Positions 1 through 64,000 of a DNA stretch of 64,000 bases are shown here, piece after piece. The notes below the pieces were generated by a model, which worked only from the letters and a program-made list of their open reading frames with translations, was not told the origin of the DNA and did no database searches. The stretch is from Herbaspirillum sp. LeCh32-8. Its GTDB lineage: Bacteria > Pseudomonadota > Gammaproteobacteria > Burkholderiales > Burkholderiaceae_D. Positions within the stretch are counted from its first letter, which is position 1. Every line of letters begins with the position of its first letter. A program made the position numbers and the translations under genes. The stretch is taken from positions 62,001 through 126,000 of the forward strand of contig NZ_JAGIPZ010000010.1 of NCBI RefSeq assembly GCF_017814915.1, in the 5' to 3' direction.

Positions 1-251
1 AGGTAGGCCCGCTCGATGTCGCGCCGACGCCAGAAGTTGAACATCACCCGCTTCGCCAACGTCGCCAGGAAAGCGCGCGGCTCCTCGATCTGCGCCACGT
101 TGCGCGCAGCCACCACTTGGATGAACGTGTCCTGGCTCAGGTCAGCGGCATCGTGCCCACAGCCCAGCCGCTGACGCAGCCAGCCTTGCAGCCAGTCATG
201 ATGGGCATCGTAGAACTGCGCCAGCTGGGCATCTTGCGCGCCGGAAGACAT
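1..251 (-). CDS. FecI-like ECF sigma factor, N-terminal part (gene runs off the window)
   Basis: Reading leftwards from ATG at 251 gives 83 codons that run off the left edge. The peptide has the sigma-70 region 2 signature of FecI-type extracytoplasmic sigma factors: 'QFYDAHHDWLQGWLRQRL', 'DAADLSQDTFIQV', 'EPRAFLATLAKRVMFNFWRR'. Such factors direct RNA polymerase to iron-siderophore uptake genes and usually sit beside a FecR-like anti-sigma factor and a TonB receptor, which would lie outside this window. A Fur-box-like sequence sits 27 bases upstream of the start, as expected for an iron-repressed fecI gene. The family call is firm; the specific siderophore system cannot be told from here. 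Confidence 0.85.
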   Translation of the reverse strand, partial: MSSGAQDAQLAQFYDAHHDWLQGWLRQRLGCGHDAADLSQDTFIQVVAARNVAQIEEPRAFLATLAKRVMFNFWRRRDIERAY

Positions 252-277
252 GATGGTGGGAACGTTTCATCGTTAAA

Positions 278-297
278 AATGAGAATTATTACTATTA
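278..297 (-). promoter_or_regulatory. Probable Fur box upstream of the FecI-like gene
   Basis: The AT-rich run AATGAGAATTATTACTATTA stands out in GC-rich DNA and matches the repeated GATAAT-type hexamers of Fur operators. It lies directly upstream of the FecI-like start codon, so iron-loaded Fur would be expected to repress it. Fur control is inferred from sequence and position only. Confidence 0.65.
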
Positions 298-522
298 ACG
301 ATGATGTGTGCAAGGCCGGCAACGCAAGCGTGGTCATGCCGACAACGTCCCATCCTTCTGTGGCTCGGGAATCACACGGTAAAAGATTTTCACTTGTAAA
401 GAAACCGGCCACGCGCCGGCTGCCGGACGTTATTTGACTAACAATACGAAACATCCGGCAACGCGCCCGGGCATACCGACACGATGCAGACAGGGGAATG
501 GCAAAGTTGAAGAGACGGCCGA

Positions 523-741
523 CTAGCCGGTGGTCTTGCGCATGATCGCGAGGTGGGCGGTCCAGATGCCCATGCTGCGCAGGCTGGCAAAATCCGGGTA
601 GAGGCTCTCGGTATCGCGCAGCAGTTCGGTCTCCGCTCCCTTGCGCAACTCGACCGCAAGCCGCCACCCGCCGGGCATTTCATAGCCGACAATGGTGACA
701 TCGAAATTGCGGTAGGTGAAGCCGCAGGTGAGCGACGCCAT
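523..741 (-). CDS. Small hypothetical protein, 72 aa
   Basis: An ORF of 72 codons (MASLTCGFTYRNFDVTIVGY..., ending ...AHLAIMRKTTG) with codon usage like its neighbours and no signal peptide or membrane segment. It belongs in style to the short alpha/beta proteins of this genus that start with an extended strand ('YRNFDVTIVGYEMPGGWRLAVELR') and end in a helix. It stands alone between the FecI-like gene and the VOC gene. I do not recognise a function. Overlapping frames on both strands are open too, so there is some risk that this is not the coding frame. Confidence 0.55.
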   Translation of the reverse strand: MASLTCGFTYRNFDVTIVGYEMPGGWRLAVELRKGAETELLRDTESLYPDFASLRSMGIWTAHLAIMRKTTG

Positions 742-917
742 GGAAAGGTCCGATGGTGAGGGAAAGATTCAAACGCCAGGACTCAGGCGCCAAGGTTCAT
801 CGATTATATACGGATGAGATTGCATTTCGATTACACGGATTGCCTCTGCGCCGCCCTTTATCGGTCACACAAGTGATGAGATATCGGATCGTCAACGCTT
901 TCACTCTCCTACCAGGG

Positions 918-1325
918 TCATCCCCGCGCCGCTTGCTCCGCCTGCTCATACAACTCCAGCGGCAAGCCGTCCGGATCGGCGAAGAAGGTGAAGCGCCGCT
1001 GCGTGTATTCGTCGACCCGCACCGGCTCCACTTGCACGCCTTGCCCCTCCAGCCAACGCTTGGCGAATGCCACGTCCTCCACCGCAAACGAGAGATGGCG
1101 CAAACCGCAGGCCTCCGGCCGCGACGTGCGCGGCGGCGGCGAAGGGAAAGAAAACAGCTCGAGCTGTCCGCCATTGGGCAGGGCCAGATCCAGCTTGTAC
1201 GACTGGCGATCCGCGCGGTAATTTTCCGCTACCACGCGCAGCCCCAGCAGATCGACGTAAAAGGCCCTGGACACCTGATAGTCGGAGCAAATGATGGCAA
1301 CGTGATGGATGGCGTGCAGGCGCAT
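918..1325 (-). CDS. gloA2: VOC-superfamily protein, YaeR/GloA2 type
   Basis: 135 aa, the usual length of the E. coli YaeR (GloA2) family. Matching blocks include 'HHVAIICSDYQVSRAFYVDLLGL' near the start, 'LELFSFPSPPPRTSRPEACG' mid-protein, and 'RVDEYTQRRFTFFADPDG' plus 'LPLELYEQ' near the end. The fold is a paired beta-alpha-beta-beta-beta metal-binding module; likely metal ligands are His at residue 7-8, Glu in 'LELFSF', His in 'LRHLSF' and Glu in 'LELYEQ'. The family is related to glyoxalase I, but its true substrate is not settled. Monocistronic on the minus strand; cytoplasmic. Confidence 0.85.
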   Translation of the reverse strand: MRLHAIHHVAIICSDYQVSRAFYVDLLGLRVVAENYRADRQSYKLDLALPNGGQLELFSFPSPPPRTSRPEACGLRHLSFAVEDVAFAKRWLEGQGVQVEPVRVDEYTQRRFTFFADPDGLPLELYEQAEQAARG

Positions 1326-1382
1326 GATGAAAAGCGATGATGTCGTGGGCTGGTTGGCGGCGGCGATATGGTTCAGAGCTTA

Positions 1383-1455
1383 CCGCAGGGGAATTGTTCA
1401 ACGCCAGGTCAACGCAACGGCAATACGCCGGACACGCTGAAACAATCCCCTGCGG
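1383..1455. repeat. Inverted repeat with 15-16 base arms in an intergenic region
   Basis: Arms CCGCAGGGGAATTGTT (1383-1398) and AACAATCCCCTGCGG (1441-1455) are complementary apart from one extra A in the left arm, and enclose about 42 bases. There is no T-run, so this is not a standard terminator. It lies between the divergently oriented VOC gene and the diguanylate cyclase. It could be a REP-like element or the structured leader of the downstream gene. Confidence 0.55.
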
Positions 1456-1615
1456 CAACATTTGCGTTATCCCGGTGGCATCAACACCTGCTCGCGCAGC
1501 AAGGTCGCAACAGAGAAGCAAGTTAGGCAAGCCGCAAAAGTTGCCGGAGGCTAAAATACCCTTCGCCGCGCATCCGATTGTTTTTGCGCGGCAAGTATTT
1601 GCAGATCCGTTATTC

Positions 1616-2764
1616 ATGGCTTTAGATCCCACCACCATCCTCATTCTTTCCACTGCACTGGCCGCGGCCGCGGGCCTGTACCTGGCGGTGGAATGGACCA
1701 GCGTACGCGAAAAGTCCCTGCTGTTCTGGAGCGCCGGCTTCGCCGTCATCACCGTGGGCTGCGTGCTGGCCTTGGCGCGCTCGGCCGGCTTCCTGTTGCT
1801 CGGCATCTGGTTCGCCAACGGCTTGCTGATCGCTGCCCACGGCCTGTTCCTGGCCGGCGTGGCCTGGTTCACGCGCACCCGGCTCTCCCGCGGCTGGTAC
1901 CTGATCGCCGTGCTCTGGCTGGCGATGCTGCTGCTGCCCAACCAAGCCTGGTGGTCCAAGGTGATGCTCTGCATCCAGTCGCTGCTGATCGCCGGCATCA
2001 CCTTGCGCGCCAGCTTCCTGCTGCGCCCGCACGGCGTGTCGCTCAGCGTGGGCGCGGTGCAGCTGCGCTATGTGCTGCTGGTGCACGGCCTGTTCTACCT
2101 GGCCAAGGCCGGCTCCACGCTGGTGCTGGGCGGCAGCGTCGACCTGCCCGCCTTCCGCGGCCTGGTGATCCAGATCTCGCTGGTGGAAGGCGCCATGGCG
2201 ATCATGCTGATCGCCTTGTCCATGACGGGCACCGAGCGCCACCGTCGCGAAGAACGCATCGAACAGCTCGCCGCGCGCGACCCCCTGACCGGCCTGTACA
2301 ACCGCCGCGCACTGGACCGTCGCGCGCCCGGCCTGCTGGCGCTGGCCTCGCCGGCCAATCCCGGCGCCCTGCTGCTAATCGATATCGACAATTTCAAGCA
2401 GGTCAACGACCTCTACGGTCATGCCGCCGGCGACAAGCTGCTGGTGGCCCTGAGCGACATGATGCGCGACGCCCTGCCGCGCAGCGCGCTGGCGGCGCGC
2501 CTGGGCGGCGACGAGTTCCTGATTCTGCTGGAGGGCTCATCCGACGACGACGTGGCGGCGCTTTGCGACAATCTGCGCGACGCTTTTGCGCAGAAAGCGC
2601 AGGAGGAGTTCCCCACCCCCAACGCAGTCACGCTGAGCGTGGGAGGAACGCTGTTCGAGCAACCGTCGTCAGGCCTGGCTGCGCTGATTGAACGCGGCGA
2701 CGGCGCCCTCTACGCCTCCAAACGCGAAGGCCGCGACAGGCTCAAGCTCATGCCCGCCGCGTAA
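1616..2764 (+). CDS. Membrane-bound diguanylate cyclase (GGDEF)
   Basis: 382 aa. Start chosen at ATG 1616 because the first hydrophobic helix begins right after it; the frame stays open upstream to 1337 but that part reads like non-coding DNA. About six transmembrane helices fill residues 1-205, then a cytoplasmic GGDEF domain runs from about 220 to the end ('DPLTGLYNRRALDRR', 'LIDIDNFKQVNDLYGHAAGD', motif GGDEF at about 297). The catalytic signature is intact, so it should make cyclic di-GMP from two GTP. The RxxD inhibitory site normally five residues before GGDEF is absent ('RSAL'), so product inhibition is unlikely. The ligand sensed by the membrane domain is unknown. The neighbouring gene is a second cyclase. 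Confidence 0.88.
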   Translation: MALDPTTILILSTALAAAAGLYLAVEWTSVREKSLLFWSAGFAVITVGCVLALARSAGFLLLGIWFANGLLIAAHGLFLAGVAWFTRTRLSRGWYLIAVLWLAMLLLPNQAWWSKVMLCIQSLLIAGITLRASFLLRPHGVSLSVGAVQLRYVLLVHGLFYLAKAGSTLVLGGSVDLPAFRGLVIQISLVEGAMAIMLIALSMTGTERHRREERIEQLAARDPLTGLYNRRALDRRAPGLLALASPANPGALLLIDIDNFKQVNDLYGHAAGDKLLVALSDMMRDALPRSALAARLGGDEFLILLEGSSDDDVAALCDNLRDAFAQKAQEEFPTPNAVTLSVGGTLFEQPSSGLAALIERGDGALYASKREGRDRLKLMPAA

Positions 2765-2878
2765 GTACAGGCACCGCGGCACCCTCTGCCATAGCGCCTG
2801 TAGGGCATTTCCTGATAGACGCAAAGCGGGTTCTTTAGAAAGATGTGTTCCTGAGAAAAGCCGTTTCAGGGACGCATC

Positions 2879-4444
2879 ATGACAGGTCAACCAACATCGC
2901 ATACATCACGGGCAACGAAGATCTTCGTCGTCCTGGTGTGCGCCGTCATCGTGACGTTGGAAGCCTGGTCCGCCTAGCGGGCCCGCAGCGTCGAGATCGA
3001 ACAGGCCAACACAGCCTCCTCCAATATGGCGGTGGCGCTCGCGCAGCATGCCGACCAGACCTTCAACGAGGTCGACATCGTGCTGCAAAGCGTGCTGGAG
3101 CATCTGCAAAACGACGGCGCATCCGCCGCCGGCCGGATCAGAACGCATGAATTCATGGTGACCACGGTGGGCGCCATGCCGCAGCTGGCGGGCCTGTTCG
3201 TCTACGACGCCAAGGGGCGCTGGCTGGTCAATTCGCAACCCCTGCTGCAGACCCGCTTCAACAATGCGGAGCACGATTACTTCCGCTATCACCTCACGCA
3301 CCGCACCGACAAGGCCTACATCGGCAAGCCGATGCGCAGCCAGACATCGGGCCAATGGGTGCTGACCGTCAGTCGCCGCGTGAACAATCCCGACGGCTCC
3401 TTCGCCGGCGTCGCGCTGGCTACTATCGATCTCTCCTACTTCGACCGCTTTTACCAGCAGTTCGATATCGGGCGCGAAGGCGCGATCCTGTTCGGGTTGA
3501 GCGACGGCACGCTGATTCACCGCCGCCCGCTGCTCAGCGATTCGGTGGGCAAGAATATTTCGCGCATGCCGCTGTTCCGCGACTACGTCAGCCGCGGCCC
3601 GGGCGGCACCTTTGAGATGCGCTCGCCGCAGGATGGCGTGGTGCGCATCAGCAGCTACCAGCATCCGGCCGCCTATCCGCTGTTCGTGGTGGTATCGCTG
3701 GGCAAGAACGACGTGCTGGAAGACTGGAGCCGCCACCTGTGGGTGCGCAGCCTCGGCGTGGCGCTGCTGCTGCTCGTCATCTGTTACGGCGGCAACAAAC
3801 TGGTGGCCCAGGTCTCGCGCCGCGAAGCCGCTGAACGCCAGGCCATCGAGTCGAAACTGGAGCTCGAAGAGCTGTACCAGGCGCTGGAGGCGCAGGCGCA
3901 AAAGGATGGCCTGACCGAGGTGTTCAACCGCCGCTATTTCGACCAGACGCTGTCCTCCGAACTGGCGCGCTTCAGTCGTTCCGGCGGCTCCCTGTCGCTG
4001 GTGATGCTGGATGTGGACCACTTCAAGAAATTCAACGACACCTACGGCCATGCCGCCGGCGACGTCTGCCTGCAGCAGGTGGCCGCGGCCATCGCCAACG
4101 TGGCGCAGCGGCATTGCGACGTGGTGGCGCGCTATGGCGGCGAGGAGTTCGCGCTGATCCTGCCGACCTGCGGCAAGACCTGCGCCCATGCCGTGGCCGA
4201 CCAGATGGTCGAAGCAGTCCGTGCACTGAGGATCGCACACGCGGCCAGCCCCGGCGGCGCGGTCACCATCAGCGTCGGCGTGGCCACGCTGGCGCATGCC
4301 GGCGGCTTCCAGGCAGCGCCGCGCGATCTCATCGAGGTCGCCGACGAAGCCCTGTACAGCGCCAAGGAGCAAGGCCGCGACCGCGCCGTGCACCGGGACT
4401 TCACCGTACTGAAGACGCTCGGCAAGACTTACATGGCGGCCTGA
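2879..4444 (+). pseudogene. Cache-GGDEF diguanylate cyclase interrupted by an in-frame TAG after the first membrane helix
   Basis: ATG 2879 starts a frame encoding a short positively charged segment and a hydrophobic helix ('IFVVLVCAVIVTLEAW'), then hits TAG at 2975-2977, and continues in the same frame without further stops to 4444. The rest is an intact dCache-type periplasmic sensor (about 3000-3720), a second membrane helix ('LGVALLLLVICYGG'), a coiled linker and a GGDEF domain with motif GGEEF and an upstream inhibitory site RHCD in the right place. A single base change from TGG (Trp) would explain the stop. Reinitiation is possible at ATG 3026, but no ribosome site is seen there and the product would lack the first helix, misplacing the sensor. 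It may be a recent pseudogene or a base-call error. Confidence 0.75.
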
Positions 4445-4495
4445 TCCATATCGCCTGCCGCCTCCCCTCAACATTCACGCCACCGGAATCCGACC

Positions 4496-4891
4496 ATGCG
4501 CTGCCTCATCAGATACCAGCTTCGCGACGAAGACAAGCCCGCCCGCTATGAATTTTCGGACAGCGCGCCCGACTTGGAGAAGGTGATCACGCGTCTGACA
4601 GAGTTCCTGCATCCCGAGGTCACCTATGAATTTCTGCCGATCCAGAAAGACGGCGCCGACACAGTCACCCAGCTGCGCGCGCGCATCGCCGACGCCCGGG
4701 CCTTCCTGGAACACTATTGCGGATTGAAGAGCTTGTCCTACCGCCTGCAGCGCGACGATGCTCCGCCGTCGGACGCCGAATGGTCGGGACTGCTGTTGGT
4801 CGATGGCCTGCAGGACTGGAGCGACCTGCCGACGGCCGGCTCGCTCGCGCCCAGACGGGTGATTCCGGCCGGCTTCACGGCGTTCGCCTGA
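4496..4891 (+). CDS. Hypothetical protein, 131 aa
   Basis: Starts MRCLIRYQLRDEDKPARYEF and ends with 'RRVIPAGFTAFA'. No signal peptide, membrane helix or recognisable catalytic motif. A beta-strand-rich N-terminal part is followed by a likely helix ('VTQLRARIADARAFLEHYCG'). It begins about 50 bases after the broken diguanylate cyclase in the same direction and could share its transcript. I do not recognise the family. Confidence 0.65.
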   Translation: MRCLIRYQLRDEDKPARYEFSDSAPDLEKVITRLTEFLHPEVTYEFLPIQKDGADTVTQLRARIADARAFLEHYCGLKSLSYRLQRDDAPPSDAEWSGLLLVDGLQDWSDLPTAGSLAPRRVIPAGFTAFA

Positions 4892-4927
4892 GTCTCTCCT
4901 GCGCAGCAACGCTGCGTTGCATCACGC

Positions 4928-4956
4928 ATATTCGTCCACTAAAATAGTACGAATAT
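4928..4956. promoter_or_regulatory. Palindromic operator over the start of the XRE-cupin gene
   Basis: Outer arms ATATTCGT (4928-4935) and ACGAATAT (4949-4956) are perfectly complementary, with an inner pair ACTA/TAGT. The right arm overlaps the ATG at 4955, so binding there would block the gene. The core GTCCACTA...TAGTA recurs in front of the adjacent acetyltransferase gene, which suggests that one regulator, most likely the XRE-cupin protein itself, controls both. Confidence 0.55.
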
Positions 4957-5515
4957 GAGCAAAGACCTTGACCAGCGCATCGGCGCACGCATCCGCATCG
5001 AAAGGGAAAGCCGCCATTGGTCGCTGACTGAGCTGGCCGAACGCTCGACGGTGTCGCGCGCGATGATCTTCAAGATCGAGCGCGGCGAAAGCAGCCCCAC
5101 CGCCAATTTACTGGCCAAACTCTCCGGCGCCTTCGGCCTGAGCATGTCAGCGCTGATGGCGCGCGCCGAACTGGGCCAGGGAAAATTGCTGCGCAAGGAA
5201 AACCAGCCGGTCTGGACCGACCCGGACAGCGGCTACGTGCGCCGCCATGTATCGCCGAAGTCCGATCTTCCGCTCGATATCGTGCACATCACCCTGCCGG
5301 CGCGCACCGCAGTGCCGATGCCGGCCTCGGCCTACGCCTTCATTCGCCAGCAGATATGGGTGCTGGAGGGCGAACTGGTGTTTGTCGAAGGCAACACCCG
5401 CCATGTGCTGCACGAGGGCGATTGCCTGGAGCCCGGCCCACCGGCCGACTGCGTCTTCGAAAACGAGAGCGACGCCGACTGCACATATGCCGTCATCGTG
5501 CTGAGCACCACCTGA
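4955..5515 (+). CDS. XRE-family regulator with C-terminal cupin domain
   Basis: 186 aa. Residues 8-62 form a lambda-Cro type helix-turn-helix ('IGARIRIERESRHWSLTELA', 'STVSRAMIFKIERGESSPT'), and residues about 110-180 form a cupin sensor domain ('QQIWVLEGELVFVEGNTRHV', 'HEGDCLEPGP'). This architecture is common for repressors or activators of small-molecule metabolism; the cupin binds an unknown effector. It is followed 70 bases later by a GNAT acetyltransferase in the same direction, a recurrent pairing. A palindrome covers its own start codon and a related one precedes the acetyltransferase, implying autoregulation and control of the neighbour. Confidence 0.85.
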   Translation: MSKDLDQRIGARIRIERESRHWSLTELAERSTVSRAMIFKIERGESSPTANLLAKLSGAFGLSMSALMARAELGQGKLLRKENQPVWTDPDSGYVRRHVSPKSDLPLDIVHITLPARTAVPMPASAYAFIRQQIWVLEGELVFVEGNTRHVLHEGDCLEPGPPADCVFENESDADCTYAVIVLSTT

Positions 5516-5554
5516 TTCCGGCTGCGCTCAAGCGCTATTGCCCTTGCCGCAGTC

Positions 5555-5570
5555 GTCCACTATAGTAGAC
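5555..5570. promoter_or_regulatory. Operator-like palindrome before the GNAT gene
   Basis: GTCCACTATAGTAGAC is a 16-base palindrome with one mismatched pair. It shares GTCCACTA and the following TAGTA with the palindrome over the XRE-cupin start. It lies 15 bases upstream of the GNAT start codon, over the likely promoter or ribosome-binding region. Confidence 0.5.
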
Positions 5571-5584
5571 CACCTTGATAACAC

Positions 5585-6115
5585 ATGACCGACTCCACCA
5601 TGCTGATACGTGAGGCCAACGCCGGCGATGTGCCCGGCATCGCCGCGATCTATAACGACGCCGTCAACAACACCACCGCGATCTGGAATGAAACCCCGGT
5701 CAGCGAACAGAACCGCCTGGAATGGCTCAACACGCGGCAGGCCAGCGGCTATCCGGTGCTGGTGGCCGTATCGCCTGCGGACGAGGTGCTGGGCTACGCG
5801 ACCTTCGGCGACTGGCGCGCCTTCGACGGTTATCGCCACACGGTGGAACATTCGGTCTACGTGCACAAGGACCGGCGCGGCGCGGGCATCGGCAAGCAAC
5901 TGATGCAGGTGCTGATCGACAAGGCGCGCGCCTTGGGCAAGCACGTCATGGTAGCCGGCATCGAGGCCAATAACCGCGGTTCGGTGGCGCTGCACGAGAA
6001 GCTGGGCTTCGAACACGTGGGTCACCTCAAGCAGGTCGGCACCAAATTCGGCCAATGGCTGGACCTGGCCTTCCTGCAGCTGACGCTGGACGACCGCGAG
6101 CGCCCGGCCAACTGA
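5585..6115 (+). CDS. GNAT N-acetyltransferase, phosphinothricin/methionine-sulfoximine type
   Basis: 176 aa, a single GNAT domain. The acetyl-CoA binding segment is visible as 'VHKDRRGAGIGKQLMQVLID' (R/Q-x-x-G-x-G/A motif), with 'ATFGDWRAFDGYRHTVEHSV' and 'NRGSVALHEKLGFEHVGHLK' typical of the Pat/MddA/MnaT branch. These enzymes transfer acetyl groups to the amino group of methionine sulfone, methionine sulfoximine, phosphinothricin or related amino acids. It lies in tandem with the XRE-cupin regulator. The exact substrate cannot be read from the sequence. Confidence 0.82.
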   Translation: MTDSTMLIREANAGDVPGIAAIYNDAVNNTTAIWNETPVSEQNRLEWLNTRQASGYPVLVAVSPADEVLGYATFGDWRAFDGYRHTVEHSVYVHKDRRGAGIGKQLMQVLIDKARALGKHVMVAGIEANNRGSVALHEKLGFEHVGHLKQVGTKFGQWLDLAFLQLTLDDRERPAN

Positions 6116-6169
6116 TTTGCGCGCAGCGAAGGCTGCGCAGACGCAACAATGTCCACCGGCGCACGCCAA

Positions 6170-6379
6170 TCAGTCCTCGCGTGCGCCGCTGTCCCTCAAG
6201 ATTTCTTCAAAGCCGGCCTCCACGCCGCGCTCCAGCTTGCGACGCCTCTCGGCGCCATACACCTCGGAGTGAATCCGCCATAGTTCCAGATGCCGGAAGT
6301 AGGTCGAGCCGCTGTCGACCCGCCTGACCGCCCCCACCGGATCAACCGGGATAACGGGCGTAACTGGATTGCGCGCCAT
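6170..6379 (-). CDS. Small hydrophilic hypothetical protein, 69 aa
   Basis: Starts MARNPVTPVIPVDPVGAVRR after a good ribosome site (GGAGGCAAC then ATG). The first 25 residues are proline- and valine-rich and probably extended; the rest is one charged amphipathic helix ('HLELWRIHSEVYGAERRRKL'). No known domain. It lies downstream of, and in the same direction as, the membrane protein at 6421-6918, 41 bases away, so the two may be co-transcribed. Confidence 0.65.
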   Translation of the reverse strand: MARNPVTPVIPVDPVGAVRRVDSGSTYFRHLELWRIHSEVYGAERRRKLERGVEAGFEEILRDSGARED

Positions 6380-6420
6380 GTTGCCTCCTTCTGTAATGCG
6401 GGACGCCGGATGGCGTCATC

Positions 6421-6918
6421 TCAAGCACGGGGTGCGACCAATGCCCGCCCTTGCCTGCGCAGGTGCATGAACTGCGCGGTCAATCCCACGATCAGCAGAA
6501 CCAGCAAGGCCGCCTGCGCGCCCAGCAGCAGCGGCGAGGTCAGATCGGTGACGAAGGGATGGCCATCCGGCACGCGACGCAGCGTTTCGCTCACCGTCGG
6601 CACCATCAGCAAGAAGGCCGTGAAGCTCAGCAAGCCCGTCTCCACGTAACGCCCCGCCCGTCCCAGCCAGGCCAGCCGCCCGACGCCATAACCCGCCAGC
6701 AGGCAGGCCAGCGTGGCGACACCGATGGCGTTGCTGATCGGCTGGCGCGCCACCAGGAACACGGTGACGGCGCCGATCAGCATTGAAATGAAATATACGA
6801 TGCCGGCCGCCGAGCGCGGCACGATGCGACCGTAGCGCGCAAACATGTACACGGCGACAGGGATGGCAGGCAAGCTGCCGAGGGTATGGATCCATCCGAG
6901 AGGGGAAATGCCGAACAT
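6421..6918 (-). CDS. Small integral membrane protein under probable TetR control
   Basis: 165 aa from ATG 6918, chosen over the upstream ATG at 6936 because GGAGG lies 8 bases before it. Four to five hydrophobic helices are visible ('IHTLGSLPAIPVAVYMFA', 'AAGIVYFISMLIGAVTVFLV', 'AIGVATLACLLAGYGVG', 'LLLGAQAALLVLLIVGLTA'). No transport or enzyme motif is recognisable. Its promoter region (7009-7027) carries the same palindrome found at the start of the TetR gene upstream, so it is the likely target of that regulator. It is a membrane protein of unknown function, induced by whatever the TetR protein binds. Confidence 0.75.
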   Translation of the reverse strand: MFGISPLGWIHTLGSLPAIPVAVYMFARYGRIVPRSAAGIVYFISMLIGAVTVFLVARQPISNAIGVATLACLLAGYGVGRLAWLGRAGRYVETGLLSFTAFLLMVPTVSETLRRVPDGHPFVTDLTSPLLLGAQAALLVLLIVGLTAQFMHLRRQGRALVAPRA

Positions 6919-7008
6919 GGGTGTTCCTCCATTCAAAAATTAAAAATGATGCGTAACAGGAGCGGCCATTCATTCCCGCAGGAAAGATCGCCGCCTGATG
7001 CCTTAAAT

Positions 7009-7027
7009 CTACCTACCAGTAAGTAGG
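7009..7027. promoter_or_regulatory. TetR-type operator upstream of the membrane protein gene
   Basis: CTACCTACCAGTAAGTAGG; read on the minus strand it is CCTACTTACTGGTAGGTAG, almost identical to the palindrome at 7693-7710 (CCTACTAACTAGTAGGTA). Two matched sites, one in front of each gene, point to a common TetR repressor. Confidence 0.6.
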
Positions 7028-7096
7028 ATTCATGTTCCAAAAATAGCGCCGCGTTGCCGGGCGGCGCAGGATGCCGGAGCGTGGGCCGACCTCCGC

Positions 7097-7684
7097 TCAA
7101 GCCCCCATGCGCGCCAGCACCGCACCGACGATCGCGCTGAACATCTTGGTATCGCCATAGGCCCGTGCCGCCAGCATGGCGCCGTGCACGGTCGCCATCA
7201 GGGTTTCCGCCTCGACCTGGGGCGCCTGTTCCAATCGCAGGCTGCCCTGCTTGCCGCCGCGCTCAAGCACCGACGCCAGCCAGGCCGATAAAGCCCGGAA
7301 ATGCGCCCGGACCTCGAGCGCGATTTCTTCCGGCAACATCGGCATCTCCGCGGCCAGCAAGGCGCATACGCAGAAAGACGACGCCGGATCGCCAATGCAG
7401 GCTTCCCAATAACCGCAATACGCACGCAGCTGCACCACCGGATCGGCCACCTTGCGTTCCATTTCTGCGATCCCCGCCTGGGAAGCCTCGCGGTACTGCT
7501 TCACCAGCGTCTGCACCAAGATCGCCTTGCTGGGAAAATGGTGATGGATGCTGGCGTTGCGAATGCCGATCACCTTGGCGATATCGGCATAACTGAAACC
7601 GTTGTAGCTGCCGGCCACGATCAGCGTTTGCGCGCACTGCAGGATTTTCTCGGCGGTATTGGATGAGTTGGAAGAAGTAACCAT
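7097..7684 (-). CDS. TetR/AcrR-family transcriptional regulator
   Basis: 195 aa. The N-terminal helix-turn-helix is clear ('SYADIAKVIGIRNASIHHHF', then 'PSKAILVQTLVKQY'), followed by an all-helical ligand-binding domain from about residue 75. Family members dimerise and release DNA upon binding a small hydrophobic ligand. A palindrome just upstream of its start and a near-identical one in front of the next gene downstream (membrane protein) suggest repression of both. Ligand unknown. Confidence 0.88.
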   Translation of the reverse strand: MVTSSNSSNTAEKILQCAQTLIVAGSYNGFSYADIAKVIGIRNASIHHHFPSKAILVQTLVKQYREASQAGIAEMERKVADPVVQLRAYCGYWEACIGDPASSFCVCALLAAEMPMLPEEIALEVRAHFRALSAWLASVLERGGKQGSLRLEQAPQVEAETLMATVHGAMLAARAYGDTKMFSAIVGAVLARMGA

Positions 7685-7692
7685 GCACGCAT

Positions 7693-7710
7693 CCTACTAA
7701 CTAGTAGGTA
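7693..7710. promoter_or_regulatory. TetR-type operator at the start of the tetR-like gene
   Basis: CCTACTAACTAGTAGGTA contains the inverted repeat CCTACTA/TAGTAGG (overlapping arms) 9 bases upstream of the TetR start codon. It matches the site at 7009-7027 at 16 of 18 positions on the minus strand. Autorepression is inferred. Confidence 0.6.
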
Positions 7711-7903
7711 TGTCGTCAAGCGGCGGCTGAAATTTCATGATGCGGCAACGCGACGATGGCGCGCGCCGCTGTCGCGCCATGACACGCGCGATGGTCGCTG
7801 CGCTTGATTTATCCGGTCGATCAACGTAACTTTTAATCAGCAAAAATACTTAACCAATCCGCATGTTGCAGCAAGACAAGCAGCGGAAACGATGGAGGGC
7901 TGT

Positions 7904-8215
7904 GTGAAGAAACGTTTGTTCTGGCTGGCGATGCTCCTGTTGTCCGCCGGCGCCGCTCATGCCGAGCGCACGGTCATGCTGGAGCAGGACATGGGCTGCG
8001 ATAGCGTGGAGGTGCAGCAGATGCGCGTACAGCTTACGCGCATCATCATGAACACCGACAATGAACAGTCCAAGGACGAGGCCACCCGCAGGATCGTCGA
8101 CCTGACGCAGCAGCACTGCGTGGCCCTCTCCGGCATCTTCCCGATCACCGGCAAGGCGAGCGGCCTGCTGAAGGTCACCACCCGCGAAGGCCGGGATCTG
8201 TGGCTGGTGGAGTGA
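7904..8215 (+). CDS. Small exported hypothetical protein
   Basis: 103 aa from GTG 7904, preferred to ATG 7892 because GGAGG lies just before it and the protein then begins with a regular signal peptide ('MKKRLFWLAMLLLSAGAAHA', cleavage expected after AHA). The mature part is about 80 residues with two cysteines ('DMGCDSVEV', 'QQHCVAL') that could form a disulphide. No known family. Probably periplasmic; stands alone. Confidence 0.7.
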   Translation: MKKRLFWLAMLLLSAGAAHAERTVMLEQDMGCDSVEVQQMRVQLTRIIMNTDNEQSKDEATRRIVDLTQQHCVALSGIFPITGKASGLLKVTTREGRDLWLVE

Positions 8216-8256
8216 GGGCGCAGACCGCCTATGGGGATTCCAATGAACACCGCGGT

Positions 8257-8283
8257 GGCGGAGGCGGAGGCGGAGGCGGAGGC
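8257..8283 (+). repeat. GGCGGA hexanucleotide tandem repeat, 4.5 copies
   Basis: Four and a half perfect copies of GGCGGA in an intergenic stretch. In one open frame it would encode an Ala-Glu repeat, but that frame has no ribosome site and I do not count it as coding. Copy number could vary by slippage. Confidence 0.6.
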
Positions 8284-8425
8284 TTCTTGGCCGCTTCTTG
8301 CCGATTGCATCGGGCTCCTCCCGTACCCGGACGATGCCACCATGAATCCCGCACAATCAGCGCGGCCCTCAGGATTTTCCCGATGGGCGCAATCCGGCGT
8401 CGCCTCTAAAATCTGCACACGTCTC

Positions 8426-8480
8426 CTGAATCCTGCAAGATTCAGCTCCGCCTCCGGTCTCGCGACCGGGGGCTTTTTTT
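8426..8480 (+). ncRNA. Candidate small RNA or attenuator: hairpin followed by an intrinsic terminator
   Basis: Two hairpins lie in tandem: CTGAATC/GATTCAG (8426-8445) and a strong 10-bp GC stem at 8450-8473 with one G-T pair, followed by seven T. The terminator ends only 20 bases before the ATG at 8501 and more than 200 bases after the previous gene, so it terminates either a short RNA starting nearby (TAAAAT at 8407-8412 could be a -10 box) or a leader that attenuates the next gene. The 286-base gap at 8216-8500 holds nothing else recognisable besides the GGCGGA repeat. Confidence 0.45.
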
Positions 8481-8500
8481 ACAGTGGCAGCGCCGAACCT

Positions 8501-8773
8501 ATGTCTATCTCCATCGATCTGGATATCGCCGACCGATACGCCGCCCTGATCCAGGATCTCGCCGCGCTGGCCCGTAGCGGCAACTATGTGACGGCAAATC
8601 TCGCCTGCGCGCTCGACAACGCCAGGCGCGACTTCGATGCCGGCGACCGCGACGCCTGCCGCCAGTGCATCCAGACGCTGGCTTATGCGATGCAGGATGA
8701 AGATGAAGCCAATACTTCAGTAATATATAACGCCGTCCTGCACTGGGCGATCAAGGGCCTGCACACGGATTGA
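8501..8773 (+). CDS. Small hypothetical protein, 90 aa
   Basis: Starts MSISIDLDIADRYAALIQDL at ATG 8501; the frame is open further upstream but crosses a terminator hairpin and a low-complexity repeat, so the long version is unlikely. Predicted all-helical, acidic and soluble ('ARSGNYVTANLACALDNARR', 'CRQCIQTLAYAMQDEDEANT'). No known domain. A strong intrinsic terminator ends 20 bases before its start, hinting at attenuation or an independent promoter in very little space. Confidence 0.65.
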   Translation: MSISIDLDIADRYAALIQDLAALARSGNYVTANLACALDNARRDFDAGDRDACRQCIQTLAYAMQDEDEANTSVIYNAVLHWAIKGLHTD

Positions 8774-8825
8774 TCGCGTGGCGGCAACGCCTTCCCACTT
8801 CGCTTCCACTTGAAGAAAGCCAGCA

Positions 8826-9656
8826 ATGCTGTACCGCGTCCTGAGTTGCTTCCTGCTGCTGGCCTCCCTGCCAGGCCCTGCGGCCATGGCCGCCGACCAG
8901 ATCATCTGGGGCAAGCATCACGTGCCGCCCTACATGATCCGCGAGGGCGAATGGGCGCACCAGGGCATCTTCGATCTGACCCTCGACGTCATCAAAGAAA
9001 ACCTTCCCCAGTACCAGCACATGGAGCTGGGCGCCCCCTTCCCCCGTGTGCTCAGCGAGATAAAGAAAGGCAGCCACTGGTGCTACATCGGCACGCTGAA
9101 GACGCCCGAGCGCGAGGCCTTGGGCCACTTCTCGCTGCCCACCTCGATCTTCTTGCCCTTGCGCATCATCGTGCGGCGCGACCGCCTGGCCCAGTTCAAG
9201 AGCCCGCAATCCTTACAGGCGCTGCTGCAAAATCGCCAGCTGACCACCTCGGTCATGCGCGACCGCTCCTATAGCCCGACGGTGGACAAGCTGCTGGCCG
9301 CCTACCCGCCGCGTGAATACTATTCCGAGCAGGTCGAAGCCATCAGCATGCTGCTGGCCGGGCGCATCGACTACATGATCGAGCTGCCGCTGCTGGCCTT
9401 CGACCAGGCCCGGCTGATGGGCCGCGCCGGCGAACTGGTCGCCATCCCCACGCAAGAAGCGGACGAAGTGGTCTTCAACCGGGTGATGTGCCCCAAAAAC
9501 GAATGGGGACGCAAGGTCATCGAGCAGATCGACAAAGTACTCGCCGCCAACCGCGACAAGCCCTACTACCGCAGCATCGTCGAGAAGTGGCACGACCCGG
9601 AATCGGTAGCGGAGATCCGCAAGATCTATGACAGCGTGTTTCTCAGGATCCAATGA
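8826..9656 (+). CDS. Periplasmic solute-binding-like protein (SBP_bac_3-like)
   Basis: 276 aa with a signal peptide ('FLLLASLPGPAAMAADQ'). The mature part resembles a subgroup of uncharacterised extracytoplasmic solute-binding proteins: 'IIWGKHHVPPYMIREGEW', 'GIFDLTLDVIKENLP', 'CYIGTLKTPEREALGHFSLP', 'ISMLLAGRIDYMIELPLLAF'. No ABC permease or ATPase is adjacent, so it is probably an orphan sensor-like or binding protein in the periplasm, not a working uptake system. A bidirectional terminator follows at once. Confidence 0.75.
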   Translation: MLYRVLSCFLLLASLPGPAAMAADQIIWGKHHVPPYMIREGEWAHQGIFDLTLDVIKENLPQYQHMELGAPFPRVLSEIKKGSHWCYIGTLKTPEREALGHFSLPTSIFLPLRIIVRRDRLAQFKSPQSLQALLQNRQLTTSVMRDRSYSPTVDKLLAAYPPREYYSEQVEAISMLLAGRIDYMIELPLLAFDQARLMGRAGELVAIPTQEADEVVFNRVMCPKNEWGRKVIEQIDKVLAANRDKPYYRSIVEKWHDPESVAEIRKIYDSVFLRIQ

Positions 9657-9686
9657 TGGCGCTCACAACGACCGTGAGGCGCCCAC

Positions 9687-9714
9687 AAAAAAGCCCGCAA
9701 CCGCGGGCTTTTTT
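9687..9714. terminator. Bidirectional intrinsic terminator
   Basis: AAGCCCGC-AACC-GCGGGCTT with A-run on the left and T-run on the right serves both the solute-binding gene (plus) and the YitT gene (minus), which converge here. Confidence 0.9.
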
Positions 9715-9753
9715 CATCGGGAGAAGAACGGCCATCGGCCGCATCCAGGCGCA

Positions 9754-10491
9754 TCAACCGCGATAGCGCCCCGGCTTGTGCCAGACGATCAGCATGCCGT
9801 TCATGGCCACGGTGCCCAGCACCGACCACAACATCTTGGTCAGCGGCAGCGACGCCGCGGCCAGCGCGAACAGGAGCAGATCAAAGCCCAGCTGGGCGAT
9901 GCCGGCGTTGATGCGATAGCGACGCTGGATCCACAGGGTGACGGCGCCGGTGCCGCCCATCGATGCATTGTGGCGCGCCAGGCACAGGATGCCCATGCCC
10001 AGGAAAGTGCCGCCGGCAATGGCGGCGAAGCCGCTGCCCACGCCCGAGACATTGAGCCAATGGTCGATGCCGGCCACCACGGCGCCGATGGCGGCGCTGA
10101 CCACGATGCTCTTGGAGGCGAAGAAGCGGCCCATCGCAAAGAAGCTGAACACGATGAACGGGATATTGATCAACGGCACCAGCGGCGCAGGCGCCAGGCC
10201 GGTGAGCAGGGACGTCAGCAAAGCCATGCCGGCGATGCCGCCGGTGATCAGCCCGCCTTTGGCCAACAGGGAAATCCCCATGGCCGAAAACAGCACGCCA
10301 AGATAAAGGCCGTACAGATCGTCCAGGGCATTGTGGGGGACAAGCTGGGCCTGACTGGCAGTCTGGGCGGGAATATCGGTGAGATTTGTTGCGCTGCGAT
10401 GCGTGCGATTCAACGGGCCGGTCCCGGTCAGGGCGGTGCGCGACACATCCAGGCGATCGCCGGCAACGCGGCGTCGAGTGCTGAAATACAT
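9754..10491 (-). CDS. YitT-family integral membrane protein
   Basis: 245 aa from ATG 10491, chosen because AAGGGA precedes it; an upstream extension to 10584 has no ribosome site. About six hydrophobic helices include the family block 'SAMGISLLAKGGLITGGIAG' and 'SMGGTGAVTLWIQRRYRINA'. YitT/DUF161 proteins are inner-membrane proteins of unknown transport role. The classical C-terminal DUF2179 domain is missing, as in the short proteobacterial forms. Monocistronic, converging on a shared terminator. Confidence 0.82.
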   Translation of the reverse strand: MYFSTRRRVAGDRLDVSRTALTGTGPLNRTHRSATNLTDIPAQTASQAQLVPHNALDDLYGLYLGVLFSAMGISLLAKGGLITGGIAGMALLTSLLTGLAPAPLVPLINIPFIVFSFFAMGRFFASKSIVVSAAIGAVVAGIDHWLNVSGVGSGFAAIAGGTFLGMGILCLARHNASMGGTGAVTLWIQRRYRINAGIAQLGFDLLLFALAAASLPLTKMLWSVLGTVAMNGMLIVWHKPGRYRG

Positions 10492-10721
10492 GGTTTCCCT
10501 TGAAGGTAATCTGGGGACTGAACCTGCGACCGTGAGCGTTTGCTTGTGGCTTGGCGATGGTCGAGGCGAAACGATTTGCTGCAAGTATACATTTCTTTTC
10601 CCGGGGATCTGCCGGACAGGCGGCGGCGAGCTTGAAAAAGATGCTGTGTGTCGTTAATTCGCCTAAGGCGGATCGATGCAACGGCGGCGGAAAGTAGAAA
10701 AATGCCAACAGAAAACGCAAA

Positions 10722-10743
10722 CGCCCCGGTACAAGCCGGGGCG
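10722..10743 (-). terminator. Intrinsic terminator for the DUF2591 gene
   Basis: CGCCCCGG/CCGGGGCG stem with a TACAAG loop. Reading leftwards it is followed by a T-rich stretch (TTTGCGTTTT), so it ends minus-strand transcription about 75 bases after the DUF2591 stop codon. Confidence 0.75.
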
Positions 10744-10819
10744 AACGGTATCCATCTTGCCGCGCCGCTCGACGCGCACGCGGACTGCCTTCTCATCTGA
10801 CGAGCTTGCGCAAGCCGGC

Positions 10820-11416
10820 TCAGGCGTCCTGCCACCCCAGGCTTGCCGCCTCGGCGGCGCTGAGCGCCCTGCCGCGCAGTTCATCCGGGATCTGGTGCGC
10901 GTCCTCGTCGTTGACGCGGTAAACACGTACATCGGTGCCCGGGTGCAAACCCAGTCGGCGGGCCTGCGCGACGGCGGCGTCCATGTCGACGGCATCAAGG
11001 ATGGCGTGGCCCAACCAGCGCGGCGGCGCCGCCCCTGAGGCGGCAAAGGCCAGCCAGAAACTCATTGTCGGCTGCGCCATGTCGGGATCATCCACGGTAT
11101 CGCCGTAGACCGCGGCCACGATGGCTCGCAAGGCGGCTTCCGCCGGTGTGGCGCCGTTGCCCCAGGGACCGTCGCTGCCCTTCAGCTCGGCGCTCCAACG
11201 CTCGCCGGCCCTGAAGGTCTCGATGCGATGTTTGGCCAGCAGCGCATCGCTGAGCGTTTTGTCCTGCGTCGGCTGGTAGCGCTGCGCGGCTTGCCCGGGC
11301 TGGGCGCCGGCCAGCAGGCATTGCCCGCCGTGGCGAACGACCGCGATGCCTTCGGCCTTGCCGACCCAGAAATCGAGGTCAGTCCCGGCAAGGTCGTTTG
11401 TGTAGAAATGGGGCAT
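10820..11416 (-). CDS. DUF2591 / NinX-like protein
   Basis: 198 aa from ATG 11416 (MPHFYTNDLAGTDLDFWVGK). The segments 'GTDLDFWVGKAEGI', 'SAELKGSDGPWGNGATPAEA' and 'ALRAIVAAVYGDTVDDPD' fit the DUF2591 family, first seen as phage P22 NinX and widespread as an accessory gene in proteobacteria; function unknown. The C-terminal 80 residues look like a separate small alpha/beta extension. The frame is open far upstream through the neighbouring transporter gene, but that part is an antiphase shadow. Confidence 0.7.
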   Translation of the reverse strand: MPHFYTNDLAGTDLDFWVGKAEGIAVVRHGGQCLLAGAQPGQAAQRYQPTQDKTLSDALLAKHRIETFRAGERWSAELKGSDGPWGNGATPAEAALRAIVAAVYGDTVDDPDMAQPTMSFWLAFAASGAAPPRWLGHAILDAVDMDAAVAQARRLGLHPGTDVRVYRVNDEDAHQIPDELRGRALSAAEAASLGWQDA

Positions 11417-11499
11417 GGCGATCGGCGATGAGTACGATGAGGAAGAAGATAAAGCGGCCGCGCATTGTACTGCCCGCCGCCTCGCCTCATCAAACCCGC

Positions 11500-12435
11500 T
11501 CAGACCCTGGCGGCGGCGCGTCGCTTCGACGACAGGTAGATACCCGGCAGCACCAGCGCCGCGCCGGCGGCATGGAACCAGTGCGGGGCCTCGCCCAGCA
11601 CGATCCAGGCCGCCAGCACCGCGTAGATCGGACTCAGATAAAGCAGCAGCGCGGTGCGCGTGGCGCCCAACTGGCGCAGCATGAAGGTGTAGGCCAGATA
11701 GGCCATCAGCCCGGGCACCAACCCGGCGATGAAAATGAGCAAACACGCATAGGGCGTCAGCCAGCCGACAGCGGCATTGGCCGTCTCGTACCAAGTGAAC
11801 GGAAACAGGATCAGCAGCCCGGCCAGCGTGCTGCCGAACAGGCGCTGCACCGGCGTCAGCCCGGTTTTCCACCATTGCTGCAGCAGCGTGAAGCCTATCC
11901 ACGCCAGCGTCGCCGCCACGATCCACAGGTCGCCGGCCACGAAGCGGATGCCCAGCAACGCATCCAGGCTGCCCTTGGAGATGATGAACATCAGCCCGGC
12001 CAGCGCCAGCAGCATGCCCAGCCGCTGGCGCAGCGCCAGCCGCTCGCGCAGCAGGTAGCTGCCGACCAGGGTGATGCCGACCGGTGCGGCCGAATAGATC
12101 AGCGCGATGTTGGTGGCCGAGGTGGTCTGCCCGGCGATATAGGGAAACGAGCCGCAGATCCAGGTGCCCAGCGCGCCAAAGCTGAGCAGCTGCTTCCATT
12201 CGCGCCGGCCGTGCTCGACCAGCGCACGCCGCTCGCGCCACACCAGCGGCAGCATCAGGGACAGCGCCACCAGCCAGCGGCCGAAGGCCAGCGTGTTGGG
12301 CGGCACCACGCCGACACCGACGCGAGCGATGATGTAGTTGGAAGACCAGATGGCCGGCGTCACCCACAGCAGGATTTCCGCCAGTCGGGTGGACGTGAGA
12401 TTGACCGATGGCAGGGGCGTGGCGCCGCGTGGCAT
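11500..12435 (-). CDS. DMT-superfamily transporter (EamA)
   Basis: 311 aa from ATG 12435 (an alternative GTG start lies at 12492). Ten hydrophobic helices arranged as two EamA repeats: first 'LAEILLWVTPAIWSSNYIIA' through 'LGMLLALAGLMFIISKG', second 'DLWIVAATLAWIGFTLLQQW' through 'HAAGAALVLPGIYLSSKRR'. The signature 'NIALIYSAAPVGITLVGSYL' ends the first repeat. Such proteins export amino acids or other metabolites; the substrate is not predictable. It stands alone; the DUF2591 gene follows 83 bases downstream in the same direction. Confidence 0.85.
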   Translation of the reverse strand: MPRGATPLPSVNLTSTRLAEILLWVTPAIWSSNYIIARVGVGVVPPNTLAFGRWLVALSLMLPLVWRERRALVEHGRREWKQLLSFGALGTWICGSFPYIAGQTTSATNIALIYSAAPVGITLVGSYLLRERLALRQRLGMLLALAGLMFIISKGSLDALLGIRFVAGDLWIVAATLAWIGFTLLQQWWKTGLTPVQRLFGSTLAGLLILFPFTWYETANAAVGWLTPYACLLIFIAGLVPGLMAYLAYTFMLRQLGATRTALLLYLSPIYAVLAAWIVLGEAPHWFHAAGAALVLPGIYLSSKRRAAARV

Positions 12436-12555
12436 GGTTGCGCTTCCGGAGGTGTCAGTTGGAATGCGCTTTATTCTGGACGAGAGCGCCACCGCGATGG
12501 GTGAAAATTATGCAATGCCGGACGCGCCCTGCCCCGGCTGCCGGGGCCTTGCCCG

Positions 12556-14472
12556 CTATGTGGACGCCAGCCAGTCGAGGACTTCCTCGGTCGGCATCGG
12601 CCTGGCGAACAGGTAGCCCTGCCCCAGCGTGGCGCCCAGCTCGCTCAGGATGGCCAGATGCCCTTCGGTCTCCAGTCCTTCCACCACGCAGGCGACCTGC
12701 ATGTCATGGCTCAGCGTAAGCAGCGACTTGACGATCTTGTAACTCACCGTGTCGTGGCCGATGTCGGCCACGAAGCTCTTGTCGATCTTGATGCGTGTCA
12801 GCGGCAACGCCAGCAGATGGCTCAGGCTGGCATAGCCGGTGCCAAAATCGTCAAGCGTCACGCCGCAGCCGAGCTGGCGCAGCTGCGTGATCATCCGGCT
12901 GGTCTTGTCCAGGTCGTGCAACACTGCTGTCTCGGTGATCTCCAAATCCAGCCGCTGCGGCGCGAATCCGGAATCCCGGATCACGCGCATGATCTCGGCC
13001 AGCCCTTCGCTGGTGTTGATGTCGTTGGCCGACAGGTTGAACGACAGGCGAATATGCTCCGGCCAGCGATAGGCCGCCTGCAGCGCCTTTCGCAGCAGGG
13101 TGACGCTGAGCTGGTTGATCATGCCCATGCGCTCGGCGGCGGGGATGAATTCCATCGGCGAGACCTGGCCGACCAGCGGGCTGTTCCAGCGCGCCAGCGC
13201 TTCGAAAGCGATCGTGCGGCGATCGCGCAGGTCGACGATGGGCTGAAAGTACACACTGAGCTCGTGACCGAAATTGGCCTGGCGCAGCGCCTGTTCGATG
13301 TTGGCATTGCGCTGGATCTGCGCCTTGTCCTGTTCCGAAAACAAGGTTACGGTACCGCGCCGCTCGCGCTTGCCGTGGTACAGCGCGTAGTCGGCGTGCT
13401 CGTAGAGCGACCGGGCATCGCAGGCCATGTCGGGGAAGGTCGCCACGCCGACCGAGGCGGCAATCTGCACGGTGGCCTTGAAGATCACGAAGGGCCGGCG
13501 CAGGACGTCGCAGATCTGCTTGCCGATTTCCTGCAGCGCCTCGTCGCTCAGGTCGCGGTCCATGATCAGCGCGAACTCGTCGCCGCCCAGGCGCGCCAGG
13601 TGGAAGTACTCCGCCCGGCAGGTGTCGAGCAGGCGCCTGCCGACTTCCTCCAGCAGGCTGTCGCCGTAAGCGTGGCCGTACAAATCGTTGACGGCCTTGA
13701 AGCCGTCCAGGTCCAGGATCGCGACCGCGAAGCGGTCATTGCCGGCCTGCGCGCGCTGGCAGACCTCGTCGAGCAGCGTGAAGAACTTGCGCCGGTTCGG
13801 TATCTGCGTGAGCGAATCGAGATTGGCCAGTCGGGAGTTTTCATCGCTCAGGATGGCCGTCTTCACCTGGGCGTCGATCAGGCGCCTGAACTCGATGTAA
13901 TGGCTGTTGACCACCACCAGCATCACCGCCGTCACCAGCACCACGTTGAGCGCGGCCGCAACGAACACCGGAATATCGGTGGAGACGAAGAACACCGTGA
14001 AGATGCCGTTGACGATCAGCGCCGCCGTCAGCGCCGCGGAGCGCAGATACATCAGGCAGAAGATGCAGCAGATGACGGTGACGCCCATATAGAACGCCAC
14101 ATGTGCATGCGCGTAAGCATCGCCATACGGGAACAGCATCACCGCCCAGACGGAAAAGCTGACGGCAATCGGGGCGGTCAACACATTGGTGCGCGTCAAC
14201 GCCGTAGCCGCCTCCTCCGGGCTGGGGTCGATCTTGCGGCCGCGCCACCAGAACGCGAAACGGGCTGCGCAAAACACCGTCATGACGGCCGGATACACGA
14301 TGCTCAACCAGCGCGGAGCCCAGTCGAGATGGGTATAGGCTAGCGCCCAGGTGTTGACCACCAGGATGAGATACATCATCGGCATCTTCCGGGAAAATGC
14401 CTTGTATTGGGCGGCCAGCAGTTCCGGCTGGCTATTGTCTATGCGCCAGTAACGGCGCAGCTGGTCGATCAT
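12556..14472 (-). CDS. Membrane GGDEF-EAL protein (cyclic di-GMP turnover)
   Basis: 638 aa. About six membrane helices span residues 30-200 without a large periplasmic loop. The GGDEF domain (about 215-375) keeps 'DLDGFKAVNDLYGHAYGD' and GGDEF; the EAL domain (about 390-635) keeps 'EALARW', 'FNLSAND', 'EITETAV', 'DDFGTGYASL', 'KIDKSFV' and 'EGLET', so metal-binding and catalytic residues appear present. It may synthesise, degrade or switch between both activities. Together with the cyclases at 1.6-4.4 kb and the PilZ domain of BcsA at 63 kb it forms a local c-di-GMP set. Monocistronic. Confidence 0.88.
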   Translation of the reverse strand: MIDQLRRYWRIDNSQPELLAAQYKAFSRKMPMMYLILVVNTWALAYTHLDWAPRWLSIVYPAVMTVFCAARFAFWWRGRKIDPSPEEAATALTRTNVLTAPIAVSFSVWAVMLFPYGDAYAHAHVAFYMGVTVICCIFCLMYLRSAALTAALIVNGIFTVFFVSTDIPVFVAAALNVVLVTAVMLVVVNSHYIEFRRLIDAQVKTAILSDENSRLANLDSLTQIPNRRKFFTLLDEVCQRAQAGNDRFAVAILDLDGFKAVNDLYGHAYGDSLLEEVGRRLLDTCRAEYFHLARLGGDEFALIMDRDLSDEALQEIGKQICDVLRRPFVIFKATVQIAASVGVATFPDMACDARSLYEHADYALYHGKRERRGTVTLFSEQDKAQIQRNANIEQALRQANFGHELSVYFQPIVDLRDRRTIAFEALARWNSPLVGQVSPMEFIPAAERMGMINQLSVTLLRKALQAAYRWPEHIRLSFNLSANDINTSEGLAEIMRVIRDSGFAPQRLDLEITETAVLHDLDKTSRMITQLRQLGCGVTLDDFGTGYASLSHLLALPLTRIKIDKSFVADIGHDTVSYKIVKSLLTLSHDMQVACVVEGLETEGHLAILSELGATLGQGYLFARPMPTEEVLDWLAST

Positions 14473-14662
14473 GGGGAGGGTGAATGGCGTATCACGAGGT
14501 GAGCTATTTTATCCGGCCTCGCCCCCTCACCTCATCAGGAAATCCCCGAGAGACAGGCAGCGGAGGCTGAATTGCGCAACTGCATTTCCGCACGGTATTT
14601 TTTGTTTGCCACTGTGCCGACCTGGCAGCGCACTGGAAAAATTCCCTCTTCCCGCATAAAAA

Positions 14663-14690
14663 ATGCCGACGCAATGCGCCGGCATCTTTT
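14663..14690. terminator. Intrinsic terminator after the MFS transporter gene
   Basis: ATGCCGGCGCATTGCGTCGG-type stem flanked by A-run on the left and T-run on the right (bidirectional), 22 bases beyond the MFS stop codon. The rest of the 14473-14711 gap shows nothing else. Confidence 0.85.
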
Positions 14691-14711
14691 GTGGCCCACT
14701 CATCAGGCGGG

Positions 14712-16031
14712 TCAATGACTGGTCTGCGTGCGCGTCTCGGGAGCGGGTGTCGCGTTCCTTTTATTGGACACGATCAGCAGGATGAAGCCTATCACCTGCA
14801 GCGCGAGGATAGGCGTCAGCGCCAGCGCGAAACTGCCTGTCTGTTCCTTGATCACGCCGATCAGGTAGGTGCCGACGAAACCGGCAAGGTTGCCGACGGC
14901 GTTGATCTGCGCCAGGCCGGCAGCGGCAGCTGCAGGACCCAGCCGCTCTGTAGAGAGTGCCCAGAAGGGCCCCTTGAACGCGTAAGTGCCGACCAGCGTG
15001 AGCACCATGAAGAGCATGGCCGGCGCCAGCTGCTTGGTGAGCATGCCTGCGCCCAGCGCGCAGGCCGACAGCAACAACGGCAGCGCGGTGCTCCAGACGC
15101 GTTCACGACGACGGTCCGAGACGCCGCCCCACCAGATCATCATCACGGATGCAATGGCGAAGGGAATGGCGTTGAGCCAGCCGGTCTGGATGGTGCTCAG
15201 GCCAAAGCTCTTGATGATCTGCGGCTGCCACAGCGACAAACCGTTGCTGGCTGCCGAGGTGCCGGCATAGACCAGTGACAGCAGCAGCACCTGCGGATGG
15301 AAGATGATCTTCCAGGTACGTCCTTCACGCACCGGCGCTGCACCGGCGCCGCTGCGCTGGCGCTCGGCCTCCAGTGTGTTGCTGAGCCATTGCTTTTGCT
15401 CGGCGCTCAGCCATTTGGCATCGTTGGGCGAATCCGGCAGCCAGAAGTAGGTGAAGAAGGCCAGCAGCACGGCCGGCGCCGCTTCGATCACGAACAGCCA
15501 CTGCCAGCCGTACAGGCCGCCGATCCCGTCCATCTGCAGCAAAGCGGCGGAGATGGGTGAGCCGACGAAGCTGGACAGCGGCACCGCGACATAGAACAGG
15601 CTGACGATGCGCCCGCGCGTGGCCGCCGGGAACCACTGGGTCAGGTACAGGATGACGCCGGGAAAGAAGCCGGCCTCGGCTGCGCCGAGCAGGAAGCGCA
15701 CCACATAAAAGGAGTTCGGCCCCGTGACCAGCGCCGTGCAGGCCGAGATGATGCCCCAGCTCAGCATGATGCGGGCGATCCACTTGCGCGCCCCGAACTT
15801 CTTCATCGCCAGGTTGCTCGGCACTTCGAATAGGAAGTAGCTGATGAAGAACAGCCCTCCCCCAAGACCGAACACCGCCGGCGTCAGCCCGATGTCCTTG
15901 TTCATCTGGAACGCGGCGAAGCCCACGTTGACCCGGTCGATGAACGACACCAGGTAGCAGATCATCAGGAACGGGATCAGTACCCTGGTCACCCGCTTGA
16001 CCGTTGATGCCCCAATTTCGTCAGCACTCAT
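14712..16031 (-). CDS. MFS transporter, anion:cation symporter (ACS) family
   Basis: 439 aa with twelve hydrophobic helices. ACS-family marks: 'ICYLVSFIDRVNVGFA' in helix 1, 'GLFFISYFLFEVPSNLAM' and 'FGARKWIARIMLSWGI' in the first half, 'GAAEAGFFPGVILYLTQWFP' around helix 5. Members take up organic acids such as tartrate, galactarate or phthalate by proton symport. It is transcribed divergently from a GntR-family regulator next to a tartrate/malate-type dehydrogenase, so it most likely imports the substrate of that enzyme. A GntR-like palindrome lies in the shared promoter region. Confidence 0.85.
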   Translation of the reverse strand: MSADEIGASTVKRVTRVLIPFLMICYLVSFIDRVNVGFAAFQMNKDIGLTPAVFGLGGGLFFISYFLFEVPSNLAMKKFGARKWIARIMLSWGIISACTALVTGPNSFYVVRFLLGAAEAGFFPGVILYLTQWFPAATRGRIVSLFYVAVPLSSFVGSPISAALLQMDGIGGLYGWQWLFVIEAAPAVLLAFFTYFWLPDSPNDAKWLSAEQKQWLSNTLEAERQRSGAGAAPVREGRTWKIIFHPQVLLLSLVYAGTSAASNGLSLWQPQIIKSFGLSTIQTGWLNAIPFAIASVMMIWWGGVSDRRRERVWSTALPLLLSACALGAGMLTKQLAPAMLFMVLTLVGTYAFKGPFWALSTERLGPAAAAAGLAQINAVGNLAGFVGTYLIGVIKEQTGSFALALTPILALQVIGFILLIVSNKRNATPAPETRTQTSH

Positions 16032-16091
16032 AGTTATTGTCTCCTCAGCAACAGATATGTTCAGGATTTAAAAATAATTCCACATACATGC

Positions 16092-16105
16092 TAACGTATA
16101 CGTTA
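16092..16105. promoter_or_regulatory. Perfect palindrome in the divergent MFS/GntR promoter region
   Basis: TAACGTATACGTTA is a perfect 14-base palindrome, and a further half site CGTTAAC follows at 16113-16119. It contains the GTAnAC-like core typical of FadR-type GntR operators and lies between the divergent starts at 16031 and 16176, so the GntR protein probably controls both directions. Confidence 0.65.
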
Positions 16106-16175
16106 AAGTATTCGTTAACTTATTTCTTGGCTGATGCACAATTGCGCTTCCTGGTTCTATCAAACATGGTGAGAA

Positions 16176-16877
16176 ATGAGCGCTAACGAGTTGCAACAGA
16201 CGATGGAAACCGAGGCCCCCAGCGGGCGCATGGCCGATGCCGCCTATGCCACGATCAGGCAGCGGATCCTGGACAACGTCTGGTCCGCCGGTTACCAGGC
16301 CACCGAAGCGATGGTGGCCACCGAGCTCGGCATGAGCCGCACGCCGGTGCGCGAAGCGTTGATGAAGCTGCAGCAGGAAGGCCTGATCAAGGTCACGCCG
16401 CGCCACGGCATGCGGGTGCTGCCGGTCTCGCCCGAGGACATGGAGCAGATCTACCAGATCCTGACCTCGCTCGAGGCCACGGCGGCCGAGCTGGTCGCCG
16501 CGCGCGGCCTGGACGATGCGCAGTTGAAGCCGCTCAGCGACGCCACCACGGCAATGGACGAGGCGCTCAAGGTCGACGACCTGGATGCCTGGGCCGCGGC
16601 CGATGAGCAGTTCCACGCTCACCTGCTGACGCTGTGCGGCAACGACATGCTGCGCAACGTGGTGCTGAACTTCTGGGATCGCGCCCACCGCGCCCGCATG
16701 GTCACGCTGCGCATCCGGCCCAAGCCGACCCATTCGACCCGCGAGCACATCGAGCTGGTCGCGGCCATCCGGTCGGGCGATGCAAACCTGGCTGGGAGCG
16801 TGCAACGCGCCCACCGCAAACGGGCAGGCACCGAACTGCTCAGTCTACTCAACCGGTTAGGGCTCAATCGGCTCTAG
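16176..16877 (+). CDS. GntR-family regulator, FadR subfamily (FCD domain)
   Basis: 233 aa. Winged helix-turn-helix at about 20-85 ('AYATIRQRILDNVWSAGYQA', 'ELGMSRTPVREALMKLQQEG'), then an all-helical FCD ligand domain ('MEQIYQILTSLEATAAELVA', 'ADEQFHAHLLTLCGND', 'THSTREHIELVAAIRSGDA') with the Asp/His metal ligands expected for organic-acid sensing. Sits between the divergent MFS transporter and the dehydrogenase 42 bases downstream; likely represses both until the substrate binds. Confidence 0.88.
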   Translation: MSANELQQTMETEAPSGRMADAAYATIRQRILDNVWSAGYQATEAMVATELGMSRTPVREALMKLQQEGLIKVTPRHGMRVLPVSPEDMEQIYQILTSLEATAAELVAARGLDDAQLKPLSDATTAMDEALKVDDLDAWAAADEQFHAHLLTLCGNDMLRNVVLNFWDRAHRARMVTLRIRPKPTHSTREHIELVAAIRSGDANLAGSVQRAHRKRAGTELLSLLNRLGLNRL

Positions 16878-16919
16878 CTTTTCGTATGAGAAATCATACG
16901 CACTCACTTAGGTATCAAC

Positions 16920-18032
16920 ATGTCCCAGACTACCCCGTCGATCTACGATATTGCAGTGCTGCCAGGCGATGGCATTGGCGTTGAAGTGATGCAGGCGTGC
17001 GTGGCGCTGCTTGAAGCAGCCCAGCAACTCGACAAAGGCCCGCAGCTCAAGCTCACCCGCTACGACGCCGGCGCCCAGCACTACGCCAAACACGGGGAAG
17101 CGCTGCCGGAACGCACGCTCGACGCTGCGCGCTCAGCGCACGCGGTGCTGTTCGGCGCGATGGGATGGCCTAATGTGCGTTATCCGGACGGCACCGAACC
17201 GATCCCGCAGCTCGACCTGCGCATGGCATTGGATCTCTACGCCGGCGTGCGCCCGATCCGCTGGTTCCCGGGCCTGCCCAAGGTGCTGACCGACGAGCGC
17301 GCCGAGAAGATCGACTTCGTGCTGGTGCGCGAACAGACCGAAGGCCTGTTCTATGCGCGCGGCAAGGGCTCGGTCAACGAGGCCGGCGAATCCTACGACA
17401 CCATGCAGATCACCCGCCGCGGCACCGACCGCGTGAGCCGCTTCGCCTTCAAGCTGGCCGAGCAGCGCAAGCGCCGCCGCGGCCAGGCCAATGTCACCTG
17501 CGTCGACAAGGCCAACGTATTCACCTCGATGGCCTTCTTCCGTGACGTGTTCAACGACGCCGCCAGGGATTTCTCCGGCATCACCTACGATCACGCCTAC
17601 GTCGACGCCATGGCCCTGACCATGATCAAGAAACCGTGGACGCTGGACGTGATGGTGACCGAGAACATGTTCGGCGACATCCTCTCTGACCTGGCCGCCG
17701 GCCTGATCGGCGGCATGGGCATGGCGCCCTCGGCCGACGTCGGCGACCACCACGGCCTGTTCCAGCCGGCGCACGGCACCGCGCCCGACATCGCTGGCCA
17801 GGGCAAAGCCAATCCCGGCGCGATGTTCCTGTCGGGCGCCATGATGCTGGACTGGCTGGCCGACCGCCACGACCAGCCCGAGCTGGAAAAGCGCGCGCGC
17901 ACGATCGAAGCTGCGCTGGAAGCGGTGCTGGGCAGCGGCAAGATCCGTCCGATGGAATACGGCGGCGACGCCGGCACCAAGGCCATGACCGACGCCGTCA
18001 TCGCCGCACTGCCGGAAGTCGCCGGCAAATAA
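16920..18032 (+). CDS. Tartrate/D-malate-type dehydrogenase (isopropylmalate dehydrogenase family)
   Basis: 370 aa beta-decarboxylating dehydrogenase. Seen: 'VLPGDGIGVEVMQACVALLE' at the N-terminus, substrate-binding 'RPIRWFPGLP', 'VLVREQTEGLFYARGKGSV', the Lys/Asp active-site region 'HAYVDAMALTMIKKPWTLDV', 'TENMFGDILSDLAAGLIGGM', and the dinucleotide site 'PAHGTAPDIAGQGKANP'. It oxidises a 2-hydroxyacid with a neighbouring carboxylate using NAD and divalent metal. Context (ACS transporter, GntR regulator, no other leu genes) favours tartrate or D-malate over isopropylmalate. Cytoplasmic; likely co-transcribed with the ABM gene 58 bases downstream. Confidence 0.8.
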   Translation: MSQTTPSIYDIAVLPGDGIGVEVMQACVALLEAAQQLDKGPQLKLTRYDAGAQHYAKHGEALPERTLDAARSAHAVLFGAMGWPNVRYPDGTEPIPQLDLRMALDLYAGVRPIRWFPGLPKVLTDERAEKIDFVLVREQTEGLFYARGKGSVNEAGESYDTMQITRRGTDRVSRFAFKLAEQRKRRRGQANVTCVDKANVFTSMAFFRDVFNDAARDFSGITYDHAYVDAMALTMIKKPWTLDVMVTENMFGDILSDLAAGLIGGMGMAPSADVGDHHGLFQPAHGTAPDIAGQGKANPGAMFLSGAMMLDWLADRHDQPELEKRARTIEAALEAVLGSGKIRPMEYGGDAGTKAMTDAVIAALPEVAGK

Positions 18033-18090
18033 GCCCGCGGCGCCGGCGACTGGCCGGCGCTGTTCCCCATTCAAGGAAAGCCATCCCGCC

Positions 18091-18378
18091 ATGCTCATCA
18101 TCGCCGTCACCTTCAAGGTCAAGCAAGACAACGCCGCCGCGTTCCGCGCGGCCATCCTGAAAAACGCCGCCACCTCACTGGCCGAGGAAGCCGGCTGTAA
18201 TCTCTTCGACGTCTGCGAGAACCAAGAAGGCGTCTTTTACCTCTACGAGCGCTACACCGACGACGAGGCCTTCAACATCCACCTGCGCTCCACGCACTTC
18301 GTGGAGTTCGACAAGCTGGTCGCTCCCTGGGTAGAAACCAAGAAGATAGAACGCTACTCGCTGATTTCACCGGTTTGA
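18091..18378 (+). CDS. ABM-domain monooxygenase-like protein (YgiN type)
   Basis: 95 aa, one antibiotic-biosynthesis-monooxygenase fold: 'MLIIAVTFKVKQDNAAAFRA', 'SLAEEAGCNLFDVCENQEG', 'FYLYERYTDDEAFNIHLRST'. Related proteins oxidise quinols or act as dimeric heme/aromatic-binding proteins. It is the last gene of the organic-acid cluster and is followed by a strong terminator. Its link to hydroxy-acid catabolism is by position only. Confidence 0.8.
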   Translation: MLIIAVTFKVKQDNAAAFRAAILKNAATSLAEEAGCNLFDVCENQEGVFYLYERYTDDEAFNIHLRSTHFVEFDKLVAPWVETKKIERYSLISPV

Positions 18379-18409
18379 TTCAATCTCCCAATTGAGCAAG
18401 CCTTGGTTT

Positions 18410-18438
18410 GGCCCGGTTGTTTCCAACCGGGCCTTTTT
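18410..18438 (+). terminator. Intrinsic terminator of the organic-acid operon
   Basis: GGCCCGGTTG-TTTC-CAACCGGGCC stem followed by TTTTTG, 31 bases after the ABM stop codon. Confidence 0.92.
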
Positions 18439-18552
18439 GTTTTGCGGGATGGCGGCAAGAAAACACCAGCCTCAGCGGCGGCGGTACGAAGCGCCGGGCA
18501 GTGCGATGCAGACGCGGCCTTTCACGCGCGTCCAACAGCCGATGCCGCTGAT

Positions 18553-18586
18553 GAAAAAATAGCCGCCGACCTGCGTCAGCGGCTAT
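18553..18586 (-). terminator. Intrinsic terminator of the chemoreceptor gene
   Basis: On the minus strand ATAGCCGC...GCGGCTAT forms the stem and is followed by six T. It lies 25 bases past the chemoreceptor stop codon. Confidence 0.85.
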
Positions 18587-18610
18587 CGGCGCGACGCAAT
18601 GCGGCCGGCG

Positions 18611-20359
18611 TCAGAAGGTCTCCCACTCGACGTCGGACGTCGCCTGTGCGCCGGCCGCGGGGAGCGCCCGCCGCGCGGCTGGCAAGGCTGCTTTCGGCAC
18701 GGTTGTCGATACTGTCGTCGATGCGGTCTTTGCCGCAGCCTTCAGGCGCACCGGATCAGCCCCGGACGCGGCGCTTGCCGACGCCAGGGTCGGCGCCTGC
18801 ACATGGGCGGCCGACAACTTGAAGACGCTCACCAGACCCGAGAGCTGTTGCGCCTGATCCTGCAGCGATTGCGCGGCGGCGGCGGCCTCTTCGACCAGCG
18901 CGGCGTTTTCCTGCGTGCTCTGGTCCATCTGCATGATCGCACGATTAATTTCCTCGATACCGGTGCTCTGCTCCTGGCTGGCGGCGGAAATCTCCGCGAC
19001 GATGTCGGTCACGCTGCGCACCGCATCCACCACTTCGCGCATCGTGGCGCCGGCGCGGTTCACCAGGGTGCCGCCGACCTCGACCTTGGCCACGGAGTCG
19101 TCGATGAGCTGCTTGATTTCCTTGGCGGCGGTGGCCGAGCGCTGGGCCAGCGAACGCACCTCGGACGCCACCACTGCGAAGCCGCGCCCTTGCTCGCCGG
19201 CACGCGCGGCCTCCACCGCGGCGTTCAGCGCCAGGATGTTGGTCTGGAACGCGATGCCGTCGATCACGCTGATGATGTCCACAATCTTGCGCGACGATTC
19301 ATTGATGGACGACATGGTGTCGACCACCTGGCTGACCACGTCGCCGCCCTCCACCGCAACGCGCGAGGCGGTTGCGGCCAGGGCATTGGCCTGGCGCGCG
19401 TTGTCGGAGTTCTGCTTGACGGTGCCGGTCATCTGCTCCATCGCGGAGGCGGTTTCCTCCAGCGAGCCGGCCTGTTCCTCCGTGCGCGAGGACAGGTCGA
19501 GATTGCCGTGCGTGATCTGGCCCGAGGCGGTGGCGATGGTGTCGGTGCCGGAGCGCACCTGCGCCACGATGCCGTGTAGCGCGTCGTTCATCAGCTTGAG
19601 GGCGTCCATCAGCTCGCCGGTTTCATCGCGGCTGTTGGCGCGGATGTCCGTGCGCAGGTCGCCGCCGGCCACGGCGCGCGCGGCCACCACCGCCTGACGC
19701 AGCGGGCGCGAGATGGAGCGGGCGACATAGGCGGCCAGGGCGATGCCGGCCAGCATGGCCAGCGCCAGGATCAGGATGATGCCCAGGCGCGCGTCGGCAA
19801 AGGTGTCGTCCGCCCCGCGATTGGCCCGCTCGGCGCCTTCTTCATTGATCTTGACCAGCTTTTCCAGATCGGCGGTCAGCTTGAAATAGTTGGCCTGGCC
19901 ATCTCCGCGAAAGACGCGCTTGGCCTCGTCCAGCGTATGCGCCTGCATGGCCTCGGCGATCATCTTGTGATGCTGCAGCAGCGTTTCCACGTTCTTCTTG
20001 AACGTCGGGTAGATCGCCTGCTCGGCCGGCAGGGCGATCTGCGTTTCGTAGGTGGCAAGCGTCTTGTTGAGCACCTTGATGGCGTCCTCGGTGCGCGCAT
20101 TCACCTTCTTGCCGGCTTCGTCGTCGCCGTCGGTCAGTTGCAGCTGCGCGTCGTTGCTGCGCATGCGGGTCAGCACCAGCTTGAGATCGGCCAGCGTGGC
20201 CAGGCGCGGTATCCAATTGCGCGACATGTCGCTGGAGGCGCCGTTGACCGCCTTGAGCTGCACAATGGCAAAGCCGCCCGACAGGGCCATCAATATCAAT
20301 ACGCATGCGAAGGAAATCGCCAGCTTCTTCGCAATCTTCATGTTGTTGAACCAACTCAT
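18611..20359 (-). CDS. Methyl-accepting chemotaxis protein
   Basis: 582 aa from ATG 20359 (a GGGGGG ribosome site lies 5 bases upstream; an adjacent ATG at 20362 is too close). First membrane helix about 8-30, a four-helix-bundle periplasmic domain, second helix about 190-212 ('LGIILILALAMLAGIALAAY'), HAMP, then the signalling domain with the conserved tip 'DGIAFQTNILALNAAVEAAR'. The C-terminus ends EWETF, a CheR/CheB-docking pentapeptide like NWETF, so it is a full-length self-adapting receptor. Ligand unknown. Own terminator downstream. Confidence 0.93.
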   Translation of the reverse strand: MSWFNNMKIAKKLAISFACVLILMALSGGFAIVQLKAVNGASSDMSRNWIPRLATLADLKLVLTRMRSNDAQLQLTDGDDEAGKKVNARTEDAIKVLNKTLATYETQIALPAEQAIYPTFKKNVETLLQHHKMIAEAMQAHTLDEAKRVFRGDGQANYFKLTADLEKLVKINEEGAERANRGADDTFADARLGIILILALAMLAGIALAAYVARSISRPLRQAVVAARAVAGGDLRTDIRANSRDETGELMDALKLMNDALHGIVAQVRSGTDTIATASGQITHGNLDLSSRTEEQAGSLEETASAMEQMTGTVKQNSDNARQANALAATASRVAVEGGDVVSQVVDTMSSINESSRKIVDIISVIDGIAFQTNILALNAAVEAARAGEQGRGFAVVASEVRSLAQRSATAAKEIKQLIDDSVAKVEVGGTLVNRAGATMREVVDAVRSVTDIVAEISAASQEQSTGIEEINRAIMQMDQSTQENAALVEEAAAAAQSLQDQAQQLSGLVSVFKLSAAHVQAPTLASASAASGADPVRLKAAAKTASTTVSTTVPKAALPAARRALPAAGAQATSDVEWETF

Positions 20360-20654
20360 CATTCCCCCCTTATGTATGTAATGCGACGGCGGGCATACCG
20401 CGCCGCCGCTAGGCATGTTGGCGCCAGCACGGATTATTGCATGCATTAACGTATTCATTAAAATTGAATTGGGGCAATAAATCGTTTGCCGTTCGGCTTG
20501 ACGCGGATACGCAACATCCTGGATGCAAGATGGGGAACAGATCGTCGACACGGCCTTGGCAGGCGCCCGATCCTGCCGACCGGCGGCCGGCGGCGTTGAA
20601 TTGCGGGCAATACCCGACCGGCCCTGATGCCCCGGAGGCGCTTGTTCCGACAAT

Positions 20655-20680
20655 AAAAAAACCCGCGCAGGCGGGCTTTT
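20655..20680. terminator. Intrinsic terminator after the response-regulator gene
   Basis: Minus strand: AGCCCGC-CTGC-GCGGGTTTTTTT, with an A-run on the other side, so it works in both directions. It lies about 110 bases beyond the response-regulator stop. The rest of the 20360-20788 gap is the chemoreceptor promoter region; no other structure is clear. Confidence 0.85.
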
Positions 20681-20788
20681 CACATTCCGGCGTCATCGCC
20701 GATACGACGGTGCGGCGGCGACATAGCGGTCATTCCAGGGGGGCTTGCAGCGGATATGTCGTCCGGCGGCATCACCTCGCTTGCGCAA

Positions 20789-21427
20789 TCAGCCGCCTCC
20801 CATCATCAGGTTCTCCAGGGCGAACTTGATCAATTCGGTACGCCCCTCGATGTTCAATTTGCGCTTGATGTTCAGGCAATGCGTCTCGACGGTGCGAACG
20901 CTCAGCGCCAGCGTATCGGCGATGCTCTTGTTCGACGCGCCCCTGGCGATCTGTTCCAGTACCTGGCGTTCGCGCGCGGTCAGCGACTCTTCCTTCACGC
21001 GCGGCTGCGCGATGATGGGCATCAGGGCGGCGCTGTAATAGATGCCGCCGTTGAGCACCGCCTCGATGGCGCGCACGATGTCGCTTCCCGGCGCATCCTT
21101 CAACACGTAGCCGCGGGCGCCGGCGCGCATCGACTGCAGGACGTACTCGGCCTTGTTGTGCATGCTCAGGACCAGTACCGCGATATGGGGAAAGTCGGCC
21201 TGGAATTTGCCGGTGAGCTCGATGCCGCTCACCCCGTTCAAGTTGATGTCCATCAGCACCAGATCGATCGGCTGGCGCGCGGCGTGCTGCAGGGCCTCGT
21301 CGGCATTGCCGGTCTCGGCGACGACGCACACTCCGGGCATGCTCTCCAGCCGTGCGCGCAAGCCATCCCTGATCATCGGGTGGTCGTCGACGATCATGAT
21401 GTTTTTGGTTGCCGTCCCTTCAAGCAT
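20789..21427 (-). CDS. NarL/FixJ-family response regulator
   Basis: 212 aa. Receiver domain at 8-125 with acidic pocket 'IVDDHP', phospho-acceptor Asp in 'LVLMDINLNGVSG', and Lys in 'GYVLKDAPG'; LuxR-type helix-turn-helix at 148-205 ('LTARERQVLEQIARGASNKS', 'LALSVRTVETHCLNIKRKL'). It overlaps the end of the sensor kinase gene by 8 bases, so the two form a translationally coupled two-component pair. The likely target is the divergent DUF3311/symporter operon. Confidence 0.92.
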   Translation of the reverse strand: MLEGTATKNIMIVDDHPMIRDGLRARLESMPGVCVVAETGNADEALQHAARQPIDLVLMDINLNGVSGIELTGKFQADFPHIAVLVLSMHNKAEYVLQSMRAGARGYVLKDAPGSDIVRAIEAVLNGGIYYSAALMPIIAQPRVKEESLTARERQVLEQIARGASNKSIADTLALSVRTVETHCLNIKRKLNIEGRTELIKFALENLMMGGG

Positions 21428-22790
21428 GCAAAGCCTCCTTTGTCGACAGCGAAACGCGCGCGGTCACCGTAGTGCCGTCCGGGCCGGATGATACGGAAAA
21501 ACTGCCACCGACGGCGCCCAGCCGTTCGGCCATGTTGCGCAAGCCGATACCCTGCTTGGGATGCTTGGCGATCTGCCCCGGATCGAAGCCGGCGCCGTTG
21601 TCACGAACCACCAGCACCAGCCAGCCATGCTCCTCGGCCAGTTCAAGCGACACCGCCGTGGCCTGCGCATGGCGCCAGGTATTGTTCAAGGCCTCCTGCG
21701 CCACCCGGAACATGACCGTATTGATCATCGCGGACGCCGGATTTTCCTGCGCCTTACAGCTGAAATCGACCTGCATTTTGCCATGCGCGCCCCATTCGTC
21801 GCACAGGAACTGCAGCGCGCTGCCCAGGCCCAGATCATCGAGGATGGCCGGCCGCAGATCATGCGAGATGTGGCGGATTTCGCCCAGCAGGCGGTTCATC
21901 TGCTGCACGGTGTGCTCGAACGCCCGGCGCGCGGCTTCGACCTGCTGCGGCGCTTCCAGCTTGATGATGGCGGCTTCGGACTGCAGCTTGATGGACACCA
22001 GGTGCTGGCTGATACCGTCATGCAGGTCGCGCGAGACGCGTGCACGCTCTTCTTCCTGCGACAGCACGACGCGCTGGGCCAGCTCCCTCAGCTTGACGTC
22101 GGCCACACGCTGCTCGCTGAGATTGAACAGCAGGCCGAGGCTGGCGACGGCCGCCACCGCCAGCAGCGCAATGATGGCGATCATGCGCATGGTGTCGCGA
22201 TTGTGTCCGGAGACCTGCTCGTCGATCTTGGCCAGGGCCGCGTCCACGTCGTCGAGATAGATGCCGGTGCCGATGATCCAGCCCCATTTGGGCAGTGCGA
22301 TCACGTAGGCCAGCTTGGGCGCCACCGTGCTGCTGGACGGCTTGCTCCACAGGTAGCGTTCGTAACCGCCGCCGTTGCGGGCGCGGTCGATCAACAGCCG
22401 GATGGTCTTGGTGCCGTCGACGTTTTCCCAGTTCCACATGTTTCTTCCGAGCAGCTCGGGCTGGCGCGGATGCACCAGCGTATTGCCGTCGAAGTCGTAG
22501 GCGAAGAAATAACCGTCGTCGCCGTAGTCCAGCTGCGCCAGTATCTTCAGCGCTTCGCGCTTGGCGGCCTCGGTGTCGGATCGTGCGTACAGATGCGAGA
22601 TGGAATGCTCGGCCAGGTCGACGTAGTGGCGCAGCTCCGCGTCCTTGCTGCTCTGGTAGGCCTCCTGGATCGAATGACGCTGCTGGTCGCCGAGTCGGAT
22701 GGTCTGATGCCAGACGACGACGGCAATCACCGCGAACGAGATCAGCAGCGGCGTGGCTGCGTAGAAAATGATCTTGTGCCTTAGTTTCAT
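21420..22790 (-). CDS. Cache-domain sensor histidine kinase (HisKA_3)
   Basis: 456 aa. Helix 1 about 8-28, single-Cache periplasmic domain with the hallmark 'DYGDDGYFFAYDFDGNTLVH', helix 2 about 205-228, then a HisKA_3 dimerisation domain with phospho-accepting His in 'SRDLHDGISQHL' and a HATPase domain ('FRVAQEALNNTWRHAQAT', 'VVRDNGAGFDP', 'GIGLRNMAERL'). The Cache type commonly senses small carboxylates. It sits divergently from a DUF3311-symporter pair, so it probably senses that transporter's substrate. Confidence 0.92.
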   Translation of the reverse strand: MKLRHKIIFYAATPLLISFAVIAVVVWHQTIRLGDQQRHSIQEAYQSSKDAELRHYVDLAEHSISHLYARSDTEAAKREALKILAQLDYGDDGYFFAYDFDGNTLVHPRQPELLGRNMWNWENVDGTKTIRLLIDRARNGGGYERYLWSKPSSSTVAPKLAYVIALPKWGWIIGTGIYLDDVDAALAKIDEQVSGHNRDTMRMIAIIALLAVAAVASLGLLFNLSEQRVADVKLRELAQRVVLSQEEERARVSRDLHDGISQHLVSIKLQSEAAIIKLEAPQQVEAARRAFEHTVQQMNRLLGEIRHISHDLRPAILDDLGLGSALQFLCDEWGAHGKMQVDFSCKAQENPASAMINTVMFRVAQEALNNTWRHAQATAVSLELAEEHGWLVLVVRDNGAGFDPGQIAKHPKQGIGLRNMAERLGAVGGSFSVSSGPDGTTVTARVSLSTKEALHA

Positions 22791-22900
22791 TCCAGCAATA
22801 TCTCCTCTGGCGGACAGGCCGCGCGCACTCCCTGATGCGCCGTCCCGTCAAGCATCCCGCTTGTTTGCCCGCGATTTTATGCCGGATCGCGCATGGCCAC

Positions 22901-22918
22901 CTACGTGTTCCTACGTAG
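22901..22918. promoter_or_regulatory. Inverted repeat, candidate response-regulator site
   Basis: CTACGT-GTTCCT-ACGTAG is a perfect 6-bp inverted repeat with a 6-base spacer in the 323-base divergent region between the sensor kinase and the DUF3311 gene. It is the only clear palindrome there and would suit a LuxR-type dimer. Its role is inferred. Confidence 0.5.
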
Positions 22919-23113
22919 AAGCGCTAAGTGATCCCCCGCTTGTCCGGCAGCGGGGAGTTGCGAATACTACGGCTCATAAAAAAATGCCCAAGAAACGATG
23001 CACGCCGCTGTCGCATGTATCCGGAGACATCCTCGCAACACCCCAGCCGCATGCCTTGTCGCGGATGTACTCCAGGCCACCTATCCATTTTCCATAACGA
23101 CATAGGAGATCTG

Positions 23114-23335
23114 ATGTCCACCGACATTTCATCCGGAAAAGAGGGGCGGAGCTATCTGAAAGCCCTGCTGCTGCTCCCCTTCCTCGCCTTGCTTTGGGTT
23201 CCGTTCTACAACGCCGAAACGCCTGAGCTGTTCGGTTTCCCCTTCTTCTACTGGTACCAGCTGCTGTGGGTGCCGCTGACGTCCCTGATTATCTGGATCG
23301 TCTACCGCGACGGCCTGAAGAAAGGAGTCGAATAA
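23114..23335 (+). CDS. DUF3311 small membrane protein, symporter partner
   Basis: 73 aa from ATG 23114 with AGGAG seven bases upstream. Two hydrophobic helices ('ALLLLPFLALLWVPFYN' and 'YWYQLLWVPLTSLIIWIVY') with the family pattern 'PFYN...PFFYWYQLLWVP'. Its stop codon overlaps the symporter start (TAATG), the standard arrangement for DUF3311 proteins, thought to be small subunits of sodium:solute symporters. Longer upstream readings of the frame lack a ribosome site. Confidence 0.88.
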   Translation: MSTDISSGKEGRSYLKALLLLPFLALLWVPFYNAETPELFGFPFFYWYQLLWVPLTSLIIWIVYRDGLKKGVE

Positions 23336-24831
23336 TGGAAACCAACAACATCCACTGGTCGGCCCTCTGGGTCTTCATCTTCTTCTTCGCGCTGGTCACC
23401 ATCATGGGCTTCTGGGCCTCCAAATGGATGGCCGGCCCCAAGAACAAGGGCGCCCACCTCGATGAATGGGGCCTGGGCGGCCGCAACTTCGGCACCTGGA
23501 TCACCTGGTTCCTGGTCGGCGGCGACTTCTACACCGCCTACACCGTGATCGCGGTGCCGGCGCTGGTGTATGCGGTCGGCGCCTACGGCTTCTTCGCGCT
23601 GCCCTACACCATCCTGGTCTACCCGATCGTGTTCGTGATCATGCCCAAGCTGTGGCACGCCGCCCACAAAGCCGGCCACGTGACTGCGGCCGACGTCGTC
23701 TGGGGCCGCTACAAGTCGCGTCCGCTGGAGTTCGCCATCGCGCTGACCGGCGTGGTGGCGACCATGCCCTACATCGCCCTGCAGCTGATCGGCATGGAAG
23801 TGGTGATCAAGGCGCTGGGACTGACCGGCGAGCTGCCGCTGCTGGCGGCCTTCGTGATCCTGGCCCTGTACACCTACTCGGCCGGCCTGCGCGCTCCGGC
23901 GCTGATCGCCTTCGTCAAGGACATCATGATCTACATCGTGGTGCTGGTGGCGGTGATCGTGGTGCCGGCCAAGCTGGGCGGCTACGGTGCGGTGTTCAGC
24001 TCGGCGCGCGAAGCCTTTGCCCTGAAGGGCGGCGCCACCGGCCTGACCTTGAAGCCGACGCAGTTCCTGCCCTTCGCCACCCTGGCGCTGGGCTCGGCGA
24101 TGGCGGCCTTCATGTATCCGCACACCCTGACCGGCATCTTCGCCGCCAAGGATGCGAACACGATCCGCAAGAACGCCGTGTTCCTGCCGGCCTACACCGT
24201 GCTGCTGGGCCTGATCGCGCTGCTGGGCTACATGGCCTACGCTGCGGGCATCAAGGTGCAGACCAACAACGACGTGGTGCCGGCGCTGTTCAACGGCCTG
24301 TTCCCGGGCTGGTTCGCAGGCTTCGCCTTCGCCGCGATCGCGATTGGCGCGCTGGTGCCGGCGGCGGTGATGTCGATCGGCGCCTCCAACCTGTTCACCC
24401 GCAACTTCTGGAAGCCTTACGTCAACCCCGGCATCAATGCCGAAGGTGAAGCCAAGGTCGCCAAGATCGTGTCGCTGGTGGTCAAGTTCGGCGCGCTGGT
24501 GTTCATCCTGTTCCTGCCGACCAAGTTCGCGCTGGACCTGCAGCTGCTGGGTGGCGTGTGGATCCTGCAGACCTTCCCGGCGCTGGTGTTTGGCCTCTTC
24601 GTCGGCTGGTTCGGCGCACGTGCGCTGCTGTGCGGCTGGGCGGTGGGCATCATCGGCGGCAGCTGGATGGCGTTTGCCGACGGCATCAAGCCGGTGCACA
24701 CCTTCGTGGTGGGCGGCGACTCCTACACCATGTACACCGGCCTGATCGCACTGGCCGCCAACATCGTGGTGGCGGTCATCGCCAACCTGGTGCTGGGCCG
24801 CGGTTCGCAGCCGGCGCTGAAGCAGTCGTAA
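23335..24831 (+). CDS. Sodium:solute symporter (MctP-like monocarboxylate transporter)
   Basis: 498 aa with about thirteen membrane helices. Family features include 'DEWGLGGRNFGTWITWFLVG' with 'GDFYTAYTVIAVPALVYAVG' after the first helix, and 'LGSAMAAFMYPHTLTGIFAA' mid-protein, the usual SSS sodium-site region. Nearest relatives in memory are MctP-type carriers of pyruvate, lactate, propionate or other short monocarboxylates. The gene overlaps DUF3311 by one base and is divergent from a Cache kinase/LuxR regulator, which probably induces it. Two terminators follow. Confidence 0.87.
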   Translation: METNNIHWSALWVFIFFFALVTIMGFWASKWMAGPKNKGAHLDEWGLGGRNFGTWITWFLVGGDFYTAYTVIAVPALVYAVGAYGFFALPYTILVYPIVFVIMPKLWHAAHKAGHVTAADVVWGRYKSRPLEFAIALTGVVATMPYIALQLIGMEVVIKALGLTGELPLLAAFVILALYTYSAGLRAPALIAFVKDIMIYIVVLVAVIVVPAKLGGYGAVFSSAREAFALKGGATGLTLKPTQFLPFATLALGSAMAAFMYPHTLTGIFAAKDANTIRKNAVFLPAYTVLLGLIALLGYMAYAAGIKVQTNNDVVPALFNGLFPGWFAGFAFAAIAIGALVPAAVMSIGASNLFTRNFWKPYVNPGINAEGEAKVAKIVSLVVKFGALVFILFLPTKFALDLQLLGGVWILQTFPALVFGLFVGWFGARALLCGWAVGIIGGSWMAFADGIKPVHTFVVGGDSYTMYTGLIALAANIVVAVIANLVLGRGSQPALKQS

Positions 24832-24847
24832 GTTTCAGCAGGCATGC

Positions 24848-24888
24848 AAAAAGCCGTGCCCGCCGGAAGGCCGAGCACGGCTTTTTTT
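24848..24888 (+). terminator. Intrinsic terminator of the symporter operon
   Basis: AAAAAGCCGTGC...GCACGGCTTTTTTT; long A/T-flanked stem, 17 bases after the symporter stop. Confidence 0.9.
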
Positions 24889-24904
24889 CAAGGCCGGCGC
24901 AATG

Positions 24905-24933
24905 AAAAAAGCGGCCCCTGAAGGGGCCGCTTT
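24905..24933. terminator. Second intrinsic terminator, bidirectional
   Basis: AAAAAAGCGGCCCC-TGAA-GGGGCCGCTTT. It backs up the previous terminator and, read leftwards with the A-run as T-run, ends transcription of the MTHFR-like gene at 25031. Confidence 0.88.
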
Positions 24934-25030
24934 CATTTGAGGCTATCGATGAAGATCCGCACTCGACTGCAAACCGCATGCCGTTACGCCGACATGTCAC
25001 TTCGGATCCGACCCTGCAGCCCAGAGACGA

Positions 25031-26536
25031 TTATTCTTGCTCGAACCATTCAGGCCAGGAGCTGCGGTGCCGTCGTCCTGCTTCGACATGAGGGATCAAT
25101 CGCTGCGCCAGCACGGGTAAGCGATTCGCTGATTTGGCAATCCGGTATTTGACGATGTGCACGCATTCCCGGTCGCCAAACTCGCAGCGATTGAGCGAGG
25201 TGCCGCCGCAAGGACCGTTCGCCAAGCCTTTGGGACATGTCTCCGGACATATGTAGACGGTGTCCTGCAGGCGGCAGCTGCCGCAGGTATCGCAACCGAC
25301 CAGCGGTCGCTTGACGGCGCGCTCGACGGCGCGCAGTGCGTCCGCCCCCATGCCGGCCTTCCATACCGGCCGCGTTACGCTCCAGCCGAAGGCTCTGCCC
25401 AGCCATCCCCTGCGGTTGAACAGCTTCTCATGCACTGCAGAGAGCAGCGTATATCGGAAGCGCTCCCCACGGGTGGCGGCGACGTCTGACTGCCCTCTTT
25501 TCCAGCCGCCGGGTCCGGGGGAAAAACACACCCGTACCATCCCTGGCATCTGCCAGCTTGCATGCCATTGCTCCCGCCAATCGGCCAGCGAGCTCACGCT
25601 GTCGCGCAGCTCGGCAATCGCTCGCTCCAGCGACAGCAGCTCGTTCAACGTATGCACCCCTGGCATATGTATGCCGGCATAGCCCATCAATTGCAGGCCG
25701 ACGATCTGCAGCGCCAGGCGTTCCAGGCTGCGCGCGTCGGCATGGGCCGGCGATACCAGCTGCTCCCGGGCCAATAGCTCGCGCATGGATGCGGTGATCA
25801 CGATGCCCGGCACATCCCGGAGCATGGCCGCACGCTTGCCGGTCAGCCTCATCACGCAGGCCAGCATGGGTTTCATGCGCGCCTGCGCGCGCATCCAGCT
25901 CAGCGCTTCCATATGCTTGGCGGCATCGAAGCCCAGTTGCAGGGTAAGGAAATCGGCGCCGGCCAGCAGCTTTTTCTGCGCCTTCAGATACTGGGCGCAG
26001 CCTTCTTCCTCGCGGTATTTGAATGGATTCAACGCCGCGCCCAGCAGCCAGTCCGGACCGTGCTCGCGCGCAATTTGCAGCGCGGGCACCGATTCCAGAT
26101 AACGCACCGGCGCCCGGCCGGGATGATGGCCGGGCAAGCGATCGCCGCTGAGCAGCAGCAGTTGCTTCAGGCCTCGGGCCTTCATCGATGCCATCTGCTG
26201 CAACACGTCGGTTCGTTCGCGATCCTTCCCCGAGAAGTGGAGCAAGGAAGAAGCCGGGTCGCCCAACGCCGCTGCGCCTTCCATGGGGCTCATGTCCGAG
26301 TGCAGACCGACGCGATCGGAAAAGGACGGCATCAGCGGCCAGCCCGCCAGATACCCGCGCCGGGTGATTTGCGCAAGCGCGGCGACGCGCGATGGGGAAT
26401 GTTGAGGAATGACTTCCAGCACGCAGACGAACCGACCTTCGTTCAGCGCTTGTTGCAATGGGCTCAAGAACAGCTCGATACCTGACAGATCCGGGGGATG
26501 CGCCAGTGGAGGAGACAAATTATCAAACCGCGCCAT
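25031..26536 (-). CDS. Methylenetetrahydrofolate-reductase-like protein with C-terminal Cys-rich domain
   Basis: 501 aa. The first ~310 residues resemble the MetF/MTHFR TIM barrel ('GRFVCVLEVIPQHSPSRVA', 'ADFLTLQLGFDAAKHMEALS', 'GIHMPGVHTLNELLSLERAI'). The last ~120 form the MTHFR_C-type domain with a cysteine cluster likely to hold zinc or iron-sulphur: 'GCDTCGSCRLQDTVYICPET' then 'CPKGLANGPCGGT'. The start overlaps the end of the flavin reductase gene by 14 bases, so translation is coupled. Placed downstream of mesX-mesD it may supply, or derive, the methyl group used there. MTHFR homology is convincing; the actual reaction and cofactor are uncertain. Confidence 0.75.
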   Translation of the reverse strand: MARFDNLSPPLAHPPDLSGIELFLSPLQQALNEGRFVCVLEVIPQHSPSRVAALAQITRRGYLAGWPLMPSFSDRVGLHSDMSPMEGAAALGDPASSLLHFSGKDRERTDVLQQMASMKARGLKQLLLLSGDRLPGHHPGRAPVRYLESVPALQIAREHGPDWLLGAALNPFKYREEEGCAQYLKAQKKLLAGADFLTLQLGFDAAKHMEALSWMRAQARMKPMLACVMRLTGKRAAMLRDVPGIVITASMRELLAREQLVSPAHADARSLERLALQIVGLQLMGYAGIHMPGVHTLNELLSLERAIAELRDSVSSLADWREQWHASWQMPGMVRVCFSPGPGGWKRGQSDVAATRGERFRYTLLSAVHEKLFNRRGWLGRAFGWSVTRPVWKAGMGADALRAVERAVKRPLVGCDTCGSCRLQDTVYICPETCPKGLANGPCGGTSLNRCEFGDRECVHIVKYRIAKSANRLPVLAQRLIPHVEAGRRHRSSWPEWFEQE

Positions 26537-27029
26537 GCGCGGCGATGTTGCGATACTGCCCTTTGAAGTACAGCAGCGGGCGCAGGTCGACTTCCGGCAG
26601 GTCCAGCGCTTTCACCTCGCCGATGACGATCACGTGATCACCCGCGACGTGTTCGGCGTAGATCTCGCAATCCAGCCAATGCATGCTGCCGGCGATGATT
26701 GGATTGCCCAGCGGGGACTCCCGCCATTCGATCCCATGCCATTTGTCCGCGCCACGCCGGGCGAACTGGTTGGAAATATCGATCTGCTCATCGGACAGGA
26801 TGTTGACCGCGAAGCGGCGCGCCTGACGAATCTTTGGATAGCTGGCCGAACCGGACATGACGCTGAATGACACCAGCGGCGGGCTCATCGACACGCTGTA
26901 AAACGACTGACAAGTGAAGCCGACCGGCTCGCCATCGATCTGTGAGGTAATCACCGTGATGCCGGAGGCGTAGTGTCCGAGCGCTTCGCGAAAGCGCAAC
27001 GGCTCGATGGCGATACTGGAATGTGACAT
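26523..27029 (-). CDS. Flavin reductase (FMN-binding, HpaC/RutF type)
   Basis: 168 aa from ATG 27029; an upstream start at 27053 is possible. Flavin-reductase-like split barrel: 'FREALGHYASGITVITSQID', 'GFTCQSFYSVSMSPPLVSFS', 'FAVNILSDEQIDISNQFA', 'HWLDCEIYAEHVAGDHVIVI'. Such enzymes reduce FMN or FAD with NAD(P)H and hand the reduced flavin to a partner oxygenase. Here the likely partner is MesX, a putative oxygenase in the same cluster. A hairpin with a modest T-tail separates it from mesD, so expression may be lower or independent. Confidence 0.85.
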   Translation of the reverse strand: MSHSSIAIEPLRFREALGHYASGITVITSQIDGEPVGFTCQSFYSVSMSPPLVSFSVMSGSASYPKIRQARRFAVNILSDEQIDISNQFARRGADKWHGIEWRESPLGNPIIAGSMHWLDCEIYAEHVAGDHVIVIGEVKALDLPEVDLRPLLYFKGQYRNIAAHGAV

Positions 27030-27059
27030 GGCAGGTGCCCGGCAGGTGCTCAATAAAAT

Positions 27060-27086
27060 GGCCGTCGCAAACAGCGCGCGACGGCC
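27060..27086. terminator. Hairpin between mesD and the flavin reductase gene
   Basis: GGCCGTCGC/GCGACGGCC stem, 9 bp, 16 bases after the mesD stop. On the minus strand it is followed by ATTTTATT. It may end most mesXD transcripts or act as partial read-through and mRNA-stability element before the flavin reductase. Confidence 0.7.
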
Positions 27087-27102
27087 TTTTCCGTGGATAG
27101 AG

Positions 27103-28131
27103 TTACTTCGCCAGTTCCTGGCGGATGATCTCCGCGCCTGCGCTCAGGGCGTTGAGCTTGCCGCGCGCAACCTCACGCGCCAGAGGCGCCATGCCGCAGT
27201 TGGTGCACGGATAGAGCTTGTCGGCATCGACAAACTTCAGCGCCTGGCGCAAGGTGTTGGCGACTTCCTCAGGCGTTTCAATGGTATTGCTTGCCACGTC
27301 GATGGCGCCCACCATCACCTTCTTGCCGCGGATCAGTTCGATCAGGTCCATCGGAACGTGCGAGTTGTGGCATTCCAGCGAAACGATGTCGATGCTCGAC
27401 TTTTGCAGCTTGGGGAAGGCCTCTTCATATTGACGCCATTCCGAGCCCAGGGTCTTCTTCCAATCCGTATTGGCCTTGATGCCATAGCCGTAGCAAATGT
27501 GGACGGCGGTCTCGCACTTCAGCCCTTCGATTGCGCGCTCCAGCGTGGCCACTCCCCACTCGTTGACTTCATCGAAGAAAACATTGAACGCGGGTTCGTC
27601 GAACTGGATGATGTCGACGCCGGCCGCTTCCAGCTCGCGCGCTTCCTGGTTCAGGATCTTGGCGAATTCCCAGGCCAGCTTTTCACGACTCTTGTAATGA
27701 TCGTCATACAGGGTGTCGATCATCGTCATGGGGCCCGGTAACGCCCACTTGATCGGCTGATTGGTCTGTTGCCTGAGGAACTTTGCATCCTCGACGAACA
27801 CCGGCTTGCGACGCGCCACGGCGCCGAACACGGTCGGCACGCTGGCGTCGTAGCGGTCGCGAATGCGCACGGTCTTGCGGTTCTCGAAATCGACGCCTTC
27901 CAGGTGCTCGATGAAGGTCGTCACGAAGTGCTGGCGCGTCTGTTCGCCGTCGCTGACGATATCAATGCCGGCGTGCTGCTGCTCTTGCAGCGACAGGCGC
28001 AGGGCGTCACGCTTGCCGTCGATCAGTTCCTGGTCTTGCAGCTTCCAGGGGGACCACAGTTTTTCCGGCTCCGCGAGCCAGGAAGGTTTGGGCAGGCTGC
28101 CGGCGGTCGAGGTGGGTAACAGTTTTTTCAC
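27103..28131 (-). CDS. mesD: Core methionine synthase MesD (MetE C-terminal-domain family)
   Basis: 342 aa, only the catalytic half of MetE, without the N-terminal folate-binding half. N-terminal 'LLPTSTAGSLPKPSWLAEPE' and 'GIDIVSDGEQTRQHFVTTFI' are typical. Zinc ligands match MetE: His and Cys in 'VHICYGYG', Glu in 'SLECHNSH', and Cys in 'PCTNCGMAPL'. It should transfer a methyl group to homocysteine. The adjacent DUF1852 gene (mesX) places it in the MesD family of folate-independent methionine synthases, which as I recall needs MesX and aerobic conditions and has an unknown methyl donor. It starts 35 bases after mesX. Distinction from other short MetE-like proteins rests on that neighbour. 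Confidence 0.88.
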   Translation of the reverse strand: MKKLLPTSTAGSLPKPSWLAEPEKLWSPWKLQDQELIDGKRDALRLSLQEQQHAGIDIVSDGEQTRQHFVTTFIEHLEGVDFENRKTVRIRDRYDASVPTVFGAVARRKPVFVEDAKFLRQQTNQPIKWALPGPMTMIDTLYDDHYKSREKLAWEFAKILNQEARELEAAGVDIIQFDEPAFNVFFDEVNEWGVATLERAIEGLKCETAVHICYGYGIKANTDWKKTLGSEWRQYEEAFPKLQKSSIDIVSLECHNSHVPMDLIELIRGKKVMVGAIDVASNTIETPEEVANTLRQALKFVDADKLYPCTNCGMAPLAREVARGKLNALSAGAEIIRQELAK

Positions 28132-28166
28132 AATGGATGACCTGGTGTGTTGAATGAATCAGTAAA

Positions 28167-29150
28167 TCAGTGCGCGTAATTGGCGGACCATTGCGCCAGA
28201 ACCGTCTGGTAAGGTTTGATGAAGTTCTCCTCCACAAACCTGCCCTGTTCCACCGCGAGACGGCTGCGCTCTTCGCGGTCATAGACGATCCGGGTCAATG
28301 AATAGTCCTGGTGCTTCAGGCTGGGTTGATAGGATTTTCCCGCCGCTGAATTGGCGTTGTAGATCTCGGGGCGATAGATCTTCTGGAAGGTATCCATCGT
28401 GCTGATGGTGCTGATCAGCTCAAGGTTCGTGTAGTCGCCCAGCAAGTCGCCCGAGAAGTAAAAGGCCAGCGGCGCTGCGCTGTTGGGCGGCATGAAATAG
28501 CGCACCTTCATGCCCATCTTCTTGAAGTATTCATCGGTCAGGGAATACGCGTCCTGGAGGTATTCCACGCCCAATACAGGATGCCGATTTTCGGTGCGCT
28601 GATAGGTCTTGCTGCTCGACACGCTCAGGCAGATGACGGGCGGCTTCTTGAAATGCGCCTTGTATGCGTCCGAGTTCACGAAGGACTTGAACAACTTGCC
28701 GTGCAGGTCGCCAAAATCCTCCGGTGCGCTGAAGACCGGCTGGTTCCTGTTGCGTTCCAGCAGGACCACGCTGAAGTCGTAGTCGCGGACGTAGGAGGAG
28801 AAATTATTTCCGACAATCCCGGCGATGCGTTCATTGGTGTGGCGATCGATGACGGTGGTTTTCAGGATCTCGATCAACGGCAGCGCGTTGCCGGCGCTCT
28901 CGCCATCGACACTCATCTCGACCGACACGATCTCCAGCTGCACGCTGTAACGGTCGCCGGTGGGATTGTCCCAATCGGCCAGGGCATTGAAGCGGTTGTC
29001 GATCATCCGGAAGGTGTTGCGCAGGTTTTCCCGGCGGCTCTCTCCTCGCGCCAGATTGGCGAAGTTGGTGGTGATGCGCGTGTTCTCCGAAGGACGATAG
29101 TCTTCATCGAAACAAATGCTCTTGATCGCGAAGGTAAATTCTTTGCTCAT
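28167..29150 (-). CDS. mesX: MesX, DUF1852 partner of MesD (putative oxygenase)
   Basis: 327 aa from ATG 29150 (MSKEFTFAIKSICFDEDYRP); the frame is open to 29348 but that part is leader. Family blocks: 'TRITTNFANLARGESRRENL', 'RNTFRMIDNRFNALADWDNP', 'VLGVEYLQDAYSLTDEYFKK', 'YFMPPNSAAPLAFYFSGDLL'. No signal peptide; cytoplasmic. From published genetics as I remember it, MesX is required for MesD to make methionine and is probably oxygen-dependent, but the chemistry is unknown. First gene of the mesX-mesD unit, downstream of a metR-like gene and a candidate MetR site. Confidence 0.9.
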   Translation of the reverse strand: MSKEFTFAIKSICFDEDYRPSENTRITTNFANLARGESRRENLRNTFRMIDNRFNALADWDNPTGDRYSVQLEIVSVEMSVDGESAGNALPLIEILKTTVIDRHTNERIAGIVGNNFSSYVRDYDFSVVLLERNRNQPVFSAPEDFGDLHGKLFKSFVNSDAYKAHFKKPPVICLSVSSSKTYQRTENRHPVLGVEYLQDAYSLTDEYFKKMGMKVRYFMPPNSAAPLAFYFSGDLLGDYTNLELISTISTMDTFQKIYRPEIYNANSAAGKSYQPSLKHQDYSLTRIVYDREERSRLAVEQGRFVEENFIKPYQTVLAQWSANYAH

Positions 29151-29313
29151 GATGTTCCGGTATCCCGATGTCTGAAATGAAGCTGCGTTGGCTTCCTGCT
29201 TCTTCAGTGCTTCGCCCGTTTGTTGCTTGTCTGTTGCCGGCTTTTTTGTCCGGCGGACTGCGCACTGTCGATATCCGGAGTGAATTTTATGTCGATCCAT
29301 CCATGAATAAAAA

Positions 29314-29326
29314 TGAATTGATCTCA
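29314..29326 (-). promoter_or_regulatory. Candidate MetR site in the mesX upstream region
   Basis: On the minus strand TGAGATCAATTCA matches the MetR box TGAA-N5-TTCA at 7 of 8 defined positions. It lies about 165 bases before mesX; a possible -10 box (TAAAAT, 29283-29288 on the minus strand) is downstream, so the site is placed for activation. The remaining 29151-29640 region shows no gene or riboswitch that I can support. Confidence 0.45.
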
Positions 29327-29640
29327 TAAAACCATTAGATTTACTCATGACAAAAATAGATGTGCCGATGCTCGCTCAGGATTGCCCCTCATGCGGAGCC
29401 TTGCGCTGCGCGCTGACGACGGCCGTCGGCCTCGACGTTCAGTCGGGCCGGCAGCCAGGTGAGGGAATTATCGCGAGGGGACGAGTTTGCCTGGGCGGCG
29501 GGGATTTGCTCGCGTCGGATCGATGCGAGCGGGGAGCGATGAAATGGAGCGTGGGTGAGCGCAGTCTCACTCACCGCAGCGGCAGGAACTGATGAATGCA
29601 AGGGCGGCGCTTGCCCGATTTCTCCACGATCGCAGACGGC

Positions 29641-29680
29641 AAAAGCCTGCCGCCCGGCATCAAACGGCGGCGGGGCTTTT
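29641..29680. terminator. Intrinsic terminator overlapping the metR 3' end
   Basis: AAAAGCC..GCCGCC pairs with GGCGGC.GGCTTTT around a short loop; A- and T-runs on both sides. It contains the metR stop codon region and probably separates metR from mesX transcription. Confidence 0.65.
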
Positions 29681-30550
29681 CGCCTGCTCGATGAATGCGC
29701 GCAGGTAGTCGGTACCGACGTCCGCTTCTCGCGCGCCCAGGAAGATGTGCTTGGCGATGCCGTTCTTGCCCAGTCGCACCGGCACCACGTCCATCTTGTC
29801 TGCATACTCCAGCACCAGCCAGCGCGGCAGCGCCGCCACACCGCGACCGCTGGCGACCATCTGCAGCATGATGTCGGTGGTCTCGATCGGCTTGTGACGC
29901 TTGGGCGTGATGCCGGCCGGCGTGAGGAACATGCTGTAGATATCGAGGCGGTCCACCGGCACCGGGTAGGTCACCAACACCTCATTGCTCAGCTGCCTGG
30001 GCTTGACGTATTCCTCCTGCGCCAATTTGTGGTTGCCGGCGACGACCAGGACCTGCTCATAATCGAACACCGGCTCGAACACCAGGCCAGGCTTGTCCAG
30101 CGGATCGGGAGTCACCAACAGGTCGATCTCGTACCCGAACAACGCGCCGATGCCGCCGAACTGGAATTTCTGCTTCACGTCCACATCCACGTCCGGCCAC
30201 GCGGCCAGATAAGGCGACACGACCTTCAACAACCATTGGTAACAGGGATGACATTCCATGCCGATGCGCAGCGCGCCGCGCTCGCCCTGGGCGAACTGCT
30301 GCAAACGCTCTTCCGCCAGGTTCAGCTGCGGCAGGACCCGGTTGGCCACTGCCAGCAGGTACTGGCCGGCTTGGGTCAGGCGCAGGCTGCGCCCTTCTCT
30401 CAACCAGATATCGGTGCCCAGCTGCTGCTCCAGCTTCTTCATGCTGTGGCTCAAGGCCGACTGCGTCACATGCAGCACGCCCGCCGCTGCGGTCAGAGAG
30501 CCTTGCTTTTCCACCTCTTGCACGATGGACAGATGAATGCGATCAAGCAT
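29660..30550 (-). CDS. metR: MetR-type LysR-family regulator
   Basis: 296 aa. N-terminal helix-turn-helix ('KQGSLTAAAGVLHVTQSALS', 'HSMKKLEQQLG') and a substrate domain from about 90. Resemblance to E. coli MetR is strong at 'LRIGMECHPCYQWL', 'VFEPVFDYEQVLVVAGNHKL', 'EVLVTYPVPVDRLDIYSMFL' and 'QMVASGRGVAALPRWLV'. MetR activates methionine-synthesis genes with homocysteine as co-effector. A perfect MetR box lies 7 bases upstream of its start, which fits autorepression. It precedes mesX in the same direction, so regulation of the mesXD unit by homocysteine is the natural inference. Confidence 0.85.
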   Translation of the reverse strand: MLDRIHLSIVQEVEKQGSLTAAAGVLHVTQSALSHSMKKLEQQLGTDIWLREGRSLRLTQAGQYLLAVANRVLPQLNLAEERLQQFAQGERGALRIGMECHPCYQWLLKVVSPYLAAWPDVDVDVKQKFQFGGIGALFGYEIDLLVTPDPLDKPGLVFEPVFDYEQVLVVAGNHKLAQEEYVKPRQLSNEVLVTYPVPVDRLDIYSMFLTPAGITPKRHKPIETTDIMLQMVASGRGVAALPRWLVLEYADKMDVVPVRLGKNGIAKHIFLGAREADVGTDYLRAFIEQAKSPAAV

Positions 30551-30556
30551 GGTAAA

Positions 30557-30569
30557 TGAATGAAATTCA
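30557..30569. promoter_or_regulatory. Perfect MetR box at the metR start
   Basis: TGAATGAAATTCA is an exact TGAA-N5-TTCA palindrome; with flanks it reads ATGAATGAAATTCAT. It lies 7 bases in front of the metR start codon, overlapping the ribosome-binding region. Confidence 0.7.
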
Positions 30570-30798
30570 TGATTTTTTCACAGAAGACGATTTTACTTCA
30601 TCGCTGATACGCCCGTAAAAACGCTCCTTATCCAGTCGACGCCGCTCCCGACACGGATCAACGCTGTCTCGACAGTGTCAGCTTATCGTCAGTGGTTTGT
30701 CAGTGCATCATGTAAAGATTGCATGACGCAACGATGCTCTGGGAAGCATCCTCATACGCGCTTTTCAAAAAAATCCAACGGCATCCAAAGGGGGAATC

Positions 30799-31203
30799 TT
30801 GGACAAGGGGCACGCGCAATCGATCGATTGGCTGCAGCGGCACTGTGATCTGCTGCATCGGAAAGCGAACGATGTATGGAACGAACTGACCGGCGCCATG
30901 GCGCCGGCGATGTCGTCGACGGAGCCCGCCGAGCGGCTGTTCACTCAGCTGCTTGATGCGGAAATCGCGCTGTGCCGGGCCATCGGCCTCAAGGCCCACC
31001 TGGAAGGCGAGGACAAATCCCTGCGCTTTGACGATGCCAGCATCGGCGGCCTGTTCGAGCGGGTCCATACGGAAGAGACCGCACTGGTCGACCAGTTTGA
31101 ACGATGGAAGGGAAAAACGGCGCCGCCTCTGGCCGCCGTTGACCTGGCGCCGTGGCGCGAGGCGATGGCCTCTTACTTTCGCGCTTCGCCCGGAGAGATC
31201 TGA
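30799..31203 (+). CDS. Hypothetical helical protein, TTG start
   Basis: 134 aa. The likely start is TTG 30799, preceded by AAAGGGGGAA at good distance; no ATG fits. Predicted all-helical and soluble ('IDWLQRHCDLLHRKANDVWN', 'ERLFTQLLDAEIALCRAIGL', 'GLFERVHTEETALVDQFERW'); no domain recognised. Alone on the plus strand, divergent from metR. The 30570-30798 gap shows no clear element. Confidence 0.65.
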   Translation: MDKGHAQSIDWLQRHCDLLHRKANDVWNELTGAMAPAMSSTEPAERLFTQLLDAEIALCRAIGLKAHLEGEDKSLRFDDASIGGLFERVHTEETALVDQFERWKGKTAPPLAAVDLAPWREAMASYFRASPGEI

Positions 31204-31454
31204 AGTACCCTGCCGCGGCAGCGGCCCCACGCATGTCGTCCACCGCCGCTGCCCATCTGACTTACGCCCCCTCACCGCGGCTCACGCCGAGTCAACGCGC
31301 GCGTCTTTTCTCGACGCTTGCAAGGCTTATAGCGCGTGATACCCTAGCCGCCAGCGGACGACGAGCACCTCCTCGCTTGTCTGTGAGCCTGACCACGTCG
31401 CCCCCTTGCCCAAACGGCAGCGCCCTCCATTCAACGCACACCAGGAAAATCGAC

Positions 31455-31814
31455 ATGACCGACCAGGCCCGACATCTCCGCATCGACAATATCGAATTCA
31501 ACGTCGCCGACATCGCACGCAGCAAGGCGTTCTACGGCAGGGTGTTCGGCTGGAGCTTCGTGGACTACGGCCCCGCCTATACCGAGTTCAGCGACGGCCG
31601 CCTGGCGGGCGGCTTCACCACCGGCGAGCCGGTCAGGCCTGGCGGCCCGCTGGTCATCCTGTATGCCGACGATCTTGAGGCCATTCAACGCAAGCTCATC
31701 GACGCCGGCGCCGCCATCAGCCGCCAGACCTTCTCTTTCCCGGGCGGCAAACGTTTCCACTTCATCGACCCCGACGGTTATGAATTAGCAGTGTGGTGCG
31801 CCGACGCAGCGTAA
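31455..31814 (+). CDS. VOC-superfamily protein (glyoxalase/bleomycin-resistance-like)
   Basis: 119 aa from ATG 31455; an upstream open stretch to 31152 is not convincing. One VOC fold: 'RIDNIEFNVADIARSKAFYG', 'VFGWSFVDYGPAYTEFSDGR', 'GGPLVILYADDLEAIQRKLI', 'FHFIDPDGYELAVW'. The first metal-ligand position is Glu ('NIEFNV') instead of the usual His, as in the predicted lactoylglutathione-lyase-like subgroup. Substrate unknown. Not in an evident operon. Confidence 0.8.
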   Translation: MTDQARHLRIDNIEFNVADIARSKAFYGRVFGWSFVDYGPAYTEFSDGRLAGGFTTGEPVRPGGPLVILYADDLEAIQRKLIDAGAAISRQTFSFPGGKRFHFIDPDGYELAVWCADAA

Positions 31815-31951
31815 CAAGGCATCAACGACCTCTCGCCAAGTCGAACAGGCAAAACCGACGAGAACGGTTCGGGAGAGGTGGCCCATCTGCGTCCGGGTCA
31901 AGGCGCCTTCGGTAATGCGATAATTGTGCCTGGTCATTTTTTCCCATCGCG

Positions 31952-32263
31952 ATGAAAGTGAAAGCCACGTCTCTTGATCTTCTCTGTCCCACCTGCGGCA
32001 TGACCGTCCTGCAAGTGCACGCCCAGACACGGCCGATACAAGAAAACAAGATCACTTGCCCCGCCTGCAAAGAGCAGACCAGGATCGCCTTGATGCACAC
32101 AGCTTACGGGTCGACCTTCCAGGCCTATCTGCGGGATTTCAAGAACAAGGGAAAAATCCCTTTGTACGAGCCGCACCTGACGCCGTATGGAAAGTCCCGG
32201 CCAACCAAGAGCGATGCAAAGGCAAAGCGCAAGGGTGCGCAGCCAACGTCGGACCACGGCTGA
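31952..32263 (+). CDS. Small zinc-ribbon hypothetical protein
   Basis: 103 aa starting MKVKATSLDLLCPTCGMTVL. Two CPxC knuckles ('CPTC' and 'CPAC', 28 residues apart) suggest a zinc ribbon; the C-terminal third is basic and probably disordered ('KSRPTKSDAKAKRKGAQPTS'). Nucleic-acid or protein binding is possible, but I do not recognise the family. Confidence 0.65.
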   Translation: MKVKATSLDLLCPTCGMTVLQVHAQTRPIQENKITCPACKEQTRIALMHTAYGSTFQAYLRDFKNKGKIPLYEPHLTPYGKSRPTKSDAKAKRKGAQPTSDHG

Positions 32264-32264
32264 A

Positions 32265-32660
32265 GCGCCGCCGGTCGGCCTCTTCGCCAGCCCGGACTAT
32301 CTGGCGCGGCATGGCATGCCGGCTCCCGGCAGCGAATGCGCGGGCCATGAGATCGTGGCCTACAAGCCTTATACAGCGCCTGCGAAGGCGTTTTCGCTGG
32401 TGGATGAACCCTGCATGCGAAGGTGCGATTGTGGCGCTGATGAATTCAGGCCTGATGTTGAGACGGGTGGTTGCAGCTGGCCCGGGCATCGGGGAAATGC
32501 CCCTGCACGTGGGCGAAGCGATGGACTGGTGCCGATTTGGGCGCAGAAAGTGCGCAAGCCGGATGACGGCGTCTGGCTGGTCATGCATCCGGATCTGCGC
32601 GGCACCGCGAGGGCTCGGACCGTCGCAGACTTGCTCGCGACCGCAATTCGTTCCGGCAGA
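32265..32660 (+). pseudogene. Remnant of a LysR-family regulator, C-terminal part, frameshifted
   Basis: Pieces of a LysR substrate-binding domain appear in order but in two frames: 'PVGLFASPDYLARHGMPAPG' and following (32265-32415, frame 3), 'GAIVALMNSGLMLRRVVAAG' with 'PGIGEMPLHVGEAM' (about 32416-32526, frame 1), then 'LVPIWAQKVRKPDDGVWLVM' with 'HPDLRGTARARTVADLLATA' (frame 3 again). No helix-turn-helix part is found upstream, where an unrelated gene ends at 32263. A decayed gene truncated at the N-terminus with at least two indels. Confidence 0.72.
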
Positions 32661-32698
32661 ACGGGGACACCCAGCTCCCCATCACTCTCGATTCTCAC

Positions 32699-34231
32699 TC
32701 AGTATGGCCGCGCACCGCGCCGCAGAGTCAGTTGGGCGAGCGTATCAATATCGACGGGCTTGACCAGATAATCGTCCACGCCGGCATTGAATGCCTGCTG
32801 CTTGTCTTCATCGCCGCTGAATCCCGAACAGGCAAGCAGGTAAATGTCGCGGGTACGTTCATTGCCGCGCAGGGACCGGATCAGCTCATATCCGGTCATG
32901 TCCTTCAAACCGATGTCCAGCATCACGGCATCGGGTCTGATCTCCGTTGCGCGGCGAATGGCATCTGCGCCGCTGTAGGCGACATCGGCCTCATGCCCCA
33001 ACAGTTCCATCAACTCCTTCATGGTGTCGGCGATATCGATGTTGTCATCCACGACAAGGATACGCAGCGGCCCCTGATTGACCGGCGCTTGCCCCGGCGC
33101 CGGCGGTGCGTCCTGTGCGCCGTCATTGGCCGAGCTCGCCGCTTGCGGCAACTCGACGCGGAAGCAGCTTCCCTTGTCCAGGCCTTCGCTATGGGCAGTC
33201 AGGCTGCCGTCATGCAGCTCAATCAGACTCTTTGCCAACGATAAACCGATACCCAGACCATCCTGCCGGTCATGTCCCAGTACATTGGCCTGCGCGAACA
33301 TCCCCCAAATCTCCTCCAGTCGCTCCGGTGAAATGCCGATGCCGTTATCGCTGACGGTAATCACGACCCGGCCGTTCTCGCTGTATGCGGCCAATTCGAT
33401 CAAGCCGCCATCGGCCGTAAATTTGGCGGCGTTATGCAGCAAGTTGATCAAGACCTGGGTCAGCCGTACCTCGTCGCCCATCACAGCCAGGTTTGGATCG
33501 GCGCATACGGTTTCCAGTCGTTGGCGCTTGCGCTCCATCAGCTGGCGCGTGGCTTCCAGCGCGCTCTGCACGATATCGCCCACGCTCGTTCGCTTCGATT
33601 GCAACGCCAGCTTGTTGTGCGACAGCCGTGAAACATCCAGCAGATCGTCGACCAGCCGCACCATATGGTCGAGATGCCGCGAAATGGTAGAGCGGGCGCG
33701 CAGCTCCCAATCGGGCGCATCCGGCGCCCGCGTGTTGAGAATGCCGATGGCATTGCGGATCGGCACCAAAGGGTTGCGCAATTCGTGCGCCAGGATGGCG
33801 AGAAACTCATCCTTGCGGCGATCCATCTCGCGCAGTTCGCTCTCCACCTTGGCCAGGCGCAGCAGCGCGTTGACATTGGCGACCAGCTCGGCCGGTTCGA
33901 TCGGTTCGAACAGATAATTGTCGGCGCCGCCTTCCAACGCCCGGATCTTGTCGGCCACGCCGATGTAGGAGGCCGATGTCTGCAGTACCAGGATGAAGGA
34001 CGTGGCGGGGTCGGCCTTCAGGCGGGCGCACACTTCCATGCCGTGGATGTCCGGCAGCTTGACGTCGAGCAGGATCAGGTCCGGCCTCAGCTCACGCGCC
34101 AGCGCCAGGGCTTCGGTGCCGCTTGCCGCCTCCACCACGCGCATGCCGGCCTTGGTCAGGATACGGGTCTTGGCATAGCGCGCGGCGTCCGTATCGTCGA
34201 CATTGAGGATCAGTTGTTGCTGGATAGTCAT
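32699..34231 (-). CDS. Hybrid sensor kinase REC-HisKA-HATPase-REC
   Basis: 510 aa, no membrane helix. Receiver 1 at about 5-125 (Asp in 'LILLDVKLPDIHG'), kinase core with His in 'ILAHELRNPL' and HATPase motifs 'NLLHNAAKFT', 'DNGIGI', 'DGLGIGLSLAKSLIE', then receiver 2 at about 390-505 (Asp in 'VMLDIGLKDMTG'). Last gene of the stressosome operon, 21 bases after the previous kinase. A cytoplasmic kinase with input and output receivers suggests that it relays phosphate from the upstream RsbT-like/kinase fusion. No DNA-binding domain, so the end effector lies elsewhere. Confidence 0.9.
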   Translation of the reverse strand: MTIQQQLILNVDDTDAARYAKTRILTKAGMRVVEAASGTEALALARELRPDLILLDVKLPDIHGMEVCARLKADPATSFILVLQTSASYIGVADKIRALEGGADNYLFEPIEPAELVANVNALLRLAKVESELREMDRRKDEFLAILAHELRNPLVPIRNAIGILNTRAPDAPDWELRARSTISRHLDHMVRLVDDLLDVSRLSHNKLALQSKRTSVGDIVQSALEATRQLMERKRQRLETVCADPNLAVMGDEVRLTQVLINLLHNAAKFTADGGLIELAAYSENGRVVITVSDNGIGISPERLEEIWGMFAQANVLGHDRQDGLGIGLSLAKSLIELHDGSLTAHSEGLDKGSCFRVELPQAASSANDGAQDAPPAPGQAPVNQGPLRILVVDDNIDIADTMKELMELLGHEADVAYSGADAIRRATEIRPDAVMLDIGLKDMTGYELIRSLRGNERTRDIYLLACSGFSGDEDKQQAFNAGVDDYLVKPVDIDTLAQLTLRRGARPY

Positions 34232-34252
34232 ATCGAGGAAGCGATCAATGGT

Positions 34253-36043
34253 TTAGCCGTTGACCGCGCGCAAAGGCATTTCGTTTCCATCCGGCCCGGC
34301 GCCGACCAGCGCGCGCAACGCGCCCAGCAATTCGTCGCGGCTGACCGGCTTGTGGAAATAGGCGTCGGCGCCCAGGCCCATGGCTTTGTTCTTGTCGTCG
34401 ACATCGGATGCAATGATGACCGGCACGTGGCTGCGCGTTTCATCGTTCTTGATGCTGACCAGCCAATGCCAGGTGTCTTTCTCGCCCAGCAAGATGTCGA
34501 GTACGACTGCACGGGGTTCGACATTGCGCCAGAAGGTCTCGGCCTCCGCCAGGGAAGACGCCTGAAGCAGACGGAATTCCGATTGATGCAGATAGCGCTC
34601 ATAGAGCAGCCGCAGTTCGGCACGGTCTTCTATCACCAGCACCGGCAAGCGGACGTCGTCGCTCTTCTGCGCCGCGAATTGCTCGTAACCGGATGCGGGC
34701 GCCTGGAAATGGACGGCCGGAATCACGGCGCTGAAGGTCGATCCTTGGCCGGGCCGACTCTCGACCGCGACTTCGCCCTTGAGCAAGGTAGCAAGCTGGC
34801 GGCACAGGGGCAGCCCCAATCCGGTGCCCTTGACATGGCGCTGCAGGTGATTCTCCACCTGGCTGAACTCCTCGAAGATGGTGGCAAGATGCCCTGCGTC
34901 TATGCCTATCCCGGTATCGGTGACGGAGAATCTGATCGAACCCGCTTCCGGCACGGGTTCTGCCGTGACCGTGATGCTGCCTCGCTCGGTAAATTTGATC
35001 GCGTTGGAGATGAAGTTGCGCAGGATTTGCGACACCTTCCCCTCGTCGTTGTACATTTCGCAATCCTCAGGCGCATGGAAACTCAACTGCAGCCGCTCCG
35101 ACACCAACAGCGGTCGCAGCATGCCGCGAAGCGCGCTAAACAACTCCGCCACCTGGAAGGTGCTGGGCCGGATTTCCACTTTCCCGGCCTCGATCTTGGC
35201 CAGGTCCAGCAGGTCGTTGACCAGCTCGGTCAGCGAGTTGGCGCTGTCAAGGATGAAGCGAACCTGCTTTTCCTGCTCCACGCTCAAGTCGCCGTCGACC
35301 CGGTCCAGCAGCAATTTGGCCAACGCCCGCACGGATGACAGCGGGGTGCGGAATTCATGGCTCATGTTGGACAGGAAGCGTGACTTGGCTTCGTCGGCGC
35401 GACGCAGGTGATCGGCCTTTTCATCCAGCTCGGCATACAGCGCCACCACGCCGCGGTTGGTGTCTTCCAGCTCCCGCGTCAACTGCAGCAACTCTTCCTG
35501 GCGACTCTTCAGTTCGGCCAGGGCCGTCAGCAACTCCTGGTTTTGCTGCTGTGCCTCGGACAGTGCCACATCCATGGTCACCGAGGCCAACGAAGCGCCG
35601 ACCTCGCCGATGACACGCGGTGTCACCAGCCGCGCCGCCGGCGGCAGGAGCTTTCGCAGCAGGATGGTGGTGCCCTGTCCTGCGGCGGTATGGACCTCGA
35701 AGGCATCCATCAGCTTCTTCGCGCCCAGCAGGCCCAGTCCCATGCCGGTGCTGGAACGATAGTGTCCGGCCAGGATCTGGTCGATATCCTGTATTCCCGG
35801 CCCCTTGTCACGCACATGCATCAGCAAGGTCTGCGGCGCGGTGCTCCCTTCGATGGCGAAATCAACATGGCCGCTGCCCGCATAACGAAAGACATTACGC
35901 GCCAGCTCGGAGATGGTGGTGGCGATGCGCACCTGATCCTGCTGCGCGAAACCGCATAATTCGGCGATGTGGCGCGCACGCTGACGGGCGCTGACGACAT
36001 CGACTTCGCTGCGAATGGAAACGGTGAGCAAGCGGTGCGTCAT
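34253..36043 (-). CDS. RsbT/RsbW-like ATPase fused to histidine kinase and receiver
   Basis: 596 aa. Residues 1-135 form a serine-kinase-type HATPase like RsbT ('TISELARNVFRYAGSGHVDF', 'DKGPGIQDIDQILAGHY', 'GMGLGLLGAKKLMDAF'); about 160-215 a coiled coil; then HisKA with His in 'FLSNMSHEFRTPL', HATPase ('NFISNAIKFT', 'DTGIGID', 'GTGLGLPLCRQLATLL') and a receiver domain (Asp in 'AVVLDILLGEKDTW'). The start overlaps the stop of the preceding gene by 4 bases (ATGA). Inferred: the N-terminal module docks with the RsbR/RsbS complex, making this kinase a direct stressosome output. Confidence 0.88.
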   Translation of the reverse strand: MTHRLLTVSIRSEVDVVSARQRARHIAELCGFAQQDQVRIATTISELARNVFRYAGSGHVDFAIEGSTAPQTLLMHVRDKGPGIQDIDQILAGHYRSSTGMGLGLLGAKKLMDAFEVHTAAGQGTTILLRKLLPPAARLVTPRVIGEVGASLASVTMDVALSEAQQQNQELLTALAELKSRQEELLQLTRELEDTNRGVVALYAELDEKADHLRRADEAKSRFLSNMSHEFRTPLSSVRALAKLLLDRVDGDLSVEQEKQVRFILDSANSLTELVNDLLDLAKIEAGKVEIRPSTFQVAELFSALRGMLRPLLVSERLQLSFHAPEDCEMYNDEGKVSQILRNFISNAIKFTERGSITVTAEPVPEAGSIRFSVTDTGIGIDAGHLATIFEEFSQVENHLQRHVKGTGLGLPLCRQLATLLKGEVAVESRPGQGSTFSAVIPAVHFQAPASGYEQFAAQKSDDVRLPVLVIEDRAELRLLYERYLHQSEFRLLQASSLAEAETFWRNVEPRAVVLDILLGEKDTWHWLVSIKNDETRSHVPVIIASDVDDKNKAMGLGADAYFHKPVSRDELLGALRALVGAGPDGNEMPLRAVNG

Positions 36044-37080
36044 GAAGAGGATCCCCTGCGAATGACCAGAACGCTGACATCGTCGCGTCCTCGGTAGAAA
36101 TCGCGATAAAGCACGCCGGCGATGATCGCCGGATGCGTCTGTTCCAACCCGGGATAGGCATCCAGCGACCAGCGGCTGGTCAAGCCATCCGAATGGAGCA
36201 CCAGCAGCATGTCGTCGCGCCAGGCGGCGTCGAACTGCTGCGTCTTGCGAATGTTATGGCCGACGATGCCGTTGAGCGAAACCAGGTGACGGCGCTCGCC
36301 GCCCACGATGGTGCAAGCCGCGATGTTGCCAATCCCGGCAAACGCCGCCCTGCCGCCGGACGAATCCAGTCGGGCAATGGCCACCGCGGCGCCGCGCGTC
36401 TTCTGCAGTACGGTATGCATCCGCAGCGCCAGCTCGGCAGGCGGCAACACGAAAGCCAGCGCCGGCATCAGCGCCACCGCCTCGTCCGAGGCCAGGGCCG
36501 CGGCGTCGCCATGCCCCAGGCCATCGCTGATCATGGCGACGACCTCGTTATCGCGCACCGCGGCCCAGCCGGCGTCTCCGCAGCTTTCTTCGCCGGCCAG
36601 CGGCACGCACACCAATCCGCATTCCCACCGCTCGCGCGCGCCGGCAACTTCCCAGACCACCGCCCGCAACACGGTGCCATTGCCGGGTAGTGAAAAAATA
36701 TCGAATGTGTCGGCTTGACGCCGGATGGCGCCAAGCCCGACCCCATAGGTTCCGGCGGTGGAATTGCCGTCGACCATTGATGCACCGGTATCGGCCATGC
36801 CGGCGCCCTCGTCAAGGGCGAGCAGCTCGATGCCTCGCGCCGTGCTGCCGTCCGCGCCCTCTCCTTTCAGGGTGCGCAACAGGATCTGGCCGTGACCGGC
36901 ATGTTTAAGCACGTTGGTGGCCGCTTCCGTCACCACCAGCGCCAAGCGCCCCGAAACCTCCTCGGGAAAGGCGATCTGCCGCGCCAGATCGGTCGCAGCA
37001 CGCCGCGCCGCGGCCACATCGGCGGCCTCGCTGATGGCGACGATCTCCTCGGTGCGAGAAGCCGTCAGAACATTTTCCAT
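36040..37080 (-). CDS. RsbT-like ATPase fused to RsbX-like phosphatase
   Basis: 346 aa. Residues about 15-145 are an RsbT/RsbW-like HATPase ('LALVVTEAATNVLKHAGHGQ', 'DEGAGM', 'GTYGVGLGAIRRQADTF'); about 150-346 an RsbX/SpoIIE-type PP2C phosphatase ('AMISDGLGHGDAAALASDEA', 'LVLHSDGLTSRW', 'DDVSVLVIRR'). In Bacillus RsbX dephosphorylates RsbS and RsbR to reset the stressosome. The gene overlaps rsbT by 16 bases and the next kinase by 4, so expression is tightly coupled. Having kinase-like and phosphatase domains in one chain suggests a reset module that competes with RsbT. Confidence 0.87.
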   Translation of the reverse strand: MENVLTASRTEEIVAISEAADVAAARRAATDLARQIAFPEEVSGRLALVVTEAATNVLKHAGHGQILLRTLKGEGADGSTARGIELLALDEGAGMADTGASMVDGNSTAGTYGVGLGAIRRQADTFDIFSLPGNGTVLRAVVWEVAGARERWECGLVCVPLAGEESCGDAGWAAVRDNEVVAMISDGLGHGDAAALASDEAVALMPALAFVLPPAELALRMHTVLQKTRGAAVAIARLDSSGGRAAFAGIGNIAACTIVGGERRHLVSLNGIVGHNIRKTQQFDAAWRDDMLLVLHSDGLTSRWSLDAYPGLEQTHPAIIAGVLYRDFYRGRDDVSVLVIRRGSSS

Positions 37081-37499
37081 TTGATGATGGTGACTTGTGT
37101 ACCCGCGCCCGGCGCGGTGTTGATGTCGAATTCGTCTGCCAGACGCTTGGCGCCCGAGAGCCCCAGGCCGAGGCCGCCGCCGGTGGTGTAGCCGTCCGTC
37201 AGCGCCAGTTCGATATTCTCGATGCCCGGCCCCTGATCCGCGAACACCAGCCGGATGCCGCGCTTGACGCCGTTGTGCATTTCGCTCACGTGCGCCTCGC
37301 CGCCACCGCCATAGCGAAGAGTGTTACGCGCCAGTTCACTGGCGGCGGTCACCATCTTGGTTTGTTCGACCAGGGAAAAACCCATCCGCACCAAGTGGTC
37401 ACGTACCAGCTTGCGCAGACGAACCACATCCTCATCGGAGCCCAGCGATTGCGTCAGCAGGCCCTGTTCATCCACCGCGCACCCCGCGCGATCGCTCAA
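37065..37499 (-). CDS. rsbT: RsbT-like serine kinase / switch protein
   Basis: 144 aa single HATPase domain. Conserved boxes: 'TAASELARNTLRYGGGGEAH', 'FADQGPGIENIELALTDGYT', 'GGGLGLGLSGAKRLADEFDI'. In the Bacillus model RsbT sits on the RsbR-RsbS complex, phosphorylates both upon stress, is released and activates a partner. Here no RsbU homologue is present; the partners are probably the fusion proteins encoded next. Starts 9 bases after rsbS. Confidence 0.88.
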   Translation of the reverse strand: MSDRAGCAVDEQGLLTQSLGSDEDVVRLRKLVRDHLVRMGFSLVEQTKMVTAASELARNTLRYGGGGEAHVSEMHNGVKRGIRLVFADQGPGIENIELALTDGYTTGGGLGLGLSGAKRLADEFDINTAPGAGTQVTIIKWKMF

Positions 37500-37508
37500 G
37501 GCGTCCCA

Positions 37509-37865
37509 TCACTCAATCTCCAGCTCAAGCAGCTTGACGCCACGCTCGACATTGAGCGCAGTCTTGACGCCCTCCAGCGTCAGGCCCAGCTCGACCAGCG
37601 TGATGGCCACGGCCGGCTGCATGCCGACCACCACCGTCTTGGCATCGAGCACGCGCGCCATCGACGCGGTATTGCTGATCATGCGGCCGATGAAGGAGTC
37701 CACCACATCCAGGGCCGAGATATCGATCAATACGCCGCGCGCGCGGTCGCTGACAATGCGCGCGGTAAGATCGTCCTGCAGCGTCATGGCCAGCCGGTCA
37801 TGCATATCGACCTGGATGGTCACCAGCAACAGCCGGCCCATGCGCAAAATTGGAATGCGCTCCAT
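37509..37865 (-). CDS. rsbS: RsbS-like STAS scaffold protein
   Basis: 118 aa, a bare STAS domain. The phospho-acceptor Ser of Bacillus RsbS (Ser59) corresponds to Ser57 in 'DVVDSFIGRMISNTASMARV', and 'VVVGMQPAVAITLVELGLTL' is nearly identical in kind. It should build the stressosome core with RsbR and hold RsbT. Starts 3 bases after the rsbR stop. Confidence 0.92.
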   Translation of the reverse strand: MERIPILRMGRLLLVTIQVDMHDRLAMTLQDDLTARIVSDRARGVLIDISALDVVDSFIGRMISNTASMARVLDAKTVVVGMQPAVAITLVELGLTLEGVKTALNVERGVKLLELEIE

Positions 37866-37868
37866 CGC

Positions 37869-38735
37869 TTACTCCGCGGCGGATTGGACGGTAACGCGGG
37901 ATCCGGTCTTTTTCAGCGCCACCATGAAGGCGTCGGCCAGCGTAGCCTTGGTGATGACGTCTTCCAGGTTCACGCCCAGATGCACGATGGTTTGCGCAAT
38001 CTGCGGGCGAATGCCGCTGATGATGCAGTCGGCGCCCATCAGGCGCGCCGCCGCAATGGTCTTGAGCAAGTGTTGCGCGACCAGCGTATCGACGGTGGGC
38101 ACGCCGGTAATGTCGATGATGGCAATCATGGCGCCGGTCTCGACGATCTTTTGCAGCAGGCTTTCCATCACCACTTGCGTACGCGAGCTGTCCAGCGTTC
38201 CGATCAGCGGAAGCGCCAGCACGTTTTGCCACAGCTGCACCACCGGCGTGGACAACTCCAGCAATTCCTGCTGCTGGCGCAGGATGACCTGCTCGCGCGC
38301 CTTCTGGTGCACCTCGATGGTGTACAGGCCGAGCTTGTCGAACAGCGTGCTGGTGCTGGCGATCTCCAGGGCCAGTTGCTCCGGCTGCGCCGCCATGGCG
38401 ATGCGCAGATGCTCGTACAACGGCTCCTTGAGGGCAAACACGAAGGTGGCCGTATCCAGCGAGGAAAAACCTTGCAGCGCACGCGTGCGCGACACCTCGC
38501 CCAGCAGATGGCGCATATCGGCCCAGTCGGCGGAATCGGTGTCGCCGCCGGCGCCGGTTTCCAGCGTCTTGATCAGGATTTGCAGGAATTGCTCGGCCTG
38601 ACGGCGAATTTCGAATTCACCGCCTTTTTCCTTGCGGCCCAGTTTTGAAGTCAGCGTCTTGAGCCAGTTATCCAGCAGGGATTGCTGATGTTGGTTCAGG
38701 GTCGCTGCCAGTTGTTCGCTTCGCGCTGATGTCAT
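37869..38735 (-). CDS. rsbR: RsbR-like stressosome sensor
   Basis: 288 aa. The N-terminal ~150 residues form an all-helical RsbRD_N-type sensor domain ('LAATLNQHQQSLLDNWLKTL', 'LYEHLRIAMAAQPEQLALEI'), followed by a linker helix and a STAS domain from about 165. STAS features: 'DITGVPTVDTLVAQHLLKTI' and 'GIRPQIAQTIVHLGVNLEDV', keeping the threonines phosphorylated by RsbT in Bacillus. No heme-globin or LOV sensor, so the signal is not obvious. First gene of the six-gene operon. Confidence 0.9.
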   Translation of the reverse strand: MTSARSEQLAATLNQHQQSLLDNWLKTLTSKLGRKEKGGEFEIRRQAEQFLQILIKTLETGAGGDTDSADWADMRHLLGEVSRTRALQGFSSLDTATFVFALKEPLYEHLRIAMAAQPEQLALEIASTSTLFDKLGLYTIEVHQKAREQVILRQQQELLELSTPVVQLWQNVLALPLIGTLDSSRTQVVMESLLQKIVETGAMIAIIDITGVPTVDTLVAQHLLKTIAAARLMGADCIISGIRPQIAQTIVHLGVNLEDVITKATLADAFMVALKKTGSRVTVQSAAE

Positions 38736-38999
38736 TTTTTTCTTGTGTCCTTAGCAGAGCTAACCCCGGCTGCCTGTCGGCCGGCCGGGGCGTCGTAATG
38801 AGGGTGCAGGATGAGCGCGACCAGATTCCCCCCAGCCGCGCCGAGGGCCATTCTAGAAGGGGGCCGGACTTGCGCCTGTCGGAAACCGGCGCGAGCGCGT
38901 GTAGGAATTCATAACCCTCCTGCAATATTTCTCGCATTGCGAGATCAATGGAGCACCTTCCTCCCGGCGGCGGGGCTTCGCCGTAGAATCCGACTCGCC

Positions 39000-39005
39000 T
39001 ATAAT
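39000..39005 (+). promoter_or_regulatory. Candidate -10 box before the 39041 gene
   Basis: TATAAT, a perfect -10 hexamer, lies 36 bases before the start codon at 39041. The -35 region (TTCGCC with a 17-base spacer) is weak. The rest of the 38736-39040 divergent region holds the stressosome operon leader and no other clear element. Confidence 0.4.
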
Positions 39006-39040
39006 TCGGCTGTGTGTATTTGTGAATTTGAGCCATCACC

Positions 39041-39334
39041 ATGATTTTTCGCTATGAAATCAAAGGGAATGCGTCAGCCTTCACCTTCGGGGTGTGGTGC
39101 TGCATGAACGGTGGTTCATGGATCGTCAGCGGCGTTGAAATTCGTCACGACACGATAGGCTCGCTCTTTCCCAAACGCTCGCTTCCCGGCCTGTTCGACT
39201 CCAAAGCGCTCGCATTGGCGCGCGGCATTCGTTGGTGCGAGAGCGTTGCGCACCAGCTGCTGGACGCGGAAGTGCCCGACGTGCCGGCGGAGATGGTCCG
39301 CCCCATCCGGCATTTCCTGCGCCCGGCGCTCTGA
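39041..39334 (+). CDS. Small hypothetical protein with ARGIxWCE motif
   Basis: 97 aa starting MIFRYEIKGNASAFTFGVWC. An N-terminal beta region is followed by a helix with 'ALALARGIRWCESVAHQLL', close to 'AQAVARGIEWCEAIVAHLN' in the protein at 42384-42623, so the two are paralogues. No signal peptide or known domain. Divergent from the stressosome operon. Function unknown. Confidence 0.65.
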   Translation: MIFRYEIKGNASAFTFGVWCCMNGGSWIVSGVEIRHDTIGSLFPKRSLPGLFDSKALALARGIRWCESVAHQLLDAEVPDVPAEMVRPIRHFLRPAL

Positions 39335-39405
39335 TAACCGTCCTGCCTTGCGTTCACTGCAGCTGAAGCGCTGCAGATATGTCCATCGATCCGGACGACA
39401 GCGAC

Positions 39406-41622
39406 TCACGCTTGCTGAACCGTCATAATCGCCTCCGCGCGACGTCCCGACTGGTTGTCCGATTCCAGCAGGAACAGCAACAGGGAATGCGGCGACACCG
39501 TATAGCCCTCGCCGGGCGAGAAGCGCGGCAGCTCCGGGCGTTGCGGTACGTTGGTGTCGATCAGGCCGATCCAGCGCTCGCCGTTGGCCACCGGCGGCAT
39601 CGTGAATTCCACCACGTCATGATGGCTGTTGAAGACCACCAGAACCGTCGCATCCCCGGCATGACGCCGGATGTTGCTTTCCCGCGAGCGCCCGTCGAGC
39701 ACGATGCCGAAGCATTTCATGTGGGCGTCGTTCCACTGCTCCTGCGTCAAGGTCTCGCCGTTGGCGGCGATCCACATGGAATCGGTGACGCCCAGGTCTT
39801 CGTTGTATTCGCCGTTGAGGAAACGGCTTCGGCGCAGCACGCCCAGTTCGCGGCGCAAGGCCAGCAGGCGGCGCGTGAAGTCCTGTTGTGCGCGGCCGGC
39901 GTCATCGATGGCTTGCCATTGCAGCCAGCTGATGTCGTTGTCCTGGCAATACGCATTGTTGTTGCCCTGCTGCGAGCGGCCGAACTCGTCGCCGGCCACC
40001 AGCATGGGCGTACCCTGCGCCAGCAGCAGCGTCGACAGCAGGTTGCGTTGCTGGCGCCGGCGCAGCGCATTGATCGCCTCGTCCTCGGTCGGCCCTTCGG
40101 CGCCGCAGTTCCAGGAGCGGTTGTCGGAATGGCCGTCGCGGTTATCCTCGCCGTTGGCCTCGTTGTGCTTGTCCTGGTATGACACCAGGTCGTGCAGCGT
40201 GAAGCCGTCGTGAGCGGTGATGAAGTTGACGCTGGACCAGGCGCGCCGGCCATGATGATTGAACATGTCGGCCGAGGCGGAGAAACGCGTGGCCAGCTTG
40301 GACGCCATGGATTCGTCGCCCTTCCAGAAAGCGCGCACATCGTCACGGAAGCGGTCGTTCCACTCGGCCCATCCGGGTGGGAAGCCGCCCACCTGATATC
40401 CACCCGGACCGCAATCCCAAGGCTCGGCGATCAACTTGACGGCCGACAGCACCGGATCCTGCATGCAGGCGTTGAGAAAGCCGTTGCGCTGCTCAAAGCC
40501 GTGGTCCTCGCGCCCGAGGATGGTGGCCAGATCGAAGCGGAAGCCGTCGACATGCTGCTCCTGCACCCAGTAGCGCAGGCTGTCGGTGACCATCTGCATC
40601 ACACGCGGATGAGACAGGTTCAACGTATTGCCGGTGCCGGTATCGTTGATGTAGTACCGGCGGTCGTCCGGCATGAGGCGGTAATAGGAGGCGTTGTCGA
40701 TGCCCTTGAAACTCAGCGTCGGGCCGAGCTCGTTGCCTTCCGCAGTGTGGTTGTAGACCACGTCGAGGATGACTTCCAGCCCGGCCTCGTGCAGCGCGTC
40801 GACCATCTCACGGAACTCCGACGGATCCTGGCGCGAGAAATAGCGCGGATCCGCTGCAAAAAAGCCGATGCTGTTATAGCCCCAATAATTGGTCAGGCCC
40901 TTGTCCAACAGGTAGGAGTCATTGACGAAGGAATGCACCGGCAGTAATTCCACCGACGTCACGCCCAGCTCCTTCATGTAGCGCACCAACGGTTGTTGGG
41001 CCAGGCCGGCGAAGGTCCCGCGAAGGTGTTCCGGCACCTCCGGGTGGCGCATGCTCATGCCGCGCACGTGGGCTTCGTAGAATACCGTGCTATCCCATGG
41101 CACGCGGTGCCGGGTCGGCACAAGCGGCGTATCGGCGGCGTCGACCACCACGCACTTCGGCACAAACGGAGCGCTGTCACGGGTATCGAAACTGAGGTCG
41201 CCTTCGGGACTGCCGAGCTCATATCCGAAGATCTCCGGCGCCCATGTCAGCTCACCCAGGTGACGACGCGCATACGGATCCATCAGCAGCTTGTTGGGAT
41301 TGAAGCGGTGGCCATTGGCGGGGTCATAGGGGCCATGCACTCGATAACCGTAGACGGTGCCCGGCTGCAGTCCGTCAATATGCACGTGCCATACTTCATT
41401 CGTATATTCCGGCATGGGGATGCGCGCGATCTCATGTTCGCCCGCCTCGTCGAACAGGCACAGGTCCACGCCCGTGGCGTGCGCTGAAAAGACAGCGAAA
41501 TTTACGCCGCTTCCCGTGTAGGTGGCGCCGCGAGGAAATGGAGCTCCCTCTCGAATGCGCGCTGCGTAGTCGCCGGCATCGGGAACGAAGGGTTGGGATG
41601 CGTTTCTGACGTCGTCTTTCAT
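39406..41622 (-). CDS. glgX: Glycogen debranching enzyme GlgX
   Basis: 738 aa. N-terminal CBM48 ('FPRGATYTGSGVNFAVFSAH'), then a GH13 barrel with 'VILDVVYNHTAEGN', catalytic nucleophile in 'DGFRFDLATILG', acid/base Glu in 'VKLIAEPWDCGPGGY', and 'VNFITAHDGFTLHDLVSYQD'. It hydrolyses alpha-1,6 branches left by glycogen phosphorylase. No glgP, glgC or treY/treZ gene adjoins it here; it lies in a stress-gene patch, where it often belongs to trehalose or glycogen responses. Its length is typical. Confidence 0.95.
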   Translation of the reverse strand: MKDDVRNASQPFVPDAGDYAARIREGAPFPRGATYTGSGVNFAVFSAHATGVDLCLFDEAGEHEIARIPMPEYTNEVWHVHIDGLQPGTVYGYRVHGPYDPANGHRFNPNKLLMDPYARRHLGELTWAPEIFGYELGSPEGDLSFDTRDSAPFVPKCVVVDAADTPLVPTRHRVPWDSTVFYEAHVRGMSMRHPEVPEHLRGTFAGLAQQPLVRYMKELGVTSVELLPVHSFVNDSYLLDKGLTNYWGYNSIGFFAADPRYFSRQDPSEFREMVDALHEAGLEVILDVVYNHTAEGNELGPTLSFKGIDNASYYRLMPDDRRYYINDTGTGNTLNLSHPRVMQMVTDSLRYWVQEQHVDGFRFDLATILGREDHGFEQRNGFLNACMQDPVLSAVKLIAEPWDCGPGGYQVGGFPPGWAEWNDRFRDDVRAFWKGDESMASKLATRFSASADMFNHHGRRAWSSVNFITAHDGFTLHDLVSYQDKHNEANGEDNRDGHSDNRSWNCGAEGPTEDEAINALRRRQQRNLLSTLLLAQGTPMLVAGDEFGRSQQGNNNAYCQDNDISWLQWQAIDDAGRAQQDFTRRLLALRRELGVLRRSRFLNGEYNEDLGVTDSMWIAANGETLTQEQWNDAHMKCFGIVLDGRSRESNIRRHAGDATVLVVFNSHHDVVEFTMPPVANGERWIGLIDTNVPQRPELPRFSPGEGYTVSPHSLLLFLLESDNQSGRRAEAIMTVQQA

Positions 41623-42038
41623 GGATATGGGCGTTCAGGAAAATGATGGAAGTACGGCGCATGCAATTGCAAGACGCTTTCCCGAATGGCGGCCTTTGTT
41701 TCAGCCGCCGGAAAACATCGGATGCCCTGCCGCGATGTGAAGCAAAGTTTAGTTACACTTTTTTTTCGCGGCAGTCGGATGGCATCGCAAGCTCATGTAG
41801 GCCACCCGGGAAGTTGCCACGCCGGTGCCCGTGCGGCAAACCACGCAATATTGACGGAAGGAAACGCCCTCTCGGGACCGGATGCGATACCTGTAAAGCG
41901 ACGCGCGTACATCGTTCATGCAATAGCATCGACAAGCGAAGGCGCCACCCGCAAGCTGACGCTGGAGCCGGTTCAGATGCCCGCATCTCTTCCGAGCTCG
42001 GGATTAACCTGATAGCCCGCCTGAAGCGCACAGCCTAA

Positions 42039-42061
42039 AGTAGAACTTATAGTAGAGCTTA
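42039..42061 (+). repeat. Tandem 11-base direct repeat upstream of a small gene
   Basis: AGTAGAACTTA and AGTAGAGCTTA, spaced 12 bases apart with one mismatch, just before the start at 42073. Possibly a regulator site; TATAGT between them could be a -10 box. The 450-base gap 41623-42072 holds no other feature that I can support. Confidence 0.4.
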
Positions 42062-42072
42062 AGGACGGGGAG

Positions 42073-42348
42073 ATGGCAATGGAGACGAGAACGCTGCTTG
42101 TGGAGCATTATCTGCTTCTGATCAAGAACATCGCCTACCTTACCGCGCACGGCATCCAGTATCTGGAACGCATGGAGCCGCTTTTACTGCGCGCGATAGA
42201 CCATTTGCATGTGGCGCATGTTGCTGATGCGCCTACCTGCAAGGCGCTTTTAACGCTCGCCATAGAAGATGAGCTTTGTCATGTGCACAGCCAGCATCCG
42301 CAATATGCGCATTCCCTTCGCATGGCGCTGCAGAGCCTCGGCCGCTAA
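42073..42348 (+). CDS. Small hypothetical helical protein, 91 aa
   Basis: MAMETRTLLVEHYLLLIKNI...; a second ATG at 42079 has the better spacing to GGGGAG and may be the true start. Predicted all-helical and soluble, His-rich ('AIDHLHVAHVADAP', 'DELCHVHSQHPQYAHSLRMA'), which might bind metal. No family recognised. Direct repeats lie just upstream. Confidence 0.6.
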   Translation: MAMETRTLLVEHYLLLIKNIAYLTAHGIQYLERMEPLLLRAIDHLHVAHVADAPTCKALLTLAIEDELCHVHSQHPQYAHSLRMALQSLGR

Positions 42349-42383
42349 TCGCGCGCCAGTCTGACGGGGCGCGCCGCCCACAT

Positions 42384-42623
42384 TCACTCACCGGGCACGT
42401 TGTCCGTGTTCAGATGCGCGACGATGGCTTCGCACCACTCGATGCCGCGCGCCACCGCCTGAGCCTCGCTGGCAAAAACGCCATTCACCTTGCGCCACTG
42501 CGTCAGGGGCTCGTCATCCATCACTACCTGGGCGGCGTCCAGCTGCCATCCGTCGGCTTGTTCGCTGTAGCGAAAGCGATAGAGATATTTTCCCTCGTGT
42601 GCTTTTCGTTCGTAGATCGGCAT
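42384..42623 (-). CDS. Small hypothetical protein with ARGIxWCE motif (paralogue)
   Basis: 79 aa from ATG 42623 (MPIYERKAHEGKYLYRFRYS). An extended N-terminal half is followed by a helix 'AVARGIEWCEAIVAHLN', shared with the protein at 39041-39334. Acidic and soluble. Function unknown; it sits among stress-type genes. Confidence 0.65.
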   Translation of the reverse strand: MPIYERKAHEGKYLYRFRYSEQADGWQLDAAQVVMDDEPLTQWRKVNGVFASEAQAVARGIEWCEAIVAHLNTDNVPGE

Positions 42624-42893
42624 AGCGTGTTGGTTGCGAAGGCGCCCCGGCGCGGTGAATTCTTGTCGACGTGGTGATATCTCTCGCGCCGGACTCGGCG
42701 CTTGCCGGTTTGAACGCCCCATCGAGTCCCGGTTCCGCGATCGACCAGGCTCTGTCAGCGGGCTCGCACGGGCGTGCGCTCGATCCTACCGCGCCATCGG
42801 CGTCTTCCCACACGCACGGCGGGCATCGGCCGATAGCGCATCCACCGCCGACACCGCATGCTCAGTGATGTCTCCTATTGCTCAAGAGGTTGT

Positions 42894-44282
42894 ATGCGAA
42901 CCACCGCACATGAATTGGCGGCAGCCGAGTCGGCGTCACGTCGCTATCAGGATCATTCCGCCATCGCATCCGCCGGCGGCATCGCTGCCGAGGTTTATGG
43001 CAGTTTGTTCGTACCCGGACCCAATGCGTCGGCATTGCTTGCCGGTCGGCAATTTCTTGATGCGCGGCTGCGCGACGCCGAAGCGCTGGATTGCGATCTG
43101 CCTGCGGATCCCGCATTGCTCGCAGCATGGATGGAAGAGCGTAGCCTGCGCGTGGGTGAGGCGTATGAGGAATATCTGCAACAGCGCACCGCTGGCGCGC
43201 CTCGCCGATTCTTCTCGAGTCGCGCCCATGCGCTGAACTTTCTGATGCGGGTCGCGCCGACCAAGCTGGTGGACGGCGCCTGGCTCTACAGTGCGCTCAA
43301 AGGTTGGCGCGATCCGCTGTTGGCTCCGCTCATCCTCACTTATCTGGAAGAATTGGGGGACGGAGATCCGGCGATGAACCATGTAGCCTTGTTCCGCAGT
43401 CTGCTTCAGTCCAGTGGCTGTGAGCACACAGGGCGGCTGTCGGATGAGCATTACGTGCAGGGCGCGATACAACTGGCGCTGGCCCATCACGGCCATGATT
43501 TGCAGGCCGAGGTATTCGGCTTCAATCTAGGTTATGAGCAATTACCGCTACATCTGCTTATCACGGCCTATGAACTTAACGAGCTGGGCATCGATCCTTA
43601 CTATTTCACGCTGCATGTCACCATCGACAATGCCGCAAGCGGTCATGCCAGGAAGGCGGCGCAAGCAGTCATGGCAGCCGCGGCCCTCGCTCCCGACCGT
43701 GAGCGCTTCCTGCTGGGCGTAAGGCGCGGCTATCTGCTCAACGAGCTTGGCGCCAGCACCATGAGCGTGATCGAATCATTCGATACGCAGCGCGAAGTGG
43801 TCAGGATCCTGGCGGAGAAGGCCCGCTACGGGAAAATGATGCACTCGGACTATTGCCGCATCGGCGGCAAGACCGTCAACGAGTGGCTTGAAGAGCCCGC
43901 CTCGATCGCCCGGTTTCTCGTGGAGCTGGTGAACGGAAAGTGGATACTCCGCGGTGCCCCGGCAGAGCACAGCCGCTTCTGGCGCCTCGTGAACGCAGCC
44001 GGCGGCGAAATGTTCGGCGTATTTACCAGCTACGAAAAAGCTGTACTGAAAGAATGGATCGAAGACGGCCGCGTGCCGGCGCCGCGCACCGCGAGCTTTC
44101 GCGCCAAAGCGCGGACGAGCATGGCGGCAACCGGGCCTGTCGAGGTTCCTTTCACCCCCCGCTCTGTTGCTGATTTAGATGAACTGATCGCCGAATTGGC
44201 GCCGGGCCGTCATTATTTTTCTGATGGTTTACTGGCCACGCGCGTCTTCAGCCGCGCTTATCGTCATGGGCCAACAAGTTAA
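42894..44282 (+). CDS. Iron-containing redox enzyme, heme-oxygenase-like diiron (HDO) family candidate
   Basis: 462 aa from ATG 42894, preceded by AAGAGG; a reading from 42858 lacks that site. The middle part (about 120-330) is helical with a spaced carboxylate/histidine set fitting the HDO superfamily: 'LTYLEELGDGDPAMNHVALF', 'GFNLGYEQLPLHLLITAYEL', 'YYFTLHVTIDNAASGHARKA'. HDO enzymes use two irons and O2 to oxidise amines, fatty acids or amino acids. The last 130 residues form an additional helical region. No partner biosynthetic gene is adjacent, so the substrate is open. Confidence 0.65.
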   Translation: MRTTAHELAAAESASRRYQDHSAIASAGGIAAEVYGSLFVPGPNASALLAGRQFLDARLRDAEALDCDLPADPALLAAWMEERSLRVGEAYEEYLQQRTAGAPRRFFSSRAHALNFLMRVAPTKLVDGAWLYSALKGWRDPLLAPLILTYLEELGDGDPAMNHVALFRSLLQSSGCEHTGRLSDEHYVQGAIQLALAHHGHDLQAEVFGFNLGYEQLPLHLLITAYELNELGIDPYYFTLHVTIDNAASGHARKAAQAVMAAAALAPDRERFLLGVRRGYLLNELGASTMSVIESFDTQREVVRILAEKARYGKMMHSDYCRIGGKTVNEWLEEPASIARFLVELVNGKWILRGAPAEHSRFWRLVNAAGGEMFGVFTSYEKAVLKEWIEDGRVPAPRTASFRAKARTSMAATGPVEVPFTPRSVADLDELIAELAPGRHYFSDGLLATRVFSRAYRHGPTS

Positions 44283-44406
44283 TGGCTTCTTTGATGATGG
44301 ATAGGGGGAGACGGTGACGCCTGGATGGTAACGTCTCCCTATCGGGTTGGCGTCAAGCCGCCACCCTACCCTGTCGTCGCTATCGATGAGGCCGCTGCCA
44401 GCCTGG

Positions 44407-44682
44407 TCAATCAGATTCGCCCGCATCTGCAAGCTTCTCATCAAGCCGGTCGATCGCTGTGCGCGTGTGCTTTTCGGCGTTGGCCAGGGCATCGTGTGGA
44501 TCGGCGTACGACATCGCCTCCGGGACAAACAACAGCAAGCCATCCACATGGACGACCGCAACCCATCCGCTGTGGTCACGGGCGGCCAGCACGCGGATCG
44601 ACAGCTTCCTGCCCTTGTACGTCAGCTTTGCCGTCACCGCCGGTGGTCGGTCTTTCGATGCTTTGCGCCGGTAGATACTCAT
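44407..44682 (-). CDS. Small hypothetical protein, 91 aa
   Basis: From ATG 44682 with GGGAGG upstream (MSIYRRKASKDRPPAVTAKL). A beta-rich N-terminal half ('KLTYKGRKLSIRVLAARDHS') and a charged C-terminal helix ('HDALANAEKHTRTAIDRLDE'). It has the same general build as the other small stress-patch proteins but lacks the ARGIxWCE motif. Function unknown. Confidence 0.65.
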   Translation of the reverse strand: MSIYRRKASKDRPPAVTAKLTYKGRKLSIRVLAARDHSGWVAVVHVDGLLLFVPEAMSYADPHDALANAEKHTRTAIDRLDEKLADAGESD

Positions 44683-44793
44683 CCGCCAGTCCTCCCTGGG
44701 CCAACTCATCGGTTTGCACCGTTGATCCGCGGCAGCCGCTGCATTCACGCCCGGGCGCTTGCGCCCCGTGGGTCGCGAAAATCGTGCGTCTGC

Positions 44794-44979
44794 CTATTCG
44801 TCTTTTTGGGGCGTGCCCTTCTCTGTCAATACCCCGCCCGGCCCGGGCTTCTGAACGCCCGCGGGAGCGTGCAAAGGCGCCTGCCCTCCCATCGTTCCCT
44901 GCTTTCCTTCGGCCTCCTTTTCGTAATGCGTCTCGCGTGAGGTCTCGCCGGGCTTTGCCTCATTTTTCTGTTCGCGCAT
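44794..44979 (-). CDS. Small disordered hydrophilic protein, 61 aa
   Basis: From ATG 44979 with GAGGAG six bases upstream; an earlier ATG at 44985 abuts that site. Sequence is rich in Glu, Lys, Gly and Pro ('MREQKNEAKPGETSRETHYE', 'GPGGVLTEKGTPQKDE') and probably intrinsically disordered. Such proteins are often general-stress or desiccation proteins. No family recognised. Confidence 0.6.
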   Translation of the reverse strand: MREQKNEAKPGETSRETHYEKEAEGKQGTMGGQAPLHAPAGVQKPGPGGVLTEKGTPQKDE

Positions 44980-45160
44980 ATTCATCTCCTCAAAATATGC
45001 AGACTAATGCGCTGAGGGCCTGCTTCCCATCGGGATAAAACGCTTTCGTTCGTCAGAAAAATCCTCACATTCGGAGAGCCGGCTTTAGAAAGGCAAACGT
45101 CCTGGTGAATCTAAGTCTGCGGGCGGCAGTCAAACTTCCATCCAATATCAGGAGTGCGCG

Positions 45161-45646
45161 ATGAACGTGCAATGGGATGAGCTCACCAGCTTCAGCGTCT
45201 CACCGCTGGAAATCGTACTGCGGGGCACCTTGATCTATCTGTTCTTGTTTGTGTTCTTCCGATTCGTTCTCAGGCGCGACACCGGCAATGTGGGCGTGGG
45301 CGATTTCCTGTTGGTGGTGATCGTCGCTGACGCGTCGCAGAACGGCATGAGCGGCGACTCCGACACTGTGCCCGATGCCCTGTTGTTGGTATTGACCTTG
45401 ATGACCTGGAACTACCTGATCGACGTGGCCAGCTTTCATTCCACCCGGCTGCGCAAGCTGCTGGAGCCGCGACCATTGCCCCTGGTTCAACATGGCCGGC
45501 TGCTGCGCCGGAACATGCGCAAGGAATTTGTGACCATCGACGAGATCCACGCCAAGCTTCGGGAAAAAGGCATCGGCGAGCTTGCCGAAGTCGAGGCCAT
45601 GACCATGGAAAGCGACGGAGAAATCAGCGTGCTCAGGAAAAAGTAA
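45161..45646 (+). CDS. DUF421 (YetF-type) membrane protein
   Basis: 161 aa. Two to three N-terminal helices ('GTLIYLFLFVFFRFVLRRDT', 'DALLLVLTLMTWNYLIDVAS') and a cytoplasmic YetF-like domain ('LVQHGRLLRRNMRKEFVTID', 'EIHAKLREKGIGELAEVEAM'). The family pattern 'GNVGVGDFLLVVIVADASQN' is seen. Function unknown; frequent in stress regulons. A second DUF421 protein is encoded at 49657. Confidence 0.85.
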   Translation: MNVQWDELTSFSVSPLEIVLRGTLIYLFLFVFFRFVLRRDTGNVGVGDFLLVVIVADASQNGMSGDSDTVPDALLLVLTLMTWNYLIDVASFHSTRLRKLLEPRPLPLVQHGRLLRRNMRKEFVTIDEIHAKLREKGIGELAEVEAMTMESDGEISVLRKK

Positions 45647-45707
45647 GCTGTTCTTTATTCAGGGGCCGGGGCTCTCAACGATTTTCAAACCTGGCAAAGG
45701 GGATGAG

Positions 45708-45959
45708 ATGAAACAGATGTATGCCGTGATCAGTTATCGCGATTTCGAGATCCGGGTGCTGTGCGCAGAGAAAGACTTGTCGTGGTTCATCCTTGAGCTC
45801 GATGCGCTCAATCCTGACTCCCCCGGGGATCGGCTGGTCGCAAGCGGATTCGACCTGCAGACGCCTTATGCGAGCGGCGAGACGGCGATAGAGGCAGGAC
45901 ATGCCGAGGGCCGGCGGATAGTGGATGAAAAACTGCGGCTTCCCGACGGGCATGCCTGA
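45708..45959 (+). CDS. Small hypothetical protein, 83 aa
   Basis: MKQMYAVISYRDFEIRVLCA...; beta-rich first half, helix at the end ('ETAIEAGHAEGRRIVDEKLR'). Follows the DUF421 gene by 61 bases in the same direction and probably shares its transcript. The build resembles the protein at 523-741. Function unknown. Confidence 0.65.
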   Translation: MKQMYAVISYRDFEIRVLCAEKDLSWFILELDALNPDSPGDRLVASGFDLQTPYASGETAIEAGHAEGRRIVDEKLRLPDGHA

Positions 45960-46020
45960 CAGGAAGCGATATGCAGCGGAAAATGAGCGAATGCAACGCG
46001 GCGACGGTGCTGCGGCCGGC

Positions 46021-47082
46021 TCACCCGAGGCGCCGATGACGAGAAAAGAAATCCAGCATCAGCCTGCTGGCGCTGGGACCTTTCGCATGAAAGGGAACGC
46101 TTTCATCCCCGCCGCTCCAGGCATGTCCCAGCCCTTCTATCTGGACGGAGCGCAACAACAGCTTGCGCCCTGCGCGATAGTCGCGAACCAGCATGCGGCG
46201 CTTGCGCCTTGTTGCTGAAGAAGTTCGACCAAATGCCTTGGTCACCGGCGGTTGCGCCAGAGGCTGCCAAGCCTGATTGAGCCGGAGGAACTGCCGCTCC
46301 AACTGCCTTCCGTTGATCGATCGCACCACCTGGTCGTTGTCGCCGCAAAGAAGAATGGCAGGCATGGGGGCGGCAGCGCCACGTTTTTTCAATATGTCAT
46401 CGATAGGCGCCTCAACATGCAGAGCGCCGTGTTGCATGACGCGTATGGCTCCGGCTGCGCTGCGGCAGGCCCCGAACACAGGACCGCAGTGCATGCCGAC
46501 CGCCGCGATCAGCTCCGGATAATGAAGAGCAAGAATATGGGCCATTGCCGCGCCCGCCGATATGCCGCAGACATAAATGCGTTGCGGGTCAATCTGGTAG
46601 AGAGTAAGCAACTCCCTGATCAGATGTGCAATGAGCGCGGCATCTGCGCCACCGCGCTGCGTAGTGCAGTCGTACCACGTCCAGCATCGTCGCGCATGGG
46701 CGCCAAGTGACTGCTCGGGATAAACAACGGCGTATCCCTTGCTCTCTGCCAGCACATTCATGCCGGTTCCTTTTGCAAGCTCATCTGCATCCTGGTGACA
46801 GCCGTGCAGCATGATCACCAGCGGCATGCCGGCGGCATCCCTGGCCGGAGGGGATGGCAAGAACAGCCGGTAGCTCAGGCCCCTTCCCGCGCCCTCCTTG
46901 GCGAAACGGCGCGGCAGCCAGCTAGCCGCCGGGGCGGCGCCCTTATCGGATGTTCGCCCGGAATAAGCGGCTGCACCTTGCGCAACCCCGCGCTTTTTAA
47001 TGCCGGCCCGAATGCGCCGGCCCTGCTGCCTCACCAGCTTTTCGATCCCGCGATACCACAATCGATTCAGCTTCCTGAACAT
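46021..47082 (-). CDS. Esterase of the PHB depolymerase family
   Basis: 353 aa alpha/beta hydrolase. 'PLVIMLHGCHQDADELAKGT' is the oxyanion-hole region, nucleophile Ser in 'VCGISAGAAMAHILALHYPE', Asp in 'ILLCGDNDQVV', His in 'IEGLGHAWSGGD', the C-terminal block common to extracellular short-chain PHA depolymerases and LpqC-like esterases. There is no clear signal peptide: the N-terminus is basic (MFRKLNRLWYRGIEKLVRQQ), so it may be cytoplasmic and act on intracellular polymer or other esters. Monocistronic. Confidence 0.82.
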   Translation of the reverse strand: MFRKLNRLWYRGIEKLVRQQGRRIRAGIKKRGVAQGAAAYSGRTSDKGAAPAASWLPRRFAKEGAGRGLSYRLFLPSPPARDAAGMPLVIMLHGCHQDADELAKGTGMNVLAESKGYAVVYPEQSLGAHARRCWTWYDCTTQRGGADAALIAHLIRELLTLYQIDPQRIYVCGISAGAAMAHILALHYPELIAAVGMHCGPVFGACRSAAGAIRVMQHGALHVEAPIDDILKKRGAAAPMPAILLCGDNDQVVRSINGRQLERQFLRLNQAWQPLAQPPVTKAFGRTSSATRRKRRMLVRDYRAGRKLLLRSVQIEGLGHAWSGGDESVPFHAKGPSASRLMLDFFSRHRRLG

Positions 47083-47171
47083 AAGGGAACGCGCCCGGGC
47101 TCAAGTGTTGGAGGAGCAACAGAGGCACCGCGGCAAGATCCTCGGCTGAAGACCTTGTCCACCGGAAGGCC

Positions 47172-47645
47172 TCAGGCTGCAACGGGCGTCAGGCCGTGCT
47201 CTTCGCGCATCTGGTTCTTCCCCTTGAGCAGCTCGGCGCCGATGACCGACAAATCCAGCCTGGCCTTCTTCACCTTTGGGAACATCTCGGTCTCTTCCTC
47301 TTCCACGTGATGCTTGATCTGCTCGCCCAACACCTTGATCTTGGCGTCGAACATGGGATCATCCGGCTTGAGCTGTCCGATCTGTTTGATCAGATCCTTG
47401 GCGCCGGCGTGCTCCACTACCGATTCATTCATCAGGTCATCGTCATCGATCTTTTGCCGCACTTGCGGATAGAAGATTTTCTCCTCGATCTCCATATGGA
47501 TCAGCAGCGCGCTGCAGACCTTTTTGGCGATCTCCATTCTTTCCTGGGCGCTGGCTTTATCTTTCATCTTTTCATATTGATCGAACAAAGACTCGGCTTC
47601 GCGATGGTCGGCTTCCAACAGTTTGATTGCGTCCTGGCTATCCAT
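47172..47645 (-). CDS. Hemerythrin HHE-domain protein
   Basis: 157 aa from ATG 47645 with GGAGA upstream; the open frame to 47759 is leader. Four-helix bundle with diiron ligands in 'LLEADHREAESLFDQY', 'LLIHMEIEEKIFYP', 'VVEHAGAKDLIKQI' and 'QIKHHVEEEETEMFP'. Such proteins bind oxygen or nitric oxide or protect iron-sulphur centres. Downstream of the alcohol dehydrogenase (140 bases), same strand, within a stress-type set. Confidence 0.88.
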   Translation of the reverse strand: MDSQDAIKLLEADHREAESLFDQYEKMKDKASAQERMEIAKKVCSALLIHMEIEEKIFYPQVRQKIDDDDLMNESVVEHAGAKDLIKQIGQLKPDDPMFDAKIKVLGEQIKHHVEEEETEMFPKVKKARLDLSVIGAELLKGKNQMREEHGLTPVAA

Positions 47646-47784
47646 AATGGTCTCCTGTGAAGTGGCTTGGTGCAACAGGTTCATCATGCTCACGCGGACC
47701 GGATCCCGACATCGGTGATTCTCTGGTTTTGCTGTGAGAAGCTTCCGACGAAGGGGCATCCGCGCGACGTAGCCGGCGCCAGGT

Positions 47785-48945
47785 TCAAGGGGTCAGCACT
47801 ACCTTGCGGCAGTTTTCCTGCTTCTCGTTGAATATTTTGTAGCCCTGCGCGGCCTGCGCAAGCGGCAAACGGTGAGTAATGATGGCTTCGGGATGCAGCC
47901 GTCCCTCCTCGATGAAGCCGAGCAGCTCGGGCATGTAGTGCTGAACATGAGTCTGCCCGGTCTTGACCGAGGCACCCTTCTCGAAGATGTCGCCGAACAT
48001 GAAGCCATGGATGAAACCGGCATACACGCCCGGCACGCTGATGGTTCCCCCTCGCCTCACCGAGGCAATGCACTGGCGCAGCGCCTGGCCGCTGCTGCCC
48101 TCCAGCTTGATTGCAGCCATCGCGGTCTCCAGCGTGCTGCCCTTGGCCTCGAAGCCCACCGCATCGATGACCGCATCCACGCCGCGGCCGGATGTGTTGC
48201 TGATGATGTGGTCGGCGGCATCAAGCTCGTCGAAGTTGACCGGGATCACACCGTACTGCTCCGCTGCAAATTGCAGCCGGTAAGCATGGTGATCAACCAT
48301 GAAAATTTTCTCCGCGCCCAACATGCGTGCACTGGCTGCAGCCATCTGACCCACGGGTCCGGCTCCGTAGATTGCCACGCTGGAGCCGGCCTTCACGCCG
48401 CCATTCTTCGCGGCCTGATAACCGGTCGGCAAGATGTCGCTCAGGAACAGCACCTGCTCATCGGCCAGTGTGCCCGGCACCTTGATAGGACCGACGTTGG
48501 CCTTCGGTACACGCACGTACTCTGCCTGACCGCCCGGCATGCCGCCGTAGAGGTGACTGTAGCCGAACAAGGCGGCGCCCGAGCGGATGCCCTTGCCGTT
48601 CATGATTGATCCCCGATCCGGATTGGTGGTTTCGCACGCCGAGTAGAGGTGCTGGTCGCAGAAAAAACAGCTGCCGCAGGCGATCACGAAAGGCACTACC
48701 ACGCGGTCACCCACCTGCAGCCTGGTGACGGCGGGCCCGGCCTCGACCACCTCGCCCATGAACTCGTGGCCCAGGATGTCGCCTTCGCGCATCGTCGGGA
48801 TCTTGCCCCGGTAGAGGTGAAGGTCGGAACCGCAGATGGCTGTCGCGGTGACCTTCAGGATGATGTCGTCAGGCTCCTGCAACATCGGGTCGGGTACGTT
48901 GTCGACTCGCACATCGTGCGAGGAATGGTAGATCAATGCGCGCAC
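47785..48945 (-). CDS. Zinc-dependent alcohol dehydrogenase (MDR family)
   Basis: 386 aa from GTG 48945 (GGAGAACGCC before it); the frame is open to 49206 but overlaps the next small gene. Catalytic zinc ligands Cys38 ('[14 protein letters not shown]') and His-Glu in '[10 protein letters not shown]', structural zinc cysteines in '[16 protein letters not shown]', and the dinucleotide site '[20 protein letters not shown]'. Subgroup resembles glutathione-independent formaldehyde or threonine dehydrogenases. The substrate is uncertain; position among small stress proteins suggests aldehyde detoxification. Confidence 0.88.
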
Positions 48946-48982
48946 GGCGTTCTCCGGTTGAGGTGGGCGGCGATACGAGATG

Positions 48983-49171
48983 TCATTGCTCGCGCCGCGC
49001 AGGCGGCTGAACGGCATCGAACTCGGGCTTGGCAATTTCCTTGTTGGGGCTGTCGGTATCGGTCTCGCGATTTTCGATGTGCTCGCCCTTGGCCTGGCGG
49101 CTGGTCGCATCACCGGCGCTCTGACGCGGGCTGGGATTTTCGCGTGAAGGGATGTTCGATTCGATGGACAT
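48983..49171 (-). CDS. Small disordered hydrophilic protein, 62 aa
   Basis: From ATG 49171 with GAGGAGG five bases upstream ([20 protein letters not shown]). Rich in Ser, Pro, Glu and Asn and likely disordered; no domain. It ends 37 bases before the alcohol dehydrogenase and is probably co-transcribed with it and with the repeat protein upstream. Confidence 0.65.
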
Positions 49172-49250
49172 GGCGGCCTCCTCATGGTTGAACTTTGACG
49201 AAGCAACGGCCGCCCTTCGGACGGCCGTTGCTGGAAACGCGTTCAGCAAG

Positions 49251-49430
49251 TCACTTGGTGTTCTTGTGGCTTTGCTGACCGGCCTTCACGTGCTGCTCGT
49301 GGCTGCCCCCTTGCGATGAGCTGGCCGACTTCGCGGTGCTGCTGTCCGATGCCGGAGAATTCTTGTGGCTTTGCTGCCCTGCCTTGACGTGTTGTTCGTG
49401 GCTGCCGCCGCGGGTGTGTTCGCTAGACAT
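49251..49430 (-). CDS. KGG/Con-10-like repeat stress protein, 59 aa
   Basis: From ATG 49430 with AAGGAGAT upstream. The protein contains the 17-residue unit GGSHEQHVKAGQQSHKN twice, separated by a Ser/Ala-rich linker, and ends KNTK. The unit resembles the KGG stress-induced repeats seen in bacterial and fungal general-stress proteins. Very hydrophilic, probably disordered. First gene of the likely unit leading to the alcohol dehydrogenase. Confidence 0.75.
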   Translation of the reverse strand: MSSEHTRGGSHEQHVKAGQQSHKNSPASDSSTAKSASSSQGGSHEQHVKAGQQSHKNTK

Positions 49431-49656
49431 ATGCATATCTCCTTGGATGTTTGAAAGACTCGGAAGTGCGAAGTGCACTACCGAGCATTCAGACTAACGG
49501 CCCGCCCCCGAGGCGGCTATCAGTCAGGCACGCCTTGCGCAGTGAGCGTTCGCTGACGGACAAGTCAGCGCGGGTTGATGAGAGTCGTATTCGCACCCGC
49601 CTGGAATCAAGCCGGCGAGACTGCGGTCGAATCTGGAAACCGACAAGGAGGCTCTC

Positions 49657-50190
49657 ATGGATTTTCCAGCACTGTACGCCGGCATTTGGGACGGCCTTGA
49701 TCTGCTCGGAAAGAGCGACGAACTGGACGCGTCGTCGATGGTCGTGCGTGCGCTCTTGGTGTTTCTCGCCACACTGCTGTTCCTGCGCACTGCGGGCCGG
49801 CGCTCATTCGGTCAGGGCAGCGCGTTCGATCTGTGCCTGATGGTGCTGCTCGGGGCGATCCTCAGCCGCGCGGTAGTGGGTGCGTCCGCCATGCTGCCGA
49901 CTTTATGCGCGGGCGCCACGATCGTATTGTTGCATCGCCTTCTGGCCATGCTATTGATACGTTGGCCGGGATTGGACGACCTGTTGAGCGGACGGGAGCG
50001 AATCCTGATTCGGGATGGCAAAGAGCAGCCGCGGGAGATGCACGCCGGCCTCATCAGCCGACATGATCTGAAGACCGCTTTACGCAAGACGGGAAACGGC
50101 GCCGACCTTGATCAGGTCGTTCTGGCGGTGTTGGAGCGCAACGGAGAGATCAGCGTGGTACGGCAGTCCCGGCATGCCGATCCGCAATAA
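49657..50190 (+). CDS. DUF421 (YetF-type) membrane protein, second copy
   Basis: 177 aa with AAGGAGG before the ATG. Helices at about 28-48 ('MVVRALLVFLATLLFLRTAG') and 55-105, family pattern 'GRRSFGQGSAFDLCLMVLLG', and a C-terminal YetF domain ('LIRDGKEQPREMHAGLISRH', 'DLKTALRKTGNGADLDQVVL', 'ERNGEISVV'). Only distantly similar to the DUF421 protein at 45161, so not a recent duplication. Function unknown. Confidence 0.85.
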   Translation: MDFPALYAGIWDGLDLLGKSDELDASSMVVRALLVFLATLLFLRTAGRRSFGQGSAFDLCLMVLLGAILSRAVVGASAMLPTLCAGATIVLLHRLLAMLLIRWPGLDDLLSGRERILIRDGKEQPREMHAGLISRHDLKTALRKTGNGADLDQVVLAVLERNGEISVVRQSRHADPQ

Positions 50191-50345
50191 GCTCCAGAGC
50201 GAACGTGACGCAACCATTGACAGAACAACAAGCAGTATTGCTCCGTCTCCTCTACCGGCTGCGAGCCCATCAAATATGCTGTTTGTCCTACAGCGACTTC
50301 GGATGGGCTCACATAAAATCGCGCTATCCATCCATAAGGCATGTC

Positions 50346-52847
50346 ATGCACAGCGCGATTTCCCCCGAGCCAGCTTCGTTTGCGCAACCCGACGCAGTTG
50401 CGAATGCGTTTTTCTCACTGGACGCCGACTGGAGATTCATCTATCTGGACGGCCCGGCAAAGGCGCTTATCGGTCGCCCGCCGCTCGCACTCCCGACGAA
50501 CAGCTTGTGGGACGCATTCCCCGAGCTGCTTGGCAGCGAATTTGAAGAGCATCTGCGCCACGTCGCGCGAGACCGGCTGCCCCGAACCTTCATCCATCGC
50601 CATGGCCGCAACGAGCGCTCCTATGAAATCCATTGCTATGCGGATGCCGGCAATCTCTGCGTCTGCTGGCGCCACGTTGCGCCCGGCTCCGACGTCGCCG
50701 GCTCAACCGGCGAATCCGATCGCCGCCGCCGCTTCTATGAAACCTTCCTGTCCAACACGCCCGATCTGGCCTATTGCTGGGATCTGAATCATCGCTTCAT
50801 CTATGCCAACCGGGTGCTGCTGCAGATGTGGAATCAGACCTGGGACGGGGCAATCGGCAAGAATTGCCTCGAACTCGGCTACGAGCCATGGCACGCCGAG
50901 ATGCATAGTCGCGAAATTGAGCAAGTGCGCGCCACGAAGCAGCCTGTGCGCGGCGACGTTCCCTTCAACGGTGCCTTCGGCCGCCGTATCTATGACTACA
51001 TTCTGTTCCCCGTCCTGGGCCCTGACGGTGAGGTGGAGGCCGTTGCCGGCACGACGCGCGACGTCACCGAGCGCAAATATACCGAGGCTCGCCAGCAGGC
51101 GCTCTCCACGCTGGCTGAACAGATCGGCGGTTCCAGCTCACTGGAAGATGTCGCGGCGATCGCGGCCCGCGTCATCGGCGAAGCATTGGCCGCGAAGTGG
51201 GTTTCTTACAAGATCATCGATACCAGTAACGGCGACCCCGCGCAGCGAGGCGACTGGAGCTTCGGCCCTCTGGCCCAACCCGAAGCGCTCACTGAGCTCC
51301 ATGATGAGCACAGGATGAGCGATGCACTGCGCGGCGGCGCGGTCATCCAGGTAGGCAATGTGATCTCGGATCCGCAGACGACTCCGTTCCTGCCGCTCTA
51401 CAAGCGATGGGACGCTGCCTCCTTCCTGGATTTTCCGGTGATGGCGAACGATTGCCTGGTGGCAGTCGTTCATGTCAGCAACAACCATCCCCGCGTCTGG
51501 ACCGGCCACGATCTGCAACTGGTCGCAGAAGTCGCCGAACTGGCGCGTGCAGCGTGCGATCGCATCCACAACGAAAAGGCATTGGCGGTCAGCGAAGCGC
51601 GCTTGCGTGAAATCAACGAGTCGCTGGAAGCAGAGGTCAGCACCCGTACCCGTGAGCTGATGGCAACCGAAGAGGCGTTGCGCCATTCCCAGAAGATCGA
51701 GGCTATCGGCCAGCTTACCGGCGGCCTCGCGCATGACTTCAATAACTTGCTGGGCGGGATCACCGGCAGTCTGGATCTGATGCGCGTGCGGCTTGCACAA
51801 GGGCGTACCGAAGACCTCGGCCGCTACATCGATATTGCCCTGCGCAGCGTGAACCGCGCCGCCTCGCTGACCCAACGCCTGCTGGCCTTTGCCCGGCGTC
51901 AGACATTGGATCCCAAACCGACCAACGTCAATTCCCTGATTACCGGTATGGAAGACCTGGTCCGGCGCAGCATCGGCCCCGGCGTCGAGCTGGAGGTCGT
52001 CGGCGCGGGCGGTTTGTGGTCGACGCTGGTGGATGCGCCGCAGCTTGAAAGCGCACTGCTGAATCTGTGCATCAACGCGCGCGACGCCATGCCCGATGGC
52101 GGACGCCTGACCATCGAGACCGCCAACAAATGGCTGGACGACAAATGGGCGCATGAACGAGATCTGCCGCCGGGACAGTATGTTTCCATTTCTGTAACGG
52201 ACACCGGCACGGGCATGACGCCCGATGTCATCTCGCGTGCCTTCGATCCGTTCTTTACCACCAAGCCGATCGGCGAAGGCACCGGGCTGGGCTTGTCCAT
52301 GGTGTACGGTTTCGCCCGCCAGTCCGGAGGGCAGATACGGATTTACTCCGAAGTGGGCCACGGCACCACGATATCGGTGTATCTGCCGCGCCATCACAGG
52401 GATGCCACCGAGAGGGAAGAGACCGAAGTGCACTTGGCCCAAGGATCCGGCGGCAGTGGCGAAGTGGTGCTGGTCGTGGACGACGAGGCATCTATCCGGA
52501 CGCTTATCGCCGAAGTGCTCGGCGATGCCGGTTATGTGGCGCTGGAGGCGGTCGATGGTCCCTCGGCACTACGCATCATCCAGTCCGGCGTGCGCATCGA
52601 CCTGCTGGTCACTGATGTCGGCCTGCCCGGCGGTATCAACGGCCGCCAGGTTGCCGACGCCGGCCGGGCGCTGCGACCGGATCTGAAAGTCCTTTTCATC
52701 ACCGGCTATGCGGAAAACGCCGCCATCGGCAACGGGCATCTGCAACCCGGCATGCAGCTGCTGACCAAGCCTTTCAAAATGGATACGTTGTCACGGCGCA
52801 TCCGGGGCATTCTGACAGGACCGGACGAGACGTATCGGAGCCAATAA
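50346..52847 (+). CDS. Hybrid histidine kinase PAS-PAS-GAF-HisKA-HATPase-REC
   Basis: 833 aa from ATG 50346; the frame is open back to GTG 50205 but that stretch looks non-coding. Two PAS domains (about 10-120, '[20 protein letters not shown]'; about 125-245, '[20 protein letters not shown]'), a GAF domain (about 255-410), a coiled linker, HisKA with '[20 protein letters not shown]', HATPase ('[11 protein letters not shown]', 'DTGTGM', '[20 protein letters not shown]') and a receiver (Asp in '[17 protein letters not shown]'). No membrane helix: a cytoplasmic sensor, plausibly redox or light-responsive via PAS/GAF. It lies 155 bases after DUF421 and has no adjacent response regulator. Confidence 0.88.
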
Positions 52848-53006
52848 AAATTAAACATCCGACGCGTTTGCGCGATTGCCCAAACGATCAGCGGCACCAG
52901 CTATCGACGCAGAACGATATTTCCCGCGGGAAAAATCCAGCGCAACGATGCTGCTCGACATTCCCGTCGGCGATCACCCGATAACCAAAACTCATCCCAC
53001 CGCGCT

Positions 53007-53021
53007 ATTGGTCTTACCAAT
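53007..53021. promoter_or_regulatory. GntR-type operator before the diketo-acid hydrolase gene
   Basis: ATTGGT-CTT-ACCAAT is a perfect inverted repeat of the FadR-subfamily type. It lies about 110 bases upstream of the ATG at 53130 and overlaps a possible promoter (TATGAT at 53029-53034). No GntR gene adjoins it, so the regulator is encoded elsewhere. Confidence 0.65.
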
Positions 53022-53129
53022 AAACTGGTATGATCCAACCCGCAAAACGACAAGGCCCGCAGTGCGCCCGGTTTGCCCTGGCGCGTTGCCGACGCCGATT
53101 TGAGACAACCTATCTTCAAAGGAAACACG

Positions 53130-53975
53130 ATGAAATTACTCCGCTACGGCCCGGTTGGGCAGGAAAAACCCGGCATTCTGGACCAGGCCGGCAAGATCCG
53201 TGACCTGTCCGGCCAGATCAAGGACCTCAACGGCGCTTCGCTGGACGACGCGACCCTGGCCAAGATCCGCGCGCTGGACATCAACAGCCTGCCCGTGGTG
53301 GATGGCAATCCGCGCATCGGCGCCTGCGTGGGCAACATCGGCAAATTCATCTGCATCGGCCTGAACTACGCCGACCACGCTGCCGAATCCAACCTGCCTA
53401 TTCCGGCCGAGCCGGTGGTGTTCAACAAGTGGACCTCCGCCGTCGTCGGCCCCAATGACGACGTCAAGATCCCGCGCGGCTCCAAGAAGACCGACTGGGA
53501 AGTCGAGCTGGGCGTGGTCATCGGCAAGGGCGGCACCTACATCGACGAGAAGGATGCGATGTCGCACGTGGCCGGTTACTGCGTGGTCAACGACGTTTCC
53601 GAGCGCGAATACCAGATCGAGCGCGGCGGCACCTGGGACAAGGGCAAGGGCTGCGACACCTTCGGCCCGATCGGCCCGTGGCTGGTCACCCGCGACGAAG
53701 TCGCCGACCCGCAGAAGCTGGGCATGTGGCTGGAAGTGGACGGCAAGCGCTACCAGAACGGCAATACCAGCACCATGATCTTCGGCGTGGCGCACATCAT
53801 CGCCTACCTGTCCAAGTTCATGAGCCTGCAGCCGGGCGACGTCATCTCCACCGGCACGCCGCCGGGCGTGGGCATGGGCGTCAAGCCGGAAGCCGTGTTC
53901 CTGCGCGCCGGCCAGGTCATGCGTCTGGGCATCGACGGCCTGGGCGAGCAACAGCAGAAGACCGTCAACGCCTGA
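53130..53975 (+). CDS. FAH-family 2,4-diketo-3-deoxy sugar-acid hydrolase
   Basis: 281 aa from ATG 53130, after AAAGGAAACACG. Fumarylacetoacetate-hydrolase fold with metal ligands Glu-x-Glu in 'DWEVELGVVIGKGGTYIDEK' and Asp in 'GYCVVNDVSEREYQIERGGT'; also 'KGCDTFGPIGPWLVTRDEVA' and 'GDVISTGTPPGVGMGVKP'. The branch matches hydrolases that split 2,4-diketo-3-deoxy-L-fuconate/rhamnonate/pentonate into pyruvate plus lactate or glycolate. The neighbouring SDR would make that diketo acid. Genes of this pair were, from memory, characterised in Herbaspirillum huttiense. The exact sugar is not fixed. Confidence 0.85.
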   Translation: MKLLRYGPVGQEKPGILDQAGKIRDLSGQIKDLNGASLDDATLAKIRALDINSLPVVDGNPRIGACVGNIGKFICIGLNYADHAAESNLPIPAEPVVFNKWTSAVVGPNDDVKIPRGSKKTDWEVELGVVIGKGGTYIDEKDAMSHVAGYCVVNDVSEREYQIERGGTWDKGKGCDTFGPIGPWLVTRDEVADPQKLGMWLEVDGKRYQNGNTSTMIFGVAHIIAYLSKFMSLQPGDVISTGTPPGVGMGVKPEAVFLRAGQVMRLGIDGLGEQQQKTVNA

Positions 53976-54070
53976 GCGCCGGCTCAAGGCAAACCAGAAG
54001 AATAAGAACGATGCGCGGGCCCACGCGGCCCGCGCCGACCGATAACAGGACCACGAGAAGGAGAACTCAG

Positions 54071-54823
54071 ATGAATCACTACGATTTCCAGGGCCGCAGC
54101 GCCATCATCACCGGCGGCGCGCAAGGCTTCGGCTACGCGGTCGCGGAGCGCCTGCTGCAGGGCAAAGCCAAGGTCGTGCTGTGGGACATGGACGAGAAGG
54201 CGCTGGCCGACGCGCGCGCCAAGCTGGAGCCGCTGGGCAATGTCGAGACCATCAAGGTCGACATCGCCAATGAAGCCGACGTCAAGAAGGCCATGGAAGC
54301 CACCGAGAAGGTGACCCAGTCGATCGACATCCTGGTGCACAGCGCCGGCATCGCCGGCCAGAACAACCCGGTCGCCGACTACTCGCCGGAAGAATGGCGC
54401 CGCGTCATCGACATCGACCTGAACGGCACCTTCTATGTCAACCAGGTGGTGGTCCAGCGCATGATCGCGCAGAACTACGGCCGCATCGTCAACGTCGCCT
54501 CGATCGCCGGCAAGGAAGGCAACCCGACCGCGTCGGCCTACAGCGCCGCCAAGGCCGGCCTGATCGCCCTGACCAAGAGCCTGGGCAAGGAAACCGCGAC
54601 CAAGAACATCGCCGTCAACGCCATCACCCCGGCCGCCGCACAGACCCGCATCCTGGAGCAATGCACCCAGGCGCACATCGACTACATGCTGTCGAAGATC
54701 CCGCGCGCGCGTTTCCTGAAGGTGGAAGAGCTGGCCGCGATGGTGGCCTGGCTGGTGTCGGAAGAAAACTCCTTCACCACCGCGTCGGTATTCGACCTCT
54801 CGGGCGGCCGCGCAACCTATTGA
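54071..54823 (+). CDS. SDR-family 2-keto-3-deoxy sugar-acid dehydrogenase
   Basis: 250 aa. NAD-binding 'AIITGGAQGFGYAVAERLL', 'LVHSAGIAG', catalytic Ser in 'RIVNVASIAGKEGNPTASAY', Tyr-x3-Lys in 'YSAAKAGLIALTKSL'. Adjacent to the FAH hydrolase (95 bases downstream), it should oxidise 2-keto-3-deoxy-L-fuconate/rhamnonate/pentonate at C4, feeding the hydrolase. Cytoplasmic. Dehydratase and aldose dehydrogenase genes for the earlier steps are not in this window. Confidence 0.87.
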   Translation: MNHYDFQGRSAIITGGAQGFGYAVAERLLQGKAKVVLWDMDEKALADARAKLEPLGNVETIKVDIANEADVKKAMEATEKVTQSIDILVHSAGIAGQNNPVADYSPEEWRRVIDIDLNGTFYVNQVVVQRMIAQNYGRIVNVASIAGKEGNPTASAYSAAKAGLIALTKSLGKETATKNIAVNAITPAAAQTRILEQCTQAHIDYMLSKIPRARFLKVEELAAMVAWLVSEENSFTTASVFDLSGGRATY

Positions 54824-55061
54824 TCCGGGCGACCGGACAACAACGGCGGGCCGCACGGAGACGGGATGCGGCCCCGCTAGGCGCAAGGCAAGCCATAACA
54901 AGTATTAAAAAAGCAGCACCGGCGCACGGAGTCCTTTCGTGCGCCGCTCCATAGCAACGACAACATAACGACAGAACCACGTCCACTGCGCATGCGCGGC
55001 GGCGATGGACCTTTTCGCGCCTTCGGTTTTAACCAGAAAGCCTTTCGAGGAGAGACACACC

Positions 55062-56381
55062 ATGGCAGCAGTACCCTACCCGGCCACCGCGTCGGAACTA
55101 CAAGAATCCAACCTGTACCGCAGGATCACCTGGCGCTTCGTGCCCCTGTTGATGATCTGCTTCGTGTTCGCCTATCTGGACCGGGTGAACATCAGTTTCG
55201 CCAAGCTGCAGATGCAGACCGACCTCGGCTTCTCGGACGCCGTCTACGGCCTGGGCGCCAGCATCTTCTTCGTCGGCTACTTCCTGTTCGAAGTGCCCAG
55301 CAACATGATCTTGCACAAGGTCGGCCCCAAGCGCTGGATCGCCCGCATCATGGTCACCTGGGGTATCGCCTCGGCGGCGATGATGTTCGTCAGCAATGAA
55401 GCCAGCTTCTACGTGCTGCGCTTCCTGATCGGCCTGTTGGAAGCCGGCTTCGTGCCGGGCGCGCTGTACTTCTTCACCAACTGGTTCCCGTCGGTGCGCC
55501 GCGGCCGTATCAACTCGCTGTTCATGGCTGCCATCGCCGTGTGCGGCATCATCGGCGGCCCGCTGTCGGGCGGCATCATGAAGTGGACCCACGGCATGGC
55601 CGACATGCACGGCTGGCAGTGGCTGTTCCTGCTCGAAGGCATTCCCTCTATCCTGCTGGGCGTGGTGTGTTTCCTGGTGATCGACGACAAGATCGAGGAC
55701 GCGCGCTGGCTCAAGCCTGAAGAAAAGAAACTGCTGATCGATCGCATCGCGGCCGAGCCCAAGAGCGAAGCCGTGCACTCCTTCGGCGCCGCGCTGAAGC
55801 AGCCGACCACCATCGTCATGTCGCTGATTTACCTGGTGCTGGCCTCGGGCATCTACGGCCTGGTGTTCTGGATGCCGCAGCTGATCAAGAGCGCCGGCAC
55901 CGACGACACCTTCATCATCGGCCTGATCTCGATGCTGCCCTACATCTGTGCCGGCCTGGGCATGATCTTCATCGGCCGCAGCTCGGACCGCACCGGCGAA
56001 CGCCGCTGGCACCTGGCCTGCTGCGCGCTGCTGGGCGGCATCGGCTACGCCGCCGCAGCCTACTTCGGCAGCAACACGCTGATCCTGGTGATCGCCCTGT
56101 CGGCGGCCGCCACCGGCATCATCGCCGGCATCGGCCTGTTCTGGATCCTGCCCCCGCGCGTGCTCTCGGGCGCAGCGGCCGCTGCCGGCATCGCGCTGAT
56201 CAACTCGGTCGGCCAGCTGGGCGGCATCATCACCCCCTACATGGTCGGCAAGATCCGCGACATCACCGGCAGCCCGGCCATCGGCCTGTACGTGGTGGCG
56301 CTGGAATGCGCGGTCGGCGCAGCGCTGCTGCTGTGGGCCCTGCCGCGCCGCATCTACTTCCGTGAGCCGGCGCAAAAGTAA
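55062..56381 (+). CDS. MFS transporter, ACS family, sugar-acid or sugar uptake
   Basis: 439 aa from ATG 55062 (GAGGAGAGACACACC before it). Twelve helices; 'CFVFAYLDRVNISFAKLQMQ' and 'GASIFFVGYFLFEVPSNMIL' are ACS-family marks, as are 'GPKRWIARIMVTWGI' and 'GLLEAGFVPGALYFFTNWFP'. Third gene after the hydrolase and the SDR (238-base gap), ended by a terminator. Likely imports the sugar acid or sugar degraded by the two enzymes. A paralogue of the transporter at 14712 but not a duplicate of it. Confidence 0.87.
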   Translation: MAAVPYPATASELQESNLYRRITWRFVPLLMICFVFAYLDRVNISFAKLQMQTDLGFSDAVYGLGASIFFVGYFLFEVPSNMILHKVGPKRWIARIMVTWGIASAAMMFVSNEASFYVLRFLIGLLEAGFVPGALYFFTNWFPSVRRGRINSLFMAAIAVCGIIGGPLSGGIMKWTHGMADMHGWQWLFLLEGIPSILLGVVCFLVIDDKIEDARWLKPEEKKLLIDRIAAEPKSEAVHSFGAALKQPTTIVMSLIYLVLASGIYGLVFWMPQLIKSAGTDDTFIIGLISMLPYICAGLGMIFIGRSSDRTGERRWHLACCALLGGIGYAAAAYFGSNTLILVIALSAAATGIIAGIGLFWILPPRVLSGAAAAAGIALINSVGQLGGIITPYMVGKIRDITGSPAIGLYVVALECAVGAALLLWALPRRIYFREPAQK

Positions 56382-56409
56382 TTGCCCCCATCGCTGGACG
56401 CTGCAAATA

Positions 56410-56434
56410 CGAAACCCGCCATCAGGCGGGTTTC
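56410..56434 (+). terminator. Intrinsic terminator of the sugar-acid operon
   Basis: CGAAACCCGCC-ATCA-GGCGGGTTTCG followed by TTTTA, 28 bases after the transporter stop. Confidence 0.88.
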
Positions 56435-56475
56435 GTTTTATGTGGCCCCCTTAGTCAAGAGTCGAGGCATGACAA

Positions 56476-56589
56476 ACGACACTGGGTCCCTGCTTTCGCA
56501 GGGACGACACTGAAGAGTTAGCCAATACCTCCTGCGGTTCCAGCCACTCACTGCCTGTCGTTCCTGCGAAAGCAGGAACCCAGTGTCGT
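56476..56589. repeat. Pair of inverted 33-base REP-like elements
   Basis: 56476-56508 and 56557-56589 are inverted copies differing at two positions. Each starts or ends with ACGACACTGGGT and contains an internal hairpin (TCCCTGC-TTTC-GCAGGGA in the first). They face each other over 48 bases, as in paired REP/BIME elements scattered in betaproteobacterial genomes. They lie between the sugar-acid operon and bcsZ, which converge here, and may also stop bcs transcription. Confidence 0.75.
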
Positions 56590-56639
56590 TCAACGCACGT
56601 CGAGCCACCACAACCGCAAGCTCGCGACGACACAAAAGT

Positions 56640-57833
56640 CTACGACTTGCACGCCCATGCCGGCGACAAATTGCCCGCCGCATCGAAGCGATACTGCCCC
56701 TGCAGCCAGCCCCAGCCGAACAAGGTCAGCACGCTGTTGTAGTAGTTGAATTCGCCATCCCCGGCGGCGCCGGCATGTGGGACCGCGCGCGACCATGCCG
56801 TCCACTTGTCCCGCACCAGCTGCTCCTGCGCGGCAAGCGGCTCGGCCGCGCCGGTGGATTTCAGCCAGGGCAGTACGGCAGCGGAAAAGCCCACCGGGCC
56901 GCGCCCTTGCGGCGCACCGGTGACGCTATTGATGTTCTCCGGCGGCGCCGCATAGTTGACGATGGCGCGCGTCATCGGCGCCAGCGCATTGCGGATAGCG
57001 GCCACCAGCGCATCGCCGTCGTCCGTCACGCCGGCCCACAGGTAGACGCGGATGGCGTCGTAGCTGCCCAGCACCGAGCGCTCGCTGTCGGGCTGGAAGC
57101 CCTTGGCCGCGTCATAGATCACCCAGTCCGGCGCGAAGCCCTGCGGTGCCGATTGCGTGATCAGCTTCGCCGCGCCCTGCGCCATCGCGCTCCACGGGCC
57201 GCTCGGATCGACGGCGGCAAAGCGGCGCAGCAGCGGCAAGGGCAGGTAACTCGGATTGAGCCGCCAGCGCTCACGGCCGATATCGAAGCCGTACGGGCCG
57301 GGTAACAGCATCGGCCCGAGCTCCCCCATCGTGCGCACTTCCTGCGCCTTGACCTGGTTGAGCAGCGCCATGCCGGCTTTCAGGTACTCGGGCATCTGCC
57401 ACAGCCGGCTTGCCTCCAGCAGCGCGTAGGCGAACCACAGGTCGGCGTCGGCAGCGGAATTGGGATCGATCACGCCGAAGCTGCCGCCTTCGCGGCGGCC
57501 CCAGTGCCAGGCCGGCAGCTTATCGGAACCGGCGCCGAGATTGTCGCGGCTCCAGCGCCAGATCGCGGCGAAGCGCGCGCGGTCGTCGGCCACCAGCGCG
57601 AAGAACATGCCGTAGGACTGGCTCTCGGAGGTGCTTTGCTGCTCAGGCACGGAAAAGTCGACGATGCGGCCGTCGGCCTGCACGTGACGGCGCGCGAACG
57701 CCTCCCATTGCGGCCAGCCGGCCGGACAGGATTGGGCGGCGGCGTCAGTAGCCAGCGCGGGCAGGAAACTCACGAGAGCCAGTGCGGCGCCGGCCTGCAG
57801 CAACAGCCGCCGTTTGGGGAAATAAGGGGTCAT
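56640..57833 (-). CDS. bcsZ: Endo-1,4-beta-glucanase BcsZ (GH8)
   Basis: 397 aa. Signal sequence with a twin-arginine-like start ('KRRLLLQAGAALALVSFLPA'), then a GH8 catalytic domain: catalytic acid Glu in 'STSESQSYGMFFAL', Asp in 'SAADADLWFAYALLEASRLW', 'GSYDAIRVYLWAGVTDDG' and 'FNYYNSVLTLFGWGWLQGQY'. It trims cellulose chains in the periplasm during export. Last gene of the bcs operon; its ATG overlaps the bcsC stop (ATGA). Whether export is Tat or Sec is undecided. Confidence 0.93.
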   Translation of the reverse strand: MTPYFPKRRLLLQAGAALALVSFLPALATDAAAQSCPAGWPQWEAFARRHVQADGRIVDFSVPEQQSTSESQSYGMFFALVADDRARFAAIWRWSRDNLGAGSDKLPAWHWGRREGGSFGVIDPNSAADADLWFAYALLEASRLWQMPEYLKAGMALLNQVKAQEVRTMGELGPMLLPGPYGFDIGRERWRLNPSYLPLPLLRRFAAVDPSGPWSAMAQGAAKLITQSAPQGFAPDWVIYDAAKGFQPDSERSVLGSYDAIRVYLWAGVTDDGDALVAAIRNALAPMTRAIVNYAAPPENINSVTGAPQGRGPVGFSAAVLPWLKSTGAAEPLAAQEQLVRDKWTAWSRAVPHAGAAGDGEFNYYNSVLTLFGWGWLQGQYRFDAAGNLSPAWACKS

Positions 57834-60607
57834 CGTCCATCGTCCAATTGTCCGGCGAAATCGCGCGTGGTTTTGGGCAGGTCGCGGCTGAACACGGCCG
57901 CACGGTCGTCAAAGAAGTAACGGACAAACAGCATGGCCGCATATTGGCGGTCGCGTCCCGGGGTGAGGTTGAGATCGCCCAGCACGCCCAGTTGCCAGCG
58001 CGGCGCCAGGCGCCTGACCGCCGCCAGCTGCACATGCGCATACATGCCGCTGTCGTTGCCGCCAGCATAACCGCAATTGACGGCAGACGCCGGCACCGCC
58101 CGATACGGCACAGGCAAGCAGGCCGCGGCCGATTGCGAGGCGCTGTTCCAGCCCAGTTCCAGGTTGCCCGAGAGCTGGCTCTGGTGCCCTTCCTGCGTCA
58201 TGAACTGCGAGGCGATGCCGGCGCTGACCGAGCGCTGCGGGCTGTAGTAGCCGCCCAGGCCCCAGCCGTACTGGTTCTGGTTGTTGTCGTAGTGCAGATA
58301 GTGCAGCGCCGGGCCGAGGTTGAAGTAATCGAAGCCGCCCAACTTGAGGTCGTAACCGGCGCCAAGGTCCAGCGCGATTGCGCTGTTGCCCTGCACGTTG
58401 TGGCCGCTGAAGGCCGCGAGCTCGGCATTGGCGGAAACGCTCCAGCGCGGCGCCACCTGCACCAGCGTCTTGGCACCGATGGCGTTGCGCCGCACGTCGC
58501 CCCACCACGCGCCGGTTCCCGCCAAGGCTACGCCGCGCCAGGACAGCAAGGAGTCGCGCACCGGATTGCTGCCGACATACGCGCTCCAGCTGCCCCATTC
58601 CTTTTGCTGCCCGACGGCCGCCTGCGCGTGCAGCTCGCTGCCGCCCGCGCCGCCGTCGGTCACGCCCGCCGCGGCCTGCCACGCCAGGCGACCGGCGTCG
58701 GTCAGCCAGAGGGAGTCCTCCACGCCAAACCATACCTCGCGCACATTGGCGAAGCCCGATTGCAGCGACGCCGCCGGCACGCCGAGCGCGCGTGCAACAT
58801 TGTCGGGCGCGATCGCCCCCGCATCCAGGCGCACGTTGCGCACCCGCAGATCGTACTGGCGCGTGCCGTCGGCGCCGCCGAACCACTGCGCGCGCAGCGC
58901 CGGCGCCGGCGTTTCCAGATGCCCCTGGCCATCGGCGCCGGCATGGTTGGAATAGCTCATCCCGGCCGTGACCGACGCCGCGCGAATGCCCTGCAGGTTC
59001 TGCGGCAGATAGCCTTGCACGCTTTCGCGCAGGACCTCTGCCTGCTCGGCCGGCTGCGCCGCGATCTGCTCTTCGGCGCGCTGGCGCAGGCTGTCGGCGA
59101 GGACGAATTGCTTCTGGTAATACAGCTGCTGGCTCTGCAACGCCGTCACGTAAGTCGACAGCGGCGCCTGCTTTGCCTCGGCCGTCGCGGCCAGTTGCGG
59201 CAGACGGCCGCGCGCGTTCTCGGACAGCGCCCAGCCCTCGGCTGCGCGCGCATCGCGCGAGGCGCGATATTGCGCGGCAAAGAGCTGCGCCGCCTGTTCA
59301 TAACGTTGACTGCCGTACAGGTTCCAGCCACGCAGCGCGGCAGTCTGCTGCCGACTTGCGCCCAGCTTCTCGGCCTCGTCCAGCGTGGCCAGGCTGGCGG
59401 CGTAATCCTTGGTCTGGTTGTAGCGGTCGGCGCGCAGCAACTGCAGGCGCGCGCGCTGCGCCCTGGCGCGCGGATCGGCGGCCAACGCCGGTTCAGCCAG
59501 CAGTTTGTCGGCGCCGGCCATGTCGCCGGCCTGCAAGCGGATCTGCAGCAAACCCAGTTGCGCATCGACGTTGCCGGGCTGCCACTGGTGCGCGCGGTTG
59601 AACCACACCGCGGCTTCAGCCAGGTCGTTGTGGGCCAGCATGATCCAGCCGGCCAGCGTTGCGGCGGCGGCGTCAAGATATCCGCGAATGTCTTCCGCCA
59701 TGTCGGGCAGCAACTGCCACGCCTGCGCGCTCGCGGGATCGAGCGCGGCCAGCTGCGTCAAGCGGCGGTCGTAAAGCAGGCGCTGGAATTTGGCGTCGCT
59801 GTCGGCATCGCGCACGCCACCATGCTCGGCGGCGACCAGCGTGCCCACCATCTCGCTGTCGGAGCCCAGCGTCTGCTGCGCCATGTAGAGCGTGGCGATG
59901 CGGTTGGACGCCGGCGCGCAATCGGGAAAGACCGAGCGATACAGCGCGAAGGCTGCGTCCTTGTGACCGGCGCGGGCCAACAGCTCGGCCGCGCTCCACA
60001 ACCGGTCGATGCGGGCGCAGGAAAAGTCCTGTGGGTAACGCGACATCAGGTCTTGCAGCTGCGACGTGCTGAGCGGCCCCACCGGCCCGCTCTTCGCATA
60101 GGCGAACAGGCGCTCGATCTCGCCCTCCTTTTGCAGACGCGCGCGTTCGGCCAGCAGCTGGGATGACGGCGACCAACCCGTCGCCTGCGCGCGCGTGCGG
60201 GCAAGCTGGCGATCAAAACCGGCGAGATCCTTGCGATGCAGGAGCGCCCACAGCGGCTGCTCGTCCACGCCGGCCGCTGCAGCGGCGGTGGCCGGCGCAC
60301 CTGCCGCATCGGCTGGCCCCGGCAACAAGGCTTGCTGCCGGCGGCGCGTGTCCGCCAACTCACGCCGGCGTTCTTCGGCGCGCAGCTTCACGTCCTGCTG
60401 CACGCTGCGCGCCGCGCGCGCGCCCTCGCCTTGCGTCACGCTTACCGCGCCCTGGCCGCGCTTGATCTCGACCTGCTGCGCCTGGCGCTGCACGCTGGTG
60501 ACATTGCCCTGCTGCTGCGCCATGGCCGGCGGCAGCGGCAGACCGGCCGCCAAGCCGACCAGCCAGACGGGATGCGGCAGATACCGCAGTCGGTTTGCGC
60601 CGCCCAT
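57830..60607 (-). CDS. bcsC: Cellulose synthase outer-membrane subunit BcsC
   Basis: 925 aa from ATG 60607, which directly follows the bcsB stop; longer readings enter bcsB. Signal peptide ('WLVGLAAGLPLPPAMA'), a long tetratricopeptide region (about 90-580, helix pairs such as 'AAVWFNRAHQWQPGNVDAQL' with 'GLLQIRLQAGDMAGADKLLA'), then the BCSC_C beta-barrel with 'YYSPQRSVSAGIASQFMTQE' and the C-terminal strand 'QYAAMLFVRYFFDDRAAVFS'. Somewhat shorter than the ~1150-residue E. coli protein, probably with fewer repeats. It guides cellulose through periplasm and outer membrane. Confidence 0.92.
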   Translation of the reverse strand: MGGANRLRYLPHPVWLVGLAAGLPLPPAMAQQQGNVTSVQRQAQQVEIKRGQGAVSVTQGEGARAARSVQQDVKLRAEERRRELADTRRRQQALLPGPADAAGAPATAAAAAGVDEQPLWALLHRKDLAGFDRQLARTRAQATGWSPSSQLLAERARLQKEGEIERLFAYAKSGPVGPLSTSQLQDLMSRYPQDFSCARIDRLWSAAELLARAGHKDAAFALYRSVFPDCAPASNRIATLYMAQQTLGSDSEMVGTLVAAEHGGVRDADSDAKFQRLLYDRRLTQLAALDPASAQAWQLLPDMAEDIRGYLDAAAATLAGWIMLAHNDLAEAAVWFNRAHQWQPGNVDAQLGLLQIRLQAGDMAGADKLLAEPALAADPRARAQRARLQLLRADRYNQTKDYAASLATLDEAEKLGASRQQTAALRGWNLYGSQRYEQAAQLFAAQYRASRDARAAEGWALSENARGRLPQLAATAEAKQAPLSTYVTALQSQQLYYQKQFVLADSLRQRAEEQIAAQPAEQAEVLRESVQGYLPQNLQGIRAASVTAGMSYSNHAGADGQGHLETPAPALRAQWFGGADGTRQYDLRVRNVRLDAGAIAPDNVARALGVPAASLQSGFANVREVWFGVEDSLWLTDAGRLAWQAAAGVTDGGAGGSELHAQAAVGQQKEWGSWSAYVGSNPVRDSLLSWRGVALAGTGAWWGDVRRNAIGAKTLVQVAPRWSVSANAELAAFSGHNVQGNSAIALDLGAGYDLKLGGFDYFNLGPALHYLHYDNNQNQYGWGLGGYYSPQRSVSAGIASQFMTQEGHQSQLSGNLELGWNSASQSAAACLPVPYRAVPASAVNCGYAGGNDSGMYAHVQLAAVRRLAPRWQLGVLGDLNLTPGRDRQYAAMLFVRYFFDDRAAVFSRDLPKTTRDFAGQLDDGR

Positions 60608-60609
60608 GA

Positions 60610-62943
60610 TCAGATATCGGCGTTGCGCTTGCCCTGACGGCGGCGCAGGTGAGCCCGCAGCTGACGCCAGCACAACCACGCCAGCACCAGCAGGGCAAAC
60701 ATCACCACGCCGTACCACATCCACGGATACTTGGAGGCAATGTAGCCCAGATACTCGGCCTTGCCGATGGTGCCTTCGTCATAGGTCGGGCCGATGCGCT
60801 GGGTCGCCACTTCCGGCTTGCCGAACGACAGCAGCGAGACATCGCCGGCGATGTTGTTCCAGTAGGCCGGCGAGACCAGTTGCGCCACGCCCTGCTGCAG
60901 CTCCTCCGGCGTGGCCGACGCGAACACGGTGGCGGTGTGGTCGTCCAGCGCCGCGGAGCGGAACTGCATTACCACCAGTTGCTTGTTGAGCCTGGCGTCC
61001 CCCGTGACTGCGGTGTTGAGATAGGTGGAATCGGCATTGCTGCGATTGGTGCCGGCGATGGTCTGGAACTGCTGGCGGAACCAGTTCGATTCCTTGCCCG
61101 GCCTGGCTACCGGGATGGAAGCGCCGGCGAAGCTCAGGTTCTGCTCCAGCGTCCATGGCGCCTCCTTCAGCAGCTCGCGCGGCAGATTGCCGAGCGCGCC
61201 GACGATCAGCGCATGGCGGTTCACGGTCGGCTTGCCGAAGGTCACCTGGGCGGCGCCCAGCGGCACGCTCTGCTTTTGCGCGACCTTGGCCAGCAGCGTC
61301 CAGGCGGCGCCGATGGTGGCGCTGTCGCGGCCGGCCACGACCAGCGCCAGCTCGCTGCCGTCGCTCCGGGTCACATACGGGAAGGCGCTGCTGGAGAAGC
61401 GCGACAGGTCAGGCAACTGGGCGAAGCGATAGATGTAGGGCACCTTCACCGAGGAATCGTCGAACAGGCTCATGTTGAGCGGCCCGGTCTGGTCGCACTG
61501 GCGGTTGGGCATGATGATGGGACGGAACGACAGCACGTTGTTGCCCGGTTTGAAGTGGCGCAGCGGCAGCGTCAGGCGGTAGTTGTCGTAGAAGCCGCCC
61601 TGGCGGTCTTCCACCGAGATGGCGCGCTGGAACACGTCATTGAGGTAGAGGTTGATCACGATGCTGGAGTTGAGCATCGCGCCCTGGGAGAAGTTGAGAT
61701 GGAACTCCATCTGCGCGTCTTCCTGCGCGTACACGTCGGGCGGCAGGTTCACGTTGACCTCGGCCGGCGTCACGGTGGTGATCGGCGCGGTGCTGAAACC
61801 CAGCTGCTTGAAGCTGTAGACGCCCTCGGTGGCGATGTTGGCCTGCGGCAGATAGTTGGGCAATTCAGGCGGCGTGAAGTCGGTGATGTTCCATTGCGCC
61901 TGCTGCGGGAATTCCAGGTTCTGCCACGCGAACACCTGCGCCGCCTGGCGCACCTGACGCTCGTCGGCGCCGGAGACGATCAGCAGCACGTGCTGGCCGT
62001 CCGGCATCGGATACACCCCGAGGAAGCTGCCCTTGATCTGCGCCGCCACCTTGGGATCGATGAAGGGCTTGAGCTGGTCGAGCGTGCCCACCAGCACGTT
62101 GTCGGCATTGCCCAATCCCGTCAGTTGCAGTCCCGGCACCGGGCCGGCGCCGCTACCCGCCTGCGCATCGACCTGGGTGATGGTCGGCAGCACATAGCGC
62201 AACTTCAGGCCGATGCCCTGCGCCACCATGCCGCCGGCCGACAAGGCGTCGTCCGAGTCGGGATGGCGGGCGGTGATGATGTTGAACTTCTGCTGCGCGT
62301 GCTGCTTGGGGTCGAACAGGTCGCCCAGGTCCGACAGCATCGGCGCGACCGAGCGCAGCTCGGATTGCAGCCGCAGCGTCGATTGCGTGGTGTCGATCTC
62401 GGTCCAGAGCTCGGGTGCGTTGGGGTCTTCGCACTGGGTGTCCTGGCTATGCTGCGCGACACGGAAGATCAGCTGGTTGTAACCCGGCTTGAGCAGCTCG
62501 GCCGGCAGGCGGATATCGGCGGTGATCTCCGGCTGGCGCGCCGACAACTGCAACTGGGCGATGCTGTGGCCGTTCAGGCGCACCACCAGTTGCGAGCGGT
62601 TGTTGAGCGCGATGGAATTGGTGGCAACCAGATGCAGCGCCGCGGACTTGATGTTCTCCCGGCGCGAGAGCGGCAGGCTCAGCATGGCCGCGCCGTCCAG
62701 CCGGGTCAAACGCATCGGCCCGGGTTGAGCACCGAGATCAGCCAGGCGAATCTCGCGCGAGCCGGTCGCCCCCGCCGTGGCGGTTGCCGCAGTGGTGGCT
62801 GGCGTCGCAACCTTGGGCGCAGCAGCGGGCTGCGCCTGTGCCGGCAGCTGCAGGCCGGCCGTCAGCAGCGCGGCAAACAGCACGCCAAGCAGCGCGTGCA
62901 AAGGAAGACGAGTCAGACGATTCAGGCTTCGGGGCGAAGTCAT
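60610..62943 (-). CDS. bcsB: Cellulose synthase periplasmic subunit BcsB
   Basis: 777 aa. Signal peptide ('LPLHALLGVLFAALLTAGLQ'), a large beta-rich periplasmic part with carbohydrate-binding and flavodoxin-like repeats ('IRLADLGAQPGPMRLTRLDG', 'EVNVNLPPDVYAQEDAQMEF', 'VVVLGALGNLP'-like turns), and a C-terminal membrane anchor ('WMWYGVVMFALLVLAWLCWR') that docks on BcsA. It starts 13 bases after the bcsA stop. Typical length. Confidence 0.94.
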   Translation of the reverse strand: MTSPRSLNRLTRLPLHALLGVLFAALLTAGLQLPAQAQPAAAPKVATPATTAATATAGATGSREIRLADLGAQPGPMRLTRLDGAAMLSLPLSRRENIKSAALHLVATNSIALNNRSQLVVRLNGHSIAQLQLSARQPEITADIRLPAELLKPGYNQLIFRVAQHSQDTQCEDPNAPELWTEIDTTQSTLRLQSELRSVAPMLSDLGDLFDPKQHAQQKFNIITARHPDSDDALSAGGMVAQGIGLKLRYVLPTITQVDAQAGSGAGPVPGLQLTGLGNADNVLVGTLDQLKPFIDPKVAAQIKGSFLGVYPMPDGQHVLLIVSGADERQVRQAAQVFAWQNLEFPQQAQWNITDFTPPELPNYLPQANIATEGVYSFKQLGFSTAPITTVTPAEVNVNLPPDVYAQEDAQMEFHLNFSQGAMLNSSIVINLYLNDVFQRAISVEDRQGGFYDNYRLTLPLRHFKPGNNVLSFRPIIMPNRQCDQTGPLNMSLFDDSSVKVPYIYRFAQLPDLSRFSSSAFPYVTRSDGSELALVVAGRDSATIGAAWTLLAKVAQKQSVPLGAAQVTFGKPTVNRHALIVGALGNLPRELLKEAPWTLEQNLSFAGASIPVARPGKESNWFRQQFQTIAGTNRSNADSTYLNTAVTGDARLNKQLVVMQFRSAALDDHTATVFASATPEELQQGVAQLVSPAYWNNIAGDVSLLSFGKPEVATQRIGPTYDEGTIGKAEYLGYIASKYPWMWYGVVMFALLVLAWLCWRQLRAHLRRRQGKRNADI

Positions 62944-62956
62944 GGAGGCTCCGGGT

Positions 62957-64000
62957 TTACTGGATGAGATAACGATAAAAGCGCTTCAGGCGATACGGCA
63001 GCGAAGCGACGAAACGGGTGGCCAGCACCGGCGCCACCAGACGCCGATGCAGGTAGGCGCCCAGGCCCTTGCAGAACAAGTAGTACTGGTGGCCGGCATG
63101 CACCGTCCCCAGCCGCACCAGCAGCGCGATGCCGCCGAAGATGCCCAGGCGCTGGTTGCGACTGGCGCGATAGGCGGTCCAGCGGGCGCTGTCGCCGGAA
63201 GACAGCGACACCGTCTCTGAGAGACCGGCCACGCTGCGGTCGGTGAAGCGCACGCCGACCACGATGCGGGTCTTGTCGCGCGAGGTGAAGCTGCTGCGCA
63301 CTTCGACCGGCAACAGGCTCTCATGGCCCATGGCCCGGTTGTAGACGCGCAGGTGGTTGAACGCCAGGTCAACCTGCTGCGCCAGCGCGATGTCGAACTG
63401 CAGCTGCGCGCCGCCGGCGGAGATGTCGATCACCTGGCATGGCAGCGGCTCATGCCAGACGGCATGCGCTGCGGCCTTCGCCTCGCCTTCCAGCCGCACC
63501 GTGGCGCCGTCTTCAAGCGCCTGCGACAACACCGCCGGGGTGTCCGGCGAGGCGGTGATCTTCACGGCTTCACCAAACAGATCCACCGGCACGCGCGGCG
63601 ACGCGCGCCGCTGCTTGCGCTCGTACAGCACGCCGATGCAGGCGTTGAGGATGATCAGGTTGAGCAGATCCCAGCACAGCGCCGAGATGATCACGTCCCG
63701 GTGCTCATGGGCGTGGAACAGCTTGAACAGGCCCACCGCCATGGTCAGCATTACCGCCGCATAAACGAAGTAGAACGGCCCGGCCAGCTGCGACACGGCG
63801 TCGTGCTCCAGGTGCTCGCCCTTGGGCGTGACGTTGAAGCTGGGCGCGCGCGGGTTCTTGATCACCATGAAGATGGCCTGCAGCGAGAACAGCGACTGCA
63901 GCATCTCATAGAGTTCGGAGATCAGCGTCCAGCGGTAGCGGCCGAACAGGTAATCCGAGGTAAGGATGGCGCCGACCATGGCCGGCAGGCCGTAGGCGAA
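62957..64000 (-). CDS. bcsA: Cellulose synthase catalytic subunit BcsA, C-terminal part (gene enters from beyond the window)
   Basis: About 348 codons, open to the right edge. Membrane helices flank 'LQSLFSLQAIFMVIKNPRAP' and 'SFNVTPKGEHLEHD', the conserved cytoplasmic segment before the PilZ domain. PilZ is complete: RxxxR in 'ERKQRRASPRVPV' and DxSxxG in 'VIDISAGGAQLQFD', the cyclic di-GMP site that opens the active-site gate. The glycosyltransferase domain lies outside the window. First visible gene of bcsA-B-C-Z; stop codon 13 bases before bcsB. Confidence 0.94.
   Translation of the reverse strand, partial: FAYGLPAMVGAILTSDYLFGRYRWTLISELYEMLQSLFSLQAIFMVIKNPRAPSFNVTPKGEHLEHDAVSQLAGPFYFVYAAVMLTMAVGLFKLFHAHEHRDVIISALCWDLLNLIILNACIGVLYERKQRRASPRVPVDLFGEAVKITASPDTPAVLSQALEDGATVRLEGEAKAAAHAVWHEPLPCQVIDISAGGAQLQFDIALAQQVDLAFNHLRVYNRAMGHESLLPVEVRSSFTSRDKTRIVVGVRFTDRSVAGLSETVSLSSGDSARWTAYRASRNQRLGIFGGIALLVRLGTVHAGHQYYLFCKGLGAYLHRRLVAPVLATRFVASLPYRLKRFYRYLIQ

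Follow-up and report, generated by a model that had tools for sequence, protein, structure and literature searches.

The gene examined here lies on the minus strand of a 64,000-nucleotide stretch of DNA from Herbaspirillum sp. LeCh32-8 (contig NZ_JAGIPZ010000010.1), which is referred to as the window. The open reading frame at 25031-26536 matches both PF02219 (MTHFR; 34 bits with a cut-off of 24, E 2.2e-8) and PF12225 (MTHFR C-terminal; 69 bits with a cut-off of 23, E 2.4e-19), which bears out the MetF-like barrel followed by a Cys-rich domain that the initial annotation described. The C-x2-C-x2-C and CPETC...NGPCGG cysteine clusters are present as well. For simplicity, the fusion is called MTHFRC and its residues are numbered from the TTG start discussed below, so that the PF12225 match spans residues 380-458. 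The five scanned neighbor proteins are the mes genes, a LysR regulator, and an MctP permease, and the identities given earlier to the flavin reductase, MesD, MesX/DUF1852, and the MetR-like LysR regulator are confirmed (Table 1). The MctP-type monocarboxylate permease gene at 23266-24831 lies on the other strand and converges on the cassette. MesD lies next to MesX and is accompanied by a flavin reductase, as in the MesD/MesX clusters described previously, in which MesD adjoins MesX, often with a flavin reductase (PMC7857596). The start of MesX is probably the ATG at 29150 rather than position 29348. A structural model of MesX had a mean pLDDT of 71 and returned no PDB match at E <= 0.001.

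Table 1. Features of the MTHFRC locus in window coordinates
Feature	Position	Strand	Basis or remark
MTHFRC, fused MTHFR barrel and PF12225 domain, 478 aa from TTG	25031..26467	-	Pfam, start in relatives, alignment A2, structural model
MTHFR (beta/alpha)8 barrel, residues 1-288	25604..26467	-	structure alignment to 1v93, residue mapping
Folate residues E18, D109, Q177 in the barrel			equivalent to E. coli E28, D120, Q183
Eight-Cys segment of the PF12225 (MetV-type) domain	25163..25294	-	8 Cys invariant, 40/40
Block AGGTATCGAGCTGTTC, possible ribosome-binding region	26468..26483	-	immediately precedes the TTG
Flavin reductase (PF01613; HsaB/HpaC-like small component)	26523..27053	-	NCBIfam matches below curated cut-offs
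MesD core methionine synthase (NF006589)	27103..28131	-	713 bits
MesX (PF08908/DUF1852, putative oxygenase)	28167..29150	-	614 bits; ORF residues 67-389 match profile positions 1-323
MetR-like LysR regulator	29660..30550	-	best NCBIfam match MetR, 223 bits, below the 382-bit cut-off

The initial annotation took a 14-base overlap between MTHFRC and the flavin reductase gene as a sign of joint function. The overlap rests on an ATG at 26536, and the relatives of the gene point instead to the TTG at 26467, 55 bp past the flavin-reductase stop, as the likely start. In 21 of 27 relatives whose loci contain mesX (mes-linked, see below), the frame is closed by a stop no more than 23 codons upstream of the common start position, and that position is TTG in 24 of the 27. 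In the 28th mes-linked locus (L058, Herbaspirillum chlorophenolicum), the two candidate starts are separated by a stop in the same frame. In addition, the 25 nt preceding the start contain GGTATCGAG in 12/27 mes-linked relatives as compared to 0/52 others, and GGTATCGAG precedes the start in the window too. The non-linked relatives mostly start with ATG (36/52), and an upstream stop is less common among them (23/52); from these comparisons, support for the TTG-type start is strongest within the mes-linked clade. The overlap very likely results from a misplaced start codon, which is why the argument from it is withdrawn and the overlap is rejected as a sign of joint function.

Barrel, active site, and cysteine module

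The structural model of MTHFRC (mean pLDDT 85, pTM 0.86) aligns over residues 2-286 with the Thermus thermophilus MTHFR 1v93 (VIA-align Z 24.6, rmsd 3.1, 279 residues) and, together with the PF02219 match above cut-off, assigns this part of the protein to the MTHFR barrel fold. Conservation was read from alignment A2, which contains the window sequence, 37 of 43 non-redundant loci (hand-picked), and two distant relatives. The equivalents of E. coli E28 and D120 are kept in 40/40 sequences and that of Q183 in 39/40; in MTHFR, these three serve as catalytic acid and in pterin binding (PMC11094777). The positions matching H88 and K172 are likewise unchanged in 40/40, and the A177 equivalent is kept. 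Other positions have changed. In 12 family rows compared with E. coli MetF, R118 is replaced by S/T, Y152 by N/S, H156 by Y, and D165 by Q, and the stacking residue Phe223 aligns with Leu or Ile in 12/12, a position that is less sure at 19% identity. The FAD-binding residues considered are H88, D120, K172, and A177, which are kept, and R118, Y152, H156, and D165, which are replaced. For R118, we use the equivalence to Thermus Arg107, which is drawn at the active center (PMC3156243). Leu or Ile in place of Phe223 is not disqualifying, since the active flavin-independent Mfr also has Leu there (PMC11094777). Because the Phe223, R118, Y152, H156, and D165 positions differ, the flavin of MTHFRC may be bound differently, possibly as FMN, which some acetogen MetF proteins bind (PMC8515935).

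In the pocket comparison with MetF that the initial annotation called for, the folate triad is intact, and the FAD-binding positions are partly kept and partly altered. Its suggestion of a different methyl carrier is not upheld, given that the E28, D120, and Q183 equivalents are conserved and nothing points to a new carrier. A related alternative is that the barrel left folate chemistry altogether and persists as a scaffold, sensor, or redox protein that keeps the fold. The low PF02219 score and the substitutions listed above would suit such a protein, but the near-invariance of the E28, D120, H88, K172, and Q183 equivalents makes it improbable. We consider it likely that MTHFRC performs folate MTHFR chemistry.

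The C-terminal segment follows the pattern C-x2-C-x2-C-x8-C-x3-C-x8-C-x7-C-x6-C, and its eight cysteines (C392, 395, 398, 407, 411, 420, 428, and 435) are invariant across the 40 aligned sequences. Near-identical spacing was observed in 4/4 other PF12225 proteins examined (L003, L043, L044, and L054). Model confidence is lower here, with pLDDT blocks of 61-77 over residues 391-440; the structure matches hardly cover the Cys-rich part, and a profile search for a PF12225 structure returned none at E <= 1. The module probably transfers electrons.

Relative to E. coli-type MetF, MTHFRC has the same fold and keeps the Glu, Asp, and Gln catalytic and folate residues, but it is only 19% identical (family rows, 16-21%), differs at Phe223 and the other positions, and has an extra C-terminal domain. 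A closer parallel in domain content is the type II MetFV of acetogens, as in Clostridium ljungdahlii, which likewise combines an MTHFR barrel with a PF12225 domain bearing NGPCGG and many cysteines; the likeness is one of PF12225 and the published signature. The C. ljungdahlii MetV has the NGPCGG signature and two [4Fe4S] sites, and MetFV takes ferredoxin or flavodoxin, not NAD(P)H (PMC8515935). Unlike that system, MTHFRC is a single polypeptide with the Cys domain at its C terminus, rather than a protein with a separate upstream metV, and its neighbors are not Wood-Ljungdahl genes. It is also found in Proteobacteria that have the oxygen-requiring MesD/MesX and an ordinary MetF. The same two modules occur in short loci of Pseudomonas and others (among L042-L055), in which mes genes were not detected. 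There, the Cys spacing of L043 and L044 is near-identical to that of MTHFRC, but PF12225 and barrel are separate neighboring ORFs; in L003 and L054, PF12225 precedes the barrel in one open frame. Finally, PP_4638 of Pseudomonas putida and ACIAD1783 of a MesD organism are distant PF02219 proteins (PMC7857596) and perhaps belong to the same or a sister family. PP_4638 is reported to have no significant phenotype in 101 P. putida experiments (PMC7857596).

Genomic association with mesX/mesD, metE, and queH

A scan of genome contigs returned 212 relatives of MTHFRC, and the best 80 were kept. Within 10 kb on each side, mesX is present in 28 of these 80 loci (best 80 of 212). The mes-linked loci show four arrangements: MesX-MesD-FlvR-MTHFRC on a single strand (14 loci), MTHFRC convergent after FlvR (9), MTHFRC leading a four-gene run (2), and MTHFRC divergent from MesX in a locus without FlvR (3). 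The flavin reductase is thus present in 25/28 and absent from the locus in 3/28, which weakens its candidacy as a redox partner of MTHFRC. The genera represented include Burkholderia, Paraburkholderia, Herbaspirillum, Collimonas, Achromobacter, Pandoraea, Nitrosomonas, Alcanivorax, Pseudomonas, and Kushneria. One copy, L028 (G464), is identical to L075 from Herbaspirillum sp. BIN44. On a quick tree of 82 rows, from which L057, L058, L061, L125, and L129 were excluded for stops in the extraction or a contig edge, the mes label changes three times, and at least two of these changes are forced by well-supported branches. Based on linkage across many genera and in four arrangements, the joint function with the MesD/MesX cluster that the initial annotation had claimed is likely. 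In the Halomonadaceae mes clusters L112, L116, and L127, MTHFRC is divergent from mesX and no flavin-reductase homologue was found in the locus; perhaps MTHFRC replaces the flavin reductase there.

Within the family, an MTHFRC orthologue (>800 bits) was detected in 6/195 genomes, all six of them MesX-positive, as compared to MesX in 24/189 genomes without the orthologue (Fisher 8e-6, uncorrected for kinship). Ten further family genomes with weaker matches, mostly barrel-only or partial but including two relatives at 37-44% in G378, were counted as orthologue-negative. Since all six orthologue genomes have MesX and 24 of the 30 MesX genomes in the family sample are without the orthologue, MTHFRC is an optional member of the cassette. 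A sample of 146 Pseudomonas genomes yielded no match to the fused gene at E <= 1e-40, so no association was computed. The mes-linked genes are under purifying selection, with a median pN/pS of 0.26 over 26 of the 28; L058 and L061 were omitted, the former because its extraction began upstream of an in-frame stop, although the gene itself is intact. Broken copies were observed in L041 (about 1500-2934, minus), with two in-frame stops, and in L061 (10001-11434), with one, and hence MTHFRC can be lost. That loss, and the many MesX genomes of the family sample without MTHFRC, is what would be expected if the gene were a chance or hitchhiking neighbor of the mes cluster with no common role. We regard this as very improbable in light of the four gene arrangements, the label changes forced on the quick tree, and the purifying selection.

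A second association, in the 52 loci without mesX, is with metE. Full metE lies opposite MTHFRC in 18/52 of these loci (best 80 of 212), 17 within 0.41 kb and one at 1.6 kb, and an open gene encoding only the folate-binding MetE N-domain takes this place in 13/52 (best 80 of 212). These 31 loci are nearly all from Pseudomonas, and 30/31 have the metE or MetE-N gene within 0.41 kb of the MTHFRC start, L111 being the one at 1.6 kb. The N-domain genes are 266-381 codons long and open in 13/13 (Pfam check on two). They lie on the minus strand, divergent from MTHFRC, at about 8600-9900 in L081, L082, L091, L092, L094, L099, L101, L114, L118, L122, and L131, at 1072-1995 in L095, and at 3793-4704 in L097; the MetE catalytic half is gone and some are shortened in frame. 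Their label changes seven times on the quick tree, six of these forced (gains and losses pooled), and this scatter suggests that stand-alone MetE-N genes arose more than once. Their median pN/pS of 0.36 over 78 pairs partly reflects their past as part of MetE. MesX is encoded elsewhere in the genome for 12/13 MetE-N loci as compared to 7/18 full-metE loci (Fisher 0.003), and one idea is that the stand-alone domain acts as a folate-binding partner of MesD.

The wider methionine synthase context was then tabulated. MesX was found in 33 of the 50 non-linked genomes that were searched and is missing from 17; 14 of the latter have MetE, 11 beside MTHFRC by tblastn and three elsewhere, and L115, L128, and L131 have broken or partial MetE only. 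Among the MetE genes scored as full, a frame break was seen in L085 and one internal stop was reported in G836/L108. Canonical MetF and MetH were found in 46/46 genome entries, which correspond to 43 distinct genomes after duplicates with identical coordinates are merged (G464=G873, G454=G863, and G476=G878). As every sampled genome keeps this pair, MTHFRC is an extra enzyme. MetE scores above its family cut-off in 27/46 entries, and 14/46 (13 distinct genomes) have no MetE match; all 14 carry MesX. The genome of the window has MetF and MetH, and no MetE match was found in it at E <= 1e-50.

Two readings in which MTHFRC works in the reductive direction bear on these counts. The first is that MTHFRC is an auxiliary MTHFR producing extra 5-methyl-THF for MetE, and that, where it occurs in a mes cluster, it is either a passenger or serves a MetE encoded elsewhere. 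The intact folate residues, the 18 of 80 loci with full metE opposite (best 80 of 212), and the MetE matches in more than half of the genome entries speak for it. It is nonetheless unlikely overall, because the 14 entries without a MetE match include the genome of the window, every sampled genome has an ordinary MetF, and MesD does not need methyl-THF (PMC7857596). The second, raised by the initial annotation, is that MesD receives its methyl group from MTHFRC by way of methyl-THF or a different carrier, with MetE-N presenting methyl-THF in some Pseudomonas. It would explain the tight linkage to mesX and mesD in four arrangements and the open MetE-N genes, 12 of 13 with MesX elsewhere in the genome. 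However, Price et al. (2021) report that MesD needs MesX and oxygen, not MetF, and that mesD and mesX together rescue an E. coli delta-metF strain (PMC7857596), so MTHFRC is not needed to feed MesD. Moreover, 24 of the 30 MesX genomes of the family sample are without the orthologue, and the 28 mes-linked loci yielded no MetE N-domain match. That MTHFRC supplies MesD is thus a doubtful reading, and one with little probability left.

The third association is with queH, which lies within the locus in 11/28 mes-linked loci (L059-L063, L065, L071-L073, L083, and L089) versus 1/52 others (L130; best 80 of 212; Fisher 2e-5). The L071 copy was family-checked, and a twelfth mes-linked match, in L074, is a 26-residue fragment and was not counted. 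QueH is a B12-independent epoxyqueuosine reductase (PMC10378866). These occurrences suggest a recurring low-B12 gene set of mesX, mesD, flavin reductase, and MTHFRC, often with queH. In Acinetobacter baumannii, DUF1852 transcripts drop about 300-fold when B12 is added (log2 -8.3 and -8.1 in two strains), and those of a flavin reductase whose locus number is close by drop by log2 -2.5 (PMC12892962). The cassette here may respond to B12 as well, and these observations bear on control of MTHFRC itself indirectly. A cobalamin-type riboswitch was found in 2/12 loci scanned (of 80), where it lies with the cobalt-transport genes cbtAB beside the cassette (L071:7540-8720 and L083:14614-15717), adjoining cbtAB and not directly preceding MTHFRC. 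An RNA scan of the window region did not find a riboswitch, either before MTHFRC or elsewhere in that region. Shared MetR control of MTHFRC was also considered and rejected, as MetR boxes, scanned with a consensus, are not enriched in the 80 upstream regions (one exact box versus 0.2 expected; with up to one mismatch, 8/80 regions versus 5.6 expected).

A proposed role in methyl-folate management at low B12

Our current hypothesis, to which we assign a probability of roughly 0.42, is that MTHFRC is a single-chain MetFV-type methylene-/methyl-THF oxidoreductase, presumably NADH-independent, that serves the low-B12 state. The gene is extra to MetF, adjoins MesD or MetE, and often occurs with QueH, and it therefore fits a role in managing methylene-/methyl-THF; that it belongs to a low-B12 module is highly probable. 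The gene set would replace B12-dependent functions, with MesD/MesX or MetE standing in for MetH and often QueH for QueG. The barrel would use a bound flavin to catalyze the usual MTHFR reaction on folate, and the eight-Cys module, probably containing Fe-S clusters and possibly zinc in addition, would link this flavin to a redox partner that is not NADH. The potential of NADH is about -320 mV. Since the methylene/methyl-THF couple, at -200 mV (PMC8515935), lies above NADH and the partner would be a different one, the reaction could be reversible.

Where a genome has MesD but no MetE, as is the case for that of the window, an idle MetH would leave 5-methyl-THF without a consumer, a methylfolate trap of the kind that does occur in bacteria (PMC5070874). 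Here MTHFRC would most likely re-oxidize the trapped 5-methyl-THF to methylene-THF, although the oxidative direction is put forward tentatively. Next to MetE, it could run forward, in the reductive direction. Trap relief is not the sole role, because 14 MesX-negative genomes have MetE, itself a consumer of methyl-THF. The initial annotation found it paradoxical that a folate enzyme should sit beside a folate-independent synthase. The juxtaposition stands, and the paradox dissolves if MTHFRC manages the methyl-folate pool at low B12 instead of feeding MesD.

A more far-reaching version is that MTHFRC oxidizes 5-methyl-THF and passes the electrons via the Fe-S module to free flavin and on to MesX with O2. 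Free flavin has a potential near-equal to that of the folate couple, and this, together with the flavin reductase in 25/28 mes-linked loci, allows the route. If true, a single reaction would relieve the methylfolate trap and at the same time drive the folate-independent synthase; we hold it to be improbable.

Whether acting in the oxidative or the reductive direction, a MetFV-type oxidoreductase in the mes cassette would extend enzymes that are said to occur "mainly in anaerobic bacteria" (PMC8515935) to aerobes. MesD/MesX makes methionine without folate or B12, and a folate enzyme in the same cassette allows the draining or filling of methyl-THF to be tested. The literature examined, in the parts that concern MesD/MesX cells, does not address the fate of methyl-folate; the relevant passages of PMC7857596 make no mention of MTHFR genes within mes clusters, and no description of the fused gene in such clusters was found in the open-licence papers searched, as far as their text was covered.

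A further neighbor was observed in the loci without mesX. In 21/52 of these, e.g., L086 and L103 (11451-14927), a gene for a COG0523 (CobW-type) GTPase is convergent to MTHFRC, and cstA lies beyond it in 20 of the 21, a synteny shared within Pseudomonas. The COG0523 neighbor is a possible link to metals.
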